Assembly (NCBI GenBank): GCA_016926505.1 | Contig: JAFGOM010000097.1 | Span: 1-64,000, forward strand | Source of the DNA: Methanospirillaceae archaeon | GTDB taxonomy: Archaea > Halobacteriota > Methanomicrobia > Methanomicrobiales > Methanospirillaceae | Length of the DNA stretch: 64,000 nucleotides | Reading direction: 5' to 3' | Shown: one piece after another, positions 1 to 64,000 of the stretch | Layout: every line of letters starts with the position of its first letter | How positions within the stretch are numbered: the first letter of the stretch is position 1 | Translations under genes and position numbers: made by a program | The notes under the pieces: model-generated | Told to the model about the DNA's origin: nothing | Database searches by the model: none | Seen by the model: only the letters and a program-made list of their open reading frames with translations

Positions 1-1
1 C

Positions 2-865
2 CGTCTCTCCATCCTTCAGGCAGGATTTAACTTTGTCCTTGATGATTCTGAGCGGAAATCAGACTTTATGCAGCACGTGCTTGAACTCTCCCAGGCATTT
101 GCCCTTGCTCTCCCCCACGAAAAAGCCATTGAGATCCGGGAAGATGTCGCGTATTTCCAGGCTGTCAGGGCACAAATCATCAAAACATCAGAAGGAGGCG
201 GAAAATCCGAGTACGAACTCAATCTGGCGGTTAGGCAGATCGTGTCAAAATCCATAGTCCCTCTGGGTATCGTCGATATTTTCAAGGAGATGGGAAAAGA
301 CATGGGAGATATCTCGGTCCTCTCTGAAGAGTTCTTAAATGACCTCCTCAAATACAAGAACCAGAATGTAGCCATCGCAGCCATGACCCGTCTCTTGAAT
401 GATCAGATCCGGGCACGGACCCGGAAAAACACCACCGAAGCCAGAAAATTCTCAGAGATGCTTGAGCAGACAATCAACCGGTATAATACCCGGAAGGTCA
501 CCACCCAGGAGATCTTAAAAGAACTTTCCGAGATTGCACGGGAGATCCGGGAGGCTGCACAGAGGGGAGAGAACCTGGGGCTTACCGAGGCAGAACTGGC
601 ATTTTATGACGCTCTTGGGGTCAATGACAGTGCCGTGGTGATTCTCGGTGATGAAATACTCAAAAAAATAGCCCAGGACCTTGTCAAAACCATCAGGGAG
701 AATGTTACGATTGACTGGTCATCCCGTGAATCAGTCAGGGCAAAGATGCGGGTTGCGATAAAGAGGATTCTCCGGGCGAACGGGTATCCTCCTGACAAAC
801 AGGAGAATGCCATTGCAACGGTAATGCAGCAGGCGGAACTGCTCTGTTCGGCGGTTGCAGGGTGA
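2..865 (+). CDS. hsdR: Type I restriction enzyme R subunit, C-terminal part (cut by window edge)
   Basis: The reading frame is open from the first bases and ends at 865, giving 287 visible residues of a much longer protein. They match the helical C-terminal region of HsdR (DUF3387 type): a run around EKAIEIREDVAYFQ, then the Asn/Arg-rich helices with KYKNQNVAI and LLNDQIRARTRKN, ending in IKRILRANGYPP. This region docks the translocase to the methylase core; the endonuclease and helicase domains must lie upstream, outside the window. hsdM and hsdS are presumably upstream too. A separate hsdM fragment sits at 23.2 kb. Family assignment is by motif recognition. Confidence 0.85.
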   Translation, partial: RLSILQAGFNFVLDDSERKSDFMQHVLELSQAFALALPHEKAIEIREDVAYFQAVRAQIIKTSEGGGKSEYELNLAVRQIVSKSIVPLGIVDIFKEMGKDMGDISVLSEEFLNDLLKYKNQNVAIAAMTRLLNDQIRARTRKNTTEARKFSEMLEQTINRYNTRKVTTQEILKELSEIAREIREAAQRGENLGLTEAELAFYDALGVNDSAVVILGDEILKKIAQDLVKTIRENVTIDWSSRESVRAKMRVAIKRILRANGYPPDKQENAIATVMQQAELLCSAVAG

Positions 866-1712
866 GGTCATCCCTTTCCTTATCCTCTTTATTGCTCCAG
901 CCTCTCATCACAATCACCTTCCGAAAGGAAGTTTTTTTATGATCATCTCCTCAAGGCCATCAACAAAATACGATCCCAAACTAACCCCCCCAAACAAACC
1001 TAAAACCGGTACCAACATTACCGGATCACTCCAGTCAGAAAGATACGCATTGGAACACAGATTGGGTTTTTTTTACCGGTTATAATTCATACTCCCACGA
1101 TAGATGATGGTCTTGATCTCATTCTGGTTTTGAACCATTTTCCCATCAATCACGTTCACTTTACGTTCGCGGTCATAAACAAAAACCAGAATACGTTCGC
1201 GGTCGTAAGTGGACGTAATTCCGGTCGTATCATGAATCCTTCCATACATAGGAGGTTCCTTTCCCGACCCCTTCCCTTGTGACCTCTGAATACTTTTCAG
1301 TCCTTGATAGAAGAAGCCGACTCGCCTGTCCTTTTGACAGCCCACAGAGCTCTATAACATCGGATCTGGTACTTCTTGGGTGAGCCTTCAGCCAGGTTAT
1401 GATCATCTGCTCCTGCTGGATACGATCAAATCGGGACTCCGCACATCACACCTTTGTGTATAGTGATTTTTACACTCTTTATATTATGAGCAGGGGGATT
1501 TTGTAGCTGACTCGATAATATCTCGAAAATATATCCACATTTTTAGTCATGTGCGGAGTTCCGACTGAAAAACTCTATCCCATAAACAATATGTGAATTA
1601 TCGTTTTCATAGGTATATTTGAGGCTCTGCATCATAGTAGTTTTCTGTACTCAATTGAAATAACGAAAAAGCTGAAATTCATTATTTCATGAAGAAAAGA
1701 GGAGAATGTGAA
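866..1712. other. Long non-coding stretch after hsdR
   Basis: No convincing gene is seen in about 850 bp. It holds two direct copies of a 17-bp motif (tacgttcgcggtcRtaa, at 1162 and 1192) and the inverted-end element at 1431-1564. A 90-codon minus-strand frame at 1073-1345 has no recognisable motif and gains its YDRER repeat only from the DNA repeat. Confidence 0.5.
1431..1564. mobile_element. Short element with terminal inverted repeats (MITE-like)
   Basis: The left end tcgggactccgcacat (1431-1446) and the right end atgtgcggagttccga (1549-1564) are reverse complements with one mismatch in 16. Allowing one more mismatch the match runs about three bases inward. The 134-bp interior is AT-rich and has no open frame. 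The size and ends fit a non-autonomous transposon derivative. No clear target-site duplication is visible, so a structured RNA or paired protein sites are alternatives. Confidence 0.45.
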
Positions 1713-2172
1713 TTACCAGACCTTTGGAACAAAATCTTTTGTATTTACTATTGCGGCACGGTCTCCCGTAGCCCTAATCACAAAAAGGCCATCCTCTCTG
1801 CCAATGCTGCAGTTCCCGAGTTTTCTGTATTGAATGCGACCGCTCCGTATACTTTTTATCTGAATATTCAGGCATCCAGTTCTTTGCCTGTTTGAGTTTT
1901 TTCAGAAAATTTCGGATATCCTCCGGCCTGATTTTCGTTTTTACTTCTACAATTACTATTTCAGATCCGTTGATGGCGATGATGTCAAACTCATAATCAA
2001 TGCCATCTCGACGACCTGACCGACGCTTAAGGGTATCAGTTACTTGTATTCCCCGCTGGTTCAGGATGGTGATGATATCTCCCTCCACCAGGGATTCAAC
2101 AAGTTTACCCCATTGAGAGGTAAATAAACGTTCCAATTGGTTGAGTTTTTTATCTGTCTCCCTGAACTTTTC
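1713..2172 (-). pseudogene. DUF3782-type PD-(D/E)XK nuclease-like protein, frameshifted
   Basis: The minus strand encodes a small nuclease-fold protein of the DUF3782 kind: LFTSQWGKLVESLVEGD, then YEFDIIAING and IVIVEVKTK, the D...ExK signature of PD-(D/E)XK enzymes. The intact frame runs only from a TTG at 2136 to 1774. One missing base in the 5-A run at 1853-1857 would continue it as KKVYGAVAF, and a second missing base near 1791-1799 would continue it as GLFVIRATGDRAAIVNTK with a stop at 1713-1715. Upstream of the TTG the frame still reads EKFRETDKKLNQ, typical of the coiled N-terminus, but meets TAG at 2173-2175. It is therefore a decayed gene or carries two sequencing errors. Confidence 0.7.
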
Positions 2173-2379
2173 CTAATAATAGTATGGATTAAAAATTCAT
2201 TGAATCAGTTACATACCAATTGTGCGATGATGATTATCTTCGAGAATCGAGTTACAATGATGAAATATCTGCCCCTCTGCTTACCACTTCTTAAACCACG
2301 ATGATCAGGATAGGATCTCCCCTAGCATCTGGTTTAAAGGTATATTAGGGGGGATACTACGTTTCGTCAATAAATCTCT

Positions 2380-3669
2380 TCATTCATCAGAGTAATAAAA
2401 AAATAACCCTTTTCCTCGCTTTTCTTTCACAATGTATCCTTGTTCTTCCAGATGCATTAGATCTGTTCGTGCGGTTTGATAAACAACGTTTGAACGTTTC
2501 GCGATCTGAAATATTGTATAAACCTGGTTGGGTGTTTCCATCATCTCCGATAAAATCTCTGCCTGTCGTGGATTCAGATCCTTCCTCGTTTTTATGAGTT
2601 CCTGGGCTTTTTTCTGATACTCCTGTTTCTCTTCGATGTAGTGAATCAGATCGGTTAGTGCTTTGTTCATTGTGTCGATATGATATAAGATGAAATATGT
2701 GAGATCTAACTGATCATATTCAGTATACAAATATGCAAGAGCATATTTTCCTTTCGACTTAAGAATGCTTCTTGAAATAGAGAGATACTCCATCAACCAA
2801 TATCCGTGAGAAAGAGTATACCAATAGAAAAGACTCCTTGCTGTACGTCCATTCCCGTCATTAAATGGGTGAATGTATCCAATAAGGAAATGAATCACGA
2901 TTCCTTTGATGATAGGGTGAATAAATTTCTCTTCGTCGTTAGCATTTACAAATTCACATAGACCATCTATGAGATTTGGTATCTCTTGATAATCGGGCGG
3001 AATATGATGGACTGTACCCGTTACAGGGTCCATAACCTTTACATCATTATTATCTCGAAAATGACCGATATCATCCCGTATTATTGTCTCTTTAGTGACC
3101 GTTTGCTGAATTTCGAGGAGTAAAGAGGGAGTCAATGGTCCGCCTTGTTTTTCTATGAGCATCTGCAGAGTCTCATAATTATTCAGAACCATCTGCTCCC
3201 CATGACTACGGGGGGTTTTCTTCTGCTCTATCATCTCCCGTGCCTCTTTTCGGGTTGTTACAGCTCCTTCAAGGATGCTTGACGCTATCGCCTCCTCTAT
3301 CAATGATGACACGATATATCGCTTATCCAGGTGTAGGGACTTGTTTTGAATCTGTATTGTTCCGGAGAGGTACCTATCGTATAAATGCAAACTTCTCTGA
3401 ATAGATGGTGTGATGCAGTAATCCATGCTGATATGAGGGTATGGAACGTGTTCCGTCTTCTGAGAACGGAACATTTTCATTGCAGTCCATATTTGTGCCC
3501 TCTCGGATTCGTCTTTTACACGATAGATCAAATCATCCCAATAGAGATACCGCTCATTAAACGAATCGACATAAGATTTAAAATCAGAATCTTCAAAGTA
3601 ACGGAGAATTGCTTTGTGTAATCCAGGGAGCCGGAGAAGATCTGGGGATTTTTCAGGAAGATTTTTCAT
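2380..3669 (-). CDS. Fic family AMP-transferase with C-terminal winged helix
   Basis: Fic proteins move AMP (or another phosphate-containing group) onto hydroxyl side chains of target proteins. This 429-residue protein has the full catalytic loop HPFNDGNGRTAR at residues 267-278, with the active His first. The inhibitory helix motif (S/T)xxxE(G/N) is seen as SSILEG at 130-135, so it should be self-inhibited (class II layout). The last ~70 residues (NPRQAEILSEMM to the end) form a winged helix with a turn at FQIAKRSNVVYQTARTDLMHLEEQGYI. It is transcribed alone. Two identical palindromes lie just upstream, which suggests that its own winged helix may control it. The target protein is unknown. 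Confidence 0.88.
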   Translation of the reverse strand: MKNLPEKSPDLLRLPGLHKAILRYFEDSDFKSYVDSFNERYLYWDDLIYRVKDESERAQIWTAMKMFRSQKTEHVPYPHISMDYCITPSIQRSLHLYDRYLSGTIQIQNKSLHLDKRYIVSSLIEEAIASSILEGAVTTRKEAREMIEQKKTPRSHGEQMVLNNYETLQMLIEKQGGPLTPSLLLEIQQTVTKETIIRDDIGHFRDNNDVKVMDPVTGTVHHIPPDYQEIPNLIDGLCEFVNANDEEKFIHPIIKGIVIHFLIGYIHPFNDGNGRTARSLFYWYTLSHGYWLMEYLSISRSILKSKGKYALAYLYTEYDQLDLTYFILYHIDTMNKALTDLIHYIEEKQEYQKKAQELIKTRKDLNPRQAEILSEMMETPNQVYTIFQIAKRSNVVYQTARTDLMHLEEQGYIVKEKRGKGLFFYYSDE

Positions 3670-3690
3670 TTTATGTCTAAAATCCGTTTA

Positions 3691-3713
3691 TACTAATTTG
3701 ACTGAAATTAGTA
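3691..3713. promoter_or_regulatory. Palindrome 1 upstream of fic
   Basis: TACTAATTT-N5-AAATTAGTA, perfect 9-bp arms, followed by gatattagt. It lies 22 bp before the Fic start codon (the gene is on the minus strand). It has the shape of an operator for a dimeric DNA-binding protein. Confidence 0.6.
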
Positions 3714-3747
3714 GATATTAGTTTTCAATGTCCTTAAATTTTCGTTA

Positions 3748-3770
3748 TACTAATTTTGTTGAAATTAGTA
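3748..3770. promoter_or_regulatory. Palindrome 2 upstream of fic
   Basis: Second copy, TACTAATTT-N5-AAATTAGTA, with the same 9-bp arms, followed by aatattagt. It starts exactly 57 bp after copy 1. The spacer differs (tgttg versus gactg), so the arms have been conserved while the centre has not. Confidence 0.6.
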
Positions 3771-4034
3771 AATATTAGTATAAAGAAATTATGCTCTAAA
3801 TGAAAAATTTACGTTTATCCAGAGAATTATCCTCATCTAATATAATTCGTTAATTATTCATGAAGACGAGATGATGGTCGATGAGTGATTATTCCATAGT
3901 ATGTGTATCTATAATCATAGATGCACTGTAATGGAATGCTCGGTTCTAATAAATTGAAAGGCCCGCACATGCCATGATTCCTAACCTACACAATCGACAA
4001 AAAAAGCATCTTAGGAAACGATTTCAAAAACGGA
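3771..4034. other. AT-rich intergenic region before tRNA-His
   Basis: With the palindromes above, about 365 bp lie between fic and tRNA-His. Beyond the palindromes I see no gene, hairpin or repeat in it. Confidence 0.5.
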
Positions 4035-4106
4035 GGCCAGGACCGGGAATCGAACCCAGATCGGGGGAACCACAATCCCCTAGGATAACCATTACCCTAC
4101 CCTGGC
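4035..4106 (-). tRNA. tRNA-His (GTG)
   Basis: Read on the minus strand from 4106: acceptor GCCAGGG pairs with TCCTGGC (last pair G-T), followed by discriminator C at 4035. The anticodon arm GGGGA-TTGTGGT-TCCCC gives anticodon GTG. The T arm reads CTGGGTTCGATTCCCGG. No CCA is encoded. The base before G1 is T, so the extra G(-1) of tRNA-His would have to be added after transcription. C73 fits the tRNA-His identity. Confidence 0.93.
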
Positions 4107-4412
4107 ACAACGCACTCATCAAATTGGATCTCAGAACTCTTAAGGGTATTTGTTTTTCAGATACAAAATCCTGCCAGCATTAGGAAGGGACTGCGAAAGC
4201 GCACCGGTTTCTCTCAATAGCACCCTGATATCGTATCCAACGGTATCAGAAGCTCTCATCCGGTGAGATAGCCGGGAAGATTTTATCTGTCGCGGTGCTT
4301 CCATATTAGTAGCATTACATCAGTGATTTGATATGTTTCACTATCCGCCGGTTCCATAACAGGGGAAAATCCGACAAGCCGGCAATAATCAATACAGCAG
4401 GAGAGGGTAATC

Positions 4413-6221
4413 GTGGCAAAGAAGAAGAAAGGGACAGTACAGGAAGAACAGTCTCATATCAGAACACCAATCGTCTGCGTAATGGGTCATGTGGATCACG
4501 GGAAAACGTCTCTTCTTGACAAGATTCGTGGATCTTCAGTGGTGGAGGGTGAAGCAGGAGCGATCACCCAGCATATCGGTGCTTCAATCATTCCCATCGA
4601 TACCATTATCGCGATGAGCGGTGGTCTGCAGAAACAAAAAGTCAATATTCCGGGTCTGCTCTTCATCGATACCCCGGGTCACCATGCGTTTACCACGCTC
4701 CGGTCACGGGGCGGGGCTCTTGCCGATATGGCAATTGTTGTTATCGATATCACAGAAGGATTTCAGCCGCAGACTCATGAAGCCCTCCAGATACTGCGTT
4801 CATGCAAAACTCCCTTTGTGATTGCAGCAAACAAACTGGATCGGATCCATGGATGGAAAGTATTACCGGGGGAGAGCTTCCTCTCCTCATATGCCAAACA
4901 GAACGAACGGGTCAGACAGACACTTGAGAACCGGGTGTATGAGATCGTAGGAGAACTCTCAGAACTTGATTTCTCATCAGAGCGGTTTGACCGGGTGAGT
5001 GATTTCGCACGAAATCTTGCCATCGTTCCCATCAGTGCACTGACCGGTGAAGGGATATCGGATCTGCTGATGATCATGATAGGCCTTGCCCAGCGGTACA
5101 TGGAGGAATCCCTTGCCCTCACCTCTGACGGGCCGGGTATTGGAACGGTTCTTGAAGTCAAGGAAGAGAAGGGACTGGGTGCTACCATCGATCTCATCCT
5201 GTATGACGGGTTCATATCAGTCGGGGATGAGATTGCTGTCGCTACGTCAGAAGGAGTTATTGTCACCAAGGTCCGCTCGCTTCTTCAGCCCCGGCCGTTA
5301 AAGGAGATACTTATCGAGGAGAAATTCAACCGGGTGCGATCGGTTACTGCTGCTGCAGGGGTAAAGGTGAGTGCACCAAACCTGGATTGTGTCATCGCCG
5401 GATCACCGGTCAGGGTCATTTGCGGCAATGCAGAGAGTGTCTGTGAAGAGATTGCACGTGAGATGAAAGAGATTAATGTTACGCTCTCACCGGAAGGACT
5501 GGTTATCAGGGCTGACACTATCGGGGCTCTCGAAGCACTCTGTTCTGAACTTCGGAATAACGAGATACCGATAATGAGGGCAATGGTCGGACCGGTCTGC
5601 CGTCATGATGTAATCGAGACCGAGACGATAAAAAATCCTTTTTTCCGTGCTCTTATTGCATTTAACACACCAATTCTCCCGGATGCACAGGATCTCCTCA
5701 AAGAAGCCGGCTATGCAGATGAGGTCACTCTCTTCTCAGGCAATGTTATTTATCATGTCATTGAGGATTACCTGCAATGGCGCATGGATCTGAAAAAGAA
5801 TATCGAACAGAAACAGTTTGAACAGATCATCTTTCCTGCCAGGGTTACGGTTCTTGAAGGATGTGTCTTCCGGCAGAACAATCCTGCTGTTGTGGGTATC
5901 CGGGTCCTTGCCGGTACACTTCGTACCGGTGTCAGTCTTATTCAGACCGATGGAAGAAAGATTGGAAAGATAAAAACCATCCAGCACCACCGGGAAAATA
6001 TCGGTGAGTGCCACGCCGGTGATGAGGTTGCAATCTCGATAGAAGGGGCAACAGTGGGAAGACAGTTTGATGTCAATGATGACCTGATGGTTGCAGTTCC
6101 CGAACGTCACGTAAAGGTCCTGGAAAAAGAACTCCTCTCTAAACTCACCATCGATGCACAGGATGTTCTTTCAGATTATGCCATGCTTTTCCGGAAAGAA
6201 AACCCCTTCTGGGGGCGGTAA
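4413..6221 (+). CDS. infB: Translation initiation factor aIF5B
   Basis: aIF5B is the GTPase that promotes ribosomal subunit joining. At 602 residues this is a standard-length archaeal form without the long eukaryotic N-terminus. G1 is GHVDHGKT (25-32), G3 DTPGH (86-90), G4 NKLD (140-143), followed by the beta-barrel domain II, domain III and a C-terminal barrel with LEGCVFRQNNPAVVGI. The start is GTG at 4413, chosen because it is preceded by gcaggagaggg, a good ribosome site, and because MAKKKK leads directly into the G domain. No intein is present at the P-loop. It stands alone, about 300 bp after the oppositely oriented tRNA-His. Confidence 0.96.
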   Translation: MAKKKKGTVQEEQSHIRTPIVCVMGHVDHGKTSLLDKIRGSSVVEGEAGAITQHIGASIIPIDTIIAMSGGLQKQKVNIPGLLFIDTPGHHAFTTLRSRGGALADMAIVVIDITEGFQPQTHEALQILRSCKTPFVIAANKLDRIHGWKVLPGESFLSSYAKQNERVRQTLENRVYEIVGELSELDFSSERFDRVSDFARNLAIVPISALTGEGISDLLMIMIGLAQRYMEESLALTSDGPGIGTVLEVKEEKGLGATIDLILYDGFISVGDEIAVATSEGVIVTKVRSLLQPRPLKEILIEEKFNRVRSVTAAAGVKVSAPNLDCVIAGSPVRVICGNAESVCEEIAREMKEINVTLSPEGLVIRADTIGALEALCSELRNNEIPIMRAMVGPVCRHDVIETETIKNPFFRALIAFNTPILPDAQDLLKEAGYADEVTLFSGNVIYHVIEDYLQWRMDLKKNIEQKQFEQIIFPARVTVLEGCVFRQNNPAVVGIRVLAGTLRTGVSLIQTDGRKIGKIKTIQHHRENIGECHAGDEVAISIEGATVGRQFDVNDDLMVAVPERHVKVLEKELLSKLTIDAQDVLSDYAMLFRKENPFWGR

Positions 6222-6241
6222 GAAGATTCATTCACCTACCG

Positions 6242-6248
6242 TTTTTTT
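6242..6248 (+). terminator. Oligo-T terminator after infB
   Basis: Seven T residues 20 bp after the infB stop. Oligo-T on the coding strand is the usual archaeal termination signal; no hairpin is needed. Confidence 0.4.
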
Positions 6249-6568
6249 CATATACCAGTCACTCAGTCGCTCTTCTCTTATAGAAGAGAGTACCAATCTG
6301 CACGCATTCATGAATGAACATTTTTTTAGGATTACCTCTCCTCTCATGAAGAGAGCAAAACCAGAAGCTCTCTTTTCCTCCTGATTCGAAAAGAAGCGCC
6401 ACTAACTATAATAGGTATACCGGGCTACATGTATGGAGACTGTTCAGATGATAGCTTCTGTCTGAACGATGGGCTCCAGAGGATTTCCAGGTTCATGTGG
6501 ATATCATCCACGATGATGGCGATGAGATAACTCATCATAGAATACGAATTAGTACGATTGTGAGAGAT

Positions 6569-6988
6569 ATGGTTGATTTTAAGGTAGTATTATCAGATCC
6601 GAAGAACGGCAGAGCATATAATATCGATGCAAGTGGTTCTGCTGCAGGGTCTATTATCGGTAAGAAGATTGGTGAAGAGATCGATGCCACCCCACTCGGG
6701 TTTGACGGGTATGCAATAACCCTGACCGGAGCATCAGACCGCAACGGGACTCCTGCACGAAAGAGTCTTCCCGTTGCCGGACAGCGGAGGTGTCTTGTTA
6801 CCGGGGGTGTCGGTTTCCACCCGGTCTTTGATGGACAGAGAAGACGAAAGATGATCAGGGGATTTGAGATAACCTCTGATTTTGTTCAGATTAATGCAAA
6901 GGTGACCGGCTACGGATCAAAACCCCTTGGGGATTACTTTGCCCCGCCGGCAAAAGCAGAGCCGGAGTCAGGAACATCTTCAGAATAA
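6569..6988 (+). CDS. rps6e: 30S ribosomal protein S6e
   Basis: Archaeal S6e, a small-subunit protein without a bacterial homologue. I place the start at ATG 6569 (139 residues, MVDFKVVLSDP) because it follows gagagat and matches the usual S6e N-terminus; the open frame extends 24 codons further upstream but that part is unlike S6e. Diagnostic segments are IGKKIGEEIDA, GYAITLTGASD, GTPARKSLPVAGQRRCL and RRRKMIRG. The acidic tail after GDYFAPPA is probably disordered. It is followed by an oligo-T tract and by a convergent gene. Confidence 0.95.
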   Translation: MVDFKVVLSDPKNGRAYNIDASGSAAGSIIGKKIGEEIDATPLGFDGYAITLTGASDRNGTPARKSLPVAGQRRCLVTGGVGFHPVFDGQRRRKMIRGFEITSDFVQINAKVTGYGSKPLGDYFAPPAKAEPESGTSSE

Positions 6989-6990
6989 CC

Positions 6991-7452
6991 CTATTTTTTT
7001 TCCCATTTTTTCCGGAATTCATCTAAAAGATCGGTTACCGGAACATGGTATTTCTTTGCGACGATAACGAGCACCGCATCTGAAAGAATGGTTTCATGAA
7101 AAATATCGAGCATGATCCGGTTCATCTCGCTGATTACGGTTTCCTGTTTTTCACTGGTATGCAGGCATATCCGGTCAAGCAGTTCATCAAAGGGATCCAT
7201 CGTCTGGAATACTGATGATGATGGTTTATATCCGATAGGGATATCAACAGAGTTGATATCAAACAAAAGCCGCACCATATCGTCTTTTATCTCGATAAGG
7301 CCCTGTTGTTCCCCCTTTTTCAGGATTCGGTATGCTTCCTCCTTGCTCATAAATCTCTTTTCAATTGCATAGTAAAAGATGAGATCCGGTACCGGGATTA
7401 CCTCTTTCCTGGTATGGTAAAACGGGGCAGCAAGGGTCTTGGCAAGTGTCAC
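6991..7452 (-). CDS. DUF2240 family protein
   Basis: A 153-residue archaeal protein of unknown function, recognised as DUF2240 from its N-terminus (TLAAPFYHTRKEVIPVPDLIFYYAI) and the segment EEAYRILKKGEQQGLIEI, which resembles a winged helix. A helical C-terminal half follows (ISEMNRIMLDIF ... VPVTDLLDEFRKKWEKK). It has no signal peptide or membrane segment, so it is probably cytoplasmic. It runs towards S6e and is not in an operon with it. A role in nucleic-acid metabolism is only a guess from the fold. Confidence 0.75.
   Translation of the reverse strand: MTLAKTLAAPFYHTRKEVIPVPDLIFYYAIEKRFMSKEEAYRILKKGEQQGLIEIKDDMVRLLFDINSVDIPIGYKPSSSVFQTMDPFDELLDRICLHTSEKQETVISEMNRIMLDIFHETILSDAVLVIVAKKYHVPVTDLLDEFRKKWEKK
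6994..7011 (+). terminator. Oligo-T tracts after S6e
   Basis: T8 (6994-7001) and T6 (7006-7011) right after the S6e stop. They overlap the 3' end of the convergent DUF2240 gene, so the two transcripts probably terminate against each other. Confidence 0.4.
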
Positions 7453-7674
7453 AAAGATACTCCTATAGATATCTGTTTTTACCGCAGATAAAGTATATCC
7501 GGCTGGTTTTGTGAGGCAGAAAAGACGGATTAAAACTCATTTTAGTAACAGCAAAGGAGTTTTTCCTGGCAGAATAAATCCGGCCATGATGGTACCATCA
7601 GGGAGGTATCAGCGAAAGCATACAGAAAGATGAACCGAAAACGAATGCAAAGAACAGAAAAAATCAGAAAAAAA

Positions 7675-8052
7675 TTACTCGATGAGGATGGCGTTAATTA
7701 CACCATGCTGCCCGGGTCTGCTTACAATACGGGCGCGGCCCATCTCGGTACGGATAATTGCACCCTTCGTCAGGAGATTCCGCCTGACATAGTTCGGGTT
7801 TGCGGTATTCTCTTCAACTGTCTCAATCTTCACATTCTTTGTGACACCGGTATTTGTGTCACTGACTGACGCATACTCGGTACGCAGTGCACGGACTTTT
7901 ACGTTACCACCGAAAGTTCTGCTGATTTTTCTGCGTTCCGGTCCGATATGGGTTTCGGCAGGAGCTGAACCTATCTCTCTTCTGCGTTTTCCCCGTGCGG
8001 GATGATATCGTCCGCCTGTTGATTTTCTGACGGATCTACCTTGCCATAACAT
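7675..8052 (-). CDS. rps8e: 30S ribosomal protein S8e
   Basis: Archaeal S8e, 125 residues, close to the usual length. The basic N-terminus MLWQGRSVRKSTGGRYHPARGK and the C-terminal GRARIVSRPGQHGVINAIL are typical of the family. It has an ATG start at 8052. It is transcribed alone, in the opposite direction to the S6e gene. The 220 bp on its 3' side towards DUF2240 hold no gene. Confidence 0.96.
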   Translation of the reverse strand: MLWQGRSVRKSTGGRYHPARGKRRREIGSAPAETHIGPERRKISRTFGGNVKVRALRTEYASVSDTNTGVTKNVKIETVEENTANPNYVRRNLLTKGAIIRTEMGRARIVSRPGQHGVINAILIE

Positions 8053-8168
8053 GGTTATTCTCTCTTATGTGGTATCTGTGGGTGTGGGAGCCTCTTTGTA
8101 ATACAGCCACTGAGTCTTATTATTATGCCTTCTCTCGTTATATAAGATGTTTGGATCATCCCGTCTCT

Positions 8169-8816
8169 TCAGGAGAGGATCTCATCGACCAGCCGGATGA
8201 CATTCTGCCCGGTCTTTAAATTAGTCAGAAAAACTTTCATATCAGGATTATAGCGATGCATATCGTTCTCCATCCGTGAAAGATTGGCACCGACCGCCTC
8301 TGCAAGGTCAATTTTATTCAGAACACCTATCGAACACCCGCGAAACATCATCGGGTGTTTATTGACCACATCGTCTCCTTCTGTTGAACTGACAACAACG
8401 ATTCGTTTCTCTGCCCCAAGGGCAAAATCAGTCGGACAGACCATGTTACCGACATTCTCAATAAATAAAATGTCAATTGAAGAGAGAGGAAGGTGTGAGA
8501 GTGCATGCTCAACAAGATGAGCATCAAGATGACATTCCTTCCCGGTATTGACATTATATGCAGGAATGCCAAGCGCCTGTACCCGTTTAAAATCATCGTC
8601 CCCGTATACATCTCCTGCTATCGCTGCACAGGAAAAACCCCTGTCTTTGAGGAGCGGTACAAGCTGTTCAATGAGTGCAGTCTTGCCGGAACCGATCCCC
8701 CCCAGCAGATCAAACGCACGAACAAAGTTATTCCGGAGTAATGCTGCATTTTCATCTGCTATTTTATTATTAACAGAAAATATGTCCTTTTCGACTGAAA
8801 CGTCAATGTGGTGCAT
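8169..8816 (-). CDS. hypB: Hydrogenase nickel incorporation GTPase HypB
   Basis: HypB is the GTPase that delivers nickel to [NiFe]-hydrogenases, which a hydrogenotrophic methanogen needs. At 215 residues it has the P-loop GGIGSGKT (39-46), the metal-site cluster C95-H96...H100 (KECHLDAH), the ENVGNMVCP segment and NKID as guanine-specificity motif. The N-terminal His-rich and CxxCGC metal stores of some bacterial HypB proteins are absent, as is common in archaea. hypA is not next to it. It diverges from SRP19 with only 53 bp between the starts, so the promoters must be back to back. Confidence 0.95.
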   Translation of the reverse strand: MHHIDVSVEKDIFSVNNKIADENAALLRNNFVRAFDLLGGIGSGKTALIEQLVPLLKDRGFSCAAIAGDVYGDDDFKRVQALGIPAYNVNTGKECHLDAHLVEHALSHLPLSSIDILFIENVGNMVCPTDFALGAEKRIVVVSSTEGDDVVNKHPMMFRGCSIGVLNKIDLAEAVGANLSRMENDMHRYNPDMKVFLTNLKTGQNVIRLVDEILS

Positions 8817-8869
8817 GGTTATACGTCAGTACGAGATTGTTTATAGATTCACATCCCAGATATGAACCC

Positions 8870-9169
8870 ATGGAGAACGGGCATATCCTGTATCCCTGCT
8901 ACTTCGATGCCACAATAAAGCGCAGGAGTGGAAGACGTGTTCCAAAAACCCTCGCTTCTGATAAACCAACCATCCATGATATCGAAGAAGCTCTCTCCCG
9001 GCTGCACCTCTCGTATACCCGGGAAAATAAATCCCATCCGGCATTCTGGTGGAGACATGACGGAAGACTGATTGTTCCCTTCAAAGGTTCAAAGAATGAA
9101 CTGATACGATCCGTTGCTGCCGGCATTGATGTAAAGAAGGCCGGGATACAGAAAAGCCGGAAGCGATAA
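8870..9169 (+). CDS. srp19: Signal recognition particle protein SRP19
   Basis: SRP19 binds the tips of helices 6 and 8 of SRP RNA and allows SRP54 to assemble. The ATG at 8870 gives 99 residues starting MENGHILYPCYFDATIKRRSGRRV, the standard archaeal N-terminus; the open frame extends 11 codons upstream without family similarity. Other segments are the central helix region DIEEALSRLHL and a basic tail KKAGIQKSRKR. The PHP gene starts two bases after its stop, so the two are probably cotranscribed. Confidence 0.92.
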   Translation: MENGHILYPCYFDATIKRRSGRRVPKTLASDKPTIHDIEEALSRLHLSYTRENKSHPAFWWRHDGRLIVPFKGSKNELIRSVAAGIDVKKAGIQKSRKR

Positions 9170-9171
9170 CG

Positions 9172-9822
9172 GTGTATGACCTGCATACCCACACCCTTTT
9201 ATCAGACGGAGAACTTCTTCCGGCTGAACTGCTCCGCAGGATGGCGGTGCTTGGATACACGGTTGTTGGCATCACCGATCATGCTGATTTATCAAATATC
9301 GTCTCTATCCTGAGCGCTCTTAACCGGATGAGAGAGACTGCTGCACGGCATGGTGTCAGGCTTCTTACCGGGGTGGAATTAACCCATATCCCCCCTCCTG
9401 AGATCGCTTCCTGTGCTGCTCTTGCTCAGGAACAGGGAGCAGATATCGTCGTGGTACATGGAGAGAGTCCGGTCGAGCCGGTAGCTCCCGGTACCAATGC
9501 TGCTGCCTGTTCCTGCCCTCTTGTCGATATTCTTGCCCATCCCGGCCTTATTAGAGAGTCAGAAGCGATCCTTGCAGCAGCAAACAGGGTATGTCTCGAG
9601 ATCACCTCACGGGGGGGTCATAACCGGACCAACGGGCATGTCGTGCGGATTGCAGAAAAAACCGGATGTACCCTTGTTGTGAACTCTGATGCTCACTCCC
9701 CTTCCGACCTGATGACTGCGCGCGACCGGGAACTGGTTGTGAGGGGGTCCGGCCTTAATCCGACTGAATGCGAATCCATATTGAATATAAATCCTTCGCT
9801 GCCGTTTTTTCAGGAATTATGA
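9172..9822 (+). CDS. PHP-domain phosphoesterase (histidinol-phosphatase-like)
   Basis: A 216-residue PHP metal-dependent phosphoesterase. Metal ligands are visible as DLHTHTLLSDGE (3-14), GITDHAD, VHGESP, DILAHPG, and the terminal NSDAHSPSDL. The family includes histidinol phosphatases (HisK type) and nucleases; the length and HxHTxxSDG pattern fit a small stand-alone phosphatase, but the substrate cannot be read from the sequence. The start is GTG at 9172, two bases after the SRP19 stop; no later start would keep the first metal ligands. Confidence 0.85.
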   Translation: MYDLHTHTLLSDGELLPAELLRRMAVLGYTVVGITDHADLSNIVSILSALNRMRETAARHGVRLLTGVELTHIPPPEIASCAALAQEQGADIVVVHGESPVEPVAPGTNAAACSCPLVDILAHPGLIRESEAILAAANRVCLEITSRGGHNRTNGHVVRIAEKTGCTLVVNSDAHSPSDLMTARDRELVVRGSGLNPTECESILNINPSLPFFQEL

Positions 9823-9835
9823 TATAACGGTTTGG

Positions 9836-9861
9836 AGTTACTTTATATAGTAATAGTAACT
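9836..9861 (+). promoter_or_regulatory. Dyad over the gar1-tfb promoter
   Basis: agttact (9836-9842) and agtaact (9855-9861) form a perfect 7-bp inverted repeat around a TATA-like core, ttatatag; a second TATA-like run, tatatata, follows directly. It lies 58 bp before the gar1 start. This looks like a promoter with an operator over the TATA box. Confidence 0.45.
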
Positions 9862-9918
9862 ATATATATGCCTTGCTAAAGAATTCAGAGCGAAGAGTTT
9901 TTTTAGCGGGGGAACCGG

Positions 9919-10146
9919 ATGGTCAGGACACTGGGAAGAATACATCGTACCTGCGGGAGTCGCATCGTTATTGTTGAATGTGATGCTGCCAAACTTCCCC
10001 GGTTATATGCCAAGGTGATTGACCACAGGTGGAAGCCGGTTGGAACACTTATCGAGATTTTTGGCTCCATAAAAACCCCGTATGCAGCCGTGTTATGTTC
10101 AAAAGCAGGTGAACTAACCATCGGCGAAAAACTATTTGTCAAGTAG
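9919..10146 (+). CDS. gar1: H/ACA ribonucleoprotein subunit Gar1
   Basis: Gar1 is a core protein of the H/ACA RNP that guides pseudouridylation; it contacts Cbf5 and helps substrate turnover. The 75-residue protein is the minimal archaeal form: a single six-stranded barrel (TLGRIHRTCGSRIVIV ... VGTLIEIFGSIKTPYAAV) without Gly/Arg-rich tails. It is 15 bp upstream of tfb, an arrangement common in methanogens, so the pair is an operon. The start follows gcgggggaaccgg, a plausible ribosome site. Confidence 0.92.
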   Translation: MVRTLGRIHRTCGSRIVIVECDAAKLPRLYAKVIDHRWKPVGTLIEIFGSIKTPYAAVLCSKAGELTIGEKLFVK

Positions 10147-10161
10147 GAAGTTGGAGACGAT

Positions 10162-11175
10162 ATGTCTGAAGAACTTGAGAAGTTAAAGATTTTACAGAAA
10201 GAACGCGAGGCATTAAAGACCCGGCTTACCGGGAAGGTCGTTGAGAAGCAGAAGACTGTTGAAGACCAGAACGAGACCGTCTGTCCTGAATGCGGGAGCC
10301 GTCAGCTCGTCCATGACTATGAGCGGGCTGAGCTCGTATGTCAGCAGTGCGGTCTTGTTCTTGATGCCGAGTTTATTGATCGTGGTCCTGAGTGGCGGGC
10401 GTTTGATCATGACCAGCGGATGAAGCGGTCCCGTGTCGGTGCACCCATGACCTTTACCATTCATGACAAGGGTCTCTCGACCATGATCGACTGGAGGAAC
10501 CGTGACAGTTATGGGCGTGCCATCTCGTCAAAGAACCGTGCCCAGTTGTACCGGCTCAGGAAGTGGCAGAGGCGTATCAGGGTATCAAATGCAACCGAAC
10601 GGAACCTTGCGTTTGCCCTTTCCGAGCTGGACCGTATGGCATCGGCTCTCGGTCTCCCGAGAAACGTGCGGGAGACCGCTGCGGTCGTATACCGTGATGC
10701 CGTTGACAAGAACCTGATTCGGGGACGAAGTATTGAAGGGGTTGCGGCAGCAGCACTTTATGCAGCGTGCCGGCAGTGCAGTGTGCCCCGGACGCTTGAT
10801 GAGATTGCTGAAGTCTCCCGTGTCTCGCGAAAGGAGATCGGCAGGACCTACCGGTTCATCTCGCGGGAACTCGGGTTAAAACTTCTTCCGACCTCACCGA
10901 TAGATTACGTGCCCCGGTTCTGTTCCGGTCTCCAGTTAAAAGGAGAAGTACAGTCACGGGCGGTTGAGATTCTCCGGCAGGCCGGTGAGCGGGAACTTAC
11001 GAGTGGACGCGGTCCGACCGGTGTTGCTGCGGCTGCTATCTATATATCTTCCATTCTTGGCGGAGAGCGGAGGACGCAGCGGGAAGTGGCAGAGGTTGCC
11101 GGGGTGACCGAGGTTACCATCCGGAACCGCTATAAGGAACTGGCTGAAAAACTGGATATAGAGATCATTCTCTGA
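10162..11175 (+). CDS. tfb: Transcription initiation factor TFB
   Basis: TFB bridges TBP-bound promoters and RNA polymerase. At 337 residues it has the zinc ribbon C41-x2-C44...C60-x2-C63, the B-reader/linker segment [12 protein letters not shown], and two cyclin repeats (about 145-235 and 240-337) with [17 protein letters not shown] and [15 protein letters not shown]. The second repeat ends in the helix-turn-helix [22 protein letters not shown] that reads the BRE. The N-terminal 35 residues are a charged coiled helix, which is longer than in many TFBs. It is cotranscribed with gar1 and followed by T6 at 11179-11184 and then tRNA-Ala. Confidence 0.96.
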
Positions 11176-11185
11176 TTATTTTTTG

Positions 11186-11257
11186 GGGCTCGTAGATCAG
11201 GGGAAGATCGTTACGTTCGCAACGTAAAGGCCGCGGGTTCAAATCCCGCCGGGTCCA
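11186..11257 (+). tRNA. tRNA-Ala (CGC)
   Basis: 72 nt, no encoded CCA. Acceptor GGGCTCG/CGGGTCC contains G3-U70, the alanine identity pair. D arm GATC/GATC, anticodon arm TTACG-TTCGCAA-CGTAA with anticodon CGC, T arm GCGGG-TTCAAAT-CCCGC, discriminator A. It follows tfb by 10 bp. Confidence 0.95.
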
Positions 11258-11262
11258 TCTTA

Positions 11263-11270
11263 TTTTTTTT
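11263..11270 (+). terminator. Oligo-T terminator after tRNA-Ala
   Basis: T8 starting 6 bp past the tRNA 3' end, a standard archaeal termination signal. Confidence 0.5.
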
Positions 11271-11367
11271 GTTTTATTGAACAGATCTATGAAAGACAGA
11301 TCACACGGTAATCTTTTCATTTAAATCCGAGAAAGTATATTTAATAAGATACAACATAGGATAAAAT

Positions 11368-11649
11368 ATGAGATATATTTCATCAGCAGAGATACGATCT
11401 AATCCTGCACTTCTGTGGAAAGAAGATGAAGAACCAGAGACCATTATCACCGTCAATGGCAGACCTCGTGTGATTGCACTCTCAATTGATGGGGATCCAG
11501 AGGGAATACTGCATCTCATCAGACGAATACGTGCTGAGAGATCTCTTGAACAGATGTGGCTGACCAGTGAAATGGCAGGAACCTCTCATATGACTATGGA
11601 AGAGATTAATGCAGAAATTGCAGATGCAAGGAAAAAAAGCCAGTCATGA
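11368..11649 (+). CDS. Phd/YefM-type antitoxin
   Basis: A 93-residue putative antitoxin. The N-terminal half resembles Phd/YefM DNA-binding folds (MRYISSAEIRSNPALLWKE ... ETIITVNGRPRVIALSI), where the strand ending in 'NGRP...ALSI' is diagnostic. The charged helical C-terminus would wrap the toxin. It overlaps the PIN toxin gene by 4 bp (ATGA), typical of translational coupling in such pairs. It probably represses its own promoter in the AT-rich region upstream. Confidence 0.78.
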   Translation: MRYISSAEIRSNPALLWKEDEEPETIITVNGRPRVIALSIDGDPEGILHLIRRIRAERSLEQMWLTSEMAGTSHMTMEEINAEIADARKKSQS

Positions 11650-12050
11650 TAGATCGGGTCGTTGTTGACACCAATGTTTTAGTCTCTGCACTCATCAGCC
11701 CGTATGGAAATCCTGCGATTATTATCAGGTTAATTGTATCAGGTTCACTTCGGTTGGTACTGGATAACCGTGTATTTCAGGAGTATCTGCATGTGCTTTT
11801 TAGACCAAAGTTCCAGTTTACTCAAGAACAAAGAGATGGCATACTCATATTTCTAAAGAATGAGGGATTGTGGACAGTTCCTGCACCCCTGTTTCTTGAT
11901 CTCCCCGATCCCGCAGATCTGCCTTTCATAGAGTTATCTCTTCATATACAGGCACCAGTGATTACCGGGAATACCAGGCATTTCTCTTCTTATTGTAATG
12001 TTCTGACTCCGGCTGATTTTTTGGAACAGTATAAGAAGAAAGGGATATGA
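11646..12050 (+). CDS. PIN-domain toxin (putative VapC-like RNase)
   Basis: A 134-residue PIN-domain nuclease of the COG1569 kind. Acidic residues of the metal site are in VVDTNVLVSAL (N-terminus), FQEYLHVL, and DPADLPFIELSL; the final ITGNTRHF segment is also typical. PIN toxins cleave RNA, often tRNA or rRNA. It is paired with and overlaps the upstream antitoxin gene. The target cannot be predicted. Confidence 0.82.
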   Translation: MIDRVVVDTNVLVSALISPYGNPAIIIRLIVSGSLRLVLDNRVFQEYLHVLFRPKFQFTQEQRDGILIFLKNEGLWTVPAPLFLDLPDPADLPFIELSLHIQAPVITGNTRHFSSYCNVLTPADFLEQYKKKGI

Positions 12051-12353
12051 TACCACCGATCGTGGCTCTGATTACTTTGTTGGAAACAGATAAACCCTTA
12101 CAATAGGAGTTAAAAAGGGAAAGCACAGGAAAATTCATCTCCTTTTTTAGATCTCCGTTTCCAGATGTTTCACACTCTTCCGGTGTAATACCTGCCGGTT
12201 TTACTACAAAAAGAAGAATTCCTTAATCAAGACTCCCGTTTTTACAGCCCAATAATAAGCATAATGCATCCAAATTTGGAAAAAAGAATGATTTGAAAAA
12301 TTCCTGAACATGAATTAGTATTCGAGAATGGTATCCAACGATTCTCATAAAAA
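12051..12353. other. Intergenic region between two toxin-antitoxin pairs
   Basis: About 300 bp, AT-rich, between two converging pairs. I see no gene, repeat or strong hairpin. Confidence 0.5.
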
Positions 12354-12866
12354 TCAGTGTATCTGGGAGATTAATCTGATAATCTCTGTATATTGTAAAA
12401 TCCCGATTCTAAAGCCTTCAGAGATCATTTTATTGACTATCGATATTGCTTTATCTTTAGATATCTCTTTTTTTGAGGTAAGATAAAACAAAATGAAAAA
12501 AGAACCTCTCGTTTCAACCTGAAACATCTCTCCAATCTCTCTGGCTATCCTGTCATCAATAATTGCGGTTCCACGCAATTGATCAGCAAGAGCGAGAACT
12601 TCTATCTCTCCTTTATGAAGATCGCGTTTTAATCCATCATATTTTATTATCTTATCAATATCAGGAACCACTATAGAAAATACTTCATTTTTGATGAACT
12701 GATCAACAATCTCTGCATCAGGATATCCTGATTCCCGTCCTTTTATCACTACTTCATCATAGACCATTGGTGGAAGAGTTAACTCTGCAGGTATTTTTGT
12801 AATCAGGTGAAGTGCACCGGTTCGAGCCAGATAAATCAACGGGGATGAGTCAAAAACAAATATCAT
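12354..12866 (-). CDS. PIN-domain toxin, DUF3368 family
   Basis: A 170-residue PIN-fold nuclease. It starts with FDSSPLIYLARTGAL, keeps an acidic pair in HKGEIEVLALADQL and ends the metal site with AIIDDRIAREIG, the three DUF3368 signatures. The C-terminal half is longer than in minimal VapC. Its start overlaps the stop of the upstream UPF0175 gene by 4 bp, which supports a toxin role with that protein as antitoxin. Confidence 0.82.
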   Translation of the reverse strand: MIFVFDSSPLIYLARTGALHLITKIPAELTLPPMVYDEVVIKGRESGYPDAEIVDQFIKNEVFSIVVPDIDKIIKYDGLKRDLHKGEIEVLALADQLRGTAIIDDRIAREIGEMFQVETRGSFFILFYLTSKKEISKDKAISIVNKMISEGFRIGILQYTEIIRLISQIH

Positions 12867-13168
12867 AATCTCATTGCAGCTTCATAATCATCCTGAATTT
12901 CCTCAACTGACAGATTCAGATGAACATTTCTCTGTTTCATGTATTCTATCATCTCTCTGATGGAGATTCCAGATAATTCTGCAGCTTTTCCGATTGAAAT
13001 TCGTTTATCCTGATATTGTTCCAGGGCATACTTCTTTAATTCTTCATTTAATCCTGAATGTAATGCGATTTTAATCAGTGTTGTACGGTCAAGTGATGTG
13101 AGCTCTAATAACGTATCGATCTTCTGTAAGAGATCAGGAGGCGGACGGATTGAGATTACGGCACCCAT
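12863..13168 (-). CDS. UPF0175 antitoxin
   Basis: A 101-residue protein. Residues 45-80 carry the UPF0175 signature, EQYQDKRISIGKAAELSGISIREMIEYMKQ, a helix-turn-helix. The N-terminus (VISIRPPPDLLQKIDTLLELTSLDRTTLI) resembles a ribbon-helix-helix, so two DNA-binding modules may be combined. UPF0175 proteins are the usual partners of DUF3368 PIN toxins, which is exactly what follows here. Confidence 0.82.
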   Translation of the reverse strand: MGAVISIRPPPDLLQKIDTLLELTSLDRTTLIKIALHSGLNEELKKYALEQYQDKRISIGKAAELSGISIREMIEYMKQRNVHLNLSVEEIQDDYEAAMRL

Positions 13169-13389
13169 GTTTACTAATTATAAATTTGTAAACATAATAA
13201 TTCTACGGCATCCCATACACAAGTATGTGAGTCTGTGACAAGACTCCGGTTTTATCATCTGCACGATGCTCTGATATTATCTGAAGTAGCCAGCACTCAT
13301 CTGCATCAGGAATCTAGGCAGCTTCTGATTCTGGGATACCGAAAACGTTGCAGTTTTTGCGTGATCAGGGAGAGAAAAAGGGTCTGACA

Positions 13390-13623
13390 TCAGACCAAAA
13401 GCTCATCTCTGACTTCGTTGAGAGTCTGGATACGACCTGCCTTTATATCAAAAAAACTCTGATTTATATCTTCGATCTCGTCATTACTCAATGGATCATC
13501 GTCAAGCACCATTCGTGCCAGCCTTTTGATGACATCATCATACGTCTCCCGTGGAGTAATTTTGAGATCATCCAGAAGTGCCTTGGTTTCTTGTGTTATT
13601 CTGACGGGAGTGAAAAAAACCAT
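13390..13623 (-). CDS. Orphan antitoxin-like protein
   Basis: A 77-residue protein starting MVFFTPVRITQETKALLDDLK (ATG at 13623; the frame extends upstream but into hydrophobic, unrelated sequence). The body, RETYDDVIKRLARMVLDDDPLSNDEIEDINQSFFDIKAGRIQT in pattern, matches the antitoxins that precede RelE toxins at 22726 and 47771 in this window: a ribbon-helix-helix-like start, then a 'D-x-K-AGR' tail. No RelE toxin follows; the sequence after its stop encodes nothing similar. It is either a solitary antitoxin or the remnant of a pair. Confidence 0.65.
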   Translation of the reverse strand: MVFFTPVRITQETKALLDDLKITPRETYDDVIKRLARMVLDDDPLSNDEIEDINQSFFDIKAGRIQTLNEVRDELLV

Positions 13624-14056
13624 AAAAATATAGTACCGTATGGCAGGGAATATGTATCGGAAGTGTCTGTAAAAGATACATGAGATCGGAATTAACCGGG
13701 AAAAAAACATTTGAAACATAAAAGAAGCAGATATATTTCAGTTTTTTCACAGGGATACATCCCATAAACGGATTGTTTACCGTTCAAGTGAAAACCGGAT
13801 TGACTCCTGGACTTCATTACGCGAGAGAGATATCCGCAACGGTACCTATCTCTCTCTCCAGTCTAACTTTATCTATTGTACGGATCTGATACCATAACGC
13901 TGTCGATTCTTTGCGTAAACCACCAGTTCCGGAAGGAAGAAGAACTTAGTCTGGATAGATAACTCGTTCCCTTGATTTTCGTGAAGGTAATGGGATACCA
14001 TTCACAACAGGAAGCATTTCGTCTATTGTTTGGTGACTGACCACAAGCGAATCGTA
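13624..14056. other. Intergenic region without clear gene
   Basis: About 430 bp. Short frames on both strands (for example minus 13869-14060) have no family signature. Plus-strand frames around 13750-13900 are open in two phases but start nowhere convincing. It may hold decayed coding sequence. Confidence 0.4.
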
Positions 14057-14257
14057 TCATGGAGATTCTATTACAATGGACTTCAGTGAAACCGAGGGAA
14101 CGTGTTCTGTAACGTTAAGAATCTCAATCCCGACAAGATTATTCTTCTCATCGTAATCAAGAATTATTCCAGGCTTTACTTCTTCAGAATCTGATATTAT
14201 GGTATCTGAAAGACGCATATACAACGAATCAGTCTCTTTATCAACAGTAACTCTCAT
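14057..14257 (-). CDS. DUF2283 family protein
   Basis: A 66-residue protein of DUF2283, recognisable from the pattern VTVDKETDSLYMRL ... PGIILDYDEKNNLVGIEILN. The family is common beside DUF4258 genes in mobile or accessory regions and is suspected to act as an antitoxin-like partner. It overlaps the upstream DUF4258 gene by 4 bp. Confidence 0.85.
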   Translation of the reverse strand: MRVTVDKETDSLYMRLSDTIISDSEEVKPGIILDYDEKNNLVGIEILNVTEHVPSVSLKSIVIESP

Positions 14258-14499
14258 AGTTGAATCCTCCTGTCAAAAAATACGGTAATTATTTGAGGTG
14301 GATCTGATATTGGATTAATAATAACCCTCAATACTTTTCCATCTGCCTCCGGAATTGGCTTTAAATAATGTATCTCATCATGCTGCCGTTTTTCTGTCAT
14401 CACTGGCTCATGAAATGTGCGGATTATCCAATCTTCCTGAATAGTACGCTCATGCATCATTATTCGTGCATGAGCAGTATACTTCAAAAAGACGTCCAT
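14254..14499 (-). CDS. DUF4258 family protein
   Basis: An 81-residue protein of DUF4258. The N-terminal 'THHAxxRMxER' type segment reads YTAHARIMMHERTI, and the C-terminal strands VLRVIINPISDPPQIITVFFD resemble the small RelE/BrnT-like barrel. Together with the overlapping DUF2283 gene it forms a likely toxin-antitoxin-like pair, with this one as the putative effector. The toxic activity is inferred from context only. Confidence 0.78.
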   Translation of the reverse strand: MDVFLKYTAHARIMMHERTIQEDWIIRTFHEPVMTEKRQHDEIHYLKPIPEADGKVLRVIINPISDPPQIITVFFDRRIQL

Positions 14500-14649
14500 A
14501 TACTATCTATTGCTATTACATCAGATATGTCTGGTGGTAATATAGGATTATTTTAGCGAAATTATGTGAATACCAGAGAATAGTCTGAATAATATCTGAT
14601 TCCGAAAAAGAGACCAGGGACTACATGGAAAACCCACACATATGAAAAA

Positions 14650-15033
14650 TTACTTTTCCTCCCCCCGGTGTATCCACTCTGTTATCTCCTTATACTCGCC
14701 AACCGGATCCCCTTCTTTTTTCACGATATAACCACCGTTTGCCCTGATATCTGCAGCAGCTGCCGGATCGCAGTCATAGCCGGAGTACAGGATAAACCGG
14801 GTGGTGACTTTTGCACGCCTGAGGGCCCGGAGCAGATTACTGCCGTGCATCCCTGGCATGGACTGGTCAGCGATAATCACATCATACTTATCAGGATCAT
14901 CAAGAACCGCTGCAAAGGCCTCGTCACAGGAGAGAAGACCGTCGACCTCACAGTCACCGAACTCCCGGAGATACAGGGATCCGATCTCAAGGATCGAGGG
15001 ATCATCATCAACAAAGAGAACCCGGACCATCAA
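14650..15033 (-). CDS. Stand-alone response regulator (REC only)
   Basis: 127 residues, one receiver domain and no output domain. The acidic pocket is D10-D11, the phosphorylation site is D56 in VIIADQSMPGM, and the conserved Lys lies in YIVKKEGDP. The gene overlaps the upstream sensor gene by 4 bp, so the two form a two-component pair. Single-domain regulators of this type in methanogens probably act through protein contacts. The nearby pilin genes are a possible target but no direct link is shown. Confidence 0.9.
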   Translation of the reverse strand: MMVRVLFVDDDPSILEIGSLYLREFGDCEVDGLLSCDEAFAAVLDDPDKYDVIIADQSMPGMHGSNLLRALRRAKVTTRFILYSGYDCDPAAAADIRANGGYIVKKEGDPVGEYKEITEWIHRGEEK

Positions 15034-16067
15034 ACACCCTCACTGTTATCTTCTTCTTCCGGCTCCCGGTAACACGGGCGGGGAACCAGAAACTCCATGC
15101 AGATGCTCTCGTCGGCAGTCTCTTCTCTTTTGATAGTAATACCGGTTGCCGCAAAGATCTCCTCAATATAAAAAACAAACAACCTGCGGTTTTTACTCCT
15201 GCTCTCAGGGGAAAAAAAATCCTGCTCTGCTGCCGGTGCAATCCTCGTGTCATGGTACTGTATCAAAAGGCCATCTTCATATCTCTCACAGGAAAGCGCA
15301 ATAGAGCCCGGTCTCGCATCCCGGCTGCTCTCAAAAAGAAAGATCTCAAGAACCCGGACAATCAGGGGATCTGCAAAGACAGAAAACCCGGGACAGGAGC
15401 AGGATATGGTAACCGGTCCGGGAAGGATCGTTTTTTTCACAGCATCACGGAAGGTATCCTTAAAGAGAAACCAGGCCGGATCTTCCCTGCCGATACCCTC
15501 AAAATCCCGGGTTGCAAAAAGGATATCCCGGATCTCCTCTGCTGCGGTATCGATCGTCTGCAGCCGGGCTATTGACTTCTCATCTGCCGGTACCCGGAAT
15601 AAAAGACCGACATACCCCCTGATAGTCTCTATCTTGTTTAGGATATCATGCCGTGCAGTACTGCCGACAAGCGCAAGTATCCGGGTCAGTGTCTGCAGCC
15701 GTCTCTCGCACCGTCTTTGTTTCGTGATATCACAAAGAATGAAAAGAGTCGCGTTCTCTCCTGATGACAGGCTGACAGAAGCGGTTGCAACCGATACATG
15801 CCGCCACCGGGAGTTTCTGTCTGGAAATGATATCTCCTCTCTTATCGGTTCCTGCTCTCTCTCCGGTGACCGGGAAGGAGAGACGAGACGGGTCAGGATT
15901 CCCCCTCCGAACGCTTCGAGCCGCTCTCCGGTAACCGTCCCGGGACGGCACCCCAGTATCTCTTCTGCCTGCCGGTTTGCATACAGAACGCTTCCTTCTT
16001 CACTCACCAGCATGACCCCGTCTGTCACGAGAAACGGAAGGGTAGTGTACCACTGCTCTTCTGTCAA
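15030..16067 (-). CDS. PAS-domain histidine-kinase-like sensor with degenerate ATP site
   Basis: 345 residues, no membrane segments, TTG start at 16067 (the only start before an in-frame stop upstream). A PAS domain covers about 5-118 (DGVMLVSEEGSVLYANRQAEEILG to CDITKQRR). A dimerisation helix with the phospho-acceptor follows in STARHDILNKIETIRGYV. The C-terminal ATP-binding region is eroded: where an N box is expected it reads LEIFLFESSRDAR without Asn, and the DxGxG motif is replaced by YHDTRIAP. It may therefore not bind ATP in the usual way. The gene is coupled to the downstream response regulator. Confidence 0.82.
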   Translation of the reverse strand: MTEEQWYTTLPFLVTDGVMLVSEEGSVLYANRQAEEILGCRPGTVTGERLEAFGGGILTRLVSPSRSPEREQEPIREEISFPDRNSRWRHVSVATASVSLSSGENATLFILCDITKQRRCERRLQTLTRILALVGSTARHDILNKIETIRGYVGLLFRVPADEKSIARLQTIDTAAEEIRDILFATRDFEGIGREDPAWFLFKDTFRDAVKKTILPGPVTISCSCPGFSVFADPLIVRVLEIFLFESSRDARPGSIALSCERYEDGLLIQYHDTRIAPAAEQDFFSPESRSKNRRLFVFYIEEIFAATGITIKREETADESICMEFLVPRPCYREPEEEDNSEGV

Positions 16068-16385
16068 TCCGGATTCACCCGCCTCTTTCGCTCAATACCC
16101 ATTTTGCATGCAGATAAAACATCGGCACTCTGATAAACAGAAACTGCCGGAAGTTCTGTCTTCTTCTCTCCTGCTCCCGGGTCTTCCCAAAGGTAATACT
16201 CGATATGCTTTCGGATTATTTTAAATGTACTTTGGAACAGAGGTACGCAGGAGAAGAGAAAGAGGGGGGTGATTGCCTGATACCGGTTCGGGTTTTGTCA
16301 CAGTTCTCTCGAGGAATGAGAGAAATCCACGATTCTCCCGATTCCACCAACAGAATTAAATATCCCTCCTGAGTTATATATAGAT
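16068..16385. other. Intergenic region, divergent promoters of sensor and pilin genes
   Basis: About 320 bp. A TATA-like run, aattaaatatcc (16354-16365), sits some 30 bp before the pilin ATG, and a second, ttatatata (16374-16382), 10 bp before it. The first would give an almost leaderless transcript. No ribosome site is evident before the pilin start. Confidence 0.4.
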
Positions 16386-16391
16386 TTGTCA

Positions 16392-17906
16392 ATGATGGGG
16401 GGGAAACCGGAGTCCGGGCTATCAGAAGTCATCGGATTTCTGATGATTGTGTCGATCCTCTGCATACTCTTCTCTATGTACCTCATCTATGTCGTCCCCA
16501 TTCAGGGCCGCGATGCCGAGATTGCCCATATGACGTATATCAAGACCGAGATGATGGGATTCAAGACCGCAATAGATACAATTATTGCAAATGAGAAGGT
16601 GAATTCCCCGATTGCATCCACCTTTGAACTCTCCACCCAGCCGGGTTCTGCAGAAGGAGCATTCAGCATCCTCCCCCTCTCTTCATTTGTATCCTCAAGT
16701 GGTTCATTGCAGGTGAACCAGAGGAAAGATACTCTAACTATCCGGGTTGGGGGGTATTATGAGAATTACAATCAAATGGTTAATACTAATTATAAATTTG
16801 AAGATCTTTTTACTGGAACAAGAGCTTATCTGAATCTCACTCCCAAACACCTGCTTGTTAATTACACAGTCAATGATCTAGATAATCCAACAACTTTTAG
16901 AATTTCTGCCCATAATTGGACCGCTGATATCAATGTTAAACCACGTTACCTTTTAAATACCAGCGAATTTCTCTTAGGTCAAAACCCCGTATGGACAGAA
17001 ACACAATATGACCTGATAATAAATGTTTCAAAAAACCTTACTCCATTTAATAGCAATGCCTTTTTCCCGACAATTACAAATCTCATAATAAAAGAAAACA
17101 TTAAAGAAGCGGGCAATCCTCTATGTTCTGACCCCGAATGTAATACTACCATTGATCTCTACGATGGAGCATATGGCATTGTTGATGACTTAAAAATAAC
17201 TGATGACGTAGTATTTACTCTTGGATCCGAATCAGAATCATTCTATCTTTCCCACCTGAGAACGCCGTCATACCAGGAACCAGAACCAATCCCAACAATC
17301 AAAAAAACACCTCCTCCTCAACCTCATGACATTGGATCCTTTGAATTTATTTCAGATAACCGGTATTGGATAGAACAGAATTATCTGTATGAGATGGGGG
17401 CTCTGTTCCTCTGGCAGGATGAGGGAAAAACGGTCATTATGGCACCTCCCATCGGACTAACAGTTGATACAGAAGGTAAATTTTATGCAAAAATAACAGA
17501 TATTCAGATAAGTGATGCAGAAGAAGTAGGTGGAACAAGGAGTGTTCAGACCTTTGCTAAAATTGAAAAACTGACGAAAAACGAGATAAGTGGTGAAAAA
17601 CTTACTGATGGACTAAATGCACAGTATGTCTGGATCACCTATGAACCAGATATAGCAGATCCAGAGACGGTAGAGATGTGGAGTAAAGCGTTTGACTGGA
17701 TATATTATCTAGCCACAAAATCAGATGAGAATACGAAAAATTGGGCAAGAACGGTGAATGAATCCACAAAGATTCATTTCATTATCGGGAAAAATGCCAA
17801 TGCTTTTTCTGAACCACTAACTATAACCAATATGGAAGATTATTTCAAAGATGACTTTTATCTTGATTATGTCAATACCTCAATGTCAATAGTGATGCAA
17901 CGATAA
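16392..17906 (+). CDS. Large pilin-like secreted protein with type IV pilin N-terminus
   Basis: The short N-terminus MMGGKPESGLSEVIGFLMIVSILCILF resembles archaeal type IV pilins: a charged leader, Glu five residues into the predicted mature chain, and one hydrophobic helix. The remaining ~470 residues are an extracytoplasmic, Asn/Thr-rich beta region with many N-x-S/T sites and a proline-rich linker (PEPIPTIKKTPPPQP) near residue 300. The start is taken at ATG 16392; a TTG lies two codons earlier. A G7 tract (16397-16403) covers codons 2-4. Base composition drops to AT-rich after about 16755, unlike the first 360 bp. No ectodomain family is recognised. Confidence 0.7.
   Translation: MMGGKPESGLSEVIGFLMIVSILCILFSMYLIYVVPIQGRDAEIAHMTYIKTEMMGFKTAIDTIIANEKVNSPIASTFELSTQPGSAEGAFSILPLSSFVSSSGSLQVNQRKDTLTIRVGGYYENYNQMVNTNYKFEDLFTGTRAYLNLTPKHLLVNYTVNDLDNPTTFRISAHNWTADINVKPRYLLNTSEFLLGQNPVWTETQYDLIINVSKNLTPFNSNAFFPTITNLIIKENIKEAGNPLCSDPECNTTIDLYDGAYGIVDDLKITDDVVFTLGSESESFYLSHLRTPSYQEPEPIPTIKKTPPPQPHDIGSFEFISDNRYWIEQNYLYEMGALFLWQDEGKTVIMAPPIGLTVDTEGKFYAKITDIQISDAEEVGGTRSVQTFAKIEKLTKNEISGEKLTDGLNAQYVWITYEPDIADPETVEMWSKAFDWIYYLATKSDENTKNWARTVNESTKIHFIIGKNANAFSEPLTITNMEDYFKDDFYLDYVNTSMSIVMQR
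16397..16403 (+). repeat. G7 tract at the start of the first pilin-like gene
   Basis: Seven G residues spanning the end of the second ATG and two Gly codons. Gain or loss of one G would shift the frame right after the start. Confidence 0.55.
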
Positions 17907-17917
17907 AAGGTTCACTG

Positions 17918-18442
17918 ATGATGTATTACACTGATGGAGGATTATCTGAGGTATTGGGAGCATTACTGCTCATTGGTATCATTACGACAGGAACAACCAT
18001 ATTTCTCGCGATCTATCTTCCCCAGATTGAGACCCAGCCGAGAGTGTCGGTACATCTGACTACCTGTTGTGAGAGCAGCATTGCCGGTCCGCACGAAGCT
18101 GCGTCAATAAACTGTGTTGAAAGTCTCTTTTATCCATGCGAAGAAGTGGATAGCAATGGACCCTACATTGTCGTTTGCCATGAAGGGGGAGATTCTTTAA
18201 AAAGCGAATATCTTTCTCTTATCATCAATGACCAGAAATTAATGCCTTCAATTACGGGGGATACTCCAGAACTTTTTTCTGTAGGAGAGAGACTCTATGT
18301 AAATATGAAAACATGGGGGATTACACCACCCTTCAAGGTAATAATGGTATATGAACCCCCTGATGGTATTGGTGTGGTACTAGTTGACTGGATGATCCCG
18401 GTATGTACTCCACTGCACCCAATCGCCTGTTGTAAGTATTGA
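17918..18442 (+). CDS. Type IV pilin-like protein (archaeal pilin N-terminal domain)
   Basis: 174 residues starting MMYYTDGGLSEVLGALLLIGIITTG, the archaeal pilin N-terminal domain (DUF1628 kind), with Glu at the +5 position and a hydrophobic assembly helix. The ectodomain has paired cysteines (TTCCES, EEVDSNG region, PIACCKY) that could form disulfides. It starts 11 bp after the previous gene, so they are cotranscribed. Just after its stop, in another frame, a near-copy of the C-terminal segment VVLVDWM is encoded (18443-18490), a sign of a small duplication or frameshift at the 3' end. Confidence 0.75.
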   Translation: MMYYTDGGLSEVLGALLLIGIITTGTTIFLAIYLPQIETQPRVSVHLTTCCESSIAGPHEAASINCVESLFYPCEEVDSNGPYIVVCHEGGDSLKSEYLSLIINDQKLMPSITGDTPELFSVGERLYVNMKTWGITPPFKVIMVYEPPDGIGVVLVDWMIPVCTPLHPIACCKY

Positions 18443-18520
18443 TGTTGTGCTGGTAGACTGGATGAAGGATGAAACACTCTCTCCATAAATATTAATAGTA
18501 CGTTATTGAGAATCATTCCT

Positions 18521-19375
18521 ATGAGCCAAGGGAGACATACAAAGGACAGCGCAGTAACCGAACTTGTCGGGGCAATACTCCTGATTGGGATTGTTGTAAC
18601 CGGACTTGGTCTGGTATCGGTGCTCATGCTATCCCAGCCTCCACCAGATACCTATCCACAGATAGCTCTGTCTGCATATTGCATCCAGTGTGATAAAACT
18701 GATTGCTGCTGCTATGAAGTTTTTATTTATCATGACGGAGGGGAGGCAATCAGCGGGGATGAATTTGTTATTGAGATCGAAGGGATAGATTGTGATGGAG
18801 ATATTGTCAGGGTTGAAAAGACACCACTGTACCGCTACAAAACAGCCCCTCTGACATGCCAGCAGGATGCAACGTTATTTCCCCAATCTGAAGCCCAAGG
18901 AGATGTCTGGAGTTCTGAAATGGAATTGAGAGCAGGAGATACTCTTCGTATACGAGTGGAGTTACAACCAGTCACAATAAGGATCTACTATCAGGAAGGA
19001 TCACGCAGGGTACCACTCCTGATGAGTTCATTTACCAAGATTAATCAAGTCGAAGATTGCATAGGCTATTGTCCAGAATGTCCATCTTACATTCCTCAAT
19101 GTGAAGATATCATCTGTGGCCCTCCATCATGTCCTTCATCAAATGAATGCAGAGCTAAATGCTCATATTACAATAATCTCAGCAGTTCCGTAATAATCCC
19201 TGTCCACAAGGGAGGAAAACCATGGAATATGTTTACGGGAAGTGAATACGATTTAGGACAGCCTGATGAATTTACACCAGGTTTAACGGAATTTACCACA
19301 GAATGCTTTTCAGGAACTATCCAATGGAAAATCAACACCCTGCACAGCCCGGAAGTAAAATGTACCTGTTCGTGA
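18521..19375 (+). CDS. Cysteine-rich pilin-like protein
   Basis: 284 residues from ATG 18521 (an in-frame start lies five codons upstream). The N-terminus SQGRHTKDSAVTELVGAILLIGIVVTG is a type IV pilin signal with Glu +5. The ectodomain is cysteine-rich: CIQCDKTDCCCYE near residue 50, then CIGYCPECPSYIPQCEDIICGPPSCPSS around 180-210 in spaced clusters. The final ~85 residues (VIIPVHKGGKPWNMFTG to CTCS) resemble the C-terminus of the next gene. It probably forms a minor pilin or an adhesive tip protein. The segment 'YHDGGEAISGD' is also shared with the next protein. Confidence 0.75.
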   Translation: MSQGRHTKDSAVTELVGAILLIGIVVTGLGLVSVLMLSQPPPDTYPQIALSAYCIQCDKTDCCCYEVFIYHDGGEAISGDEFVIEIEGIDCDGDIVRVEKTPLYRYKTAPLTCQQDATLFPQSEAQGDVWSSEMELRAGDTLRIRVELQPVTIRIYYQEGSRRVPLLMSSFTKINQVEDCIGYCPECPSYIPQCEDIICGPPSCPSSNECRAKCSYYNNLSSSVIIPVHKGGKPWNMFTGSEYDLGQPDEFTPGLTEFTTECFSGTIQWKINTLHSPEVKCTCS

Positions 19376-19560
19376 TCCTGAATTTACCATTTTATCTAAA
19401 ATAATTCATTCCAATTAATTCTTCTTTTTTCCGGATTTTATTGAATATAAAATATTTTTTTTAGAAAATGTTTTGTTTATACGAGAATAAAATATATACA
19501 AACTTTTATCTACTATAAGAAAGTATACAGGTACTTACCCACTATTGGGGGGGGGATAAA
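19376..19560. promoter_or_regulatory. AT-rich leader with G9 tract before the fourth pilin-like gene
   Basis: A strongly AT-rich 170 bp with several TATA-like runs (aatatataca near 19490) is followed by nine G residues at 19547-19555, five bases before the ATG at 19561. The G run occupies the ribosome-site position, so its length could set spacing or strength of translation. Confidence 0.5.
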
Positions 19561-20715
19561 ATGAAGCATGAATCAGCGGTATCAGAACTGGTTGGAGCCC
19601 TCATACTCGTGGCATTAGTGCTTACGGGAATGGGTGTAATCGGGGTCTCTTTACTTTCCCAGCCTCCGCCGGATACTCGTCCGATGGTCTCACTTGCCAT
19701 GAGCTGTGCATATTGTGATGAAACTGAAGACGAAGACGGGAGATATGTCACTCTGCTCTACCATGACGGAGGTGATCCGGTCATCGGATCTGATCTTGAG
19801 ATCATGGCGCAGATGAATTCTTCAGGAGAACAGAATTTAATTCCGGTAGAACCCACCGGGGTAGCGAGCAGGAGTATTGACTGGTGTTCAGGAGAATGGA
19901 CTAATTGGACCACGTCATCCCGGATGAGTATCGGTGACACCTTAAAAGTGGATATGGATGAGAGACCATACAAGATTATTGTAACCGTCAAGAAGGAGAA
20001 CAGGCGGATCATCGTTATGGATTCTGATGTAAAACACATCAATAATGAGATTTCTGACTCCGGATCCGGAAGTGGTTCATCATCAGGAGGCTCATCTGGT
20101 GGTGGAGACTTTGATGGAGACGGGGATCCTGATGTTAGTGATCCCGATGATGACAACGACGGAATTCCTGATGTTAGTGATCCTGATCCCTATAATCCCA
20201 GTATTCCGGGTGATGAATCAACTACACCAACTGACTACTCCGGTCTGATACCTGTTTATGTTGAGGGAAGCCTGATTTATGGGATTGATGAGCATGACTG
20301 TGAGAATTACTGTGATGGTGACCAGCAGTGTCTTGACGGGTGTAATGATTTATGGGAAGAATGCCTTGAATATGACAAATGCAATGGTTGGGGTTGTGGA
20401 GCTTGCCTGGCCCAATTCTATTATGTCAATAAAGTAGGACAATCAGAAGAAAATCCAGACGGAGTAACCATAACTATCCCGATTCATCAAGGTGGCGATC
20501 ATCTTTGGAATGAATATACAGGTGCTGGATATGTTGGAGGGGAACACAACCAACCGACAATATTCTATCCCACAGATTCTAATGGTATTAGGCTGGACAC
20601 TGGGGAATCAACTAAATTCTGGTCAAAATGCTTCCACAATAACATCAAATGGAAGCTAGCGGATAGCCAAAGTGAGAAGGCAGACTGCAAAGCAAAAAAT
20701 GAAAAATTCACCTAA
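19561..20715 (+). CDS. Pilin-like protein with calcium-binding-type Asp repeats
   Basis: 384 residues. The N-terminus MKHESAVSELVGALILVALVLTG is a type IV pilin signal with Glu +5. After the beta domain there is a Ser/Gly linker (SGSGSGSSSGGSSGGG, about 160-178). Two 13-residue Asp repeats follow (DGDGDPDVSDPDD and DNDGIPDVSDPDP), like thrombospondin type 3 calcium sites. A cysteine-rich part (CENYCDGDQQCLDGC) leads to a C-terminal domain shared with the previous gene (ITIPIHQGGDHLWNEYTG). The Asp repeats are also repeated at DNA level (cctgatgttagtgatcc at 20128 and 20167). It is likely a surface adhesin displayed on a pilus. Confidence 0.78.
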   Translation: MKHESAVSELVGALILVALVLTGMGVIGVSLLSQPPPDTRPMVSLAMSCAYCDETEDEDGRYVTLLYHDGGDPVIGSDLEIMAQMNSSGEQNLIPVEPTGVASRSIDWCSGEWTNWTTSSRMSIGDTLKVDMDERPYKIIVTVKKENRRIIVMDSDVKHINNEISDSGSGSGSSSGGSSGGGDFDGDGDPDVSDPDDDNDGIPDVSDPDPYNPSIPGDESTTPTDYSGLIPVYVEGSLIYGIDEHDCENYCDGDQQCLDGCNDLWEECLEYDKCNGWGCGACLAQFYYVNKVGQSEENPDGVTITIPIHQGGDHLWNEYTGAGYVGGEHNQPTIFYPTDSNGIRLDTGESTKFWSKCFHNNIKWKLADSQSEKADCKAKNEKFT

Positions 20716-20900
20716 TTTTTTAAAACCAGTTTTTCTGCACCATTTTCTCAAATTTTTCGTAATTTTGATGTGTGATTCAACATTTAGACGACATTTTATT
20801 GCTTTAAGTCTATTGAGTAATATTCATAGAACAGAATATTGTACTACATTCAAACCAAAACTATGAAATAGGTGGCAACGAATCTTTTAATCATCATACA

Positions 20901-22361
20901 ATGACAATACAGGTCCTCTTTGTAGATGACGAAGTCGCGCTCCTTCCGGTTGCAAAGGAATTCCTGGAGGATTCAGGCAGCCTTTCGGTCTCTGTTGCAC
21001 GATCAGGAGAAGAAGCACTGGAGTTTCTGCAAAACCACACAGTCTCTGCCATCATCGCAGATTACCATATGCCGGGAATGAGCGGGATAGAACTCCTCCA
21101 GCATGTACGGGAGAAGTACGGTCAGCTCCCGTTTATTCTCTTCACCGGCAAGGGAGAGGAGAGTGTTGTCATCGAGGCACTCAACAACGGGGCTGACTAT
21201 TACATCAAGAAAGGAGACGACCCGAACCAGACCTTCTCAGCCATTGAAGAACGGATAAAAAAGGCGGTGCGGCGGTTTGAAACCCAGGAAGAGATCGCAT
21301 CAAGCCAGAAGATCTACGAGACCATCCAGTCGGTAAAGAAGGACTTTATCCTGCGGCTCACGCCTGACATGAGCATCGTTTCGGCAAACGATGAGTACGC
21401 AGCAACCGCAGGCATCCCGGTCGACGAACTGAGAGGCACTGACTTCTCAGAACAGTTCCGCCCGGCAGACCAGGAACGCCTGGGCAGCTGTATCGCAGCG
21501 CTCACCCCGGATCATGTAACCGAAGCCGTCGAGATACAGAAGATCTCATCTGACGGGTCACCCCAGTGGCAGCGCTGGACCCTGCAGGCGACTTTTGAGT
21601 CAGATAATGAACTGTCCGGTATTCTTGCAGTGGGAAAAGACATCACCGGAATAAAGGATGCCGAGGAGAACCTTCGCAGGCAGGAGGAAGAGTATGTTGA
21701 GCAGGGAGGAGATCTCCCGGTCACCGGGCAGGAGGATGACGAGAACGTCACGCTCAACTTCCTCATCGAGAACACCCCGGCAACGGGTTCATTCTCATTT
21801 TCAGACCTGCTCCCGTATGCAAAAAAGGAGGGGATATCAGGTATCGCTGCTGCACGCACCCTTGAAGGGAACCGTTCCTACCTTATCTTTCAGACCGGTG
21901 AACCGGGAGGAAGCATCTACATTGACCAGAACGGCTCTCTCTTCGGTGACAACTCCCTCTTTTTCATACAGAAATCAGGATCGTTCACATTCCATCCCAT
22001 AAAGGACGACGTTGCTAAAAGACTGATAACCGGGTGCCGCATCTTTGACCATACCCACCTCCACCGCCGGTCTGCAACGATAATCCCTGACATCGGAACA
22101 TCATCACGAAAAGGTCTCGGCAATCTTACCATCACGATAAAACAGAACGGATCCCCAAGCCCGAAAACCCGGGTCACGATAAAGAAAGAAGGAAAGATAA
22201 TCTCAAACGACATGACCTCCCCGGCAGGAGAAGTTCGGTTCTCCCTTCATTTCGGCGAGTACGAAGCGGTCATTCACTCATCCGGACAGATGATTAAGAC
22301 CGATCCCTTCACCTTTGACGAGACCCATACCACAAAATCATTTGATATCGGGGTTCTCTAG
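20901..22361 (+). CDS. REC-PAS signalling protein with uncharacterised C-terminal region
   Basis: 486 residues in order: receiver domain 1-125 (D9/D10, phospho-site D54 in AIIADYHMPGM, Lys in YYIKKGDD); a linker helix; a PAS domain about 145-255 (FILRLTPDMSIVSANDEYAAT to VGKDITGIKDAEENL); a region 280-390 of unknown family (TGSFSFSDLLPYAKKEGISG ... LFGDNSLFFIQKSG); and a beta-sandwich-like tail (LGNLTITIKQNGSPSPKTRVTIKKEG to the end) like small Ig/carboxypeptidase-regulatory folds. There is no kinase or DNA-binding domain. It follows the pilin cluster directly and may sense or relay a surface-related signal. Confidence 0.82.
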   Translation: MTIQVLFVDDEVALLPVAKEFLEDSGSLSVSVARSGEEALEFLQNHTVSAIIADYHMPGMSGIELLQHVREKYGQLPFILFTGKGEESVVIEALNNGADYYIKKGDDPNQTFSAIEERIKKAVRRFETQEEIASSQKIYETIQSVKKDFILRLTPDMSIVSANDEYAATAGIPVDELRGTDFSEQFRPADQERLGSCIAALTPDHVTEAVEIQKISSDGSPQWQRWTLQATFESDNELSGILAVGKDITGIKDAEENLRRQEEEYVEQGGDLPVTGQEDDENVTLNFLIENTPATGSFSFSDLLPYAKKEGISGIAAARTLEGNRSYLIFQTGEPGGSIYIDQNGSLFGDNSLFFIQKSGSFTFHPIKDDVAKRLITGCRIFDHTHLHRRSATIIPDIGTSSRKGLGNLTITIKQNGSPSPKTRVTIKKEGKIISNDMTSPAGEVRFSLHFGEYEAVIHSSGQMIKTDPFTFDETHTTKSFDIGVL

Positions 22362-22725
22362 TCCTGCAGGATCCCGGTTGAAAAGACAGGCTCACTATCT
22401 CATATTATCCTTTCTTGTACGTAACCTCCGAAAAGGCCGGCTTGTGTTTCCGGACCGTTTAATCCCTCCTTTTCTCTCAATTGACTAATACACGCTAATC
22501 GTTGAGTCAATAGTTTGTATCCCCGGTAGAACAGGGATAGAATAGAGAATCATTCTCGATCAATAGAGAGATCTCCGATGAGATATACGTCACAAGTTGT
22601 TCCTGGGGACCTTCTGGGGGCATACATAGAACGAGTGAGAAGGCTCGTACATATACGTATTCTGCCAAGGATCATACGGTGCCATACCGTTACTATCAAT
22701 GTCTATAATCACCTATAGGTAAATC
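22362..22725. other. Intergenic region before a toxin-antitoxin pair
   Basis: About 360 bp. It holds one small dyad, ttgact...agtcaa (about 22481-22510), and no gene. It marks the left side of an accessory insert between the pilin genes and the secretion motor. Confidence 0.4.
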
Positions 22726-22962
22726 ATGCAAGAGGCCTCCACGATATACATTCGATCAGATGTAAAGGAGCAATTATCTCACTTAAAAACACATCCCCGG
22801 GAATCATACAGTTCAGTGATACAACGACTTTTGTTATGTGCCATTGATCCCGATCCCCTTACATCAGACGAGATAGCAGGAATTGAAGAAGCACTCAATG
22901 ATATCAAAGCGGGGAGGGTTCATACTGAAGAAGAGATCATGACAGAATTCGGGATTATATGA
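22726..22962 (+). CDS. RelB-like antitoxin
   Basis: A 78-residue antitoxin. Its pattern (TIYIRSDVKEQLSHLK, then RESYSSVIQRLL, DPDPLTSDEIAGIEEALNDIKAGRV) is the same as the orphan at 13390, with a ribbon-helix-helix-like start and a toxin-binding tail. It overlaps the RelE gene by 4 bp (ATGA at 22959). Confidence 0.82.
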   Translation: MQEASTIYIRSDVKEQLSHLKTHPRESYSSVIQRLLLCAIDPDPLTSDEIAGIEEALNDIKAGRVHTEEEIMTEFGII

Positions 22963-23225
22963 CTGAGTTTCAGATCATCTACTCAAATAAAGCGAAAAGA
23001 AACCTCAAAAAAATACCATTGCAGATTGCTCAAAAGATAATCAGAGCCATTCATGAACTGAAGAATAATCCCTGGTCACGGGTGCAGAAATTGAAAGGAT
23101 CTGATACGTCTCCGTTTTATTCTCTTCATGTTGGTGGTTACCGGGCCATTCTCTCGATTCAAAACAATAAACTCATCGTGTATGTGGTCGAAGCCGGTTC
23201 CAGGAAAATCATATACCGGAAATAG
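22959..23225 (+). CDS. RelE/ParE-family toxin
   Basis: An 88-residue RelE-type mRNA interferase. Typical elements are FQIIYSNKAKRNLKKIPLQI, IRAIHELKNNPW, VQKLKGSDTSPFYSLHVGGYRAIL and the C-terminal strand KLIVYVVEAGSRKIIYRK, where the basic residues form the ribosome-dependent active site. It is coupled to the preceding antitoxin. Confidence 0.88.
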   Translation: MTEFQIIYSNKAKRNLKKIPLQIAQKIIRAIHELKNNPWSRVQKLKGSDTSPFYSLHVGGYRAILSIQNNKLIVYVVEAGSRKIIYRK

Positions 23226-23234
23226 TGATCTGTT

Positions 23235-23630
23235 ATGGGAAAGGGAATTATTTGCATTACCGACAAATGTCACGTGAATTACTCGGGAGTTACAGGAGTT
23301 CTGATATGGGGATTATTCTCTGTCAGTCTTGATGGGAAAGAGGTCATTGTGGAGTATGAATCTGATAGTGAACTTCGGGATACTGAACAGATCCCCCTTC
23401 TTGAAGAAGGTGGAATTGAGGCATTTATTCAACGGGAGGTCCTTCCCCATGTTCAGGATGCATGGATTGTTGAGAGTGCAACACGGATAGGGTATGAGAT
23501 CTCCTTTACCAGATATTTCTATAAACCACAGCCGCTCCGGAACCTTGAGGAGATTAAGGCAGATATTATAGATCTAGAGAAGGAGACTGAAGGGTTACTG
23601 GACCAGATTCTGGGGATAGGTTCTTGTTAA
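23235..23630 (+). pseudogene. Fragment of a type I DNA methylase (HsdM C-terminus)
   Basis: 131 codons. From about residue 26 the sequence follows the extreme C-terminus of HsdM-type N6-adenine methylases: LFSVSLDGKEVIVEYESDSELRDTEQ, PLLEEGGIEAFIQREVLPHV, IGYEISFTRYFYKPQPLR, then the terminal coiled helix EEIKADIIDLEKETEGLL. The first ~25 residues do not match. The catalytic domain (NPPY motif, SAM site) and specificity partner are absent, so it cannot methylate. It looks like the surviving 3' end of a lost restriction system. It starts 9 bp after the RelE stop. Confidence 0.75.
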
Positions 23631-23672
23631 ATGAGAATGATTTGGGGGAACGTGTGAAATGAACCGTTTAAA

Positions 23673-25100
23673 GTGTTTATCAGTGGAGTACAGAAGGAAT
23701 TAGCCGAAGAAAGACATGCGGTTCGGTCCTTTATTGATGATGATCCTCTGCTTGGAAAATTCTTTTCTGTGTTTTTGTTTGAAGACTCTCCTGCATGTAA
23801 TTCCAGTTCTGAAGAACTCTTTCTTGAAGAGATTGATTCATCAGTGATTTATATAGGGATTTTTGGAAATAGTTACGGTTCAACCGATGATTCCAGTTAT
23901 TCTCCGACTGAGAAAGAATACCGAAGGGCTTCAGAACTTGGAAAATACCGAACTGTGTTTGTGAAGGGGGATGATGATACGACCCGTGATCCAAGGATGC
24001 AGGATCTTATTCACCTGTCTGAACGTGACCTGGTGAGACGCCGGTTTTTCAGTATACCAGAGTTGATTAGCCAGGTATATTCCAGTCTGATAACGTTTCT
24101 AACCGATCAGAAGTATATAAGAACGAAGCCGTTTGATGCCTCTGCTTATCCGGATGCTTCTCTGGATGATATTTCTGTTGAAAAGATTGAATGGTTTCTC
24201 AAAGTTGCCCGGAATGAACGTGGATTTGCTCTTCCAGAAAATAATCCCCCAGTTGATACACTTACTCATCTTAATCTTATGGATGGTAGACAGCCATCTG
24301 CTGGAGCACTCTTGCTCTTTGGTAAAAATCCCCAGCGATTCATATTGCCTTCCGAGGTAAAGTGTCTGCATTTTCATGGAAAGGTTGTAGAAAAACCAAT
24401 TCCCTCATATCAGATTTTTAAGGGAACACTGTTTGACCTGATTGATCAAGCGGTTGATTTTGTCCTTGCAAAGGTAGATAGGAGAGTTATTCCCAGTGAA
24501 AATCAGGTTGCCGGAGAGGTTGAGTATGAGATTCCTCTCAAGGTGATTCGGGAAGCGATTGTAAATGCTGTGGCCCATCGGAATTATGTATCCAATGCCA
24601 GTGTGCAGGTTATGATCTTTTCTGACCGGGTTGAGATCTGGAATCCGGGGTCTCTTCCTTCGGATATGACAATCCAAAATCCTGCTGAACCTCATGCCTC
24701 GATCCCTGCAAATCCACTCCTCTGTGAATCGCTTTTCCTGACCAGATATATTGAGAAGGCCGGAACCGGAACTCTTGATATGATTCGTTTGTGTCGTGAA
24801 AGTAAAATCCCCAAACCCGTTTTCAGACAGGATGGCGGGCAGTTTGTGGTGACGCTGATACGTGAAAGAAATTTCCAGGAAGAACTTATTCAGCTTGGAC
24901 TTTCCAAACGCCAGATTCAATTTTTTACTTATCTTAAAAGGGAAAAGAGAGGCACAAATGCAGATTATCAAGCTGTCACCGGAGTTACCAAGAGTACTGC
25001 TTCCCGTGACCTCAATGTTCTGGTCAAGTCTGGTGTTATCGTAAAGAAAGGGACCACAGGTAAGGGAACATACTACCAGGTGGCTGATCTGTATGAATGA
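23673..25100 (+). CDS. DUF4062 protein with RecG-like ATPase domain and winged helix
   Basis: 475 residues. The N-terminus (FISGVQKELAEERHAVRSFI) is DUF4062. A middle region (LDDISVEKIEWFLKVARNERGF ... HLNLMDGRQPSAGALLLFG) precedes a GHKL-type ATPase domain like the C-terminal part of 'RecG-like' regulators (IPLKVIREAIVNAVAHRNY, then DRVEIWNPGSLP). A winged helix closes the protein (TNADYQAVTGVTKSTASRDLNVLVKSGVI). The GTG at 23673 is the only start near the family N-terminus; the preceding in-frame codons read NEPFKV directly after a TGA, so the usual first residues lack a start. Proteins of this architecture lie near restriction systems; the role is unknown. Confidence 0.78.
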   Translation: MFISGVQKELAEERHAVRSFIDDDPLLGKFFSVFLFEDSPACNSSSEELFLEEIDSSVIYIGIFGNSYGSTDDSSYSPTEKEYRRASELGKYRTVFVKGDDDTTRDPRMQDLIHLSERDLVRRRFFSIPELISQVYSSLITFLTDQKYIRTKPFDASAYPDASLDDISVEKIEWFLKVARNERGFALPENNPPVDTLTHLNLMDGRQPSAGALLLFGKNPQRFILPSEVKCLHFHGKVVEKPIPSYQIFKGTLFDLIDQAVDFVLAKVDRRVIPSENQVAGEVEYEIPLKVIREAIVNAVAHRNYVSNASVQVMIFSDRVEIWNPGSLPSDMTIQNPAEPHASIPANPLLCESLFLTRYIEKAGTGTLDMIRLCRESKIPKPVFRQDGGQFVVTLIRERNFQEELIQLGLSKRQIQFFTYLKREKRGTNADYQAVTGVTKSTASRDLNVLVKSGVIVKKGTTGKGTYYQVADLYE

Positions 25101-25774
25101 TATTCATCTATCAAATGCTGATTCATACGATTATTGTAGATATTTTTTAAGGGCTCAAAGGGCTCACAAAGGGTTCACTAAGGGCTTATCCTCTCTTCTC
25201 CTTCTAACGGGTAGAAAACTCCAGCCACTGACTGGAGAAATTAGTCTGACCAAACACCTCGTTATCATAGGAAAGCATCATGAATCAAAGGAACAGGATT
25301 TTTTTTATCTACCTCCTGCTCCATCACCGCCGGCTGAAATGCCTTGTTGCCCGGGAAATGGGAGGGCAGATACCTGGACCTGATGAGATAAGCAGGCTGC
25401 TGGAGGAGATATGATGGAGGGGTTACGAGAAATATTTAAAATAGATATAACTTAAAGAGGAATCAAGAAAGTAACTAACAATCTAACGATATTGGATCAG
25501 AATGTATGCTGGTTAAAACAAAAATAAAGCAATTAAACCGAATTTAACACGTTGGATATTCAATCTTAAAGAAAAAATGCTGATATGGATAATCAGAATG
25601 GGATGAACTAATCCCCCACGAATCAAAATTGATTCAAAAATAAGTGAGGATTCGAATATCGATTCTAAAGTGCTGATATGGGGAAAATGGTTGAGACTTG
25701 CGCTCATCACTAAAATCAGAAAAATTGCTGATATTTTGTACGTGAGCCTCTGGATTTTTCGGTGCAGATGGATA
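25101..25774. other. Long intergenic region with short repeats
   Basis: About 670 bp. Near 25149-25187 the motif aagggctc/aaagggttc recurs four times in 40 bp. T8 at 25299-25306 could terminate the upstream transcript. Two related stretches ending in aaagtgctgatatgg or aaaatgctgatatgg (about 25555-25590 and 25650-25680) form an imperfect direct repeat. A 42-codon frame from ATG at about 25280 to 25412 ends in EISRLLEEI but has no known family. Confidence 0.4.
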
Positions 25775-26797
25775 TTAGACCATGAACCGGAATACCACCC
25801 ATGCCATGAGAAGCATGATAATTGAATACTTAAAGCCGGCTGTTATCCTCCCTTCACCCATCACCCCTGCGGCAAGACCAGAGAAGAAACCCTGAAACAT
25901 TGCCGCATGGGAGAAGATCCTGATGTAGAGGTTGAGATCAAACCCTCCGAGATTAAAACCGGCTGCACCGGCAGATCCCCCGCTATCGGTACCAAGGGTC
26001 ACCATCGTCTTTAAAAAAGCACTCACCAGAACATAGATAACAAATAAAAAGACTGCGAATGCGACAAGAATGATGATAACATAGATGATCATGTTATTCT
26101 TCCGGTCGGTCTTGAGCGAGACAAACTCTAAGGAATCACGTGCAGCAGCCTGAAGCACCTCGACGATATCCCCACCGGCCTCAGTCGCACGGGCGATAAG
26201 ATCAACGGACCGTTCCATGAGCGGGTTATGCAGATCGCTTCCCATCGCCTTGATAGCGTCGATAAACTGAAAATTCCATGACATCTGGTAATCAAGCTTC
26301 CGGACATAGGGGGTAAGTGCTCCGTACTCACTTCCTGATATCAGGTGAATTGCCCCGGGGAGCGTCATCCCGCTCTCACGCATCCCGGCAATATCACGGA
26401 AAAAGTTCGGGAGGGCGTACTCAATGCTGTTTACCCGCATATTCTCACGAAGATCCAGGATGGCAAGCGGGACGACCGCAATAAAGAGCGAGGTGAGGAT
26501 GACATCATCAATAAACATCGACGTCAAAAGGGAACCGATACCTCCTGAGAGAACCGCAACGAGAAAACCATAGACAAAGACGATAATCGCGATAGGGCCT
26601 GATAAAAGCATAATGTTTACCGGCTTTTCCGTCAGGAACTCAACCGGATGAAGGATAAGCCGGTACATCCCGGTTGAGTACTTCCGCCGCCGCAGGATCC
26701 GCTCCATGATGACCTCATCTTCACGATCTTCAGGAGTTGTCACCAGATCATAGCCCGATATGGTCTCCTTTTTCTTCTTTTTTATCGAGAGATCCAT
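25775..26797 (-). CDS. Type II/IV secretion platform protein F (second copy)
   Basis: A 340-residue membrane protein of the GspF/TadC family, the inner-membrane platform for pilus or pseudopilus assembly. It has a cytoplasmic N-terminus, hydrophobic segments near 55-110, a large cytoplasmic T2SSF domain (RDIAGMRESGMTLPGAIHLIS ... RATEAGGDIVEVLQAAARDSLEF) and three or more C-terminal membrane helices. It is the last gene of a three-gene operon, one base after the other F protein. Two F proteins with one ATPase is the usual arrangement for archaeal systems of this type. Confidence 0.88.
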   Translation of the reverse strand: MDLSIKKKKKETISGYDLVTTPEDREDEVIMERILRRRKYSTGMYRLILHPVEFLTEKPVNIMLLSGPIAIIVFVYGFLVAVLSGGIGSLLTSMFIDDVILTSLFIAVVPLAILDLRENMRVNSIEYALPNFFRDIAGMRESGMTLPGAIHLISGSEYGALTPYVRKLDYQMSWNFQFIDAIKAMGSDLHNPLMERSVDLIARATEAGGDIVEVLQAAARDSLEFVSLKTDRKNNMIIYVIIILVAFAVFLFVIYVLVSAFLKTMVTLGTDSGGSAGAAGFNLGGFDLNLYIRIFSHAAMFQGFFSGLAAGVMGEGRITAGFKYSIIMLLMAWVVFRFMV

Positions 26798-26798
26798 C

Positions 26799-27731
26799 TC
26801 ACACCTCCGGGGTCATGGCATCGATGAGAATAATGAACATAACACTCGCAAACGGGATAATCAGGTAGATGATTACGTACAGAAAGATAGGAGTCGCCTC
26901 ACCATTGAGGATAGACATAACCGACTGCAAAAGAATTAAAAAGAGACTCCCTGCCACTACCGCAGTAACATAACTCTCTGCGATAAGGGCCAGGGTCTCT
27001 AAAAACTGTTTCTGCGTCTGCCGGTTCTCATAGCTGTACTGTTCAGACTTCAGCTTAAAGTAGTTCGAGATGTCACTACCACTCGCAATACTCGCAATAG
27101 CACCCTGCAGGAAATCGCGCATCCGTGAACTCGGGGTGGTCAGGGAGACTGATTTGAGCGCTTCAAGCAGATCCCTGCCAAAGATATCGACCTCTAACGT
27201 GATGTACCGTGCTTCAATTGAAGCCTCCCCGTAAATCGAGGATTTCCCGAGCTGGCGTATCACCTCTGCCGGGGTGATCCCGGCCGTTGACATGGCGGCA
27301 AGGTAGTTGATGGCATAGGGAAGTGATGCATCGATATTGCGCTTTCGCGACCCTGCCACCATTGATGGATAGAAGAGGAATCCGGCGTAGGTAATTCCGA
27401 AAAAAACAATAAATGCAAGGAGAAAGGCGATAGCCGTCCCGAATATCAGTTTGTATTCCGCAAGGGCATTTAACGCAGACCCGACACCGCCTAAGTCACC
27501 CCGGTACGTCACATACTGCGGGATGTTGATAAGATAGGTGATGAGTCCGGCGATCAAAGCACCGAGAATACCTGCGATAGCTGAACTGATGATGATTGTT
27601 GAGAGATACGCCTCGAAGGGAGTCTTCATCCTTGCGGATTTCAGACTCTCAATTAAGGTAAAGTACTTCTCCCGCTTGTTCTTGACACTCCTCCCGAGGA
27701 GCGAGTAACAGAACCGCTCATAACTGTTCAT
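26799..27731 (-). CDS. Type II/IV secretion platform protein F (first copy)
   Basis: 310 residues, T2SSF family. Hydrophobic segments lie around 45-70, 93-120, 260-285 and 285-305, with a cytoplasmic loop containing SLPYAINYLAAMSTAGITPAEVIRQLG and FGRDLLEALKSVS. It overlaps the 3' end of the ATPase gene by 14 bp. It probably pairs with the second F protein to form a heteromeric platform driven by the ATPase. Confidence 0.88.
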   Translation of the reverse strand: MNSYERFCYSLLGRSVKNKREKYFTLIESLKSARMKTPFEAYLSTIIISSAIAGILGALIAGLITYLINIPQYVTYRGDLGGVGSALNALAEYKLIFGTAIAFLLAFIVFFGITYAGFLFYPSMVAGSRKRNIDASLPYAINYLAAMSTAGITPAEVIRQLGKSSIYGEASIEARYITLEVDIFGRDLLEALKSVSLTTPSSRMRDFLQGAIASIASGSDISNYFKLKSEQYSYENRQTQKQFLETLALIAESYVTAVVAGSLFLILLQSVMSILNGEATPIFLYVIIYLIIPFASVMFIILIDAMTPEV

Positions 27732-29622
27732 GCTGACCAGACCGGACCTTATCCATTACGCTCTCAGGATCCCTGAAGTAGGAGACAATGATATTGCTCA
27801 CCTCTGCAAAATCACGCATTTTATTGACCCGCATCCACTCAAGCACTTCCTGCCTCTGAAGCAGATCCCGTGTTATCCGCTCTTCGTCCCATCCCTTCGC
27901 CTCCATGATCTCTTCTAAAATAAAGGACTTTCCTGAGTACATGATCTCGTCACTGACCTGCCGCCATTTAAAGACCTCGTTCGTGATAAGTTCATTGGTT
28001 CTCGGATCAATATCGAGAATCTCGATTATCTGCTTGTTTCTTCGTATCCGCTGACCTCCTATCTGTGCCTGGACCTGCACACTCACGAGATCGAGAGCTG
28101 ATAACATGTTTCGCGGAACTGACAGGGGAGGATTCTCAATACGGTGAACCACACTGGCGACCGAGTCTGCGTGCATGGTTGAGTACGTGACGTGACCGGT
28201 GCTCATCGCCTGAAAGAGGGTCTGGGCTTCGCGGCCACGAACCTCACCGACGATCAGGTACTCGGGCCGCTGACGAAGGGCCGCCTTTAACAGTTCGTAC
28301 ATATCGATCTGCCCCCGCCCCCCGACATCAAACGTCTCGCGGGTCACACTCGGGATCCAGTTCGGGTGCGGCAGCTTCAGCTCACGGGTATCCTCGATAG
28401 AGACGATCTTTGCAAGCGGCGGGATAAAGAGCGAGATAGCGTTTAGTGACGTCGTCTTTCCTGAAGCGGTCCCGCCGGCAAAGATACAGGACTTCCCGCT
28501 CTCAACGGCAAGCCAGAGAAATGCAATTGAAAGCGGAGAGAAGGTTCCCCATTCAATGAGATCGGTCGGAGTAATCGGCTCATCACGGAACTTCCGGATA
28601 GTAAAGGTTGACCCGTGTGCAGTCACCTCGCTCCCGAGAGACATCTGGATACGCGACCCGTCCTTCATCGTGGCATCGAGAAGCGGTTCAGCGACTGATA
28701 TGTGTTTCCCTGCCCTCTGGGCGAGTTTTGTCACAAAAGAATCAAGATCGTGGGGATCATTGTAGATAAGGCTGGTCTTGACTGACTCGTACCGGGAGTG
28801 AAACACGAAAATAGCCTTCCCGACCCCGTCACAGGAGATATCCTCGATGTACTTGTCATGCATGACCGCATCAATGAGACCGTCACCGAGGAAATCCTTG
28901 TTCAGCTGGTAAAATATCTTTTCATACTTGCGGGGAGACAACTTTATCCCGTAATCAGAGAGGATCTCGTTCATCATCTGTTCAAGGGTCAGCAGCGCCT
29001 TCTCGCTTGTGATATCATGTACATTGACATCCACACGCTCAAATATCCCTTTCTTTAACTCCTTTAGCAGTTCATGATCAGTTGCGGTCAGGGTTGGTTC
29101 AAGGACCTGGTACAGATACTCATGGAGGTCATAATTGTAGGTAATCCTGATATAGGCATACGGCTCCTGGACCGGGTACATCTCGATCTCCTCGACACCC
29201 GTGGGAGGGGAATACGAGAGATCAACAAGCTGCCCGTGCACGTTCACATCGTACTTCTCACGCTTCTTAAAGACCGGGGCAATCTGTTTTAATTTTGCGA
29301 GAAATCCACCTTTTTTTTCCGGGTTATCAGGATCTGCGAGTGCGGCATCGACAGGCTCACCTGATGGTTTCTTCCCTGAACCGGGAGTCCGGTGGGGAAG
29401 GATATTTTTCTTTCCCGCTGCAATCCCTGTTTTTTCTCCTTTCCCCTGCGGTGAGAAGGTACCGGAAACACGGGAAGAAACAGAACCGGTATCCCCCCCT
29501 CTCTTCCCGTCAAGATCCGGGATCTCCATCTGGTGAAGGGAAATATCACTATCATCTACCTTTAAGAGATCAACGACATCAGTCTCGGTAGCTGGTTTTT
29601 TCCCACGAAGTTGTATCTTCAT
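27718..29622 (-). CDS. Type II/IV secretion ATPase (GspE/TadA/FlaI family)
   Basis: 634 residues, the motor of a pilus-like system. Residues 1-110 are a low-complexity cytoplasmic extension. The N-terminal domain and core follow: Walker A GGTASGKTT (about 383-391), the Asp box IEDTRELKLPHPNW, Walker B PEYLIVGEVRGREA (about 451-464) and the His box STGHVTYSTMHADS. The frame is complete with an ATG at 29622. It heads an operon with two F-type membrane proteins. The pilin-like genes at 16-20 kb are the obvious candidate substrates; no prepilin peptidase is in the window. Confidence 0.93.
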   Translation of the reverse strand: MKIQLRGKKPATETDVVDLLKVDDSDISLHQMEIPDLDGKRGGDTGSVSSRVSGTFSPQGKGEKTGIAAGKKNILPHRTPGSGKKPSGEPVDAALADPDNPEKKGGFLAKLKQIAPVFKKREKYDVNVHGQLVDLSYSPPTGVEEIEMYPVQEPYAYIRITYNYDLHEYLYQVLEPTLTATDHELLKELKKGIFERVDVNVHDITSEKALLTLEQMMNEILSDYGIKLSPRKYEKIFYQLNKDFLGDGLIDAVMHDKYIEDISCDGVGKAIFVFHSRYESVKTSLIYNDPHDLDSFVTKLAQRAGKHISVAEPLLDATMKDGSRIQMSLGSEVTAHGSTFTIRKFRDEPITPTDLIEWGTFSPLSIAFLWLAVESGKSCIFAGGTASGKTTSLNAISLFIPPLAKIVSIEDTRELKLPHPNWIPSVTRETFDVGGRGQIDMYELLKAALRQRPEYLIVGEVRGREAQTLFQAMSTGHVTYSTMHADSVASVVHRIENPPLSVPRNMLSALDLVSVQVQAQIGGQRIRRNKQIIEILDIDPRTNELITNEVFKWRQVSDEIMYSGKSFILEEIMEAKGWDEERITRDLLQRQEVLEWMRVNKMRDFAEVSNIIVSYFRDPESVMDKVRSGQHEQL

Positions 29623-29830
29623 TTCTTATTCCCGGGAAGAGGATTCATCTGACGGGATATCTCCGAAAACCGTTCGGGATACCAGTGCAGACATAACCCC
29701 CCGATGAGTCTGCATTCCATAACATGACCGGTATCAGATGCTTTCTGCTGTAAATACTAATTACAACATACATCATATAACACTATTGCTATATCGTTCC
29801 CATACAGGTACGAGAGGAATATGAATACCT

Positions 29831-30448
29831 ATGACAGAGCATGATGACATATTGGGCGAGACCATCCCAAAGAGGAGACCGAACACGACCGGAATTAGTG
29901 GTCTTGATCTTGCCCTTGATGGTGGATACCCTGCAGGAACAGTCATTCTCCTTATCGGTTCAGCCTGCTCAGGGATAGAATACTTTGCAAACCAGTTCTG
30001 GCGTGCAGGAAAGGGAAAGAGGGAGTTGTTGATGATCGACGGATACCTTGAGGAAGGAATGGTTGATGCACGATTCTTAACCCCGGATCAGATCTTTCTC
30101 CCCGGGGAAGAGTCGGGTATCATCATCGACTCCCTCTCAACGATTATCCTGCAGTATGGAATCGAGCCGGTTCTTGAAGGGATCGATTTTACCCGTGAGA
30201 ACGCCCGGCAGTCAGGAGATCATGCATTCTTCATCCTGTATAGCGGGATGCACGATACATCAACCGAGATAATCCTGATGCGGCGTTCGGATATCGTTAT
30301 ACAACTCCATGAGCAGATGCATGGATCAGAAGTAGTACGAATTCTTGAGATAAAGAAGATAACCGGATTCCCGCTTCCGAAAAGGGCGTTGCCATTCCTG
30401 ATACGGGCCGACGGCATCGAGCTCTCGACCACCTCGCGGGTAGTATAA
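29831..30448 (+). CDS. KaiC/RecA-like protein with degenerate Walker A
   Basis: 205 residues of the RecA/KaiC superfamily: it opens with TTGISGLDLALDGGYPAGTVILLIG, the KaiC/RadA entry pattern. The P-loop reads GSACSGIE (43-50) instead of GxxGxGKT, so the nucleotide-binding Lys and Ser/Thr are lost. The Walker B strand is kept (SGIIIDSLST), followed by an arginine-rich end typical of the fold. It diverges from the secretion ATPase with about 210 bp between starts. FlaH, its relative in archaella, works beside a FlaI-type ATPase, so a structural, non-hydrolysing partner of the neighbouring motor is plausible. Confidence 0.78.
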   Translation: MTEHDDILGETIPKRRPNTTGISGLDLALDGGYPAGTVILLIGSACSGIEYFANQFWRAGKGKRELLMIDGYLEEGMVDARFLTPDQIFLPGEESGIIIDSLSTIILQYGIEPVLEGIDFTRENARQSGDHAFFILYSGMHDTSTEIILMRRSDIVIQLHEQMHGSEVVRILEIKKITGFPLPKRALPFLIRADGIELSTTSRVV

Positions 30449-30480
30449 TTTTTCGTGAAAAAAGAATGAGAGAACCGTCT

Positions 30481-30894
30481 TTAAAGCCAGTCAAATGAGT
30501 CATTTTCTCTCTTCTCCCGTATCTTTGAATCAATTCTCTTTTCTTCCTGCATCTGTGAGAAACGGGTGTTAATATCAGCAAAATCGATAGCAGGCACGGA
30601 TCCGTCTTTATCTATCGGCTGTTCACTGGCCCAGATAATCCCGGATTCGCCGGTAGATCCGGGTTCCTCCGGGGTGGAATCATCGGTCTGCACAACTCCG
30701 GGAAATGCCTGCAGGGGGTCGGAATCCGCATCCTGCATCGGGAGCCCTGACAATACAAAACCCTCACTTCCTGGCTCTTTCCCGGAAGAAGGAGACATTT
30801 TTGTCTGTTTGAATAACAGGTAGTCAACATAATCCTCGACCTCAACCCTCAGTGCCGGATGGAGTCGGGTAATCTTTTCATATAATCTCATCAT
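30481..30894 (-). CDS. Hypothetical protein with DUF2281-like start
   Basis: 137 residues. The first 30 (MMRLYEKITRLHPALRVEVEDYVDYLLFK) look like the helical DUF2281 motif found in small antitoxin-like proteins. The middle is acidic, Pro/Ser-rich and probably disordered; the end is a charged helix (FSQMQEEKRIDSKIREKREN). There are no membrane segments. Its start overlaps the aldolase stop, so it is the last gene of the aldolase operon. Its function is unknown. Confidence 0.6.
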   Translation of the reverse strand: MMRLYEKITRLHPALRVEVEDYVDYLLFKQTKMSPSSGKEPGSEGFVLSGLPMQDADSDPLQAFPGVVQTDDSTPEEPGSTGESGIIWASEQPIDKDGSVPAIDFADINTRFSQMQEEKRIDSKIREKRENDSFDWL

Positions 30895-31532
30895 GGCATC
30901 ACGTATTCATTCCTGAGGTTTTGAGCGATCCAGGTAACATGGCATGAGTATTCGGCAAGAGAGGTATAAATGGATGCTTCATCAAGGTTCTTTCCCACGG
31001 CAAACGTCCCATGACCCCTGACAATACAGAGACTGGAAAGCAGCAGACAGTCTGTCACCCGCTCGGCAAGTTCAGACGATCCGGGTTTTCCCACAACAAC
31101 CGGAATTACCTGACATAACGCCTCACCTTCACTATCAAGCGGAATGATCTCGTCATAGAAAAGAGAGCAGGCAACACAGCAGGGTGGATGGGCATGCACA
31201 ACAGCCATGTGACGGGTACGGGCATATATCTCCCGGTGAACACGCCACTCACTCGAGGCATTCCTCGGCACCTCACCATCAAGCGAAACAAAAACCAGAT
31301 CTTCCGGTTCATCGAGATACGAACCGGAAGAAGTGATATAAAAACCCTCTCTCTGAGAATCCCGGTAGCTGATATTACCGAAATTACCCCCGACCAGGTG
31401 TTCGGAAAAGAGCCTTTTCCCGATACGGGAAACCGCTGCAACCCCGTCTATTCTGCTCTCCTGTCCGGGAAGGGGACGGCCTGCGGCATCAAGCAACAGA
31501 CCGGTCTCTTTATCTGAAAATAATTCCGACAT
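30891..31532 (-). CDS. Class II aldolase family protein
   Basis: 213 residues. The zinc-site pattern of class II (fuculose-phosphate type) aldolases is visible: GGNFGNISYRD for substrate binding, SSEWRVHREIY with the catalytic Glu, VHAHPPCC with two His ligands and RGHGTFAVG with the third. The family cleaves phosphorylated ketoses to dihydroxyacetone phosphate plus an aldehyde. The actual substrate in methanogens is not settled. It overlaps the F420 reductase gene by 23 bp, so translation is coupled. Confidence 0.85.
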   Translation of the reverse strand: MSELFSDKETGLLLDAAGRPLPGQESRIDGVAAVSRIGKRLFSEHLVGGNFGNISYRDSQREGFYITSSGSYLDEPEDLVFVSLDGEVPRNASSEWRVHREIYARTRHMAVVHAHPPCCVACSLFYDEIIPLDSEGEALCQVIPVVVGKPGSSELAERVTDCLLLSSLCIVRGHGTFAVGKNLDEASIYTSLAEYSCHVTWIAQNLRNEYVMP

Positions 31533-32166
31533 CCTTCATCCCGTTAAAACGGGCTATATTTAAGAGAAGCGGGGTAATCGACTCTACAATATGCGATGAT
31601 GAGAGAGGTCCTGCATCATAGGACTTCAGAAGGGAGATACGGTTGATAAGATCCATCACGATCCCCTTGGCCTCTGCATCATCCCCGCATACCGGGACCG
31701 AGTAATCCAGTTCTGTATCCAGAGCACGCCAGCGGTTGCCTGATATATTATTAAAGGCTGTGCAGACCCGTGCAGAATCCGGCAGCATCGCAGCCAGCTT
31801 CATTGCTGCCGAACCTTCTTCCGGAGGAGTATAGATAAAGTGACCTGCACGCTCCATCGGGTTAATCGGACTGATCACGATCTTATCCTCAAACCCATGC
31901 AGAGATTCAACCGTCGTGACAAGATGCTTAAAGGGAATCGCAAGGATAACAATATCTGATGCAAGAAGGGCATCCTGGTTAGACCCTCCCCGAAGGGTGC
32001 AGACGACTCCCTGTTCTTTTTGTGAACTGATACAGCATTCACATGATGTTTCTGCCTTGTCGGTATCACGGGATCCTACCACGACGTCATATAAGGGTGA
32101 GAGACGCATTGCGATACCCTCCCCTATCTCACCGGTTCCCCCGATAATCCCTATCGTAAATGTCAT
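31510..32166 (-). CDS. npdG: F420-dependent NADP reductase
   Basis: 218 residues. It moves hydride between reduced F420 and NADP+, supplying NADPH in methanogens. The Rossmann loop is GGTGEIGEG (9-17); GSRD after the second strand fits NADP phosphate binding. Further family segments are IVILAIPFKHL, ISPINPMERAG and RVCTAFNNISG. The start ATG overlaps the thioredoxin stop by 4 bp. Together with the aldolase and thioredoxin it forms a redox-related operon. Confidence 0.9.
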   Translation of the reverse strand: MTFTIGIIGGTGEIGEGIAMRLSPLYDVVVGSRDTDKAETSCECCISSQKEQGVVCTLRGGSNQDALLASDIVILAIPFKHLVTTVESLHGFEDKIVISPINPMERAGHFIYTPPEEGSAAMKLAAMLPDSARVCTAFNNISGNRWRALDTELDYSVPVCGDDAEAKGIVMDLINRISLLKSYDAGPLSSSHIVESITPLLLNIARFNGMKDVGIIFR

Positions 32167-32447
32167 CTGATCAGCGGCCGTAAAACCTTCTCCAGAGTTT
32201 CTGCGTCAGTCACACCTTCATACTTCTGCACGACCTTCCCGTCCATCTCAATGATAATCGTAGGCACTACCGTAAGACGGTAATGCTGTGCCTCCTTTAG
32301 GTTCTCATCAACATCAAGCGTTTTAATCTCGATGCTATCTCCCATACGTGTCTTTAACTCTTCAAGAATTGGTCCCTGGCGTTTACACGGCCCGCACCAT
32401 TCAGCATAAAAATCGATAACTACCGGTTTTCCCATGGCTGTCACCAT
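32163..32447 (-). CDS. Thioredoxin family protein
   Basis: 94 residues, a compact thioredoxin fold. The active site is WCGPCKRQ (Cys18, Cys21), and the cis-proline comes in TVVPTIIIEMDGK. CGPC is the classical thioredoxin dithiol; small archaeal versions also resemble glutaredoxin-like Trx. It is the first gene of an operon with the F420 reductase. The start could be at the first ATG or at residue 5 (MGKPVVIDFY). Confidence 0.9.
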   Translation of the reverse strand: MVTAMGKPVVIDFYAEWCGPCKRQGPILEELKTRMGDSIEIKTLDVDENLKEAQHYRLTVVPTIIIEMDGKVVQKYEGVTDAETLEKVLRPLIR

Positions 32448-32488
32448 GCAGAAATAGGAGAAAAAAATAGATAAAGATTGTTATCGGT

Positions 32489-33946
32489 TTATTTGGAGAG
32501 GATTGCCATGATAATCCGCCCATATGCAGGTCTCGTGACAACAACCCCGATTATGACACCAAGGATGGTGATAATTGCAAACCCGCGAAGCGATGAGAGA
32601 TCCATGACGGCAAGGGGAAGCATCGCAATAACAACGGTTGCCGCAGAAGCCATGATGATACCAAGCGCACGGGTAAGCCTCTTGAGATAGAGGTTTGGCG
32701 ACGGAACCTTTCCTTCATGCAGGATCTCATCGGTAATGATGACCAGTTGATCAATACCGGTCCCGAGAACCGCAATAAGCCCGGCAATACTCGCCAGATC
32801 CAGCTGCTGGATAAACGTAGCAATCCCGAGCAGAATAATTATTTCAGAGAAGTTGATGCTTATCATCGGGAGCACGATTGCCGGTTCCCGGTACCTGACA
32901 AAGATAAGGACTGCAACTGCCAGCAGGGCAAAAATAGCTGCGAGGACGCAGAAGAACTTGAAATGATCCCCGAGTGTCGATGAGACACTTCCGGCACCGG
33001 CTATAGACACATCCACCGGTAGTGCACCGGCACGCAGATGGATCTCAAGCATCCGCGCTTCCTCGCGACCCTCTTCACCCATTCCGGTAGATGCCCGCAT
33101 GGAACGGGTCGGGTTTGCCTGGAGGTCACCGGCAAGCGACGGAGAGAGCGGTGCGCTATAGACAATTGTTCCGTCAAGGATCATATCCAGGTAATGGTTA
33201 TCAGGATCTTTGGTAGCACCATAACTGATAGCAGCCTGCTGGAACTGTACCGCTCCTGCTTCAGAAAGTGCAAACGGAACACCCCACATACCGCCGTGTT
33301 CCATCTGGGGATTCTGCACCGATGAGACCATATCTCCGAATAAGACGTGTTCCGTCTCATTCCCGACCGTATGGACACGGATCTCAAATTTACCCGGCTT
33401 GCCGACGATCTCAAGTGCCTCACCAAGGGAAACGCCGGCAAGTTCTATCCTCATATACCGGCAGATTCCGTTTAATCCGGTGATGGTGTAGACTTTTGCG
33501 TCCTTCGTACCGAGACTGTTAATCTTCTCCTCGAGGGTAATCTTTGCCTGCTCTGCAGTATCCTTCATGATACCGGGATAATAATCCGAAAGCGTCGCGC
33601 CCTCTTCTGCAAAGATGGTCCGCAGTTCCTCTTCAGGCACAGCCTTTCGTATCTCAATCATCCCATCGGCAACAAGATACACCTCGGCATCCAGCCGGTC
33701 GCGCAGAGCCGTGACAAACTCATCAACCGGTTTATCAGATACAAATGTCACGGTCTGGGCAGAGAACTCAAGCTGGGTCCAGGATCCTCCCTCAAGATCC
33801 AGTCCGTACTGGATCCGGGTTACCAGATGACCATCTTCAAAGTGAGGGTAGATGGCAATGAGCGATAGTACCACGAGGATTATCAGGAGAGCAACGCGCC
33901 AGTCCTTAAGAAGCCCGGTAAACGTTTCTTTATCCATTTCAGGCAC
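32489..33946 (-). CDS. secD: Protein-export membrane protein SecD
   Basis: 485 residues. SecD with SecF uses the proton gradient to help release of exported proteins. It has TM1 (WRVALLIILVVLSLIAI), the GLDLEGG signature in domain D1, a long periplasmic-side domain, then five helices from FFCVLAAIFALLAVAVL to VGVVVTRPAYG with AVLGTGIDQLVIITDE. ATG 33946 and 33937 (MDKETF) are both possible starts. It overlaps secF, so the two are coupled; secF comes first, the reverse of the bacterial order. Confidence 0.93.
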   Translation of the reverse strand: MPEMDKETFTGLLKDWRVALLIILVVLSLIAIYPHFEDGHLVTRIQYGLDLEGGSWTQLEFSAQTVTFVSDKPVDEFVTALRDRLDAEVYLVADGMIEIRKAVPEEELRTIFAEEGATLSDYYPGIMKDTAEQAKITLEEKINSLGTKDAKVYTITGLNGICRYMRIELAGVSLGEALEIVGKPGKFEIRVHTVGNETEHVLFGDMVSSVQNPQMEHGGMWGVPFALSEAGAVQFQQAAISYGATKDPDNHYLDMILDGTIVYSAPLSPSLAGDLQANPTRSMRASTGMGEEGREEARMLEIHLRAGALPVDVSIAGAGSVSSTLGDHFKFFCVLAAIFALLAVAVLIFVRYREPAIVLPMISINFSEIIILLGIATFIQQLDLASIAGLIAVLGTGIDQLVIITDEILHEGKVPSPNLYLKRLTRALGIIMASAATVVIAMLPLAVMDLSSLRGFAIITILGVIIGVVVTRPAYGRIIMAILSK

Positions 33947-34832
33947 CTCCCCGCCTGCCTGATGAACTTCTCCCTTTTTTATGGGTCTCGTACCACTTCA
34001 GAATACCGGCATTCGTAAGCCAGGTATTCATGACATCAAACGCAAGACCGATGAGCAGAACCACAGATATCTCCCAGATTATGGTTATCTGCCCAATATA
34101 GGCAACAATACCCATAGCGGCAATCGCTCCGAAGGTGGTTGTTGTCATGATTAAACCGGTTCGGAATGCTCCGGTAATCTTCTCATCAAAGACCCCTTTC
34201 CGCTTCAAAACCCGGGTGGTAAGGAGGATATCACTATCGACCGAGTACCCGATAAGCATGAGCAGTGCCGCGGTAGTCCCGAGTGAGAGAGGAATTCCAA
34301 GAATGTTCATGGCCCCTGCAGTCATGACAATATCGGCAAATGCAGACACCACTACCGCCAGAGAAGGGACGAAGGTCCGAAATATCACGAAAATAACGAT
34401 AGCCATCCCGATAAATGAGAAGAGAAGGGCAAGCATCGACTGGTTCTGAAGGGTCTGACCGAATGACTCCCCGATAAGATCGATCTTTGCATCAGGATAA
34501 CGGTCAGATATATGTGACACGAGTGCCATATAGCCGTCATCTTCAAGGGTATCAAATTTCAGGTACAAAAAACTGGACCCGTCACCGGAATCAATTCCCT
34601 GCACCGATTCAATCGGGTATGCAGAAAAATACTCACGCACCTGTTCCGGAGTATCCATGGTTCCTATTGTCACCCCGATCCCACCGGAGAAATCAATTCC
34701 GGGTTGTACCGGCAACCCGGTCCCCATCCAGGTAAAACCCACGATTCCCAATGCGATGACAAGAATAATCATCGGGATTGCGAAAAGTTGAACCGGTGAA
34801 TACTTCCGGATACTATATTGTGGAAAATCCAT
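33939..34832 (-). CDS. secF: Protein-export membrane protein SecF
   Basis: 297 residues. It has TM1 near the start (LFAIPMIILVIALGIVGF), the GIDFSGGIGV signature, a lumenal domain, and the five-helix bundle (FIGMAIVIFVIFRTFVP ... LLIGLAFDVMNTWL) with the SVDSDILLTTRVL motif of the proton path. It overlaps secD by 8 bp. Confidence 0.93.
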   Translation of the reverse strand: MDFPQYSIRKYSPVQLFAIPMIILVIALGIVGFTWMGTGLPVQPGIDFSGGIGVTIGTMDTPEQVREYFSAYPIESVQGIDSGDGSSFLYLKFDTLEDDGYMALVSHISDRYPDAKIDLIGESFGQTLQNQSMLALLFSFIGMAIVIFVIFRTFVPSLAVVVSAFADIVMTAGAMNILGIPLSLGTTAALLMLIGYSVDSDILLTTRVLKRKGVFDEKITGAFRTGLIMTTTTFGAIAAMGIVAYIGQITIIWEISVVLLIGLAFDVMNTWLTNAGILKWYETHKKGRSSSGRRGGA

Positions 34833-35009
34833 ACAGATCTACGTTACACCGCTGGTAACATAAAACCCGGACTGTGATTGAAGGTTCACCCCGTTGTGCC
34901 GTGAAAGGAGTATCAGGCGGCAATTCCATCCGCATTTTGTCTCTTTTTAAAGGTTGTGCAGACCAGAAAATACCAAAACCCTTTATGCATCCTTCGTCGA
35001 ATCATTGTT

Positions 35010-35321
35010 ATGACATCTTCAGATCAAATTCGACAGAAGGTGCAGGATCGCCTCTCGTCTTACCTGAAGAAGGATACACAGGGATTGCGCCGTGCGGTTA
35101 TCAGGGTTTTTCTCTGTGGAGAAAAACTCTCAATCCAGCAGATCTATGATTACCTCAAAGACCGGTTCAAGGTTACCTATCACATGATCGCGGGAATGAT
35201 TGGAATTATCTCATCACGTATCGGGATTCTTCATGTCTGTCGTGATATCGAGATAGGATGTTGTTTTTACCAGATTAAAAAACGGTACATCTCTTTAGTA
35301 TCAGATATGCTTGCCTCTTAA
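35010..35321 (+). CDS. DUF2551 family protein
   Basis: 103 residues from ATG 35010 (MTSSDQIRQKVQDRLSSYL); 18 further upstream codons are open but unlike the family. DUF2551 is an archaeal family. The segment LRRAVIRVFLCGEKLSIQQIYDYLKDRFKVTYHMIAGMIG looks like a winged helix, so DNA binding is likely though the target is unknown. It lies alone, before an unrelated small gene. Confidence 0.78.
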   Translation: MTSSDQIRQKVQDRLSSYLKKDTQGLRRAVIRVFLCGEKLSIQQIYDYLKDRFKVTYHMIAGMIGIISSRIGILHVCRDIEIGCCFYQIKKRYISLVSDMLAS

Positions 35322-35395
35322 ATGTCCGGTTTCGTTATAACAGAAGAGGATACGAACCAATAAATCTTTTTTACCGGTAACCCTACACAGTAGGG

Positions 35396-35689
35396 ATGAT
35401 TGAATATTCCCGGAACCGGATCGGGCATGAGACCACCATCCCTCATACAATCCAGGTCGATAACGAAGTAATCAGTTTCATCAATGAACGGAAAACAGAT
35501 TTTCGGATATCCACCTCCTGCGGGGGACCGGTTCTGCTTCCCCTCTCATACAAAGCATCAAAGCCCAGCGATATCGCGATTCGGGCAGGAGATTATACCA
35601 TCTACATATCGATGTATCAGGCACGTTACATCGATCATATCAGCCTTCATCTTATCCCGTTTCAGATCAATCAGTTCAATGACTGGTAA
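35396..35689 (+). CDS. Small conserved-looking protein of unknown function
   Basis: 97 residues, no signal peptide or membrane segment. I do not recognise a family. The segment ISTSCGGPVLLPLSYK and the C-terminal alternation of beta-like stretches (DYTIYISMYQARYIDHISLHLIPFQI) suggest a small globular protein. The start follows agtaggg, a fair ribosome site. It ends 39 bp before archease and may belong to that transcript. Confidence 0.55.
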   Translation: MIEYSRNRIGHETTIPHTIQVDNEVISFINERKTDFRISTSCGGPVLLPLSYKASKPSDIAIRAGDYTIYISMYQARYIDHISLHLIPFQINQFNDW

Positions 35690-35728
35690 GGGACTATAAT
35701 CTCTTTTAAACCCCGGATAATAGATGAA

Positions 35729-36136
35729 ATGAGTTATTCCTTCCGTGATCATACCGCTGATATCATTGTGCATATCACCGGAAAAACGCTCGATGATATC
35801 TATTCAGAGGCGGGAACTGCTCTTATGGATATCATGTACGGGAAAAGCACCGGTACGGGGATACAAAGAACAGTCTCCCTGAAAAATTCTGATCCTGATA
35901 CCCTGCTTTTTGACTTTCTCTCTGAACTCCTCTTCCTCTCAGACTCAGAAAACATCGTCTTTTCATCTATCGTAGTCTCCCTCTCTCTCCCCTGCCTGAA
36001 TGCGACACTCGATGGCGAGCCGTTCTCTCCTGACCGTCATGCAGGAGGGATGGAGGTCAAGGGAATATCGTTATCAGGTCTGCATATCGTTAAGGATGAG
36101 GACGGGTATACACTGGATATATTGTTTGATGTGTGA
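35729..36136 (+). CDS. Archease
   Basis: 135 residues. Archease activates the RNA ligase RtcB by helping guanylylation. Family signatures are YSFRDHTADIIVHITG at the start with the metal-binding Asp, and LLFDFLSELLFLSDSE; the C-terminal DGYTLDILFDV ends with the conserved acidic residue. Its stop overlaps the rtcB start by 4 bp, so the chaperone and its client are translated together. Confidence 0.93.
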   Translation: MSYSFRDHTADIIVHITGKTLDDIYSEAGTALMDIMYGKSTGTGIQRTVSLKNSDPDTLLFDFLSELLFLSDSENIVFSSIVVSLSLPCLNATLDGEPFSPDRHAGGMEVKGISLSGLHIVKDEDGYTLDILFDV

Positions 36137-37575
36137 ACACGATGATTGACGGAGTACAACAGACCGGTCCCCTCGAATGGGAAGTCCCTGTCGGATATAT
36201 CCCGGGTATGCGGGTACCCGGTCGTTTCTTTCTCTCAACCGCCCTTGCATCCACCGTAGAGACCGGAGCGGTTCAGCAGCTCGCCCAGGTGGCAACATTA
36301 CCCGGGATACAGACACATTCCCTTGCAATGCCGGATATCCACTGGGGATACGGGTTCCCGATCGGGGGAGTAGCCGCATTTGATATCGAACAAGGAATTA
36401 TCTCACCGGGAGGGGTCGGGTTTGACATTAACTGTGGTGTCCGGCTCATGACAACCCCCCTCACCCCGGCTGATCTCACACAGAAAAAGGAACTCGTAAA
36501 CGCTCTCTTTGGCGCTGTCCCGGTTGGAGTCGGTGCACGGAGTAAAAAAACCCTTTCGCAGGCAGATCTGACTGCCATGATGCAGCAGGGTGCCGGATGG
36601 GCTGTGCGTGCAGGGTATGGGATGCCTGATGATATCATCCACTCTGAAGAGCAGGGATGCATGAAGGATGCAGATATCGCTTTTGTCTCTGATAAAGCAC
36701 GGCTGCGTGGCCTTCCCCAGGGCGGGACACTTGGCGCAGGAAATCATTTTCTCGAGCTCCAGGTTGTACAGGAGATTCTTGATCCTGTTGCAGCTTCTGC
36801 ATTCGGCCTGGTGCAGGGAACCGTCTGCCTGATGATACACTGTGGTTCGCGGGGTCTCGGGCACCAGGTCTGCACAGACCATTTACGGGAACTCGAACAG
36901 GCAACAAAAAAATACCATATACACCTTCCCGACCGCCAGCTCGCCTGTGCTCCCCTCACCTCCCCTGAGGGAATGGCATATTTCGGCGCCATGGCCGCTT
37001 CAGCAAATTATGCGTGGGCAAACCGGCAGATGATCATGCATGAGGCACGAATCATCATCGAGAAGATCACCGGGGCGCCGTATGATGAGATGCGGCTCGT
37101 ATACGATGTAGCCCATAACGTTGCAAAAAAAGAGGAACATATCGTTGACGAGAGAAAAAAGATGGTCTGCGTTCACCGGAAAGGGGCAACGCGTGCATTC
37201 GGGCCAAAAAGTCCGGATCTCCCGAATGATTATGCAAAGACCGGTCAGCCGGTCATTATTCCCGGCAGCATGGGAACTTCATCCTTTGTTCTTGCAGGAA
37301 CCGATACCGCGATGAAAAAGACCTTTGGCAGCACATGTCACGGAGCAGGACGTGTCATGTCCCGATCGCAGGCAAAAAAGAAGATAGACGGAAAAGGGAT
37401 ACGGGAAAAACTGGCGAAGCAGGGAATCCTTGTCAGGGCACCCCATGATGCTGCCATTGCAGAAGAGGCACCGGGAGTCTACAAATCGAGCAGCGAGGTG
37501 GTATCGGTTGTGGATGCAATCGGTATCTCACACCTGGTAGCACGGTTAGAACCGCTCGCAGTTATCAAGGGATAA
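36133..37575 (+). CDS. rtcB: tRNA-splicing ligase RtcB
   Basis: 480 residues. RtcB joins 2',3'-cyclic phosphate and 5'-OH RNA ends, finishing tRNA splicing after the endonuclease. Manganese ligands are in FDINCGVRL (Cys101), GAGNHFLEL (His204), MIHCGSRGLGHQ (His235) and YDVAHNVAK (His327). The His that is guanylylated is His403 in CHGAGR. The protein is of normal length and has no intein at the usual insertion sites. The window also carries a tRNA-Met with an intron, a natural substrate. Confidence 0.95.
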   Translation: MNTMIDGVQQTGPLEWEVPVGYIPGMRVPGRFFLSTALASTVETGAVQQLAQVATLPGIQTHSLAMPDIHWGYGFPIGGVAAFDIEQGIISPGGVGFDINCGVRLMTTPLTPADLTQKKELVNALFGAVPVGVGARSKKTLSQADLTAMMQQGAGWAVRAGYGMPDDIIHSEEQGCMKDADIAFVSDKARLRGLPQGGTLGAGNHFLELQVVQEILDPVAASAFGLVQGTVCLMIHCGSRGLGHQVCTDHLRELEQATKKYHIHLPDRQLACAPLTSPEGMAYFGAMAASANYAWANRQMIMHEARIIIEKITGAPYDEMRLVYDVAHNVAKKEEHIVDERKKMVCVHRKGATRAFGPKSPDLPNDYAKTGQPVIIPGSMGTSSFVLAGTDTAMKKTFGSTCHGAGRVMSRSQAKKKIDGKGIREKLAKQGILVRAPHDAAIAEEAPGVYKSSSEVVSVVDAIGISHLVARLEPLAVIKG

Positions 37576-37584
37576 CGCACCTCC

Positions 37585-38175
37585 ATGGAACCGGCAAGAC
37601 ACTGCTTCTGTGTTATCTGGGACAAACCACTCCTTCTCACCCGGCTTATTGAGGATTGTGGATTTCCTGCAGTCCATATCACGCCGTCTCTTCTGGCAGC
37701 ACCATTTTTCCGGGGAAAATATGGTACCATCATCATCCCGTCAGGATTTGCCGACCCCCGGTACAGCAGGGTTCTGCCTGCATTACGCGCGTGCAACAGG
37801 AGAATAACGGATTTTATCTCCCGGGGGGGTGTTCTTCTTGCCTTTGGAGGGGGAACCGAGAAGACCGATGCCTATGACTGGCTCCCGTTCCCGGTGACCT
37901 ATCACTATGGTTTCTGTGAAACGCAGGTCTTCGTAGCATCAGAAGAGACATGTTGTATAATCGGACAGAGGCAGAAAAAAGAGGAAACGATTGCGATCGA
38001 CGGGTACCTGGAATCAACAGGCGGGCACGATCTCATCCGAAACCGGAAGGGCTCTGTCATGACACGGTTTGAGTATGGACTCGGGTATATCTTCATCACC
38101 ACCATCCATGAATACCCGTCACCGGTCTTTATCCATGATCTCGGAACCCGGACTTCTGCAGAACTATTATTGTGA
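37585..38175 (+). CDS. Hypothetical protein, glutamine-amidotransferase-like fold
   Basis: 196 residues following rtcB by 9 bp. The pattern of strands with IIIPSGFADPRY and FISRGGVLLAFGGGTE resembles class I amidotransferase-like domains seen in biotin-protein-ligase N-terminal and ThuA-type proteins. The nucleophile Cys that would make it an active amidotransferase is not placed at the expected turn (AFGGG), so it is probably not a hydrolase. A G7 run (37824-37830) lies inside it. The function is unknown. Confidence 0.55.
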   Translation: MEPARHCFCVIWDKPLLLTRLIEDCGFPAVHITPSLLAAPFFRGKYGTIIIPSGFADPRYSRVLPALRACNRRITDFISRGGVLLAFGGGTEKTDAYDWLPFPVTYHYGFCETQVFVASEETCCIIGQRQKKEETIAIDGYLESTGGHDLIRNRKGSVMTRFEYGLGYIFITTIHEYPSPVFIHDLGTRTSAELLL

Positions 38176-38207
38176 CCTGATACCAAGGATTAGTACGAGA
38201 TATTGAT

Positions 38208-38630
38208 ATGGATCATTATACCATCTCTGCCAGTTCTCAATCTGAGGATCTCATTCCCATCGCAATGGCATTTCATGAGATCATCGGAAACCTTCCGGTC
38301 ACTGCCCGTTCCCGTGACTGTCCGGGTATCAGGATCGAGAATAACACGGTTGTTGACAACGCCTACACCGGACCTGTTCTTGAGGAGGTTTTGCAGTCCA
38401 ATACTACGATACAGACTACACCGGTAAGCGGTGCATACAAAGGGGTTCCGGTCATCGTCTCACCGGTCAGGGACAGAGACGGGGACGCAATCCTTGCGGT
38501 TGGTCTTGTTGATATCACCGGGATCTTTGATCTTGCAACCCTGATGAAGCACCAGTCCATGATCCTCAAACAGGTATGCGGCATGGATCCCTGTCCGCTT
38601 CCCGGCGAGCAGACCCGTGCAAAGAGGTAA
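38208..38630 (+). CDS. DUF2111 family protein
   Basis: 140 residues of DUF2111, a family known from methanogens. The core is IAMAFHEIIGNLPVTARSRDCPG, then VDNAYTGPVLEEVL and VPVIVSPVRDRDGDAILAVGLVDITG, which looks like a PAS-like small-molecule sensing fold. It ends 2 bp before birA, so the two are probably one transcript. A link to biotin is suggested only by position. Confidence 0.8.
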   Translation: MDHYTISASSQSEDLIPIAMAFHEIIGNLPVTARSRDCPGIRIENNTVVDNAYTGPVLEEVLQSNTTIQTTPVSGAYKGVPVIVSPVRDRDGDAILAVGLVDITGIFDLATLMKHQSMILKQVCGMDPCPLPGEQTRAKR

Positions 38631-38632
38631 GT

Positions 38633-39616
38633 ATGTACAAAGATGCCTTTAAACTCTTACAGGTCTTAAAAGAGGCAAAAAAACCGGTCCAATGCGATGA
38701 GATTACAAAGAGGTTGTCAATATCAGGATCAACGGTCTGGAAATATATCAATGAACTGAGAGCAATCGGGTACCATATCTCGTCATCTGATGAGGCCGGG
38801 TATAAGCTCTGTGATGAAGATATGACGCTCCCGCCTGATGCCATCTATCATCACCTAAAAACAAGAGTAATCGGCAGGAAGATGCGATATTTCCACCAGA
38901 TCCCATCGACAATCTGGCTTGGCAAGACAATAGCGGAACAGGGGGGAGTCAGTGATCTTCATGGCATGGTCATTATCGCAGAGGAACAGACCGGCGGGGT
39001 CGGCAGGATGGGTCGTGTCTGGGTATCACCAATGGGTGGAATCTGGATTACTATCATTCTTACCCCTGCGATTCCCCTGGATCATCTCTTTATGCTCACG
39101 ATAGCAGGATCTGTCGCCGTCGCAAAGGTACTGCGGAAGATGCTGGATATCGGTGCTGTCATCAAGTGGCCGAATGATATCATGATCGGTGATAAAAAAG
39201 TCGCAGGTCTTCTCCTTGAACTGGGTGCCGAGGATGAGAAGGTAAATTATTGTCTTCTTGGAATCGGTATCGACGCAAACGTATCTTTAGAGGGATTCCA
39301 CGAAGATATCAAGGATAATATCACTACCCTTTCAGAAGAGGTTGACCATGATGTTGACCGGGCTGCCATCCTGGCAGCGATTTTAAAAGAGTTTGAGACG
39401 AGGTATGACCTCATGGAGAACGGGGAGTATGATGCAGTATTACGGGAATGGAAGAGCCTCTCGAGCACGATAGGAAGGAGGGTGAGAGTCGATACTCTTC
39501 GCAAGAAGTATGAAGGAGTTGCCATCGATCTTGACAGAAACGGGGGACTTATCATACGAAAAGACAACGGTAATGTCGAGAAGATCATCGCCGGCGATCT
39601 TGTGCATGTAAACTGA
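38633..39616 (+). CDS. birA: Biotin-protein ligase / repressor BirA
   Basis: 327 residues from ATG 38633. It activates biotin as biotinyl-AMP and attaches it to PycB. The N-terminal winged helix (1-65, VQCDEITKRLSISGSTVWKYINEL) makes it a bifunctional type able to bind DNA. The catalytic domain shows TGGVGRMGRVW (120-130), VIKWPNDIMIGDKKVAGLLLE and the C-terminal SH3-like domain. The carboxylase subunit it must modify lies 3.8 kb downstream in the same direction. Regulation of the bioY operon by biotin is inferred from the HTH. Confidence 0.93.
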   Translation: MYKDAFKLLQVLKEAKKPVQCDEITKRLSISGSTVWKYINELRAIGYHISSSDEAGYKLCDEDMTLPPDAIYHHLKTRVIGRKMRYFHQIPSTIWLGKTIAEQGGVSDLHGMVIIAEEQTGGVGRMGRVWVSPMGGIWITIILTPAIPLDHLFMLTIAGSVAVAKVLRKMLDIGAVIKWPNDIMIGDKKVAGLLLELGAEDEKVNYCLLGIGIDANVSLEGFHEDIKDNITTLSEEVDHDVDRAAILAAILKEFETRYDLMENGEYDAVLREWKSLSSTIGRRVRVDTLRKKYEGVAIDLDRNGGLIIRKDNGNVEKIIAGDLVHVN

Positions 39617-39676
39617 TACGAATCTTCCCCTTTCCCACTCCTAAGTATCGTTTTTCAAAAAAATAAGAGAGGAAGT

Positions 39677-39712
39677 GAGGAGGAGCCCGGGTTCACGTGC
39701 CGGCTCCTCTTC
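39677..39712 (+). promoter_or_regulatory. Strong hairpin between birA and bioY
   Basis: gaggaggagcc (39677-39687) pairs with ggctcctcttc (39702-39712), 11 bp with one G-T, loop of 14. No T run follows; a T5 run lies upstream at about 39651. It could be a processing or regulatory element, or an operator. Confidence 0.45.
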
Positions 39713-39838
39713 CCTGTGATAACGGTTCCTGCCTCATGATGCTCATGCATTGGCAGCCACACATCAGCGCCTGAAAAACAGAGAAGATATACCGATAGAA
39801 CAAGTCAGGAAACAACAGAGACAGAGATTGATACCAGG

Positions 39839-40372
39839 ATGATCAGACATACCCACCTTATTCCATATACCGCCCTTTTTATCGCACTTATCGCTGTTTT
39901 TTCGTATATTTCAATCCCGTTCTTTCCGGTACCGATAACCCTCCAGACCCTCGCCGTATTGCTTGCAGGAGCCGTAATGAGACGATATGCCATCTATCCG
40001 GTTATCCTGTATATCATGCTTGGAATCCTTGGTCTGCCGGTCTTTCATAACGGGCTCGGAGGCATAGGCCTGTTGCTTGGACCCACCGGCGGATACCTGG
40101 TCGGATTCATCCCTGCTGCCTGTATTACCGGGTTATGTTACGAACAGAAGAAAACAATCATCCGGGTTGCAGGACTTACCATTGCTACCCTGACTATCCT
40201 TCTCTGTGGCGTGTTCTGGCTCATCATCTCTGCCGGGATGGATATCTGGGCTGCTGCATTCGTTGGTTTCCTCCCTTTTCTCCCCGGAGACCTCATAAAG
40301 GCCTTCCTATGCTTCATGATTGCAAAAAAGATCGAGGCTGCAGGAGTATCCCTGCCGGACAGACCTGCATGA
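39839..40372 (+). CDS. bioY: Biotin transporter substrate-binding subunit BioY
   Basis: 177 residues with about six hydrophobic helices. BioY is the biotin-binding S component of an energy-coupling-factor transporter. The N-terminus HLIPYTALFIALIAVFSYISIPFFPVPITLQTLAVLLAG and the loop GILGLPVFHNGLGGIGLLLGPTGGYLVGF are diagnostic of BioY. The stop overlaps the next ATPase start by 4 bp. The full module S-A-A-T is present in order. Confidence 0.93.
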   Translation: MIRHTHLIPYTALFIALIAVFSYISIPFFPVPITLQTLAVLLAGAVMRRYAIYPVILYIMLGILGLPVFHNGLGGIGLLLGPTGGYLVGFIPAACITGLCYEQKKTIIRVAGLTIATLTILLCGVFWLIISAGMDIWAAAFVGFLPFLPGDLIKAFLCFMIAKKIEAAGVSLPDRPA

Positions 40373-41052
40373 TTACCTTCTTTGGGGTCGTACATCCGCA
40401 TCTCATTATTGATACCCTTTCCATACCACAAGGCAGGACTCTCATTATCGGGCCGAACGGCTCGGGAAAGACGACACTTTTGCGTATGCTTGCAGGACTC
40501 TGCAGTCCGGCAAAGGGGACAATTCTGAGGGATAATGTATCGTATTCCGTACGTTCGGTAGGCTTTATTGATGAGAACCCGGATCGCAACATCCTCTTCT
40601 CGCGTGTATATGATGAGATAAGTTCACCGCTGCGGTTCTCCTTCTCTTCCCCTGATCTGATAGAAAGAAAAGTTCTCTCGATATGTACAAGATGGGATAT
40701 CACCCGGTTGCTCTCAAAAAAGATGGAAGAACTATCAGGAGGAGAGAAGATTATCGTTGCACTGGCAGCAGCAATTATCAGGGAACCGGAGATGCTCATC
40801 CTCGATGAACCTGATGCCCACCTGGACTGGACGCTCTGGCAGACAGTTCTCTCCCGCATAGAAGAAAATCCCCCGGAGTTCTGCATCATCGCTACCCACC
40901 AGATGGAGATCGCAACCACTGCTGATGAAGTTATCTACCTGCAGGATGGCAGGGTTATGCACACCGGGACTCCGGAGGAGGTTTTTGCCTCACTCAAAGA
41001 GACCTGCTATTACCCGGTTACATGGAGGATACAGGATGCTTCTTCTGTGTAA
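40369..41052 (+). CDS. ECF transporter ATPase (first)
   Basis: 227 residues, start ATG 40369 overlapping bioY (ATGA). Walker A is GPNGSGKTTL (about 28-37), the signature motif LSGGEKIIVALAAA, Walker B MLILDEPDAHLD, and the switch His in ATHQM. It is the A component of the biotin ECF module and pairs with the following ATPase. Confidence 0.9.
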   Translation: MITFFGVVHPHLIIDTLSIPQGRTLIIGPNGSGKTTLLRMLAGLCSPAKGTILRDNVSYSVRSVGFIDENPDRNILFSRVYDEISSPLRFSFSSPDLIERKVLSICTRWDITRLLSKKMEELSGGEKIIVALAAAIIREPEMLILDEPDAHLDWTLWQTVLSRIEENPPEFCIIATHQMEIATTADEVIYLQDGRVMHTGTPEEVFASLKETCYYPVTWRIQDASSV

Positions 41053-41734
41053 CAATGTCTCCATCAGGAAAGGGGAGTTTTTATGCACCGGTAATGTCAC
41101 CTTTCCAAAGGGTATTCACCTGATTACCGGAAGGACCGGTGCAGGCAAGACAACCCTTGCAGAGGCACTTACCGGTTGTATCGCCCCGGTCTGTGGATCC
41201 ATCACGTACGAGGATATTGCGACGAAGATGCTTGTCATGCAGAACGCAGAGCGTCATGTCACCTGTTCACAGGTAAATGCAGAGATTGCATCGTACGGTG
41301 CAGATACCGGGGTCGTACTCACCCGGGCAGGGTTATCAGGGTTTACAGACCGTGAGATCCTCTCGCTCTCACGGGGAGAATTAAAAAGACTGATCCTTTT
41401 TAGTATCTTATCAAAGCACTACGACCTCATTGTCCTCGATGAGCCGTACGCAGGACTGGACTGTGCAGCAAAAGGGATGCTCTCAGAGATGATTGCACAA
41501 ACACAATCCGGCATCTGTATCATCCTGACACATGACCTCTCCTCACTCCCCCCTCTCGATCAGATCTACGAGATAGAAGACGGAAAACTCGTCTCTCACG
41601 GTAGCCTTCCGGGAGCCTTTGATACCTGGAAGATGGTACCCCGGTCGGTTGCATCCATCCTGAACCGCGGAATCAGACCGGAAAATATTGATCATCGTTC
41701 ACTCCTTGAGGCAGCATGCAGGATCCGCGAATAA
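41036..41734 (+). CDS. ECF transporter ATPase (second)
   Basis: 232 residues from ATG 41036, overlapping the first ATPase gene by 17 bp. Walker A is GRTGAGKTTL, Walker B LIVLDEPYAGLD, and the switch is LTHDL. The signature reads LSRGELKRL rather than LSGGQ, so the two ATPases differ: one has a standard signature and this one Arg in its second glycine position. Such asymmetry is seen in heterodimeric ECF ATPases. Confidence 0.88.
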   Translation: MLLLCNNVSIRKGEFLCTGNVTFPKGIHLITGRTGAGKTTLAEALTGCIAPVCGSITYEDIATKMLVMQNAERHVTCSQVNAEIASYGADTGVVLTRAGLSGFTDREILSLSRGELKRLILFSILSKHYDLIVLDEPYAGLDCAAKGMLSEMIAQTQSGICIILTHDLSSLPPLDQIYEIEDGKLVSHGSLPGAFDTWKMVPRSVASILNRGIRPENIDHRSLLEAACRIRE

Positions 41735-42378
41735 GAACCGGGATCATCATTTACCTCTCTCTTTGTGCCATGCTCTCAGTCGGGGCTGCCCTGTATATCT
41801 TCTGCTGGTGGGCTCTGGCAGCGGTCCGAAACCCGGAAACGAGAACACTTGCCGGGATGAGGTGGATACTCCTTTTTACCGGGTGTATCGCTCTCCTCGT
41901 ATGGTGGACAGGAGGAGACGCGATATCGTATTTCACAAGGATTACCGCGGTGCTTCTCATTGCATCATTTCTGTACCATGACCAGAAGGATAACGATCTC
42001 CTCGACGTCTCGGTCTGGCTGGCTAAAAACCGTATCGGATTTGAGATAGGCCTCATAGCAGAGATGACTCTGGGAACCATCAGGCTGATTAAAGCAGATC
42101 TTCTCCAGATCCGGGCTGCGATGCATCTGAAAAACCAGAAATTTTCCCTCGCTACGGTTCCTGCGGTCATCTCTCTGGAACTCTTTACTCTGCTTCACCG
42201 GGCCATGCAGCAGGGAGATCTTCTCCAGACAAGGGGGTATGCAGGAGGAGGATCGTACGTCCCGGTATTTCTGACAACCCGGGAAGATATTGTCCTTGCA
42301 CTTCTCGCTATTCCTGCCGCATTTTTCCTGATTTTCCCACTTCAAGACCTTTTTAAGGATCTCCTTCCATATGTATAA
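41716..42378 (+). CDS. ECF transporter T component (membrane)
   Basis: 220 residues with membrane helices at about 8-30, 48-65, 72-85 and 190-210. Two helix-coupling regions carry the short Ala/Arg motifs of T components: LLQIRAAMHLK and LLQTRGYAGG, the latter an 'ARG'-like coupling motif. It overlaps the second ATPase by 19 bp. With BioY and the two ATPases it completes a dedicated biotin importer. Confidence 0.87.
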   Translation: MQDPRIRTGIIIYLSLCAMLSVGAALYIFCWWALAAVRNPETRTLAGMRWILLFTGCIALLVWWTGGDAISYFTRITAVLLIASFLYHDQKDNDLLDVSVWLAKNRIGFEIGLIAEMTLGTIRLIKADLLQIRAAMHLKNQKFSLATVPAVISLELFTLLHRAMQQGDLLQTRGYAGGGSYVPVFLTTREDIVLALLAIPAAFFLIFPLQDLFKDLLPYV

Positions 42379-42414
42379 CTACTGATTCTCTCAATCATCA
42401 TACCGAGGTGAATA

Positions 42415-44160
42415 ATGAGCGGCTCTCGCAGCACCAAACTCTCAATAACAGACACTACCTTACGGGATGCCCACCAGTCCCTTATTGCGACGCGAATGCG
42501 TACATCAGATATGACCCCGATTGCCCAGGCAATGGACAAAGCAGGATTCTGGTCAGTCGAAGCATGGGGTGGTGCGACCTTTGATACCTGCATCAGATTT
42601 TTAAACGAGGATCCATGGGAACGGTTACGCAGTGTAAAGAGTAAACTCCACAACACCAGGATACAGATGCTGCTGCGGGGACAGAATCTGGTCGGGTACC
42701 GTCACTACTCTGATGATGTCGTTGATAAATTCGTTGAACTCTCCCATGCAAACGGCGTTGATATCTTCCGGGTATTTGATGCCCTCAATGACATCAGGAA
42801 CATGGAGAGATCCATGAAACGGGTCAGGGATCTCGGAGCACATCTCCAGGGAACAATAGCCTATACCACGAGCCCGGTCCATAGCATCAAAGGATTTGTC
42901 AGTATGGCCGAGGAACTCTATGCCCATGACTGTGACTCAATCTGCATCAAGGATATGGCAGGACTTATCCTGCCAGAGGAGGCACGGGAACTGGTAACCG
43001 GGATAAAGGATACCATTGATACCATACTGGACCTGCACTGCCACTCGACAAGCGGGGTGGCACTCATGAGTTACCAGGCTGCCGCCGAGGCCGGTGTTGA
43101 TATCCTTGATACCGCCATGTCACCATTCTCAAACGGAACCAGTCAGCCGCCGACCGAGAGTGTTGTTGCTGCGTTTACCGGTACCCCCCGGGATACCGGT
43201 ATCGATCTCGTTGTTTTGCGTGATATCAAGAACCACTGCCAGAGACTGAGAAACCGCTATGAAGGACTCTTTACCCCTGTTGCCGAACGTGTGGACAGTG
43301 ATGTCCTGCTCTACCAGCTGCCGGGAGGGATGATAACAAACCTGGTCTCCCAGTTAAAGGAGCAGGATGCATCTGACAAACTCGATGAGGTATTTCTCGA
43401 GGTTCCCCGTGTCAGGGAAGATCTCGGATATCCCCCCCTCGTAACCCCGACATCCCAGATCGTAGGAACGCAGGCGGTATTTAACGTCCTTTTAGACGGG
43501 GAGCGGTACAAGAACGTGACAAAGGAGGTGAAGGATTATGTCAGGGGATTATACGGAAGACCCCCGGGACCGATATCTCCTGCAATCAGGAAACTCATCA
43601 TCGGTGACGAGGAGGTAATCACCTGCCGCCCTGCTGACCTGCTGGAGCCCATGTATGAAAAGATGAAGACCGAGGCAGAATCATATGGTTTTATCAGGAA
43701 GGAGGAGGATGTCCTGACCTATATCCTGTACCCGGCTGTTGCCCCGTCATTCCTGAAAGGTGAACGGATATGTGAGGATATTCCTCAGGTTCAACTGACC
43801 GCAGTCCCTGCAGCAGGAGTAATCCCCGGCCGGCTCGAGGTTGAGGTAGATGGTGAGATCTTCTCGGTTCGTATCGTGTCAGTGGAAGGCCAGGCCACGG
43901 CTCAGGATGTTCCCGGAACCGGTAAACCCCCCAGAGGAGAGATTCCCGGGGGAGTGAAGAGCAACATGCAGGGAATGGTTCTCCAGTTACCGGTCGGACG
44001 GGGTGATATCGTGGAGAAAGGGGACACCCTCGTGGTACTTGAAGCAATGAAGATGGAAAATCCCATTCACTGCCCGCGGTCAGGCAAGGTCACCGAGATA
44101 TTCATCGAGGTCGGTGACACGGTCCAGAACGGGGATGTGCTTCTGGTGATCGAGCAATGA
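42415..44160 (+). CDS. pycB: Pyruvate carboxylase subunit B
   Basis: 581 residues. It carries the carboxyltransferase domain and the biotin carrier. The first domain opens with [12 protein letters not shown] (13-20 region) and shows [25 protein letters not shown] and HCHSTSG. Residues ~500-581 are the biotinyl domain, with the biotinylated Lys546 in EAMKMEN. The two-subunit form makes oxaloacetate from pyruvate for biosynthesis in methanogens. The stop overlaps pycA by 4 bp. It is 36 bp downstream of the ECF T component, so uptake, ligation and use of biotin may be transcribed together. Confidence 0.95.
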
Positions 44161-45635
44161 CCTATTTTGATAAGCTTCTTGTTGCAAACCGGGGAGAGAT
44201 TGCCATACGGGTCATGCGGGCCTGCCGTGAATTAGGTATTGAGTCACTTGCCATCTATTCTGACGCGGATAAGAACGCACTTCACGTTCATTATGCTGAT
44301 GAGGCTTTTTCTGTTGGTGCCTCCCCGCCATCGCAGAGCTACCTGAATGTGGATAAAATCCTCAAAGTCGCACATGCAGCAGGAGCCGAGGCTATCCATC
44401 CGGGGTACGGGTTTCTCGCAGAAAACGCAGAGTTTGCAGCACGGTGTGAGAAAGAAGGGATCTGCTTTATCGGCCCTTCTTCTTCTTCCATCGCCATGAT
44501 GGGATCCAAGATTGCATGCAAGCAGAAAATGAAGGATGCAGGTGTACCGGTTCTGCCAGGGACTGACGGAGGGGTCACCGATGCAGACCAGGCAGCCCGG
44601 ACTGCTGATACCATCGGGTACCCGGTTATCATCAAGGCAAGTGCCGGGGGCGGGGGAATCGGGATGCATATCGTCAATTCTCCGGAGGAACTGACAGAGG
44701 CAATCGAGAAATCCATGCGGATTGCAGAGTCGGCATTTGGTGACAACACCGTCTTTGTTGAGAAATATCTCGAGAAACCCCGACATATCGAGGTACAGGT
44801 TCTCTGTGACCAGCACAATGACCGGGAACATTTATATGAACGTGAATGTTCCATCCAGCGCAGGCACCAGAAGCTCGTCGAAGAGGCACCCTGTCCGATT
44901 ATGACAGACGATCTGCGGGAGATGATGACCGAATCTGCTCTTCGGGTTGCAGAGGTCTCTCGTTACGTCAATGCCGGGACCGTTGAGTTTCTCTACAGTA
45001 ACGGGGAGTATTACTTCATGGAGATGAATACCCGGCTTCAGGTCGAACATACTGTGACCGAACTTATCACCGGTATCGATATCGTGAAAGAACAGATAGC
45101 GATAGCGGCAGGAGAACCCCTGATGTTCCCGCAGGAGACCATTACGATCAGGGGTCATGCCATTGAATGCCGGATCAACGCAGAGGATCCCATCAATAAC
45201 TTCTCTGCCGATCCCGGAAAGATTACCCGGTACCGGTCTCCCGGGGGTCCGGGAATAAGGGTTGATTCAGGGATTCACCAGGGATACTCTATCCCGCCGT
45301 ATTACGACTCTATGATTGCGAAACTTTGTGCCTGGGGAATGACACGGGATTTTGCCATTGCCCGGATGAAACGGGCGATATACGAATATGTCATCCTTGG
45401 GATCAAGACGACACTGCCGCTTCATCATGCGATTATGCATAATCCTGATTATATTACAGGAAATACCCATACCCACTTCCTCCAGGAGCCTCATATCCAA
45501 AAGACACTAAAACGGTACATTCAGGAGGATGAGACCCGGATGAACCAGCTCTCAACGCCGCTCCGCAGCGAGAAGAAGATTGCAGCGGTCGCGGCAGGAG
45601 TCCAGGCCTACATCTCACAGGGAAAGAGTCTATAA
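44157..45635 (+). CDS. pycA: Pyruvate carboxylase subunit A (biotin carboxylase)
   Basis: 492 residues of ATP-grasp biotin carboxylase. It starts [25 protein letters not shown]; the ATP loop is [11 protein letters not shown], and other marks are [34 protein letters not shown] and [12 protein letters not shown] with the catalytic residues. Length is normal. It overlaps pycB by 4 bp; B before A is unusual compared with some methanogens where the order is reversed. Confidence 0.95.
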
Positions 45636-45642
45636 CCAGATC

Positions 45643-45978
45643 TCATTTCCCCTGCACCCGGGTCTCGTCAAAGACCCATGCCAGATATTCCGGTGATCCA
45701 CCGGTAACCGGCAGGACTATCACTTCCGGCAGGTCGTAGGGGTGAATATCCTGAATCTTTCTTGTTACTGCATCCACCCTGTCCCTAGCGGTTTTTAAGA
45801 TCATAAGCACCTCCGGTTCCGTGCAGACTGCTTCATCCCACCGGTAGACTGACTCGACCGCAATCAGGTTGATACAGGCAACCATTCTCTCATCCAGAAG
45901 AATATGTGCCAGCGATTCTGCTTCCTGCGGGGGAGCAGTGCAGTAGAGAACAACGATCTCGGTATCCGGTCTGTTCAT
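45643..45978 (-). CDS. cutA: Divalent-cation tolerance protein CutA
   Basis: 111 residues from ATG 45978 (a TTG lies two codons earlier). CutA forms a trimer with ferredoxin-like folds. Signature segments are VLYCTAPPQEAESLAHILLDERMVACIN, SVYRWDEAV and MILKTARDRVDAVTRKIQDIHPYDLPEVIVLPV. A role in metal tolerance is the family name rather than proven. It converges on pycA with 7 bp between the stops. Confidence 0.93.
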   Translation of the reverse strand: MNRPDTEIVVLYCTAPPQEAESLAHILLDERMVACINLIAVESVYRWDEAVCTEPEVLMILKTARDRVDAVTRKIQDIHPYDLPEVIVLPVTGGSPEYLAWVFDETRVQGK

Positions 45979-46172
45979 ATGCAAGGGGATCGGGTTTCAT
46001 CTCATATGAACCCTTCTTGTAATTTTCGGGAAAGCAGATACCAGAGATGAGTGATAAAACAAGCCCACCTTATCACGTATCCCATGAGGAGAGAGAATAG
46101 AGGTTTTTCACGCCTAAAGGATGTTTTTTTGAGGAGCAATCTCTCTTATGAGATGAGACAGGTTATCTTTCT

Positions 46173-46182
46173 CCCCCCCCCC
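46173..46182. repeat. C10 homopolymer in an intergenic region
   Basis: Ten C residues between the cutA start and the 3' end of the next minus-strand gene. On the minus strand it is G10 about 195 bp upstream of cutA. Function unclear; it is prone to length change. Confidence 0.5.
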
Positions 46183-46245
46183 GCTAAAACCGGATATGTT
46201 TCATCCAGGCCTGTCAGGTTATCAGATAGGTTCCCGAATATGGTA

Positions 46246-46473
46246 TTAATCCGGATCTCTCTTCCTGAACCGTTTCTGATACATCTCCTCGATAAAATCC
46301 GGGAGCGGTGCCTTCCAGGGTTCCTGTTTCTGGTTCGCAAGACTCCCCATCTTTTTTGGGTTCATCCCCAGCTCTTTTGCCATCTCCACGTGCCGGTCAG
46401 ACAGGTGGTATTTTCTCTGGACATCGGACCATAAAAGGAGATGACTGGAATGGTTCTTTCGTTTTTTTGTCAT
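46246..46473 (-). CDS. Small hypothetical protein
   Basis: 75 residues, basic, no membrane segment. It contains WSDVQRKYHLSDRHVEMAKELGMNPKKM, helix-rich, and ends FIEEMYQKRFRKRD. This resembles small conserved hypothetical proteins found in many bacteria and archaea; I know no function. It is transcribed alone. Confidence 0.6.
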   Translation of the reverse strand: MTKKRKNHSSHLLLWSDVQRKYHLSDRHVEMAKELGMNPKKMGSLANQKQEPWKAPLPDFIEEMYQKRFRKRDPD

Positions 46474-46678
46474 GTGAGTTTCCTATCAGTTATCCAAAAA
46501 TATGAAACCTGACCGGGATTTTATCTATGCGTTGTACCAGAGCAGGATCGCTGTTCCGATAATTTGAAATTCGCAGGGGAATGATACCGGGATGAGGATG
46601 GATCTCTTCCGTCAGGATCCTGACAGGCCACACAAGACACATGCGTGAAGAGCCGGCTGTCATACCGATAGAAGAGAA

Positions 46679-47020
46679 TCAGGCATGACGATTGAGTTGA
46701 TCCTCAAGTTCAGCCCTCTCTTTCTTTAAATTCCTGATCTTCTTCTCAAGAGCAGCGATATCCTTGTTAATCCTCCGAATCTCTGCCATCTTCTTGTTCG
46801 TGAAATACTGCCCGGAATCGGGTTGTAGAGCCAGGTACTCCTCAAGCTGTCTGCGTAAAATCCGCAGATAGGGATTGCCATAGATATCACCTTCCCGAAA
46901 TTCCAGTTTTCCTTCCCTGATACCCCTGATGATGAGATCCCGTTCCACACCATATTCCTTTTTCGCAGTAACATCAGAGAGAGTAGCTCCTTTTTTGTTC
47001 CATTCACCATATTCAGCCAT
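46679..47020 (-). CDS. Hypothetical protein with C-terminal coiled coil
   Basis: 113 residues from ATG 47020 (an in-frame ATG lies two codons earlier). The N-terminal half (GATLSDVTAKKEYGVERDLIIRGIREGKLEFREG) resembles a small helix-turn-helix of the excisionase/MerR kind; the end (NKKMAEIRRINKDIAALEKKIRNLKKERAELEDQL) is a coiled coil. DNA binding is possible but unproven. Confidence 0.6.
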   Translation of the reverse strand: MAEYGEWNKKGATLSDVTAKKEYGVERDLIIRGIREGKLEFREGDIYGNPYLRILRRQLEEYLALQPDSGQYFTNKKMAEIRRINKDIAALEKKIRNLKKERAELEDQLNRHA

Positions 47021-47170
47021 TATCATCCTTAAATAATGTGAGTTCCCTGGATCTCATAAACCAGTCTCTCCTGCTCATCTGTTGATGAAGAAGATGTTAA
47101 AACCGATCAATCGGTACAACCTTACCAATATCGTTAAGTACGCAGAGATCATTCTTATAATGCACTTTGC

Positions 47171-47277
47171 GCTGCGGTGGCCTAGTCGGTTAGGGCGCCA
47201 GACTCATAGGGTTGTATCGCGTCGAGGCGTCTGTCTGAGACATCTGGAGGTCGCGGGTTCGGATCCCGTCCGCAGCA
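47171..47277 (+). tRNA. tRNA-Met (CAT) with a 33-nt intron
   Basis: Acceptor GCTGCGG/CCGCAGC with discriminator A; D arm GCC/GGC; anticodon arm CCAGA-CTCATA|A-TCTGG with anticodon CAT; T arm GCGGG-TTCGGAT-CCCGT. The intron is 47209-47241, inserted between positions 37 and 38, the usual place for archaeal tRNA introns. No CCA is encoded. The features fit an elongator tRNA-Met. Confidence 0.9.
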
Positions 47278-47388
47278 TCTACACCTATTTTCGTGTTTAA
47301 GGCAATTATAACCACAATTAGTTGACCCGCATGACACCTATCTTCATTCACAATCCCTATACTCTCCTGAAATCTGGATCATATACTA

Positions 47389-47406
47389 AGTAGTAGTAGT
47401 AGTAGT
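47389..47406 (+). repeat. (AGT)6 microsatellite
   Basis: Six AGT units in the intergenic region past the 3' end of the RelE-type gene. No function is evident. Confidence 0.7.
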
Positions 47407-47500
47407 GTCTAAGTATATAGTGCGCTGGATTTTACGATCAAGCAGCGAAAAGGATGATCCAAACGTGTGGATCATTGATGGATCATCAGTGGATCATGGA

Positions 47501-47770
47501 TCAGGTCTTGTAGATATTTTTCCGATGACCAATCTGGACAACCACTATTACCATGACTTCATCTTTGAAGGTAAGATACGCCCGATAATTCCCGATTCGG
47601 TAACGATAAACCCGCCCGTTGTATTTCCCTTCAATTTTATCCAGATATTTTCTTGGATTAGTAACTGTTTCAAGAAAAAGAAGTTTATCCCTGATCCTTT
47701 GAGCAACGGGTTTTTGAAGTCTGTTTAAATCGTCTTCGGCGTCTTTAGAGAGTTCTATACGGTAATGCAA
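47501..47770 (-). CDS. RelE-family toxin
   Basis: 89 residues, TTG start directly after the antitoxin stop. RelE pattern: YRIELSKDAEDDLNRLQKPVAQRIRDKLLFLE, DKIEGKYNGRVYRYRIGNYRAYLTF and IVVVQIGHRKNIYKT with the basic catalytic end. It should cleave mRNA at the ribosome. The antitoxin gene is upstream. Confidence 0.88.
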   Translation of the reverse strand: MHYRIELSKDAEDDLNRLQKPVAQRIRDKLLFLETVTNPRKYLDKIEGKYNGRVYRYRIGNYRAYLTFKDEVMVIVVVQIGHRKNIYKT

Positions 47771-47998
47771 TCAAATCCCCATTTCTTTGGCAATATCTCG
47801 AAGGGGTCTGTATCTCCCTGCATCAACATCTTCCAATCCCTTTATTATTCGCTGGTTTGTTTCTTCATCAATTTCTTCATCCTCATCATAATAATCAAGC
47901 AACCTAGTGATAACTTCAATGGGGGATTCATCAGACCGTGTTTTATGTTCAATAATCCTCTGCATCACATTTTCGGGAACTTCTAAAGACTCAATCAT
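47771..47998 (-). CDS. Antitoxin of the RelE pair
   Basis: 75 residues. The middle (SPIEVITRLLDYYDEDEEIDEETNQRIIKGLEDVDAGRYRPL) has the tail motif of the antitoxins at 13390 and 22726, though the DNA-binding start differs. The acidic stretch would cover the basic toxin. It is placed before the toxin as is usual. Confidence 0.78.
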   Translation of the reverse strand: MIESLEVPENVMQRIIEHKTRSDESPIEVITRLLDYYDEDEEIDEETNQRIIKGLEDVDAGRYRPLRDIAKEMGI

Positions 47999-48204
47999 AG
48001 TAAGTCATCACCCTCAAATCATATCAGATTGTTGGTATACTATATTTTTATTTATCATTTTGAATATGTTAATTGCTATCAAATAAAAAGAGAAAGTCAA
48101 ATATCGTGTTATATTAACGGTATTTTTTTTTGATCACCTTGTAATCGTGATCCCGATTAATAGCCCCATTTGATGTTCGAACAGGATGGAGGGATTTACC
48201 CCGG

Positions 48205-49431
48205 TTACGGGGATGGCACTTTCATCGGCATAAATTCACCGATATGGACGGGGGTACCATTCTGTATCTTCATAAGAGTGACTGTTTTTTCCGGAATATG
48301 AGTATTGCCGGAGTAGGAGAGATTACCGGTAACTCCGCAATAGAGGGAGATTTGATCCATCCCGTCCGGGAACGTCGCGGATTGTCCGGAACTACGAATA
48401 GCTTCTGCTACAATCATTACCGTATCATAGCCTAGACCGGCAAAGGGAACAGCCGGGCTCTGATACTCCTTTTGGTACCTGGTCATGAAACGTTGTTGCA
48501 TATCACTCCCGGGTGAGGGATCAAACCAGGTATGGGTTGTATAGTACACCATATCAATTCCCTCTGCACCTCCAGCAAGAAGGGTGGGGGAATCATACCC
48601 GTCTCCTCCCATAACCGGCATATAAAACCCTGCTTTACGAATCTCCTCGATAACCGGTTTTGCATCGGCCCAGGTCTCAGCAGATACAAAAACAATATCA
48701 GGTTCTGGATCCAGGAGAGAGAGGTTCGCTACCTGGGAAGAAAATCCGGCATCCGTGCTCTGGAAGGTATCTGTCTTTTGCACCGTTCCATCAAGTTCCA
48801 AAAACCGTCTTTTAAAATAATCAGCAAGAAGGGTGGGGTATCCCTTATCTGATTCATAAAGGACGTATACATTTTTCGCCTGCAGGGATCCGGCGGCATA
48901 TTCGGCACTAACAGCCGCCTGGGTATTATCGCCCATACAGGCAAGATAGAGATATTGAGGAACCTCATGAGGCAGACGGGGTGATGTGGCACCGGATGTG
49001 ATAAAGTAAACCCCATCCGATGCTGCTCTCTTTGCTGCAGGGAGCGTGTGATCAGGGTTTGACAAGCCGATGATAACAGGGATCGTCCCGGATGAAACCA
49101 GTTCGGTGACTCCTGCTACAATGGTATCAGTATCGGATTTCCCATTAACGAGGACTAGTTCGAGAGGCTTCCCGTTGATCCCTCCCTGTTCATTGATCAC
49201 CTGTACTGCAAGGTTTGCACCCTGCATTGAGGGGATATCAAAAGTTGCCTCTGATCCCTCGAGGTTATAGACCGCACCGATCCGGATAGTCTCATTACCT
49301 GGAATGGGTGATGAATTATCTGATGGCAGTATGCTGTTATTCTGATAAGAAGAGCACCCTGAAAGAAAAACGGCTCCTCCGATCAGAAGAAGAATGAATG
49401 CCTGAATAATGGTGAAACCAGTATCGTTCAT
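48205..49431 (-). CDS. Branched-chain amino acid-type substrate-binding lipoprotein
   Basis: 408 residues. A signal peptide ends in LSGCSS, a lipobox with Cys26, so the protein is probably lipid-anchored outside the cell. The rest is a periplasmic-binding-fold type I protein of the LivK/Leu-Ile-Val family: RIGAVYNLEGSEATFDIPSMQGANLAVQVINEQGGINGKPLELVLVN, then FVSAETWADAKPVIEEIRKAGF and VPFAGLGYDTVMIVAEAI. No LivHMGF transporter genes are next to it, so it may feed a distant transporter or serve as a sensor. Confidence 0.88.
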   Translation of the reverse strand: MNDTGFTIIQAFILLLIGGAVFLSGCSSYQNNSILPSDNSSPIPGNETIRIGAVYNLEGSEATFDIPSMQGANLAVQVINEQGGINGKPLELVLVNGKSDTDTIVAGVTELVSSGTIPVIIGLSNPDHTLPAAKRAASDGVYFITSGATSPRLPHEVPQYLYLACMGDNTQAAVSAEYAAGSLQAKNVYVLYESDKGYPTLLADYFKRRFLELDGTVQKTDTFQSTDAGFSSQVANLSLLDPEPDIVFVSAETWADAKPVIEEIRKAGFYMPVMGGDGYDSPTLLAGGAEGIDMVYYTTHTWFDPSPGSDMQQRFMTRYQKEYQSPAVPFAGLGYDTVMIVAEAIRSSGQSATFPDGMDQISLYCGVTGNLSYSGNTHIPEKTVTLMKIQNGTPVHIGEFMPMKVPSP

Positions 49432-49628
49432 ACAAAAATCTTACCTGGTATGGTATATGAATGATCTCCCACACCAAGTCAGACCCAAATGACAATAGCA
49501 TGCCGAAAAAATTACAGTCAGGTTTCAAATTTACCCAGGATGAGGTTTTGATTAAAGATGAAATGATAATAGTAGTTATCCAGATTGTCAGTCGGTAAAA
49601 ACTAACAACATCTTTGGAATTTAATCAG

Positions 49629-50192
49629 TTACTTATCGAAGAGTTTCTGTACCATATCCCGGTTTTTTTGATATCTGGCCATATTTTCCGAACCCGGATC
49701 AAGTTCTATTGCTTTATCGTATGCATCAAGGGCTTCTTCGTATCTGCCAAGCATGTAATAGGAACTTCCCAGATCATTCCATAGGACGGCATTGAACTCA
49801 CCAGGTTTGTATGCATTGCCGATCTTTATCGCTTTCTTTGTGGCAGTGACTGCCTCTTCACACCGGTCCACGTGACATAAGGCCCTGCCCTTGTAAACCC
49901 ACGCCATCCAATGATCTGGTTTTATCATGATGGCATGGTCCATATTCAAAATAGCCCCTTCATAATCACCAGCTTCAAATAATTCTTCACCCCTGATATA
50001 CCAGTCACTCGCCTCTATTCCTTGATTTCTTTCCCGTAGGGATTCATCAGATAATCTCGTATTTGAATGAGAACAGGTAATACAGGTATCGCTATCAAAA
50101 TACCTTGAGGGATACATGGAAGCACTAATCGGACAAATAATTGAGATAATTCCCAGTAGTAATAAAAAAAACGTGATTGTGATTTTTTTCAT
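49629..50192 (-). CDS. Secreted TPR-repeat protein
   Basis: 187 residues with a signal peptide (MKKITITFFLLLLGIISIICPISA). At least three tetratricopeptide repeats follow, for example ASDWYIRGEELFEAGDYEGAILNMDHAI, HWMAWVYKGRALCHVDRCEEAVTATKKAI and VLWNDLGSSYYMLGRYEEALDAYDKAI. TPRs bind protein partners; the partner outside the membrane is unknown. Confidence 0.88.
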   Translation of the reverse strand: MKKITITFFLLLLGIISIICPISASMYPSRYFDSDTCITCSHSNTRLSDESLRERNQGIEASDWYIRGEELFEAGDYEGAILNMDHAIMIKPDHWMAWVYKGRALCHVDRCEEAVTATKKAIKIGNAYKPGEFNAVLWNDLGSSYYMLGRYEEALDAYDKAIELDPGSENMARYQKNRDMVQKLFDK

Positions 50193-50361
50193 AAATTAGA
50201 TTTTTTTTCCCTGTCTTTTAAATCTGCTGATTTAATTTTCAGCCATTTTTCTGCTCAATTGTCAGAAAGGTAGCGAAATGTATCAACCGCTCCTATTCAC
50301 CTGAATAGGACGGAGGCAACCCTAATCCAAAACAAGTTGCTATCTGATTCAAATACCCATT

Positions 50362-51627
50362 CTAACCGAGGAGAACAGGGTAATCGCCTTTTGAAAGAGA
50401 TTTAAGATAACGAGGCATTCGAGCAAGATCACAAACAACCCGTTCGTGGATCTCTTCAAGGGTCGGGTGCGACCGTATGAGTTGCCCGTCCCGTACCACC
50501 GGTTCAACGAGGCATTCGCCGTCGGTACCCGTTCCCCACCTGACGACCTCATCGTGATCCATCACGCCATCCCGGTATCTCCTGACAATCTGCCGCATAT
50601 AGGGAAAAGTAACCTTCCCGGGACTGAACTTGACCTTCGGCTCCCCGTCATACTCAACCAGCTTGTATGCCATCTCAAGGTACGGCTGGTCTGAAGCAGT
50701 AATAATGCAGGTCCCGACCGCAAAGGTATCGATCGGGACACCCCCAGAGATCCATTGGTCAATATCATGCTCAAAAACCCCGCCACTGACGAGGATCCTG
50801 ATCTCGGAAAGATTCTCTGAGTCAAGAATTGCCCGTACCTCCCTCACCAGAGCAGGGATATCACCGCTGTCTATCCTGACAGCAGCAACCGCAAGGCCCT
50901 CCCTGACAAGCCTGACCACGAGGTGTGCTGCTGCAATGGTATCGTACGTATCGATGAGAAGGACGGGTTTATCAGGAAAAGAATGGATGTAGGCACGAAA
51001 TGCCTCTTCTTCGTCCGGAAAGGAGAGGATATACGAGTGTGCCATGGTGCCATACACCGGGATCCGGAACGCGGCACCGGCCTGCAAATTGGAAGTGCCT
51101 GCAAATCCGGCAATGTACGTTGCACGGGCACCAAACAGCCCTGATTCGAGACTGTGAGCCCTCCGTAAGCCGAAATCAATGACAGGACGACCACCTGAAG
51201 CAGTAACACACCTGACAGCCTTTGACGCGATCAGAGTCTGGTGGTGAATGATGTTAAGAATCAGGGTCTCTACCACCTGGCAGACCGGAAGACTCCCTTC
51301 TACCTGGACTATGGGTTCATCCCCAAAGAGAACCCGTCCTTCGGGAACGGCATAAATATCTCCGGAGAACCGGTAGTTCTCAAGTGCTCCAAGAAACTTC
51401 TCACTAAAACGATTCAGTGACCTGAGATACGCAATATCTTTTCTGGAAAAAGAATAGGACAGGACTGCATCAATCATCGTCTCAAGGCCGCATGCCACAA
51501 GGAAGTTCCGTTCCGGTCCCAGGTCACGGACATAGAGCGAGAAGACCGCATTCTTATCCTTTCCATGATCAAGGTAACTCTGTAGCATCGTCAGTTCATA
51601 GAGATCGGTATAAAGCCCGCCTGTCAT
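50362..51627 (-). CDS. Nicotinate phosphoribosyltransferase
   Basis: 421 residues from ATG 51627 (MTGGLYTDLYELTMLQSYL); the open frame extends 9 codons upstream without similarity. NAPRT makes nicotinate mononucleotide from nicotinate in NAD salvage. Family segments are FSLYVRDLGPERNFLVACGLE, IDFGLRRAHSLESG, IDTYDTIAAA and IRIDSGDIPALVREVR for the phosphate site. Typical length for archaeal NAPRT. It stands alone. Confidence 0.92.
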   Translation of the reverse strand: MTGGLYTDLYELTMLQSYLDHGKDKNAVFSLYVRDLGPERNFLVACGLETMIDAVLSYSFSRKDIAYLRSLNRFSEKFLGALENYRFSGDIYAVPEGRVLFGDEPIVQVEGSLPVCQVVETLILNIIHHQTLIASKAVRCVTASGGRPVIDFGLRRAHSLESGLFGARATYIAGFAGTSNLQAGAAFRIPVYGTMAHSYILSFPDEEEAFRAYIHSFPDKPVLLIDTYDTIAAAHLVVRLVREGLAVAAVRIDSGDIPALVREVRAILDSENLSEIRILVSGGVFEHDIDQWISGGVPIDTFAVGTCIITASDQPYLEMAYKLVEYDGEPKVKFSPGKVTFPYMRQIVRRYRDGVMDHDEVVRWGTGTDGECLVEPVVRDGQLIRSHPTLEEIHERVVCDLARMPRYLKSLSKGDYPVLLG

Positions 51628-51742
51628 GTAACCCTCAATAGTATCAGAAAACAAAAGGATAAACCTGGTGATTCTTCTTTATCGGGATGGAAATTCATAA
51701 AACTGAGATAATTATCTTTTTTATCCCCTGCAGGAATGGCGA

Positions 51743-53149
51743 TCAATATACCTGCTGTTCCTCGCCCTCCCATCGTCTGCAACCGGTATCAATGAGGAAC
51801 CATGCCGGAATGAAGAGAAGAAGACCAGAAAGAGAGAACCAGGGATCCCGAAAGGCAAGAAAGGAGAGAACACTGGTAACAATCCCGATACCGGAAAAGT
51901 ACAGGATCATAACCCTGAAATGATAGATGAGAACATCAGGAGAGAGACCGGTGAGCCGGATCGAGAGTGCAACCGAGAAGAAAGAGACTGAAGTGAAGAG
52001 AACAAGAGCAAATCCAAGATACGAAACCAGATCTGATAAGATACTCAGAAGAAACAGGACAATAAGAGGGATAATCTGGAGTAAAACAAATCCTGACAAT
52101 TTGCTCAGAATAACCGTACGAACCGACATGGGGAGGCAGAAGTAGGAACCCATAGTATCAAAGGAGGTGAGCCAGGTATACATGGTTGAGGCAATCACAC
52201 CGGTAACAATCGCGAAAAGGAAAAAGAGATTCTCTTTCGGGAGGTACCTGCTGGTCAGCGATAAAAAGAACCAGATAACCACGAGAGGGATGATAAGGGA
52301 GAATATAGCCTGACCGATAACCCTCCCGCTCCGGTACAGGTCAATGAGATCCTTTACCATGAGTGCGGGATACGGAAAGAAAAAGAATCTTTTCCGAAGT
52401 ACAGAGAAGGCATCAGAATACTTTCGGGATCGCTTCCCTGATTCAGGAGTAAAGAGCAGGAGCGAGATGAGAAACAGAAAAACGATACAAACACAGGTTA
52501 AAAATAAAAGCTCCCATGAAAATGCAGAAAAAAGCAGAAGCGGGGGGAAGAGACTCCCGGGGTTTGCAGGGATCATAAAGAGAATAAAGACACCTCCACC
52601 TGCAAGAATGAATAACACGATGAAGAGTAATCCCGGATTTTTGTTATATATCATGGAAAACAGAAATATCAGGCAGAGCCCGAAGAGAAACGAGAGGGTG
52701 AGGGTAAGGGCCAGGAGCAGGGGGACGGTGAGAGGGATGCCGACAAATCCTGATGCAAGGAAAAACCCTGCGATAAGGGGGAAAACCCAGAGCATAACGT
52801 AATATACGGTATCTTTGAGAACAAACATAGAAAAGATATACCGGTCAGATACCGGCAGAATCCGGGAAGCATATGCAAGCAGGCTTGCCTGACCGAACCG
52901 CCGGTTCATCGCCTCATTCCCTGCAATCCCAAAGGCTCCTGCCATGATTCCGAGCATGAGATAATTTGCATGCATAATGAGCGAGAGGTTACCCGATGGA
53001 AGCGAGGATCTGATAAGGGGGAGCATAAAAGAACCCATGAACGCAATAGCACCTATCATCACCGGAAAGAGAAGAAAAGAAAGGCTCCCGAAGATCGTTG
53101 AGTGAATCCGCCATTCTTCCTTTAACATGTAGAAAAAGAGATTATTCAT
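51743..53149 (-). CDS. ABC exporter permease
   Basis: 468 residues with about ten to twelve hydrophobic segments, an ABC-2-like membrane domain. Segments such as FLLFPVMIGAIAFMGSFMLPL, LGIMAGAFGIAGNEAMNRRFGQASLLAYASRILPVSD and LILVLSIL-type runs are seen. It overlaps the ATPase gene by 8 bp and must work with it. The substrate is unknown. Confidence 0.82.
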   Translation of the reverse strand: MNNLFFYMLKEEWRIHSTIFGSLSFLLFPVMIGAIAFMGSFMLPLIRSSLPSGNLSLIMHANYLMLGIMAGAFGIAGNEAMNRRFGQASLLAYASRILPVSDRYIFSMFVLKDTVYYVMLWVFPLIAGFFLASGFVGIPLTVPLLLALTLTLSFLFGLCLIFLFSMIYNKNPGLLFIVLFILAGGGVFILFMIPANPGSLFPPLLLFSAFSWELLFLTCVCIVFLFLISLLLFTPESGKRSRKYSDAFSVLRKRFFFFPYPALMVKDLIDLYRSGRVIGQAIFSLIIPLVVIWFFLSLTSRYLPKENLFFLFAIVTGVIASTMYTWLTSFDTMGSYFCLPMSVRTVILSKLSGFVLLQIIPLIVLFLLSILSDLVSYLGFALVLFTSVSFFSVALSIRLTGLSPDVLIYHFRVMILYFSGIGIVTSVLSFLAFRDPWFSLSGLLLFIPAWFLIDTGCRRWEGEEQQVY

Positions 53150-53867
53150 CCCCGCTTTCCCTCACGCGGTCAAGGAATAGCGCATCAAGATGCTGGTTCC
53201 TCTCCTGTAGTTCTTTCGTCTCCCCGGAGTAAAGGATCTCTCCCTTGTGCATGATTGCAAACTCGGAACAGATCTCTTCTGCCACACCGAGCAGGTGCGT
53301 GGACATAAAGATGGTATTGCCCGCCTCCCGGTAGGAAAGAAGGTAATCCTTGACTCTTCGCTGCATTATAGGGTCAAAATTCACAAGCGGTTCATCAATA
53401 ATCGCAAGAGACGGCTGGTGAATAAATGCCTGTGCAAACATGAGTTTCTGTCGTGTCCCCCGGGAGAGATCCTTGCAAAGGACATCCTGTGTATCAGAGA
53501 ATTCAAGGAATGAAAACCACCAGTCTGCCCGTTTTGCAATATCGTGGATGGAACGGATATCTCCTACAAAATAAAAATACTCCTTTGCGGTAAGGAAACT
53601 CGGTGGGGTCTCCTGCTCAGGGATTATCCCGATACAACTCCTGACCCCGATGGGATCCTTTGTAACATCGCGTGAAAGGACGGTTGCGGATCCACTCGTG
53701 GGACGGATCTGACCGGTGAGCATCTTTATTATCGTGGTCTTTCCCGAACCGTTTGGACCCAGTAATCCATAGAAAGAACCTTTCCGGATTGTAAGATTCA
53801 GATCATTGACTGCAACGAGATCTCCGTATTGTTTCGTCAGCCCTGATGTGATAATGATCGCTGTCAC
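53142..53867 (-). CDS. ABC exporter ATPase
   Basis: 241 residues. Walker A GPNGSGKTTI, the ABC signature LSRGTRQKLMFAQAF, Walker B LAIIDEPLVNFDP and the switch His in STHLLG. The signature is of the ABC-2 (drug/antibiotic exporter) kind. It overlaps the permease start by 8 bp. Confidence 0.92.
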   Translation of the reverse strand: MTAIIITSGLTKQYGDLVAVNDLNLTIRKGSFYGLLGPNGSGKTTIIKMLTGQIRPTSGSATVLSRDVTKDPIGVRSCIGIIPEQETPPSFLTAKEYFYFVGDIRSIHDIAKRADWWFSFLEFSDTQDVLCKDLSRGTRQKLMFAQAFIHQPSLAIIDEPLVNFDPIMQRRVKDYLLSYREAGNTIFMSTHLLGVAEEICSEFAIMHKGEILYSGETKELQERNQHLDALFLDRVRESGDE

Positions 53868-54179
53868 AAAAGCCCCTGTTGTATGAACGTTTGCTTGTAT
53901 CCATCATATATTCATATCCTTGTCATAGCAAGGGTTAGATCCTCAGCTGGCATGGCATAAATTGGAAAAAAAAGGAGGGACGCGAAAAAGAAAGAGGTCT
54001 GCTACCATACCTGCATAAACAGGGTCTGACTATTGTCATCCCGGGACTTAAGAAAATGTAACTCTCTACCTACTGGTTGAGGACGGTTAATTTTGTAGTT
54101 AATCGCTCTCAAAAACAATCTACCAATTTAAGTGACCCGGACCACTGCCAGGTATCGAACATGAAAATTCCTTGTTTTT
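53868..54179. other. Intergenic region upstream of the ABC exporter
   Basis: About 310 bp with one small dyad, ccttg-tcatag-caagg (about 53921-53936). No gene is seen. Confidence 0.4.
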
Positions 54180-55136
54180 TTACCCTGAACAGGGTTGGCC
54201 GATATGACCGGGATTACCCCTGTATATCATACCATCGCTGCCTGGGCTTTTACTATTGAGGTGTTTCCCTGATGGGAAAGGATGGTATCCATGTTTTCCC
54301 GATTCAATACCGGGAGAATTATCCCGGGCATCAGAATCCCTTCCGGGGCCTGAATTCTTAAAATATCTTTCTCCTCCAGTGACCGTGGTTTTTTCAGGAA
54401 CAAACCTCACCTTATCATTGAGGGGATCGGTAACACCCTGACCTGTTGAATGACTGATATGACCATAAATACCTAATCCTGCTTCAGAAACCTGTTGTAA
54501 GGAGGAATGAATGATGATCATAGCACTGGTTGAGGTATACAGACAGGGAACCACCATCAGAGGAGAGAGAGCCAGGAGAGATTGAATAGTGGCTGTGCCT
54601 GATGAACTGGTACCGATCGTTTCATCCGCAGTATCGCTGGTCACCGGGTAAAAGGGATTTATCATCCCTTTACTTCCAGAGATGGGGTCTTGAAACGGAA
54701 AAAGATTTTTTCCTGACATTTCATTACCCAAGTGATCAGAGGTGGATGAGATCTTCTCCGACCCTCTGCATGGACTGACACCCGGGCTTTTCGACCGGGT
54801 TTTAGACTGATAATGTTGATCAGGCATTGATGCCTGATCAGGTGAACCATACCTGGATTCCTGCATATGGACGTATCCTGCCTGACCCCTCTCATTCACC
54901 GGCGTGCTAGCATGACCCTGAATCCCTTCATGCAAAGGGATATCGTCTGGCATCGGAGGTATCGGCCGGTCAGAGATACCTTTTACATGATTCGTATCTC
55001 TGTCGTACATGGCAGAATCTCCCATTGGGGTAGCAAATCCAAAACCAGTAACAACCAGAAGAATTGCAAGAATAGTAATCCCTGATTTGCTAATGAGAGA
55101 TAATGAGAGAAATTTTTCATTTGTATATCTCTTCAT
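54180..55136 (-). CDS. Low-complexity secreted or surface protein of unknown function
   Basis: 318 residues from ATG 55136 (MKRYTNEKF). A hydrophobic helix near the start (GITILAILLVVTGFGFA) is a signal peptide or anchor. The rest is Ser/Gly/Pro/His-rich with repeated DxxxxG stretches and a hydrophobic block (SLLALSPLMVVPCLYTSTSAMIIIHSSL) near residue 200. I recognise no family. It probably lies outside the membrane. Confidence 0.5.
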   Translation of the reverse strand: MKRYTNEKFLSLSLISKSGITILAILLVVTGFGFATPMGDSAMYDRDTNHVKGISDRPIPPMPDDIPLHEGIQGHASTPVNERGQAGYVHMQESRYGSPDQASMPDQHYQSKTRSKSPGVSPCRGSEKISSTSDHLGNEMSGKNLFPFQDPISGSKGMINPFYPVTSDTADETIGTSSSGTATIQSLLALSPLMVVPCLYTSTSAMIIIHSSLQQVSEAGLGIYGHISHSTGQGVTDPLNDKVRFVPEKTTVTGGERYFKNSGPGRDSDARDNSPGIESGKHGYHPFPSGKHLNSKSPGSDGMIYRGNPGHIGQPCSG

Positions 55137-55320
55137 AATATCACATCTGTTTCCGTGTACTATGGCATGTCGATCAAGGAACAATCGCGAGTTATGATCG
55201 CTTGAACATGACATATAGTATAGTTATTATTACATTTTGTTATATATGCTTGCTGAGACTTCCCGTTCCACTCTTCCTCTCACCGGTCCCTTCATTACTG
55301 TACAAAGATGATATTCAGAC

Positions 55321-56358
55321 ATGACGAGTGATCCAATACTTCCGGTAATGCTGACAGGTTTGCTCCTCTCCATTTTTATCTGCCCGTGGACCTGGGCAGA
55401 TGAAACAATCGATTATGTGCCGGTTCTTGATACCGGTTCGTTAACGGGTCATGAAATCCTTGATGGGATGGATGATACATCTCCTTTTGGCAACAGTGCC
55501 CAGGGATATCTAATAACCCTCGCTGACGAGATCGGTGCCAGGGTTGCAGGAACAGACAAGGAAGAAGAGGCACGAGACTACATTATATCCACCCTAAAAC
55601 AATCAGGATATGAGGTATCGGTCCAGCCTTTCACTGTCACCACACAAGAGGATGAAACCTATGAATCGGCTAATATCATCACCACAAAACAAGGGGAGAA
55701 TGATGCTACGATCATCGTAGGGGCGCATTATGACTCTGTTGATGACGGGGACGGGGCAGATGACAACGCCGGATCTGTTGCTATCCTTCTTGAACTGGCA
55801 CAGCGGCTGGTAAACGAGGAGACACCGTATACCATCCAATTTGTTGCCTTTGGTTCTGAAGAAGAGGATCTGGACGGGTCCCGTTATTTTGTCAGTACAA
55901 TCACTCCATCTGCAAGAAAGAATTTGGTTGGGATGATTAACCTTGATGGTCTTCTTGCCGGTGACAACCTGTACCTGTATGGCGACACCGGAGTATTTAT
56001 CAGGGATTGCATCCTCTCCACTGCATCAGTGCACGACATCTTTCTTGAGACACGAACCGCCCGGGAGCTGGACTATGAAGACGGATCCCATTGCGACTGT
56101 GCTGATTATGCACCGTTTGAGCAGAGGGGTATCCCCTTTGCATATCTGGAAGCGACAAACTGGGATATCGGTGACGAGGACGGATGGACCCAGGTTGATC
56201 TGATGTACGGGGATGAGGGAGTTATCAGGCACACCCCCTATGATACCCTGCAATACCTGGATCGTGTCTTTCCGGGACGTATCGATGAACGGCTCGAGAT
56301 ACTAACCATGCTCCTCTATGAATCACTCACCGGATGTATTATGCCGGGCGATGAATAG
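55321..56358 (+). CDS. Secreted M28-family aminopeptidase
   Basis: 345 residues with a signal peptide (VMLTGLLLSIFICPWTWA). The M28 zinc-site pattern is complete: VGAHYDSVDDG (His, Asp), ADDNAGSVAILLEL (bridging Asp), FGSEEEDLDGSRYF (catalytic Glu and Glu ligand), MINLDGL (Asp ligand), and IRHTPYDTLQYLD (final His). The family removes N-terminal residues; secretion suggests use of extracellular peptides. It stands alone. Confidence 0.9.
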   Translation: MTSDPILPVMLTGLLLSIFICPWTWADETIDYVPVLDTGSLTGHEILDGMDDTSPFGNSAQGYLITLADEIGARVAGTDKEEEARDYIISTLKQSGYEVSVQPFTVTTQEDETYESANIITTKQGENDATIIVGAHYDSVDDGDGADDNAGSVAILLELAQRLVNEETPYTIQFVAFGSEEEDLDGSRYFVSTITPSARKNLVGMINLDGLLAGDNLYLYGDTGVFIRDCILSTASVHDIFLETRTARELDYEDGSHCDCADYAPFEQRGIPFAYLEATNWDIGDEDGWTQVDLMYGDEGVIRHTPYDTLQYLDRVFPGRIDERLEILTMLLYESLTGCIMPGDE

Positions 56359-56404
56359 CAGGAATTTCAATTTTTTTGGCACCCCGGCATCCATTCTGCA
56401 TCGC

Positions 56405-57856
56405 CTAAAACGGTGATGGGAACGGGGTAATCCTGTTGCATAGCAACCAGTACCCGGATCCGGGATATAAAAGACGGGTATCGCTATTCGGGCCGGTCCC
56501 ACCCCTGATTACCGGCTCGGTGTATGCCTGGATACCTGCATCATATCCCACGAGAACCTCCCATGCATCCGGTATCGAGGCAAAAAAGAGACGGGTCTCT
56601 TCCGGTTCTGTACCGGTATAGCCAATCATGTTCCAGCCCGGCATAAGGAGTGTAACAGATCCCGGACTGTCCCGGATAAACTGAATCGGGATATTCTCTG
56701 CTTTTGCGGTAAACACCCAGTATGCCTCAAGAGGGAGTACCTGCTTTGTTGCCGGTGGAATCAGCCAGTTCTGGCCTGTGGCGTCATAGGTATAGATACT
56801 GTGTCCGTCACTCTCCAGTGTACTAAAGAGATTCTGCAGGGTATCACTGCCTGCAGTTATTCTTTTCGGGATACTGATACAGTTCCAGCCCGGTGCAAGC
56901 ACGAGATAAAAATCAGGACCAGGATTTTCCCGGGTAAAGAGAGCATGAATAGTATGATCCATCGTGACATTGAAAAACGTGTATGAAGAGACTGCTCCCA
57001 CCGGAACGGTGTCGACAAGAACCGTATCGATGTAATACCCGGAAACAGGAGTAATATGGTAACTCTGGCTCCAGCCACAGGGGACGGTAGTGGTTCCCGG
57101 GGGCATAATGCTTCCTCCGGTTCGTGCAGTTGCTGTAATACAAGGGGTTCTCCTCGTAAATACCGGCTGAATATAATGGGACCTCTGTACCTTCTCAAAT
57201 GTGTATACAAAGGGACTCTCCTGAGGTCCCAGGTTAATGGAATAATCAATACGGATATCGGTTATCGTGTAGCAGTCATCTGCAGTGATGGTAAAGGTAA
57301 CAGAGTCCCCGGCATGAACCATCCGGGTTGCAAAAGGAGCAATACTCCCCCCCATCGACGGGACCGGAGTCAGAGTATACCGCTCTTCCGGGGCAAAGAT
57401 TGCATGAATGGCGTGATCTGACGAGACATGCGAAAAGAGGTACTCGGTAATCACCCCTTTGGGAATCCCGTCCACAAATACACCCTGGCAGTAATACCCG
57501 GAATCCGGGATGATAGAGAAGCATATACTCATACCTTCCCTGACCTGCGTTACCCCTTCCGGTTTTATAATCCCGCCCCGGGTGGTGGTTGCAGTAATGG
57601 TATAGATAGTGCAGGATAACGGAGTTTCTTCTGGTTCTGGAGAAACAACCGATCCATTCGCTGCACTGGCAGGACCCCGATATCCTTCCTGCATCACGGG
57701 GAGTATAGCCTCTGTCATGATACCGGCTGGAGGGTGAAAAGAATCATCGACATCTTCCATGATGGATCCGAGTGTTGCAGGAAAGAAAAGCAGCATCAGA
57801 AAAACCAGTGTCAGATAGAGACGCATTTTTTTCTGCCCTGAATAAAACTTCCCCAT
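56405..57856 (-). CDS. Secreted repeat protein with two terminal PGWN domains
   Basis: 483 residues from ATG 57856 (alternative starts lie nearby). A signal peptide (RLYLTLVFLMLLFFPATLG) leads to three ~75-residue beta repeats (for example YTITATTTRGGIIKPEG..., YTLTPVPSMGGSIAPFA..., ITATARTGGSIMPPGT...), each ending in HAIHAIFA or HTIHALFT, like InlB-type/Flg_new repeats. The C-terminus has two copies of a PGWNxI domain (PGWNCISIPK, PGWNMIGYTG), the second ending in GSGYWLLCN. It is probably a surface or secreted adhesive protein. Confidence 0.8.
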   Translation of the reverse strand: MGKFYSGQKKMRLYLTLVFLMLLFFPATLGSIMEDVDDSFHPPAGIMTEAILPVMQEGYRGPASAANGSVVSPEPEETPLSCTIYTITATTTRGGIIKPEGVTQVREGMSICFSIIPDSGYYCQGVFVDGIPKGVITEYLFSHVSSDHAIHAIFAPEERYTLTPVPSMGGSIAPFATRMVHAGDSVTFTITADDCYTITDIRIDYSINLGPQESPFVYTFEKVQRSHYIQPVFTRRTPCITATARTGGSIMPPGTTTVPCGWSQSYHITPVSGYYIDTVLVDTVPVGAVSSYTFFNVTMDHTIHALFTRENPGPDFYLVLAPGWNCISIPKRITAGSDTLQNLFSTLESDGHSIYTYDATGQNWLIPPATKQVLPLEAYWVFTAKAENIPIQFIRDSPGSVTLLMPGWNMIGYTGTEPEETRLFFASIPDAWEVLVGYDAGIQAYTEPVIRGGTGPNSDTRLLYPGSGYWLLCNRITPFPSPF

Positions 57857-58191
57857 ACTGCCATTCTCACAATTGCCTGCCGGTATTGTATGGGTATCAA
57901 TCCATGATTCAATTTGCTTCTCTTTTCTGCTCATCTCATCCTCACCTCACCGATTCCAAAATCCCTGCAGGATATTGGTTTTTAATATGACTTCATTTCT
58001 CACCGGCAATGATAATAGTATTGATTGAGAGCCAGGGAAAGAATATCAATATCGATATCATCAGGTATCTGAAAAAGGGGAAGAGATGATTGAATCATTC
58101 AAAATTACAATCCTGAACAAAGGCCGGGTATTGGTCTGTATAAAAAACGGGGCTATCCTGACAGTATCAAAAGGGAATAAAAAAGAGGATC

Positions 58192-59040
58192 TTACCCGAT
58201 ATCCCCCGGTCTGGGATCAGTATCATGAGCAGGATCATAATGGACCTGATCCTGCATTGTTGCAACTAATGCCGAAATAGCAGAATCAATCTGCTCACGC
58301 TCTGCAAGCAACCGGTGCAGTTCGGTAAAGGATTCATTGATACTGCCTGCCGGTATCGTTTCTGCAACCTTCTTTTTCTTCTTTTTCCCTGAAGGAACAA
58401 GGAGTTTATTTGAGATAAACCCTGCAAACGTCGCAAAGATACCCACTCCGGTTGTCATGACCAGAATACCCACAAGCCTCCCCGTGTTTGTGACCGGGTA
58501 ATGATCCCCGTACCCGACCGTCGTCATGGTGACATAGACCCACCACAGGGCATCGGGTGCGGTGATGATGTTTGCATCCTTTGCTCCCTGTTCTGCGAGA
58601 AGAACAAAAAACGATCCTGCTTCGACGATCATCAGTACCGCAGAGACAAGGATAAAGAGGGCTGATTCTGCCCGGTGAACCGTCAGGTAAGTCATAACAG
58701 AAGACATTCCGTACCGGTGAAAGAGCCGGTAGGCTTTAAGAATCCGGAATATCCGGAATATCCGGAAGTACGGAATGCAGGCAAGCAGATCTGCCCAACC
58801 GAAATCATACAGGAAATACCGGCTCCGGGATGGGGTGGTGCAGATACGAAGAATAAAATCAAACAAAAAGATAAGAGTCAGAACGAGATTGATGATCCCG
58901 ACGACTGCAGCGGCATTTTTGTCAATTCCCGGGATATAGATAAGAACCATGTTAAAAATGGATAACACCGATACAAAAGCGATGAAAAGTTCATATCCAT
59001 AATCCAGTTTCCAATGGTCGTACGAATTCCCTGCAGACAT
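58192..59040 (-). CDS. Voltage-gated-type potassium channel
   Basis: 282 residues, six transmembrane helices. S4 has arginines every third residue (FRIFRIFRILKAYR) as in voltage sensors; the selectivity filter is TVGYGD, followed by S6 (VGILVMTTGVGIFATFAGFISN). A cytoplasmic Lys-rich stretch (SGKKKKKKV) and a C-terminal coiled helix come after S6. The S4 arginine repeat is encoded by an exact DNA repeat of 9 bp (58741-58767). Potassium channels set membrane potential; the trigger is not known. Confidence 0.9.
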   Translation of the reverse strand: MSAGNSYDHWKLDYGYELFIAFVSVLSIFNMVLIYIPGIDKNAAAVVGIINLVLTLIFLFDFILRICTTPSRSRYFLYDFGWADLLACIPYFRIFRIFRILKAYRLFHRYGMSSVMTYLTVHRAESALFILVSAVLMIVEAGSFFVLLAEQGAKDANIITAPDALWWVYVTMTTVGYGDHYPVTNTGRLVGILVMTTGVGIFATFAGFISNKLLVPSGKKKKKKVAETIPAGSINESFTELHRLLAEREQIDSAISALVATMQDQVHYDPAHDTDPRPGDIG

Positions 59041-59174
59041 AATTGTTCAGAAGAGAATGGGGCGGAATATCCATTATAGATACCCATGAAAATACTTTTT
59101 GTAACTGAACCTCTCAGGGGAAACAGGGAAGATGCCCTTGTAATGAAAAAAGAATCCTTGGGATTTTAAACGAA

Positions 59175-59693
59175 TCAGGATACGTTCTGACTGATGGTTT
59201 CTGCCATCGCCAGGAACAGCTCTCTGTCCTGCACCTGTGAACCCTCGTCATCATAATACCCATACAGTTCATAACTGCCGGTTGGTGTTGATCCGAGGAA
59301 AATACTGACATAGCGATCATTGCGCATCCCATTCGAAGAAAGGGTGGCATTTTCAGAAAATACGAGTGAATCAGGTGTTACCTCGATGTCATCCCTGAAT
59401 ACAACTGCATCCAGATATGCATGAAGCAACGGAGCATCAAGGGTTGTTCCCGTGGGATTATCCATGATCTTGAGCATATACGTGATATTATCTCTGAACG
59501 GATCCGCGATTCCGGTAAGCCCTTCATATCCCTGCATGGGAAACGTCACCCATCCTGAAGGGAGCATGATAATAAAGTCATGAGAAAGAAGATGGCATAC
59601 CGGCAGATCTGGTTCAGCAGTGGCCGGACAGGTACCGGCAAGCCCGATTATCACCAATCCGCACATAAGCAGCAGTGTTCGGGATACATTCAT
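59175..59693 (-). CDS. Secreted hypothetical protein
   Basis: 172 residues with a signal peptide (RTLLLMCGLVIIGLAGTCPATA). The mature part begins LPVCHLLSHDFIIMLPSGWVTF and includes NITYMLKIMDNPTGTT and RNDRYVSIFLG; similar proteins of about this length with a 'PxGW' start are common in Methanomicrobia, but no function is known to me. Confidence 0.6.
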   Translation of the reverse strand: MNVSRTLLLMCGLVIIGLAGTCPATAEPDLPVCHLLSHDFIIMLPSGWVTFPMQGYEGLTGIADPFRDNITYMLKIMDNPTGTTLDAPLLHAYLDAVVFRDDIEVTPDSLVFSENATLSSNGMRNDRYVSIFLGSTPTGSYELYGYYDDEGSQVQDRELFLAMAETISQNVS

Positions 59694-59944
59694 AGATTCG
59701 TATTTGAGTTGTGGGTATAAAGTCCTGATGGTATCCGGGATATCTGCCCCGATATCAAAAAAAAGCAGGAATTATCTCATTTTTAACAGGGTTTCAAATC
59801 TCCTGATGCAGGATAATGAAACAGTGCAATATCTATTTAAGATAAACCGTCTGATACCTATACCGGAGCTCATCACTATTACGAGTCAGGAAACCTGATG
59901 GTAATGCCCACAATACAATCATCTCCCGCTCTTCCATTCATACC

Positions 59945-60574
59945 ATGACTACCATCCTCTATGTCGATGATATTGCTGTTCTGACCCAGTTATTTGCAAC
60001 CGGACTTTCGGAAGCAGGGTATGATACCATGACGGCAACATCAGGAAAAGAATGCCTGACGCTGCTTGAGACCGTTACCCCCGACATCCTTATCCTTGAT
60101 ATCATGATGGAGCCTCTTGATGGCTGGAATGTTCTGTTACAGGTCCGGAAAAAGGACCCTGACCACACAATCCTTATCGTGATGCTGACTGCCAAGGCAC
60201 TTTCCCCGGAAGACATCATGGAATACGGGGATTTATTTGACGGGTACATCATGAAACCCTTAACCATCGAGAAACTTCTGATGCATGTCTCGTGGTATTG
60301 TGAGAGGCTGACCGATATCAGGGGTGAGATTGCATCTGCTGCAGAAACAGAAAAAACCAGAGAGGAAATCCGGAACGAACATATCCTTCGTATCAGGATT
60401 CACAGCTGGGAAAACCTTATTGAATCATATAAAAAGCGACTCAGAAGTCCTGAAATCACGTACCTCAGCAGCAATGAATTTGAGCAGGATGTCGTAATGC
60501 TCGAAGAACACTTAAAGGACTTAAAAGAATCCCTCTGTAACCTGACATCAGTAACTGATGACAAATCAGTGTGA
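59945..60574 (+). CDS. Response regulator with helical C-terminal domain
   Basis: 209 residues. The receiver domain (1-122) has D8-D9, the phospho-acceptor D52 in ILILDIMMEP, Thr in MLTAKAL and Lys in YIMKPLT. The last ~85 residues are helical with no DNA-binding motif (RIHSWENLIESYKKRLRSPEI ... EFEQDVVMLEEHLKDLKESL), possibly a histidine-phosphotransfer or dimerisation element. No kinase is adjacent. Confidence 0.87.
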   Translation: MTTILYVDDIAVLTQLFATGLSEAGYDTMTATSGKECLTLLETVTPDILILDIMMEPLDGWNVLLQVRKKDPDHTILIVMLTAKALSPEDIMEYGDLFDGYIMKPLTIEKLLMHVSWYCERLTDIRGEIASAAETEKTREEIRNEHILRIRIHSWENLIESYKKRLRSPEITYLSSNEFEQDVVMLEEHLKDLKESLCNLTSVTDDKSV

Positions 60575-60788
60575 ATGTAACGATAATCTCTCTTAATTCT
60601 CTCTTCCTTTCAAAGACGAAATTTCTCCTTCTTCTTTTTTCTCTTGATAAACAGTCACTTTCAATGAAGGTTACGGAAAAAGGGATCAGGGAGAGAAACC
60701 CAGCCCTTTCCATCCATAGAAAAGTCAGGAAACCTTTCAGATCATCACAATCCAATACTATTAAATCGTTTAAAAAACCTCTAAATGT

Positions 60789-61106
60789 ATGGACGCGGTA
60801 AATAACCTTTTAAAAGAGTTTTTTGAATTCCTCAAAGAATATAAGGTCGTTGCCCTTGCCGTCGGGTTTATCATGGGTATCGCAGCGACCGATCTAATCA
60901 GGTCCCTTGTTGATAATGTCATCATGCCGTTTGTAACGGTTCTCACACCGACCGGGGACTGGAAAACGGCAACGCTTGACCTTGGTCAGGTTCATATCGG
61001 AATCGGTCCCTTTGCCGCAGAGTTCCTCAACTTTATCATCATTGCATTTGTTGTCTTTATGATCGCAAAAATCGTAATGAAAGAAGAGAAAGTCAGCAAG
61101 AAATAG
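60789..61106 (+). CDS. mscL: Large-conductance mechanosensitive channel
   Basis: 105 residues of the MscL family: an N-terminal amphipathic helix and pore helix (EFFEFLKEYKVVALAVGFIMGIAATDLIRSLVDNVIMPFV), a short extracellular loop and a second helix (FLNFIIIAFVVFMIAKIVMKE). It is shorter than the ~130-residue bacterial form because the loop and C-terminal bundle are reduced. MscL opens in response to membrane tension during osmotic downshock. Confidence 0.88.
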   Translation: MDAVNNLLKEFFEFLKEYKVVALAVGFIMGIAATDLIRSLVDNVIMPFVTVLTPTGDWKTATLDLGQVHIGIGPFAAEFLNFIIIAFVVFMIAKIVMKEEKVSKK

Positions 61107-61289
61107 TAAAAATTCCTTTCCTTTAGGACTTAAAGCGTAAAAAAGGCAGAGGATTTGGAACCAATGAGAGTATTGTACCGGTATGCGGGAAGTCAGAGAA
61201 AAGAGAGCCGTTTTTCCCGGATATTCTCGCAATAAAAACAGGTAATTATGAAAAATATCGTATCTGAATAATCAGGTACAGGATATCTG

Positions 61290-61631
61290 ATGATACGTGA
61301 GGAGATAGAACAGATCAGGGAAGCAGAAGAACAGGCTCTGGTGCTTATCAGAACTGCAGAAAAAACGAGCATTGAGCTGGTTGTCGAGGCGAAACAAAAG
61401 GTACGGGACCTGTCGCAGAAGAGAGAGAAGAATGCCCGGGAGGTGGTGAACCGGATGTGGGAAGAGATGGGAAGGGAGGCAGAGAGAGAAGCAGCCGCAC
61501 TCCTCGCAGATGCACACAGGAACCGGGATGCCGTCAGAGCAGAGATGGAACCTCTCATCCCGAAAGCTACAGACCTTATTGTCCAGAAGATTCTTGGAGA
61601 AACCGATGTTCTTTCCGGAACCGATGAATAA
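61290..61631 (+). CDS. ahaH: A-type ATP synthase subunit H
   Basis: 113 residues, highly charged helices as expected of the peripheral stalk (subunit H/G): REEIEQIREAEEQALVLIRTAEKTSIELVVEAKQKV, then REAEREAAALLADAHRNRDAV. It starts ATG at 61290 and overlaps subunit I. It is the first visible gene of the ATP synthase operon, in the usual order H-I-K. Confidence 0.9.
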   Translation: MIREEIEQIREAEEQALVLIRTAEKTSIELVVEAKQKVRDLSQKREKNAREVVNRMWEEMGREAEREAAALLADAHRNRDAVRAEMEPLIPKATDLIVQKILGETDVLSGTDE

Positions 61632-63594
61632 AGCCATTATCGGAATCCATTACCTGCAGTTTGAGTCATGTATCGCAGCCCTGCATGAAGCAGGTATCAT
61701 CGAGATAACTGATATCAGGGAGAAGATCGAGGAAACAGGAGACCTGACCCGTAATAATCCTGACCCGGTCACACTTTCCCGCCTGATAGCAACCCAGGTC
61801 CATATCGGTCAGATTCGGGATAAAATGCTTCCTTTTGCTCAGGAAAAAAAAGGAATCATCACAAGCCTGTTATCTCCCGGAAAAAAGACGCCTCTGCCTG
61901 CAAACCCGGGTCTCATCCCCCAAACCTGTGCCTTAGCAGAAGATTTCATACACGATACGAAAGATTTTCTGAATTTGTATCAGGATTATCAGAGTACTCT
62001 CGATCGGATTGAAGAACTGACACAGGCAATCGAAACACTCACGCTCCTGCTCAAACAGGATATCAACCCGGATTACCTTGTATCATCCCGTTTTTCTGAT
62101 ATTATTGCAGGAACCATTCAATCAGAAGACCTTTCTTTTTTCCAGGAACTGATTCAATCAAAAATACAATCAGGACTGATTACTGCCACTTCAGAAGAGG
62201 GCGAAAAGACCCTCGTGGTGGTTTGTGCTGGTGCCCATGAGCATGAGGCACTACAGGGACTCCTGCGTCCTCCTCTCTTTCAGAGAATTGTTCCCCAAAA
62301 AGATTTGTCAGGGAAACCGTCCCGCCTGTTACCTGAGAAGAGAGAAGAATTAGCCCTTACAATCACACGAAAAGAAGAACAATACGAGCATCTCTCTTTC
62401 ATGGTGAAAGCAAGGCTGCCGGAAGTCCAGGCTCTTTATGAAGAACTCTCTCTGCAGAGAGCACGCATGGAGATGACACGAAGAAGTGGAATAACCCGGG
62501 ACGTCATCTTTATCGAGGGTTTTTTCCCGGAAAAAAACAGGAGATTACTCAATGCCATCCTCCAGAGACATGCAGGTGACCAGTACCTGATACGGATATT
62601 AGATCCGGAAAAAACAGATACCATCCCGGTGCAGTATAACAACCCGAAATGGTTAAAGCCCTTTGAATTTTTAACAACCATGTACGCACCGCCCCGCTAC
62701 AACGAGATCGATCCCACTCCCTTCATCGCTCCGGTCTTTCTCCTCTTCTTCGGATTGATGCTTGGAGATGCCGGATATGGTCTGGTCCTCCTCGTTATCG
62801 GTACTCTTCTCTACCGGGGAATCGGACAGCAGAACCGGTCTGTCGGTGATATGTGTATCGTGCTCATCGGATGTGCCATCGCAAGTATCATCTGCGGCAT
62901 AATGGAAGGAGGCTGGTTTGGAGACATTCTTCCCCGTTTTTTCGGGATTACTCCTCCACTTGTCCTTCTTGATCCGATGCGTTCACCAATCCTGTTCTTC
63001 CAGCTGGCACTTATTATCGGCATCATCCATATCAATCTTGGATTAGTCCTCGGATTGTGGCAGAATTACCGGAAAAAGATGGTACGTCTTGCTATCCGGG
63101 ACCAGGGAATATGGTTTATTATCCAGCCTGCTGCTGCAATCCTGCTCATCCAGTTCTTTGGATGGAGAAGCATTCCGTCATGGATGGCGTTTCTTGCAGG
63201 AATAATGCTTCTTTTCTCAATTGGCATACTCCTCCTTGGAAAAGGACCGATGGCTTTCTTTGACCTTACCGGGTTCCTCGGGGACTGGCTTTCATATGTC
63301 CGCATTCTGGCCCTCGCACTAGCTACCGGAGGTATTGCCATGGCTATCAATCTACTTGCAGGGATGATAGCAGCCATTCACCCCTTGCTTTTTATTCCTG
63401 CAATAATCTTCCTTGTTCTTGGTCAGACCTTTAATCTGGTTATTCAGGCATTGGGAGGAGTTATCCATTCGTTACGACTTCATTATATCGAATTTTTTGG
63501 CAAATTTTACAGCGGGGGAGGAAAACTATTTCACCCCTTCAAGGCAGAACGGATATATACGACACTCCCACAGGACGATGAATTATCATGCTAG
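61606..63594 (+). CDS. ahaI: A-type ATP synthase subunit I
   Basis: 662 residues from ATG 61606, chosen because MFFPEPMNKAIIGIHYLQFESCIAALHEAGI matches the family start; it overlaps ahaH by 26 bp. The N-terminal half is cytoplasmic coiled helices that form the stator. The C-terminal half has about seven transmembrane helices from FIAPVFLLFFGLMLGDAGYGLVLLVIGTLLY on, with the half-channel region around LALALATGGIAMAINLLAGMIAAI and the arginine of LSYVRILALAL that protonates the c-ring. It carries ions between membrane sides and the rotor. Confidence 0.94.
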   Translation: MFFPEPMNKAIIGIHYLQFESCIAALHEAGIIEITDIREKIEETGDLTRNNPDPVTLSRLIATQVHIGQIRDKMLPFAQEKKGIITSLLSPGKKTPLPANPGLIPQTCALAEDFIHDTKDFLNLYQDYQSTLDRIEELTQAIETLTLLLKQDINPDYLVSSRFSDIIAGTIQSEDLSFFQELIQSKIQSGLITATSEEGEKTLVVVCAGAHEHEALQGLLRPPLFQRIVPQKDLSGKPSRLLPEKREELALTITRKEEQYEHLSFMVKARLPEVQALYEELSLQRARMEMTRRSGITRDVIFIEGFFPEKNRRLLNAILQRHAGDQYLIRILDPEKTDTIPVQYNNPKWLKPFEFLTTMYAPPRYNEIDPTPFIAPVFLLFFGLMLGDAGYGLVLLVIGTLLYRGIGQQNRSVGDMCIVLIGCAIASIICGIMEGGWFGDILPRFFGITPPLVLLDPMRSPILFFQLALIIGIIHINLGLVLGLWQNYRKKMVRLAIRDQGIWFIIQPAAAILLIQFFGWRSIPSWMAFLAGIMLLFSIGILLLGKGPMAFFDLTGFLGDWLSYVRILALALATGGIAMAINLLAGMIAAIHPLLFIPAIIFLVLGQTFNLVIQALGGVIHSLRLHYIEFFGKFYSGGGKLFHPFKAERIYTTLPQDDELSC

Positions 63595-64000
63595 GAACAG
63601 GTGCTGCACTCATGGCTCTTGGAGCCGGAATATCGGTTGGATGTTGCGCAGTTGGCGCAGGAATTGGTGTTGGAATGACCGGTTCAGCTGCATCAGGAGT
63701 TATTGCAGAACGTCCTGATAAATTCGGGATGGCTATCGTATTTACCGCCGTCCCTCAGACCCAGGGAATATACGGTCTTTTGATCGCCATACTCATCCTT
63801 CAGGCAGGAGGATTTTTTAGTGGAAGTGCGTCAGAGATCCCGATTCCGGTTGGTCTCGTTGCTATCGGTGCAGGGATTGCTACAGGACTTGCAGGTTTTT
63901 CTGCTATCGGTCAGGGAATCGCTGCTGCATCAGGAATTGCAAACGCATCAGAAAAACCTGAGATATTTGGCAAGGGAATCGTCTTCTCATCCATCTGTGA
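63588..64000 (+). CDS. ahaK: A-type ATP synthase subunit K (c ring), cut by window end
   Basis: Open from ATG 63588 (overlapping ahaI) to the window end; 137 residues visible. At least two hairpins are fused, each with GxGxGxGxxGxA-type helix packing. In the first hairpin the usual PETQxIYGLL ion-binding motif is PQTQGIYGLL: Gln57 stands where Glu carries the transported ion. The second hairpin's carboxylate lies beyond the window. The organism would therefore carry one ion site per double hairpin, as in V-type rotors. Confidence 0.9.
   Translation, partial: MLGTGAALMALGAGISVGCCAVGAGIGVGMTGSAASGVIAERPDKFGMAIVFTAVPQTQGIYGLLIAILILQAGGFFSGSASEIPIPVGLVAIGAGIATGLAGFSAIGQGIAAASGIANASEKPEIFGKGIVFSSIC

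Follow-up and report, generated by a model that had tools for sequence, protein, structure and literature searches.

Known KaiC-fold partners of archaeal motors

A closely related, described system is the archaellum motor, in which the KaiC-fold protein ArlH (FlaH) is encoded together with the secretion ATPase ArlI (FlaI) and the platform protein ArlJ. ArlH requires its Walker A motif in order to bind nucleotide and FlaI, and the exchange K39A in this motif of P. furiosus FlaH strongly weakens FlaI binding (PMC6011876). ArlH stimulates the motor; once ATP is bound it can contact ArlI, and it is released by autophosphorylation (PMC8978795). For the transition of the archaellum motor from assembly to rotation, the ATP switch of ArlH is the leading hypothesis (PMC8978795).

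Links between KaiC proteins and pili are published as well (PMC4858521), and Makarova et al. (2016) list KaiC families that are co-transcribed in Methanomicrobia with VirB11/TadC. The same authors describe euryarchaeal (clade 2) type IV pilus motors with a VirB11/TadA-type ATPase and two tadC-like genes. Inactivated KaiC domains (iKaiC) have been reported from archaeal signalling proteins (PMC5847659, citing Makarova 2017), where the KaiC superfamily domain is judged inactive and in most cases forms part of a larger protein with receiver or other domains. The general theme has thus been described before.

A pilus motor divergent from a KaiC-fold gene

The window analysed here comprises 64,000 nucleotides (contig JAFGOM010000097.1, assembly GCA_016926505.1) of a Methanospirillaceae archaeon with a genome of 2.9 Mb. 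This organism is a close relative of Methanospirillum. The minus strand carries a motor cluster, E1-F1-F2 (25775–29622), and the plus strand a divergently oriented KaiC-fold gene, here called K (29831–30448); a search of genome contigs with the K protein gave one named match, in a Methanospirillum sp. MAG. E1 (27718–29622) is a type IV pilus/type II secretion ATPase of 634 amino acids (Pfam T2SSE, 1.2e-32) with the intact Walker A motif GGTASGKT. The platform proteins F1 (26799–27731) and F2 (25775–26797) match the N-terminal and the C-terminal half of ArlJ-type models, respectively; both are T2SSF proteins, with Pfam E-values of 7.6e-14 and 2.7e-14 for the two. The starts of E1 and K are separated by 208 bases (29623–29830), and the same divergence is found in Methanospirillum.

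As read from the sequence, an ATPase with intact Walker A and two adjacent T2SSF proteins make up an assembly motor of the T4P/T2SS type. Against the curated ArlI model E1 scores 407 bits, below the cut-off of 550; the E1-F1-F2 cluster encodes a type IV pilus motor distinct from that of the archaellum. Its composition resembles, by description, that of the clade 2 motors, and near E1 in relatives a MinD/FleN ATPase is found as in the account of that clade (Makarova et al., 2016). In contrast to clade 2, the motor of the window lineage no longer lies in the MinD/Roadblock neighbourhood and has come to stand beside K.

Four pilin-like genes on the plus strand lie 5–13 kb from the motor, the closest one about 9 kb from K. 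The first (16386–17906; 506 amino acids) has the pilin-like N-terminus ESGLSEVIGFLMIVSIL and a weak Pilin_N match; the others lie at 17918–18442 (Pilin_N 2.7e-4, below cut-off), 18506–19375 (1.8e-10) and 19561–20715 (2.6e-11). They are followed on the same strand by a response regulator with PAS domains (20901–22361). The C-terminal part of this protein lacks a Pfam match and is similar to a free-standing protein whose gene immediately precedes E1 in many relatives; the response regulator is possibly linked to the motor. A first-pass annotation had described a non-archaellum ATPase with two platform proteins, divergent from a KaiC-like protein with the P-loop GSACSGIE and accompanied by nearby pilin-like genes. 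The open reading frames, strands, Pfam matches and the ArlI score agree with this description.

Between response regulator and motor (22959–25100) lie a RelE-like toxin gene, assigned by eye, and a DUF4062/helicase-type gene. No match to the latter was present in the loci from Methanospirillum, which points to an insertion. On the far side of K, 30481–30894 encodes a poorly conserved VapB-antitoxin-like protein without adjacent VapC; this gene is retained between K and a class II aldolase-like gene in 4 genomes.

K as a retained pseudo-ATPase

K has 205 amino acids and matches PF06745 (4.3e-11; 43 bits against a cut-off of 26.6), which places it in the KaiC superfamily. Its profile matches KaiC structures and, among solved structures, fits KaiC and single-domain archaeal KaiC better than FlaH. 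A low-confidence structure model (mean pLDDT 50, built from only two sequences) is likewise closest to KaiC and lends weak support to the fold.

GSACSGIE occupies residues 43–50 of K, at the Walker A site. The first-pass annotation had taken this motif as a lost Walker A, and the family bears this out: none of the 47 members from the order has the Walker A lysine, which has mostly given way to Leu, Ile or Val, and in 46 of them an acidic residue (Asp or Glu) occupies the Ser/Thr position. Distant homologues across the phylum (about 230–270 amino acids) also lack the lysine, mostly have an acidic residue at the Ser/Thr site, and retain an R-V-L tail. The loss is thus old, and its conservation across the order rules out sequencing error or chance. 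Near-invariant among the 47 order members are G43 (46/47), G48, the Walker-B-type D100, H141, R151, D154, K176 (46/47) and the tail ELSTTSRVV; this conservation argues against a decaying pseudogene. Judged by these patterns, K is a retained pseudo-ATPase and presumably biochemically inactive. It combines the KaiC fold with the family-wide Walker A loss by which iKaiC is defined; unlike most iKaiC domains described, K stands alone, and its distribution follows a pilus motor.

Relation to ArlH and to the KaiC pair of a second motor

The first-pass annotation had proposed a FlaH-like protein and asked for a phylogeny relative to FlaH. K reaches 25 bits against the curated ArlH model, far from the cut-off of 215, and the true ArlH of this genome (259 bits) is encoded outside the K locus on another contig, C83, so that K as the genome's own FlaH is ruled out. 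In a KaiC tree of 65 rows ArlH forms its own clade (support 100/99), with K outside it. A single clade of K and ArlH was nevertheless not rejected (AU p = 0.50); orthology with ArlH is not supported, and a sister relation is compatible with the tree. K forms its own clade and groups moderately with K2a, a degenerate KaiC protein beside a second pilus motor, the two sharing one side of a branch supported at 93/87. K likewise does not track the archaellum, as one genome (G032) has K and E1 and no ArlH above cut-off, and three (G001, G019, G027) have ArlH and neither K nor E1.

K and ArlH both keep a Walker-B-type Asp and the conserved Lys, and both have a short C-terminal tail that closes with a basic residue and Val. 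ArlH differs in that it binds ATP and has an intact Walker A, which in these genomes reads GENDTGKS. The C-termini of K, K2a and ArlH (SRVV, IRVVI, ARV/AKV) share this tail, and other sampled KaiC proteins differ. In the E1-less genome G003 the tail of K is eroded (VELSTSIFIV instead of IELSTTSRVV), which suggested docking of the tail specifically on E1. Since a related tail is also present on K-like proteins from f9 genomes that lack E1, such docking is not claimed.

The second pilus motor, on contig C83 of the same genome (L131:7138-10944), has a fused double platform protein. Divergent from it are K2a, with the degenerate P-loop GEIGAGNR, and K2b, with the intact GMYGTGKT, in overlapping frames; this arrangement is kept in sampled Methanomicrobiales. 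K2a and K2b are probably the KaiC families listed with VirB11/TadC in Methanomicrobia by Makarova et al. (2016). K2a resembles K in its divergent position at a pilus motor, its degenerate P-loop and its place in the tree. Unlike K, it is about 280 amino acids long, keeps its own acidic residue one position further on, stands beside its motor in all loci read, and is paired with the intact K2b.

The lysine of the KaiC KxR motif acts in trans. K176 of K aligns with this residue and is kept in 46/47 order members and in 15/15 distant homologues. This may suggest that K joins an ATP-binding KaiC protein (K2b or ArlH) in a mixed ring, where it would be the non-catalytic subunit, supply K176 in trans and so link the pilus motors, and the dead K2a and intact K2b in overlapping frames would provide a template. 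However, an intact KaiC gene is absent beside K, K2b is retained in genomes that lost K, and the conserved lysine may be structural. We therefore regard a mixed ring as improbable.

Gene neighbourhood

K lies divergently beside E1 in 10/10 genomes of the window genus and Methanospirillum that have both genes. Adjacency recurs in 2/2 genomes of the distant family f11 (L202, G283), with K at the opposite end of the E-F1-F2 cluster, and was not seen in sampled genomes outside these groups. Conservation of the pair in other genomes, a check named by the first-pass annotation, holds for joint presence in many genomes (see below), whereas broad conservation as neighbours is rejected outside the window genus, Methanospirillum and f11.

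K comes after an acyl-CoA synthetase gene in most members of the order, near CDC48, AspRS and MetE-like genes (named by eye); at this site in Methanospirillum K is absent. E1-F1-F2 elsewhere lies near a MinD/FleN-type ATPase, Roadblock/LC7 proteins and an apparent A24-type prepilin peptidase (by eye). These separate neighbourhoods indicate that both partners moved before meeting, and K and the motor genes were united at least twice, independently. Further associations were noted. The gene hisI and a PIN-domain ATPase gene also occur around the E1 motor of most relatives (L151-L170) and adjoin K in Methanosarcinaceae-like genomes (L193-L200). In Archaeoglobaceae-like genomes (L204, L205, L206, L196) a Cgi121-like gene (KEOPS subunit, by eye) follows the K-like gene, with MCM adjacent in two.

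K and the motor could be chance neighbours that share a locus without functional link, as the genes lie far apart in all other sampled Methanomicrobiales. Against this, adjacency and orientation persist through two genera despite a K identity of only 52–58% between them, the pairing recurs independently in f11, and the two genes co-occur strongly. Mere chance is already disfavoured by these data, and we consider it very improbable.

Co-occurrence of K and E1

With a loose cut-off K homologues are found in 54/61 relatives, a few of these being generic KaiC matches. At E 1e-12 they are present in 175/219 Methanomicrobiales. Across these 219 genomes K and E1 occur together in 163 and are both missing in 37; K alone is found in 12 and E1 alone in 7, i.e. 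19 discordant genomes. Fisher's test gives p = 2e-24, a value that ignores relatedness and is inflated, as the losses cluster by clade (genera g29, g6 and g2). In three of the E1-positive genomes lacking K the acyl-CoA synthetase is missing too, which points to assembly gaps. By a hand count at genus level, restricted to variable families, 20 genera have both, 7 neither, and 1 is discordant.

The Methanosarcinaceae-like family f8 repeats the pattern: 22 genomes have both and 11 neither (33/33 concordant). E1 was identified here from its place in the tree in sampled genomes and from the match score in the remaining ones. One f8 species (G232) lacks both although its congeners have them. Taken together, at least four joint losses of K and E1 can be inferred. 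The acyl-CoA synthetase is retained in g29, g6 and g2 despite the loss of K and E1, and a tie of K to its usual neighbour is therefore disfavoured. The second motor and its own KaiC genes are also retained in genera without K and E1, where examined. That K and E1 are kept or lost together in relatives suggests that K is probably a dedicated motor helper.

Exceptions exist. K-like proteins are frequent in the Archaeoglobaceae-like families f9 and f31, yet most of the motors of these families are placed outside the E1 clade, and in some genomes a distant motor is the only one; one f9 row on a long branch (L267) fell inside the E1 clade, with unsure placement. G003 and G129 have K and lack E1; G273 and G278 are also discordant, one in each direction. 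Together with the K-like proteins of f9 and f31, these genomes suggest that the ancestral role of K may have been wider than E1.

Such a role could be that of an inactivated KaiC signalling or adaptor protein, general in Halobacteriota, which would affect surface structures indirectly (by expression or as a signalling hub) and would not touch the motor. The E1-less K-like proteins of f9 and f31 fit this idea, as do the varied neighbours of K (acyl-CoA synthetase, hisI with PIN-VirB11 ATPase, MCM, Cgi121) and the precedent of inactivated KaiC domains in archaeal signalling proteins. However, K is lost selectively with E1 while its genomic neighbours stay, and it has been paired with a motor twice independently. 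A general adaptor thus appears possible, though rather unlikely.

Proposed role of K

Based on this dataset, we hypothesize that K is a nucleotide-independent KaiC-fold helper of the non-archaellum motor E1, probably for assembly, and give this about an even chance. Most likely, in analogy to ArlH on ArlI, K would dock on the E1 ring from its cytoplasmic side. It would support pilus assembly without ATP binding or ATP switching; lacking the ATP loop, it would act as a fixed clamp, suited to a filament that needs assembly alone. An ATP switch of the ArlH type is unusable by the sequence of K, which favours nucleotide independence. Docking on E1, ring formation, independence of nucleotide and an assembly function, as opposed to a regulatory one, are what we infer for K.

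A helper of this kind is in line with the fixed P-loop loss in an otherwise conserved protein, the co-occurrence in two large groups, the two pairings and the distinctness from ArlH. The layout of the second motor with the KaiC-like K2a and K2b, and the ArlH precedent, may support it by analogy. On the other hand, adjacency is limited to two lineages, K-like proteins occur without E1 in f9 and f31, and discordant genomes exist. The K39A result also weighs against it: as this exchange weakens FlaH-FlaI binding, a FlaH-like dock without that lysine would need another binding mode.

The first-pass annotation had proposed a new variant of pilus machine, an interpretation that is partly supported. 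The co-occurrence of a pseudo-ATPase, as judged by sequence, with a non-archaellum motor stands, and the word new overstates the case in view of the earlier accounts (PMC4858521, PMC5847659). The accessible parts of the published accounts of the KaiC-pilus theme mention neither motor-linked members whose ATP site is permanently lost nor a motor-specific co-occurrence. As a tentative and rather doubtful extension, pilus motors of Halobacteriota could generally be built with dedicated KaiC-fold subunits dead in ATP binding (K for E1, K2a for E2, the second motor), acting as fixed assembly clamps or as donors of a trans residue, with ArlH as one variant.

For Methanomicrobiales and Methanosarcinaceae-like archaea, the co-occurrence offers a lead to the function of a conserved unnamed family. 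A KaiC-fold motor partner lacking the ATP site would be a natural built-in control for the question of the ArlH switch. If K binds and supports its motor without nucleotide, the ATP switch of ArlH would be tied to rotation or regulation, and not to assembly itself.
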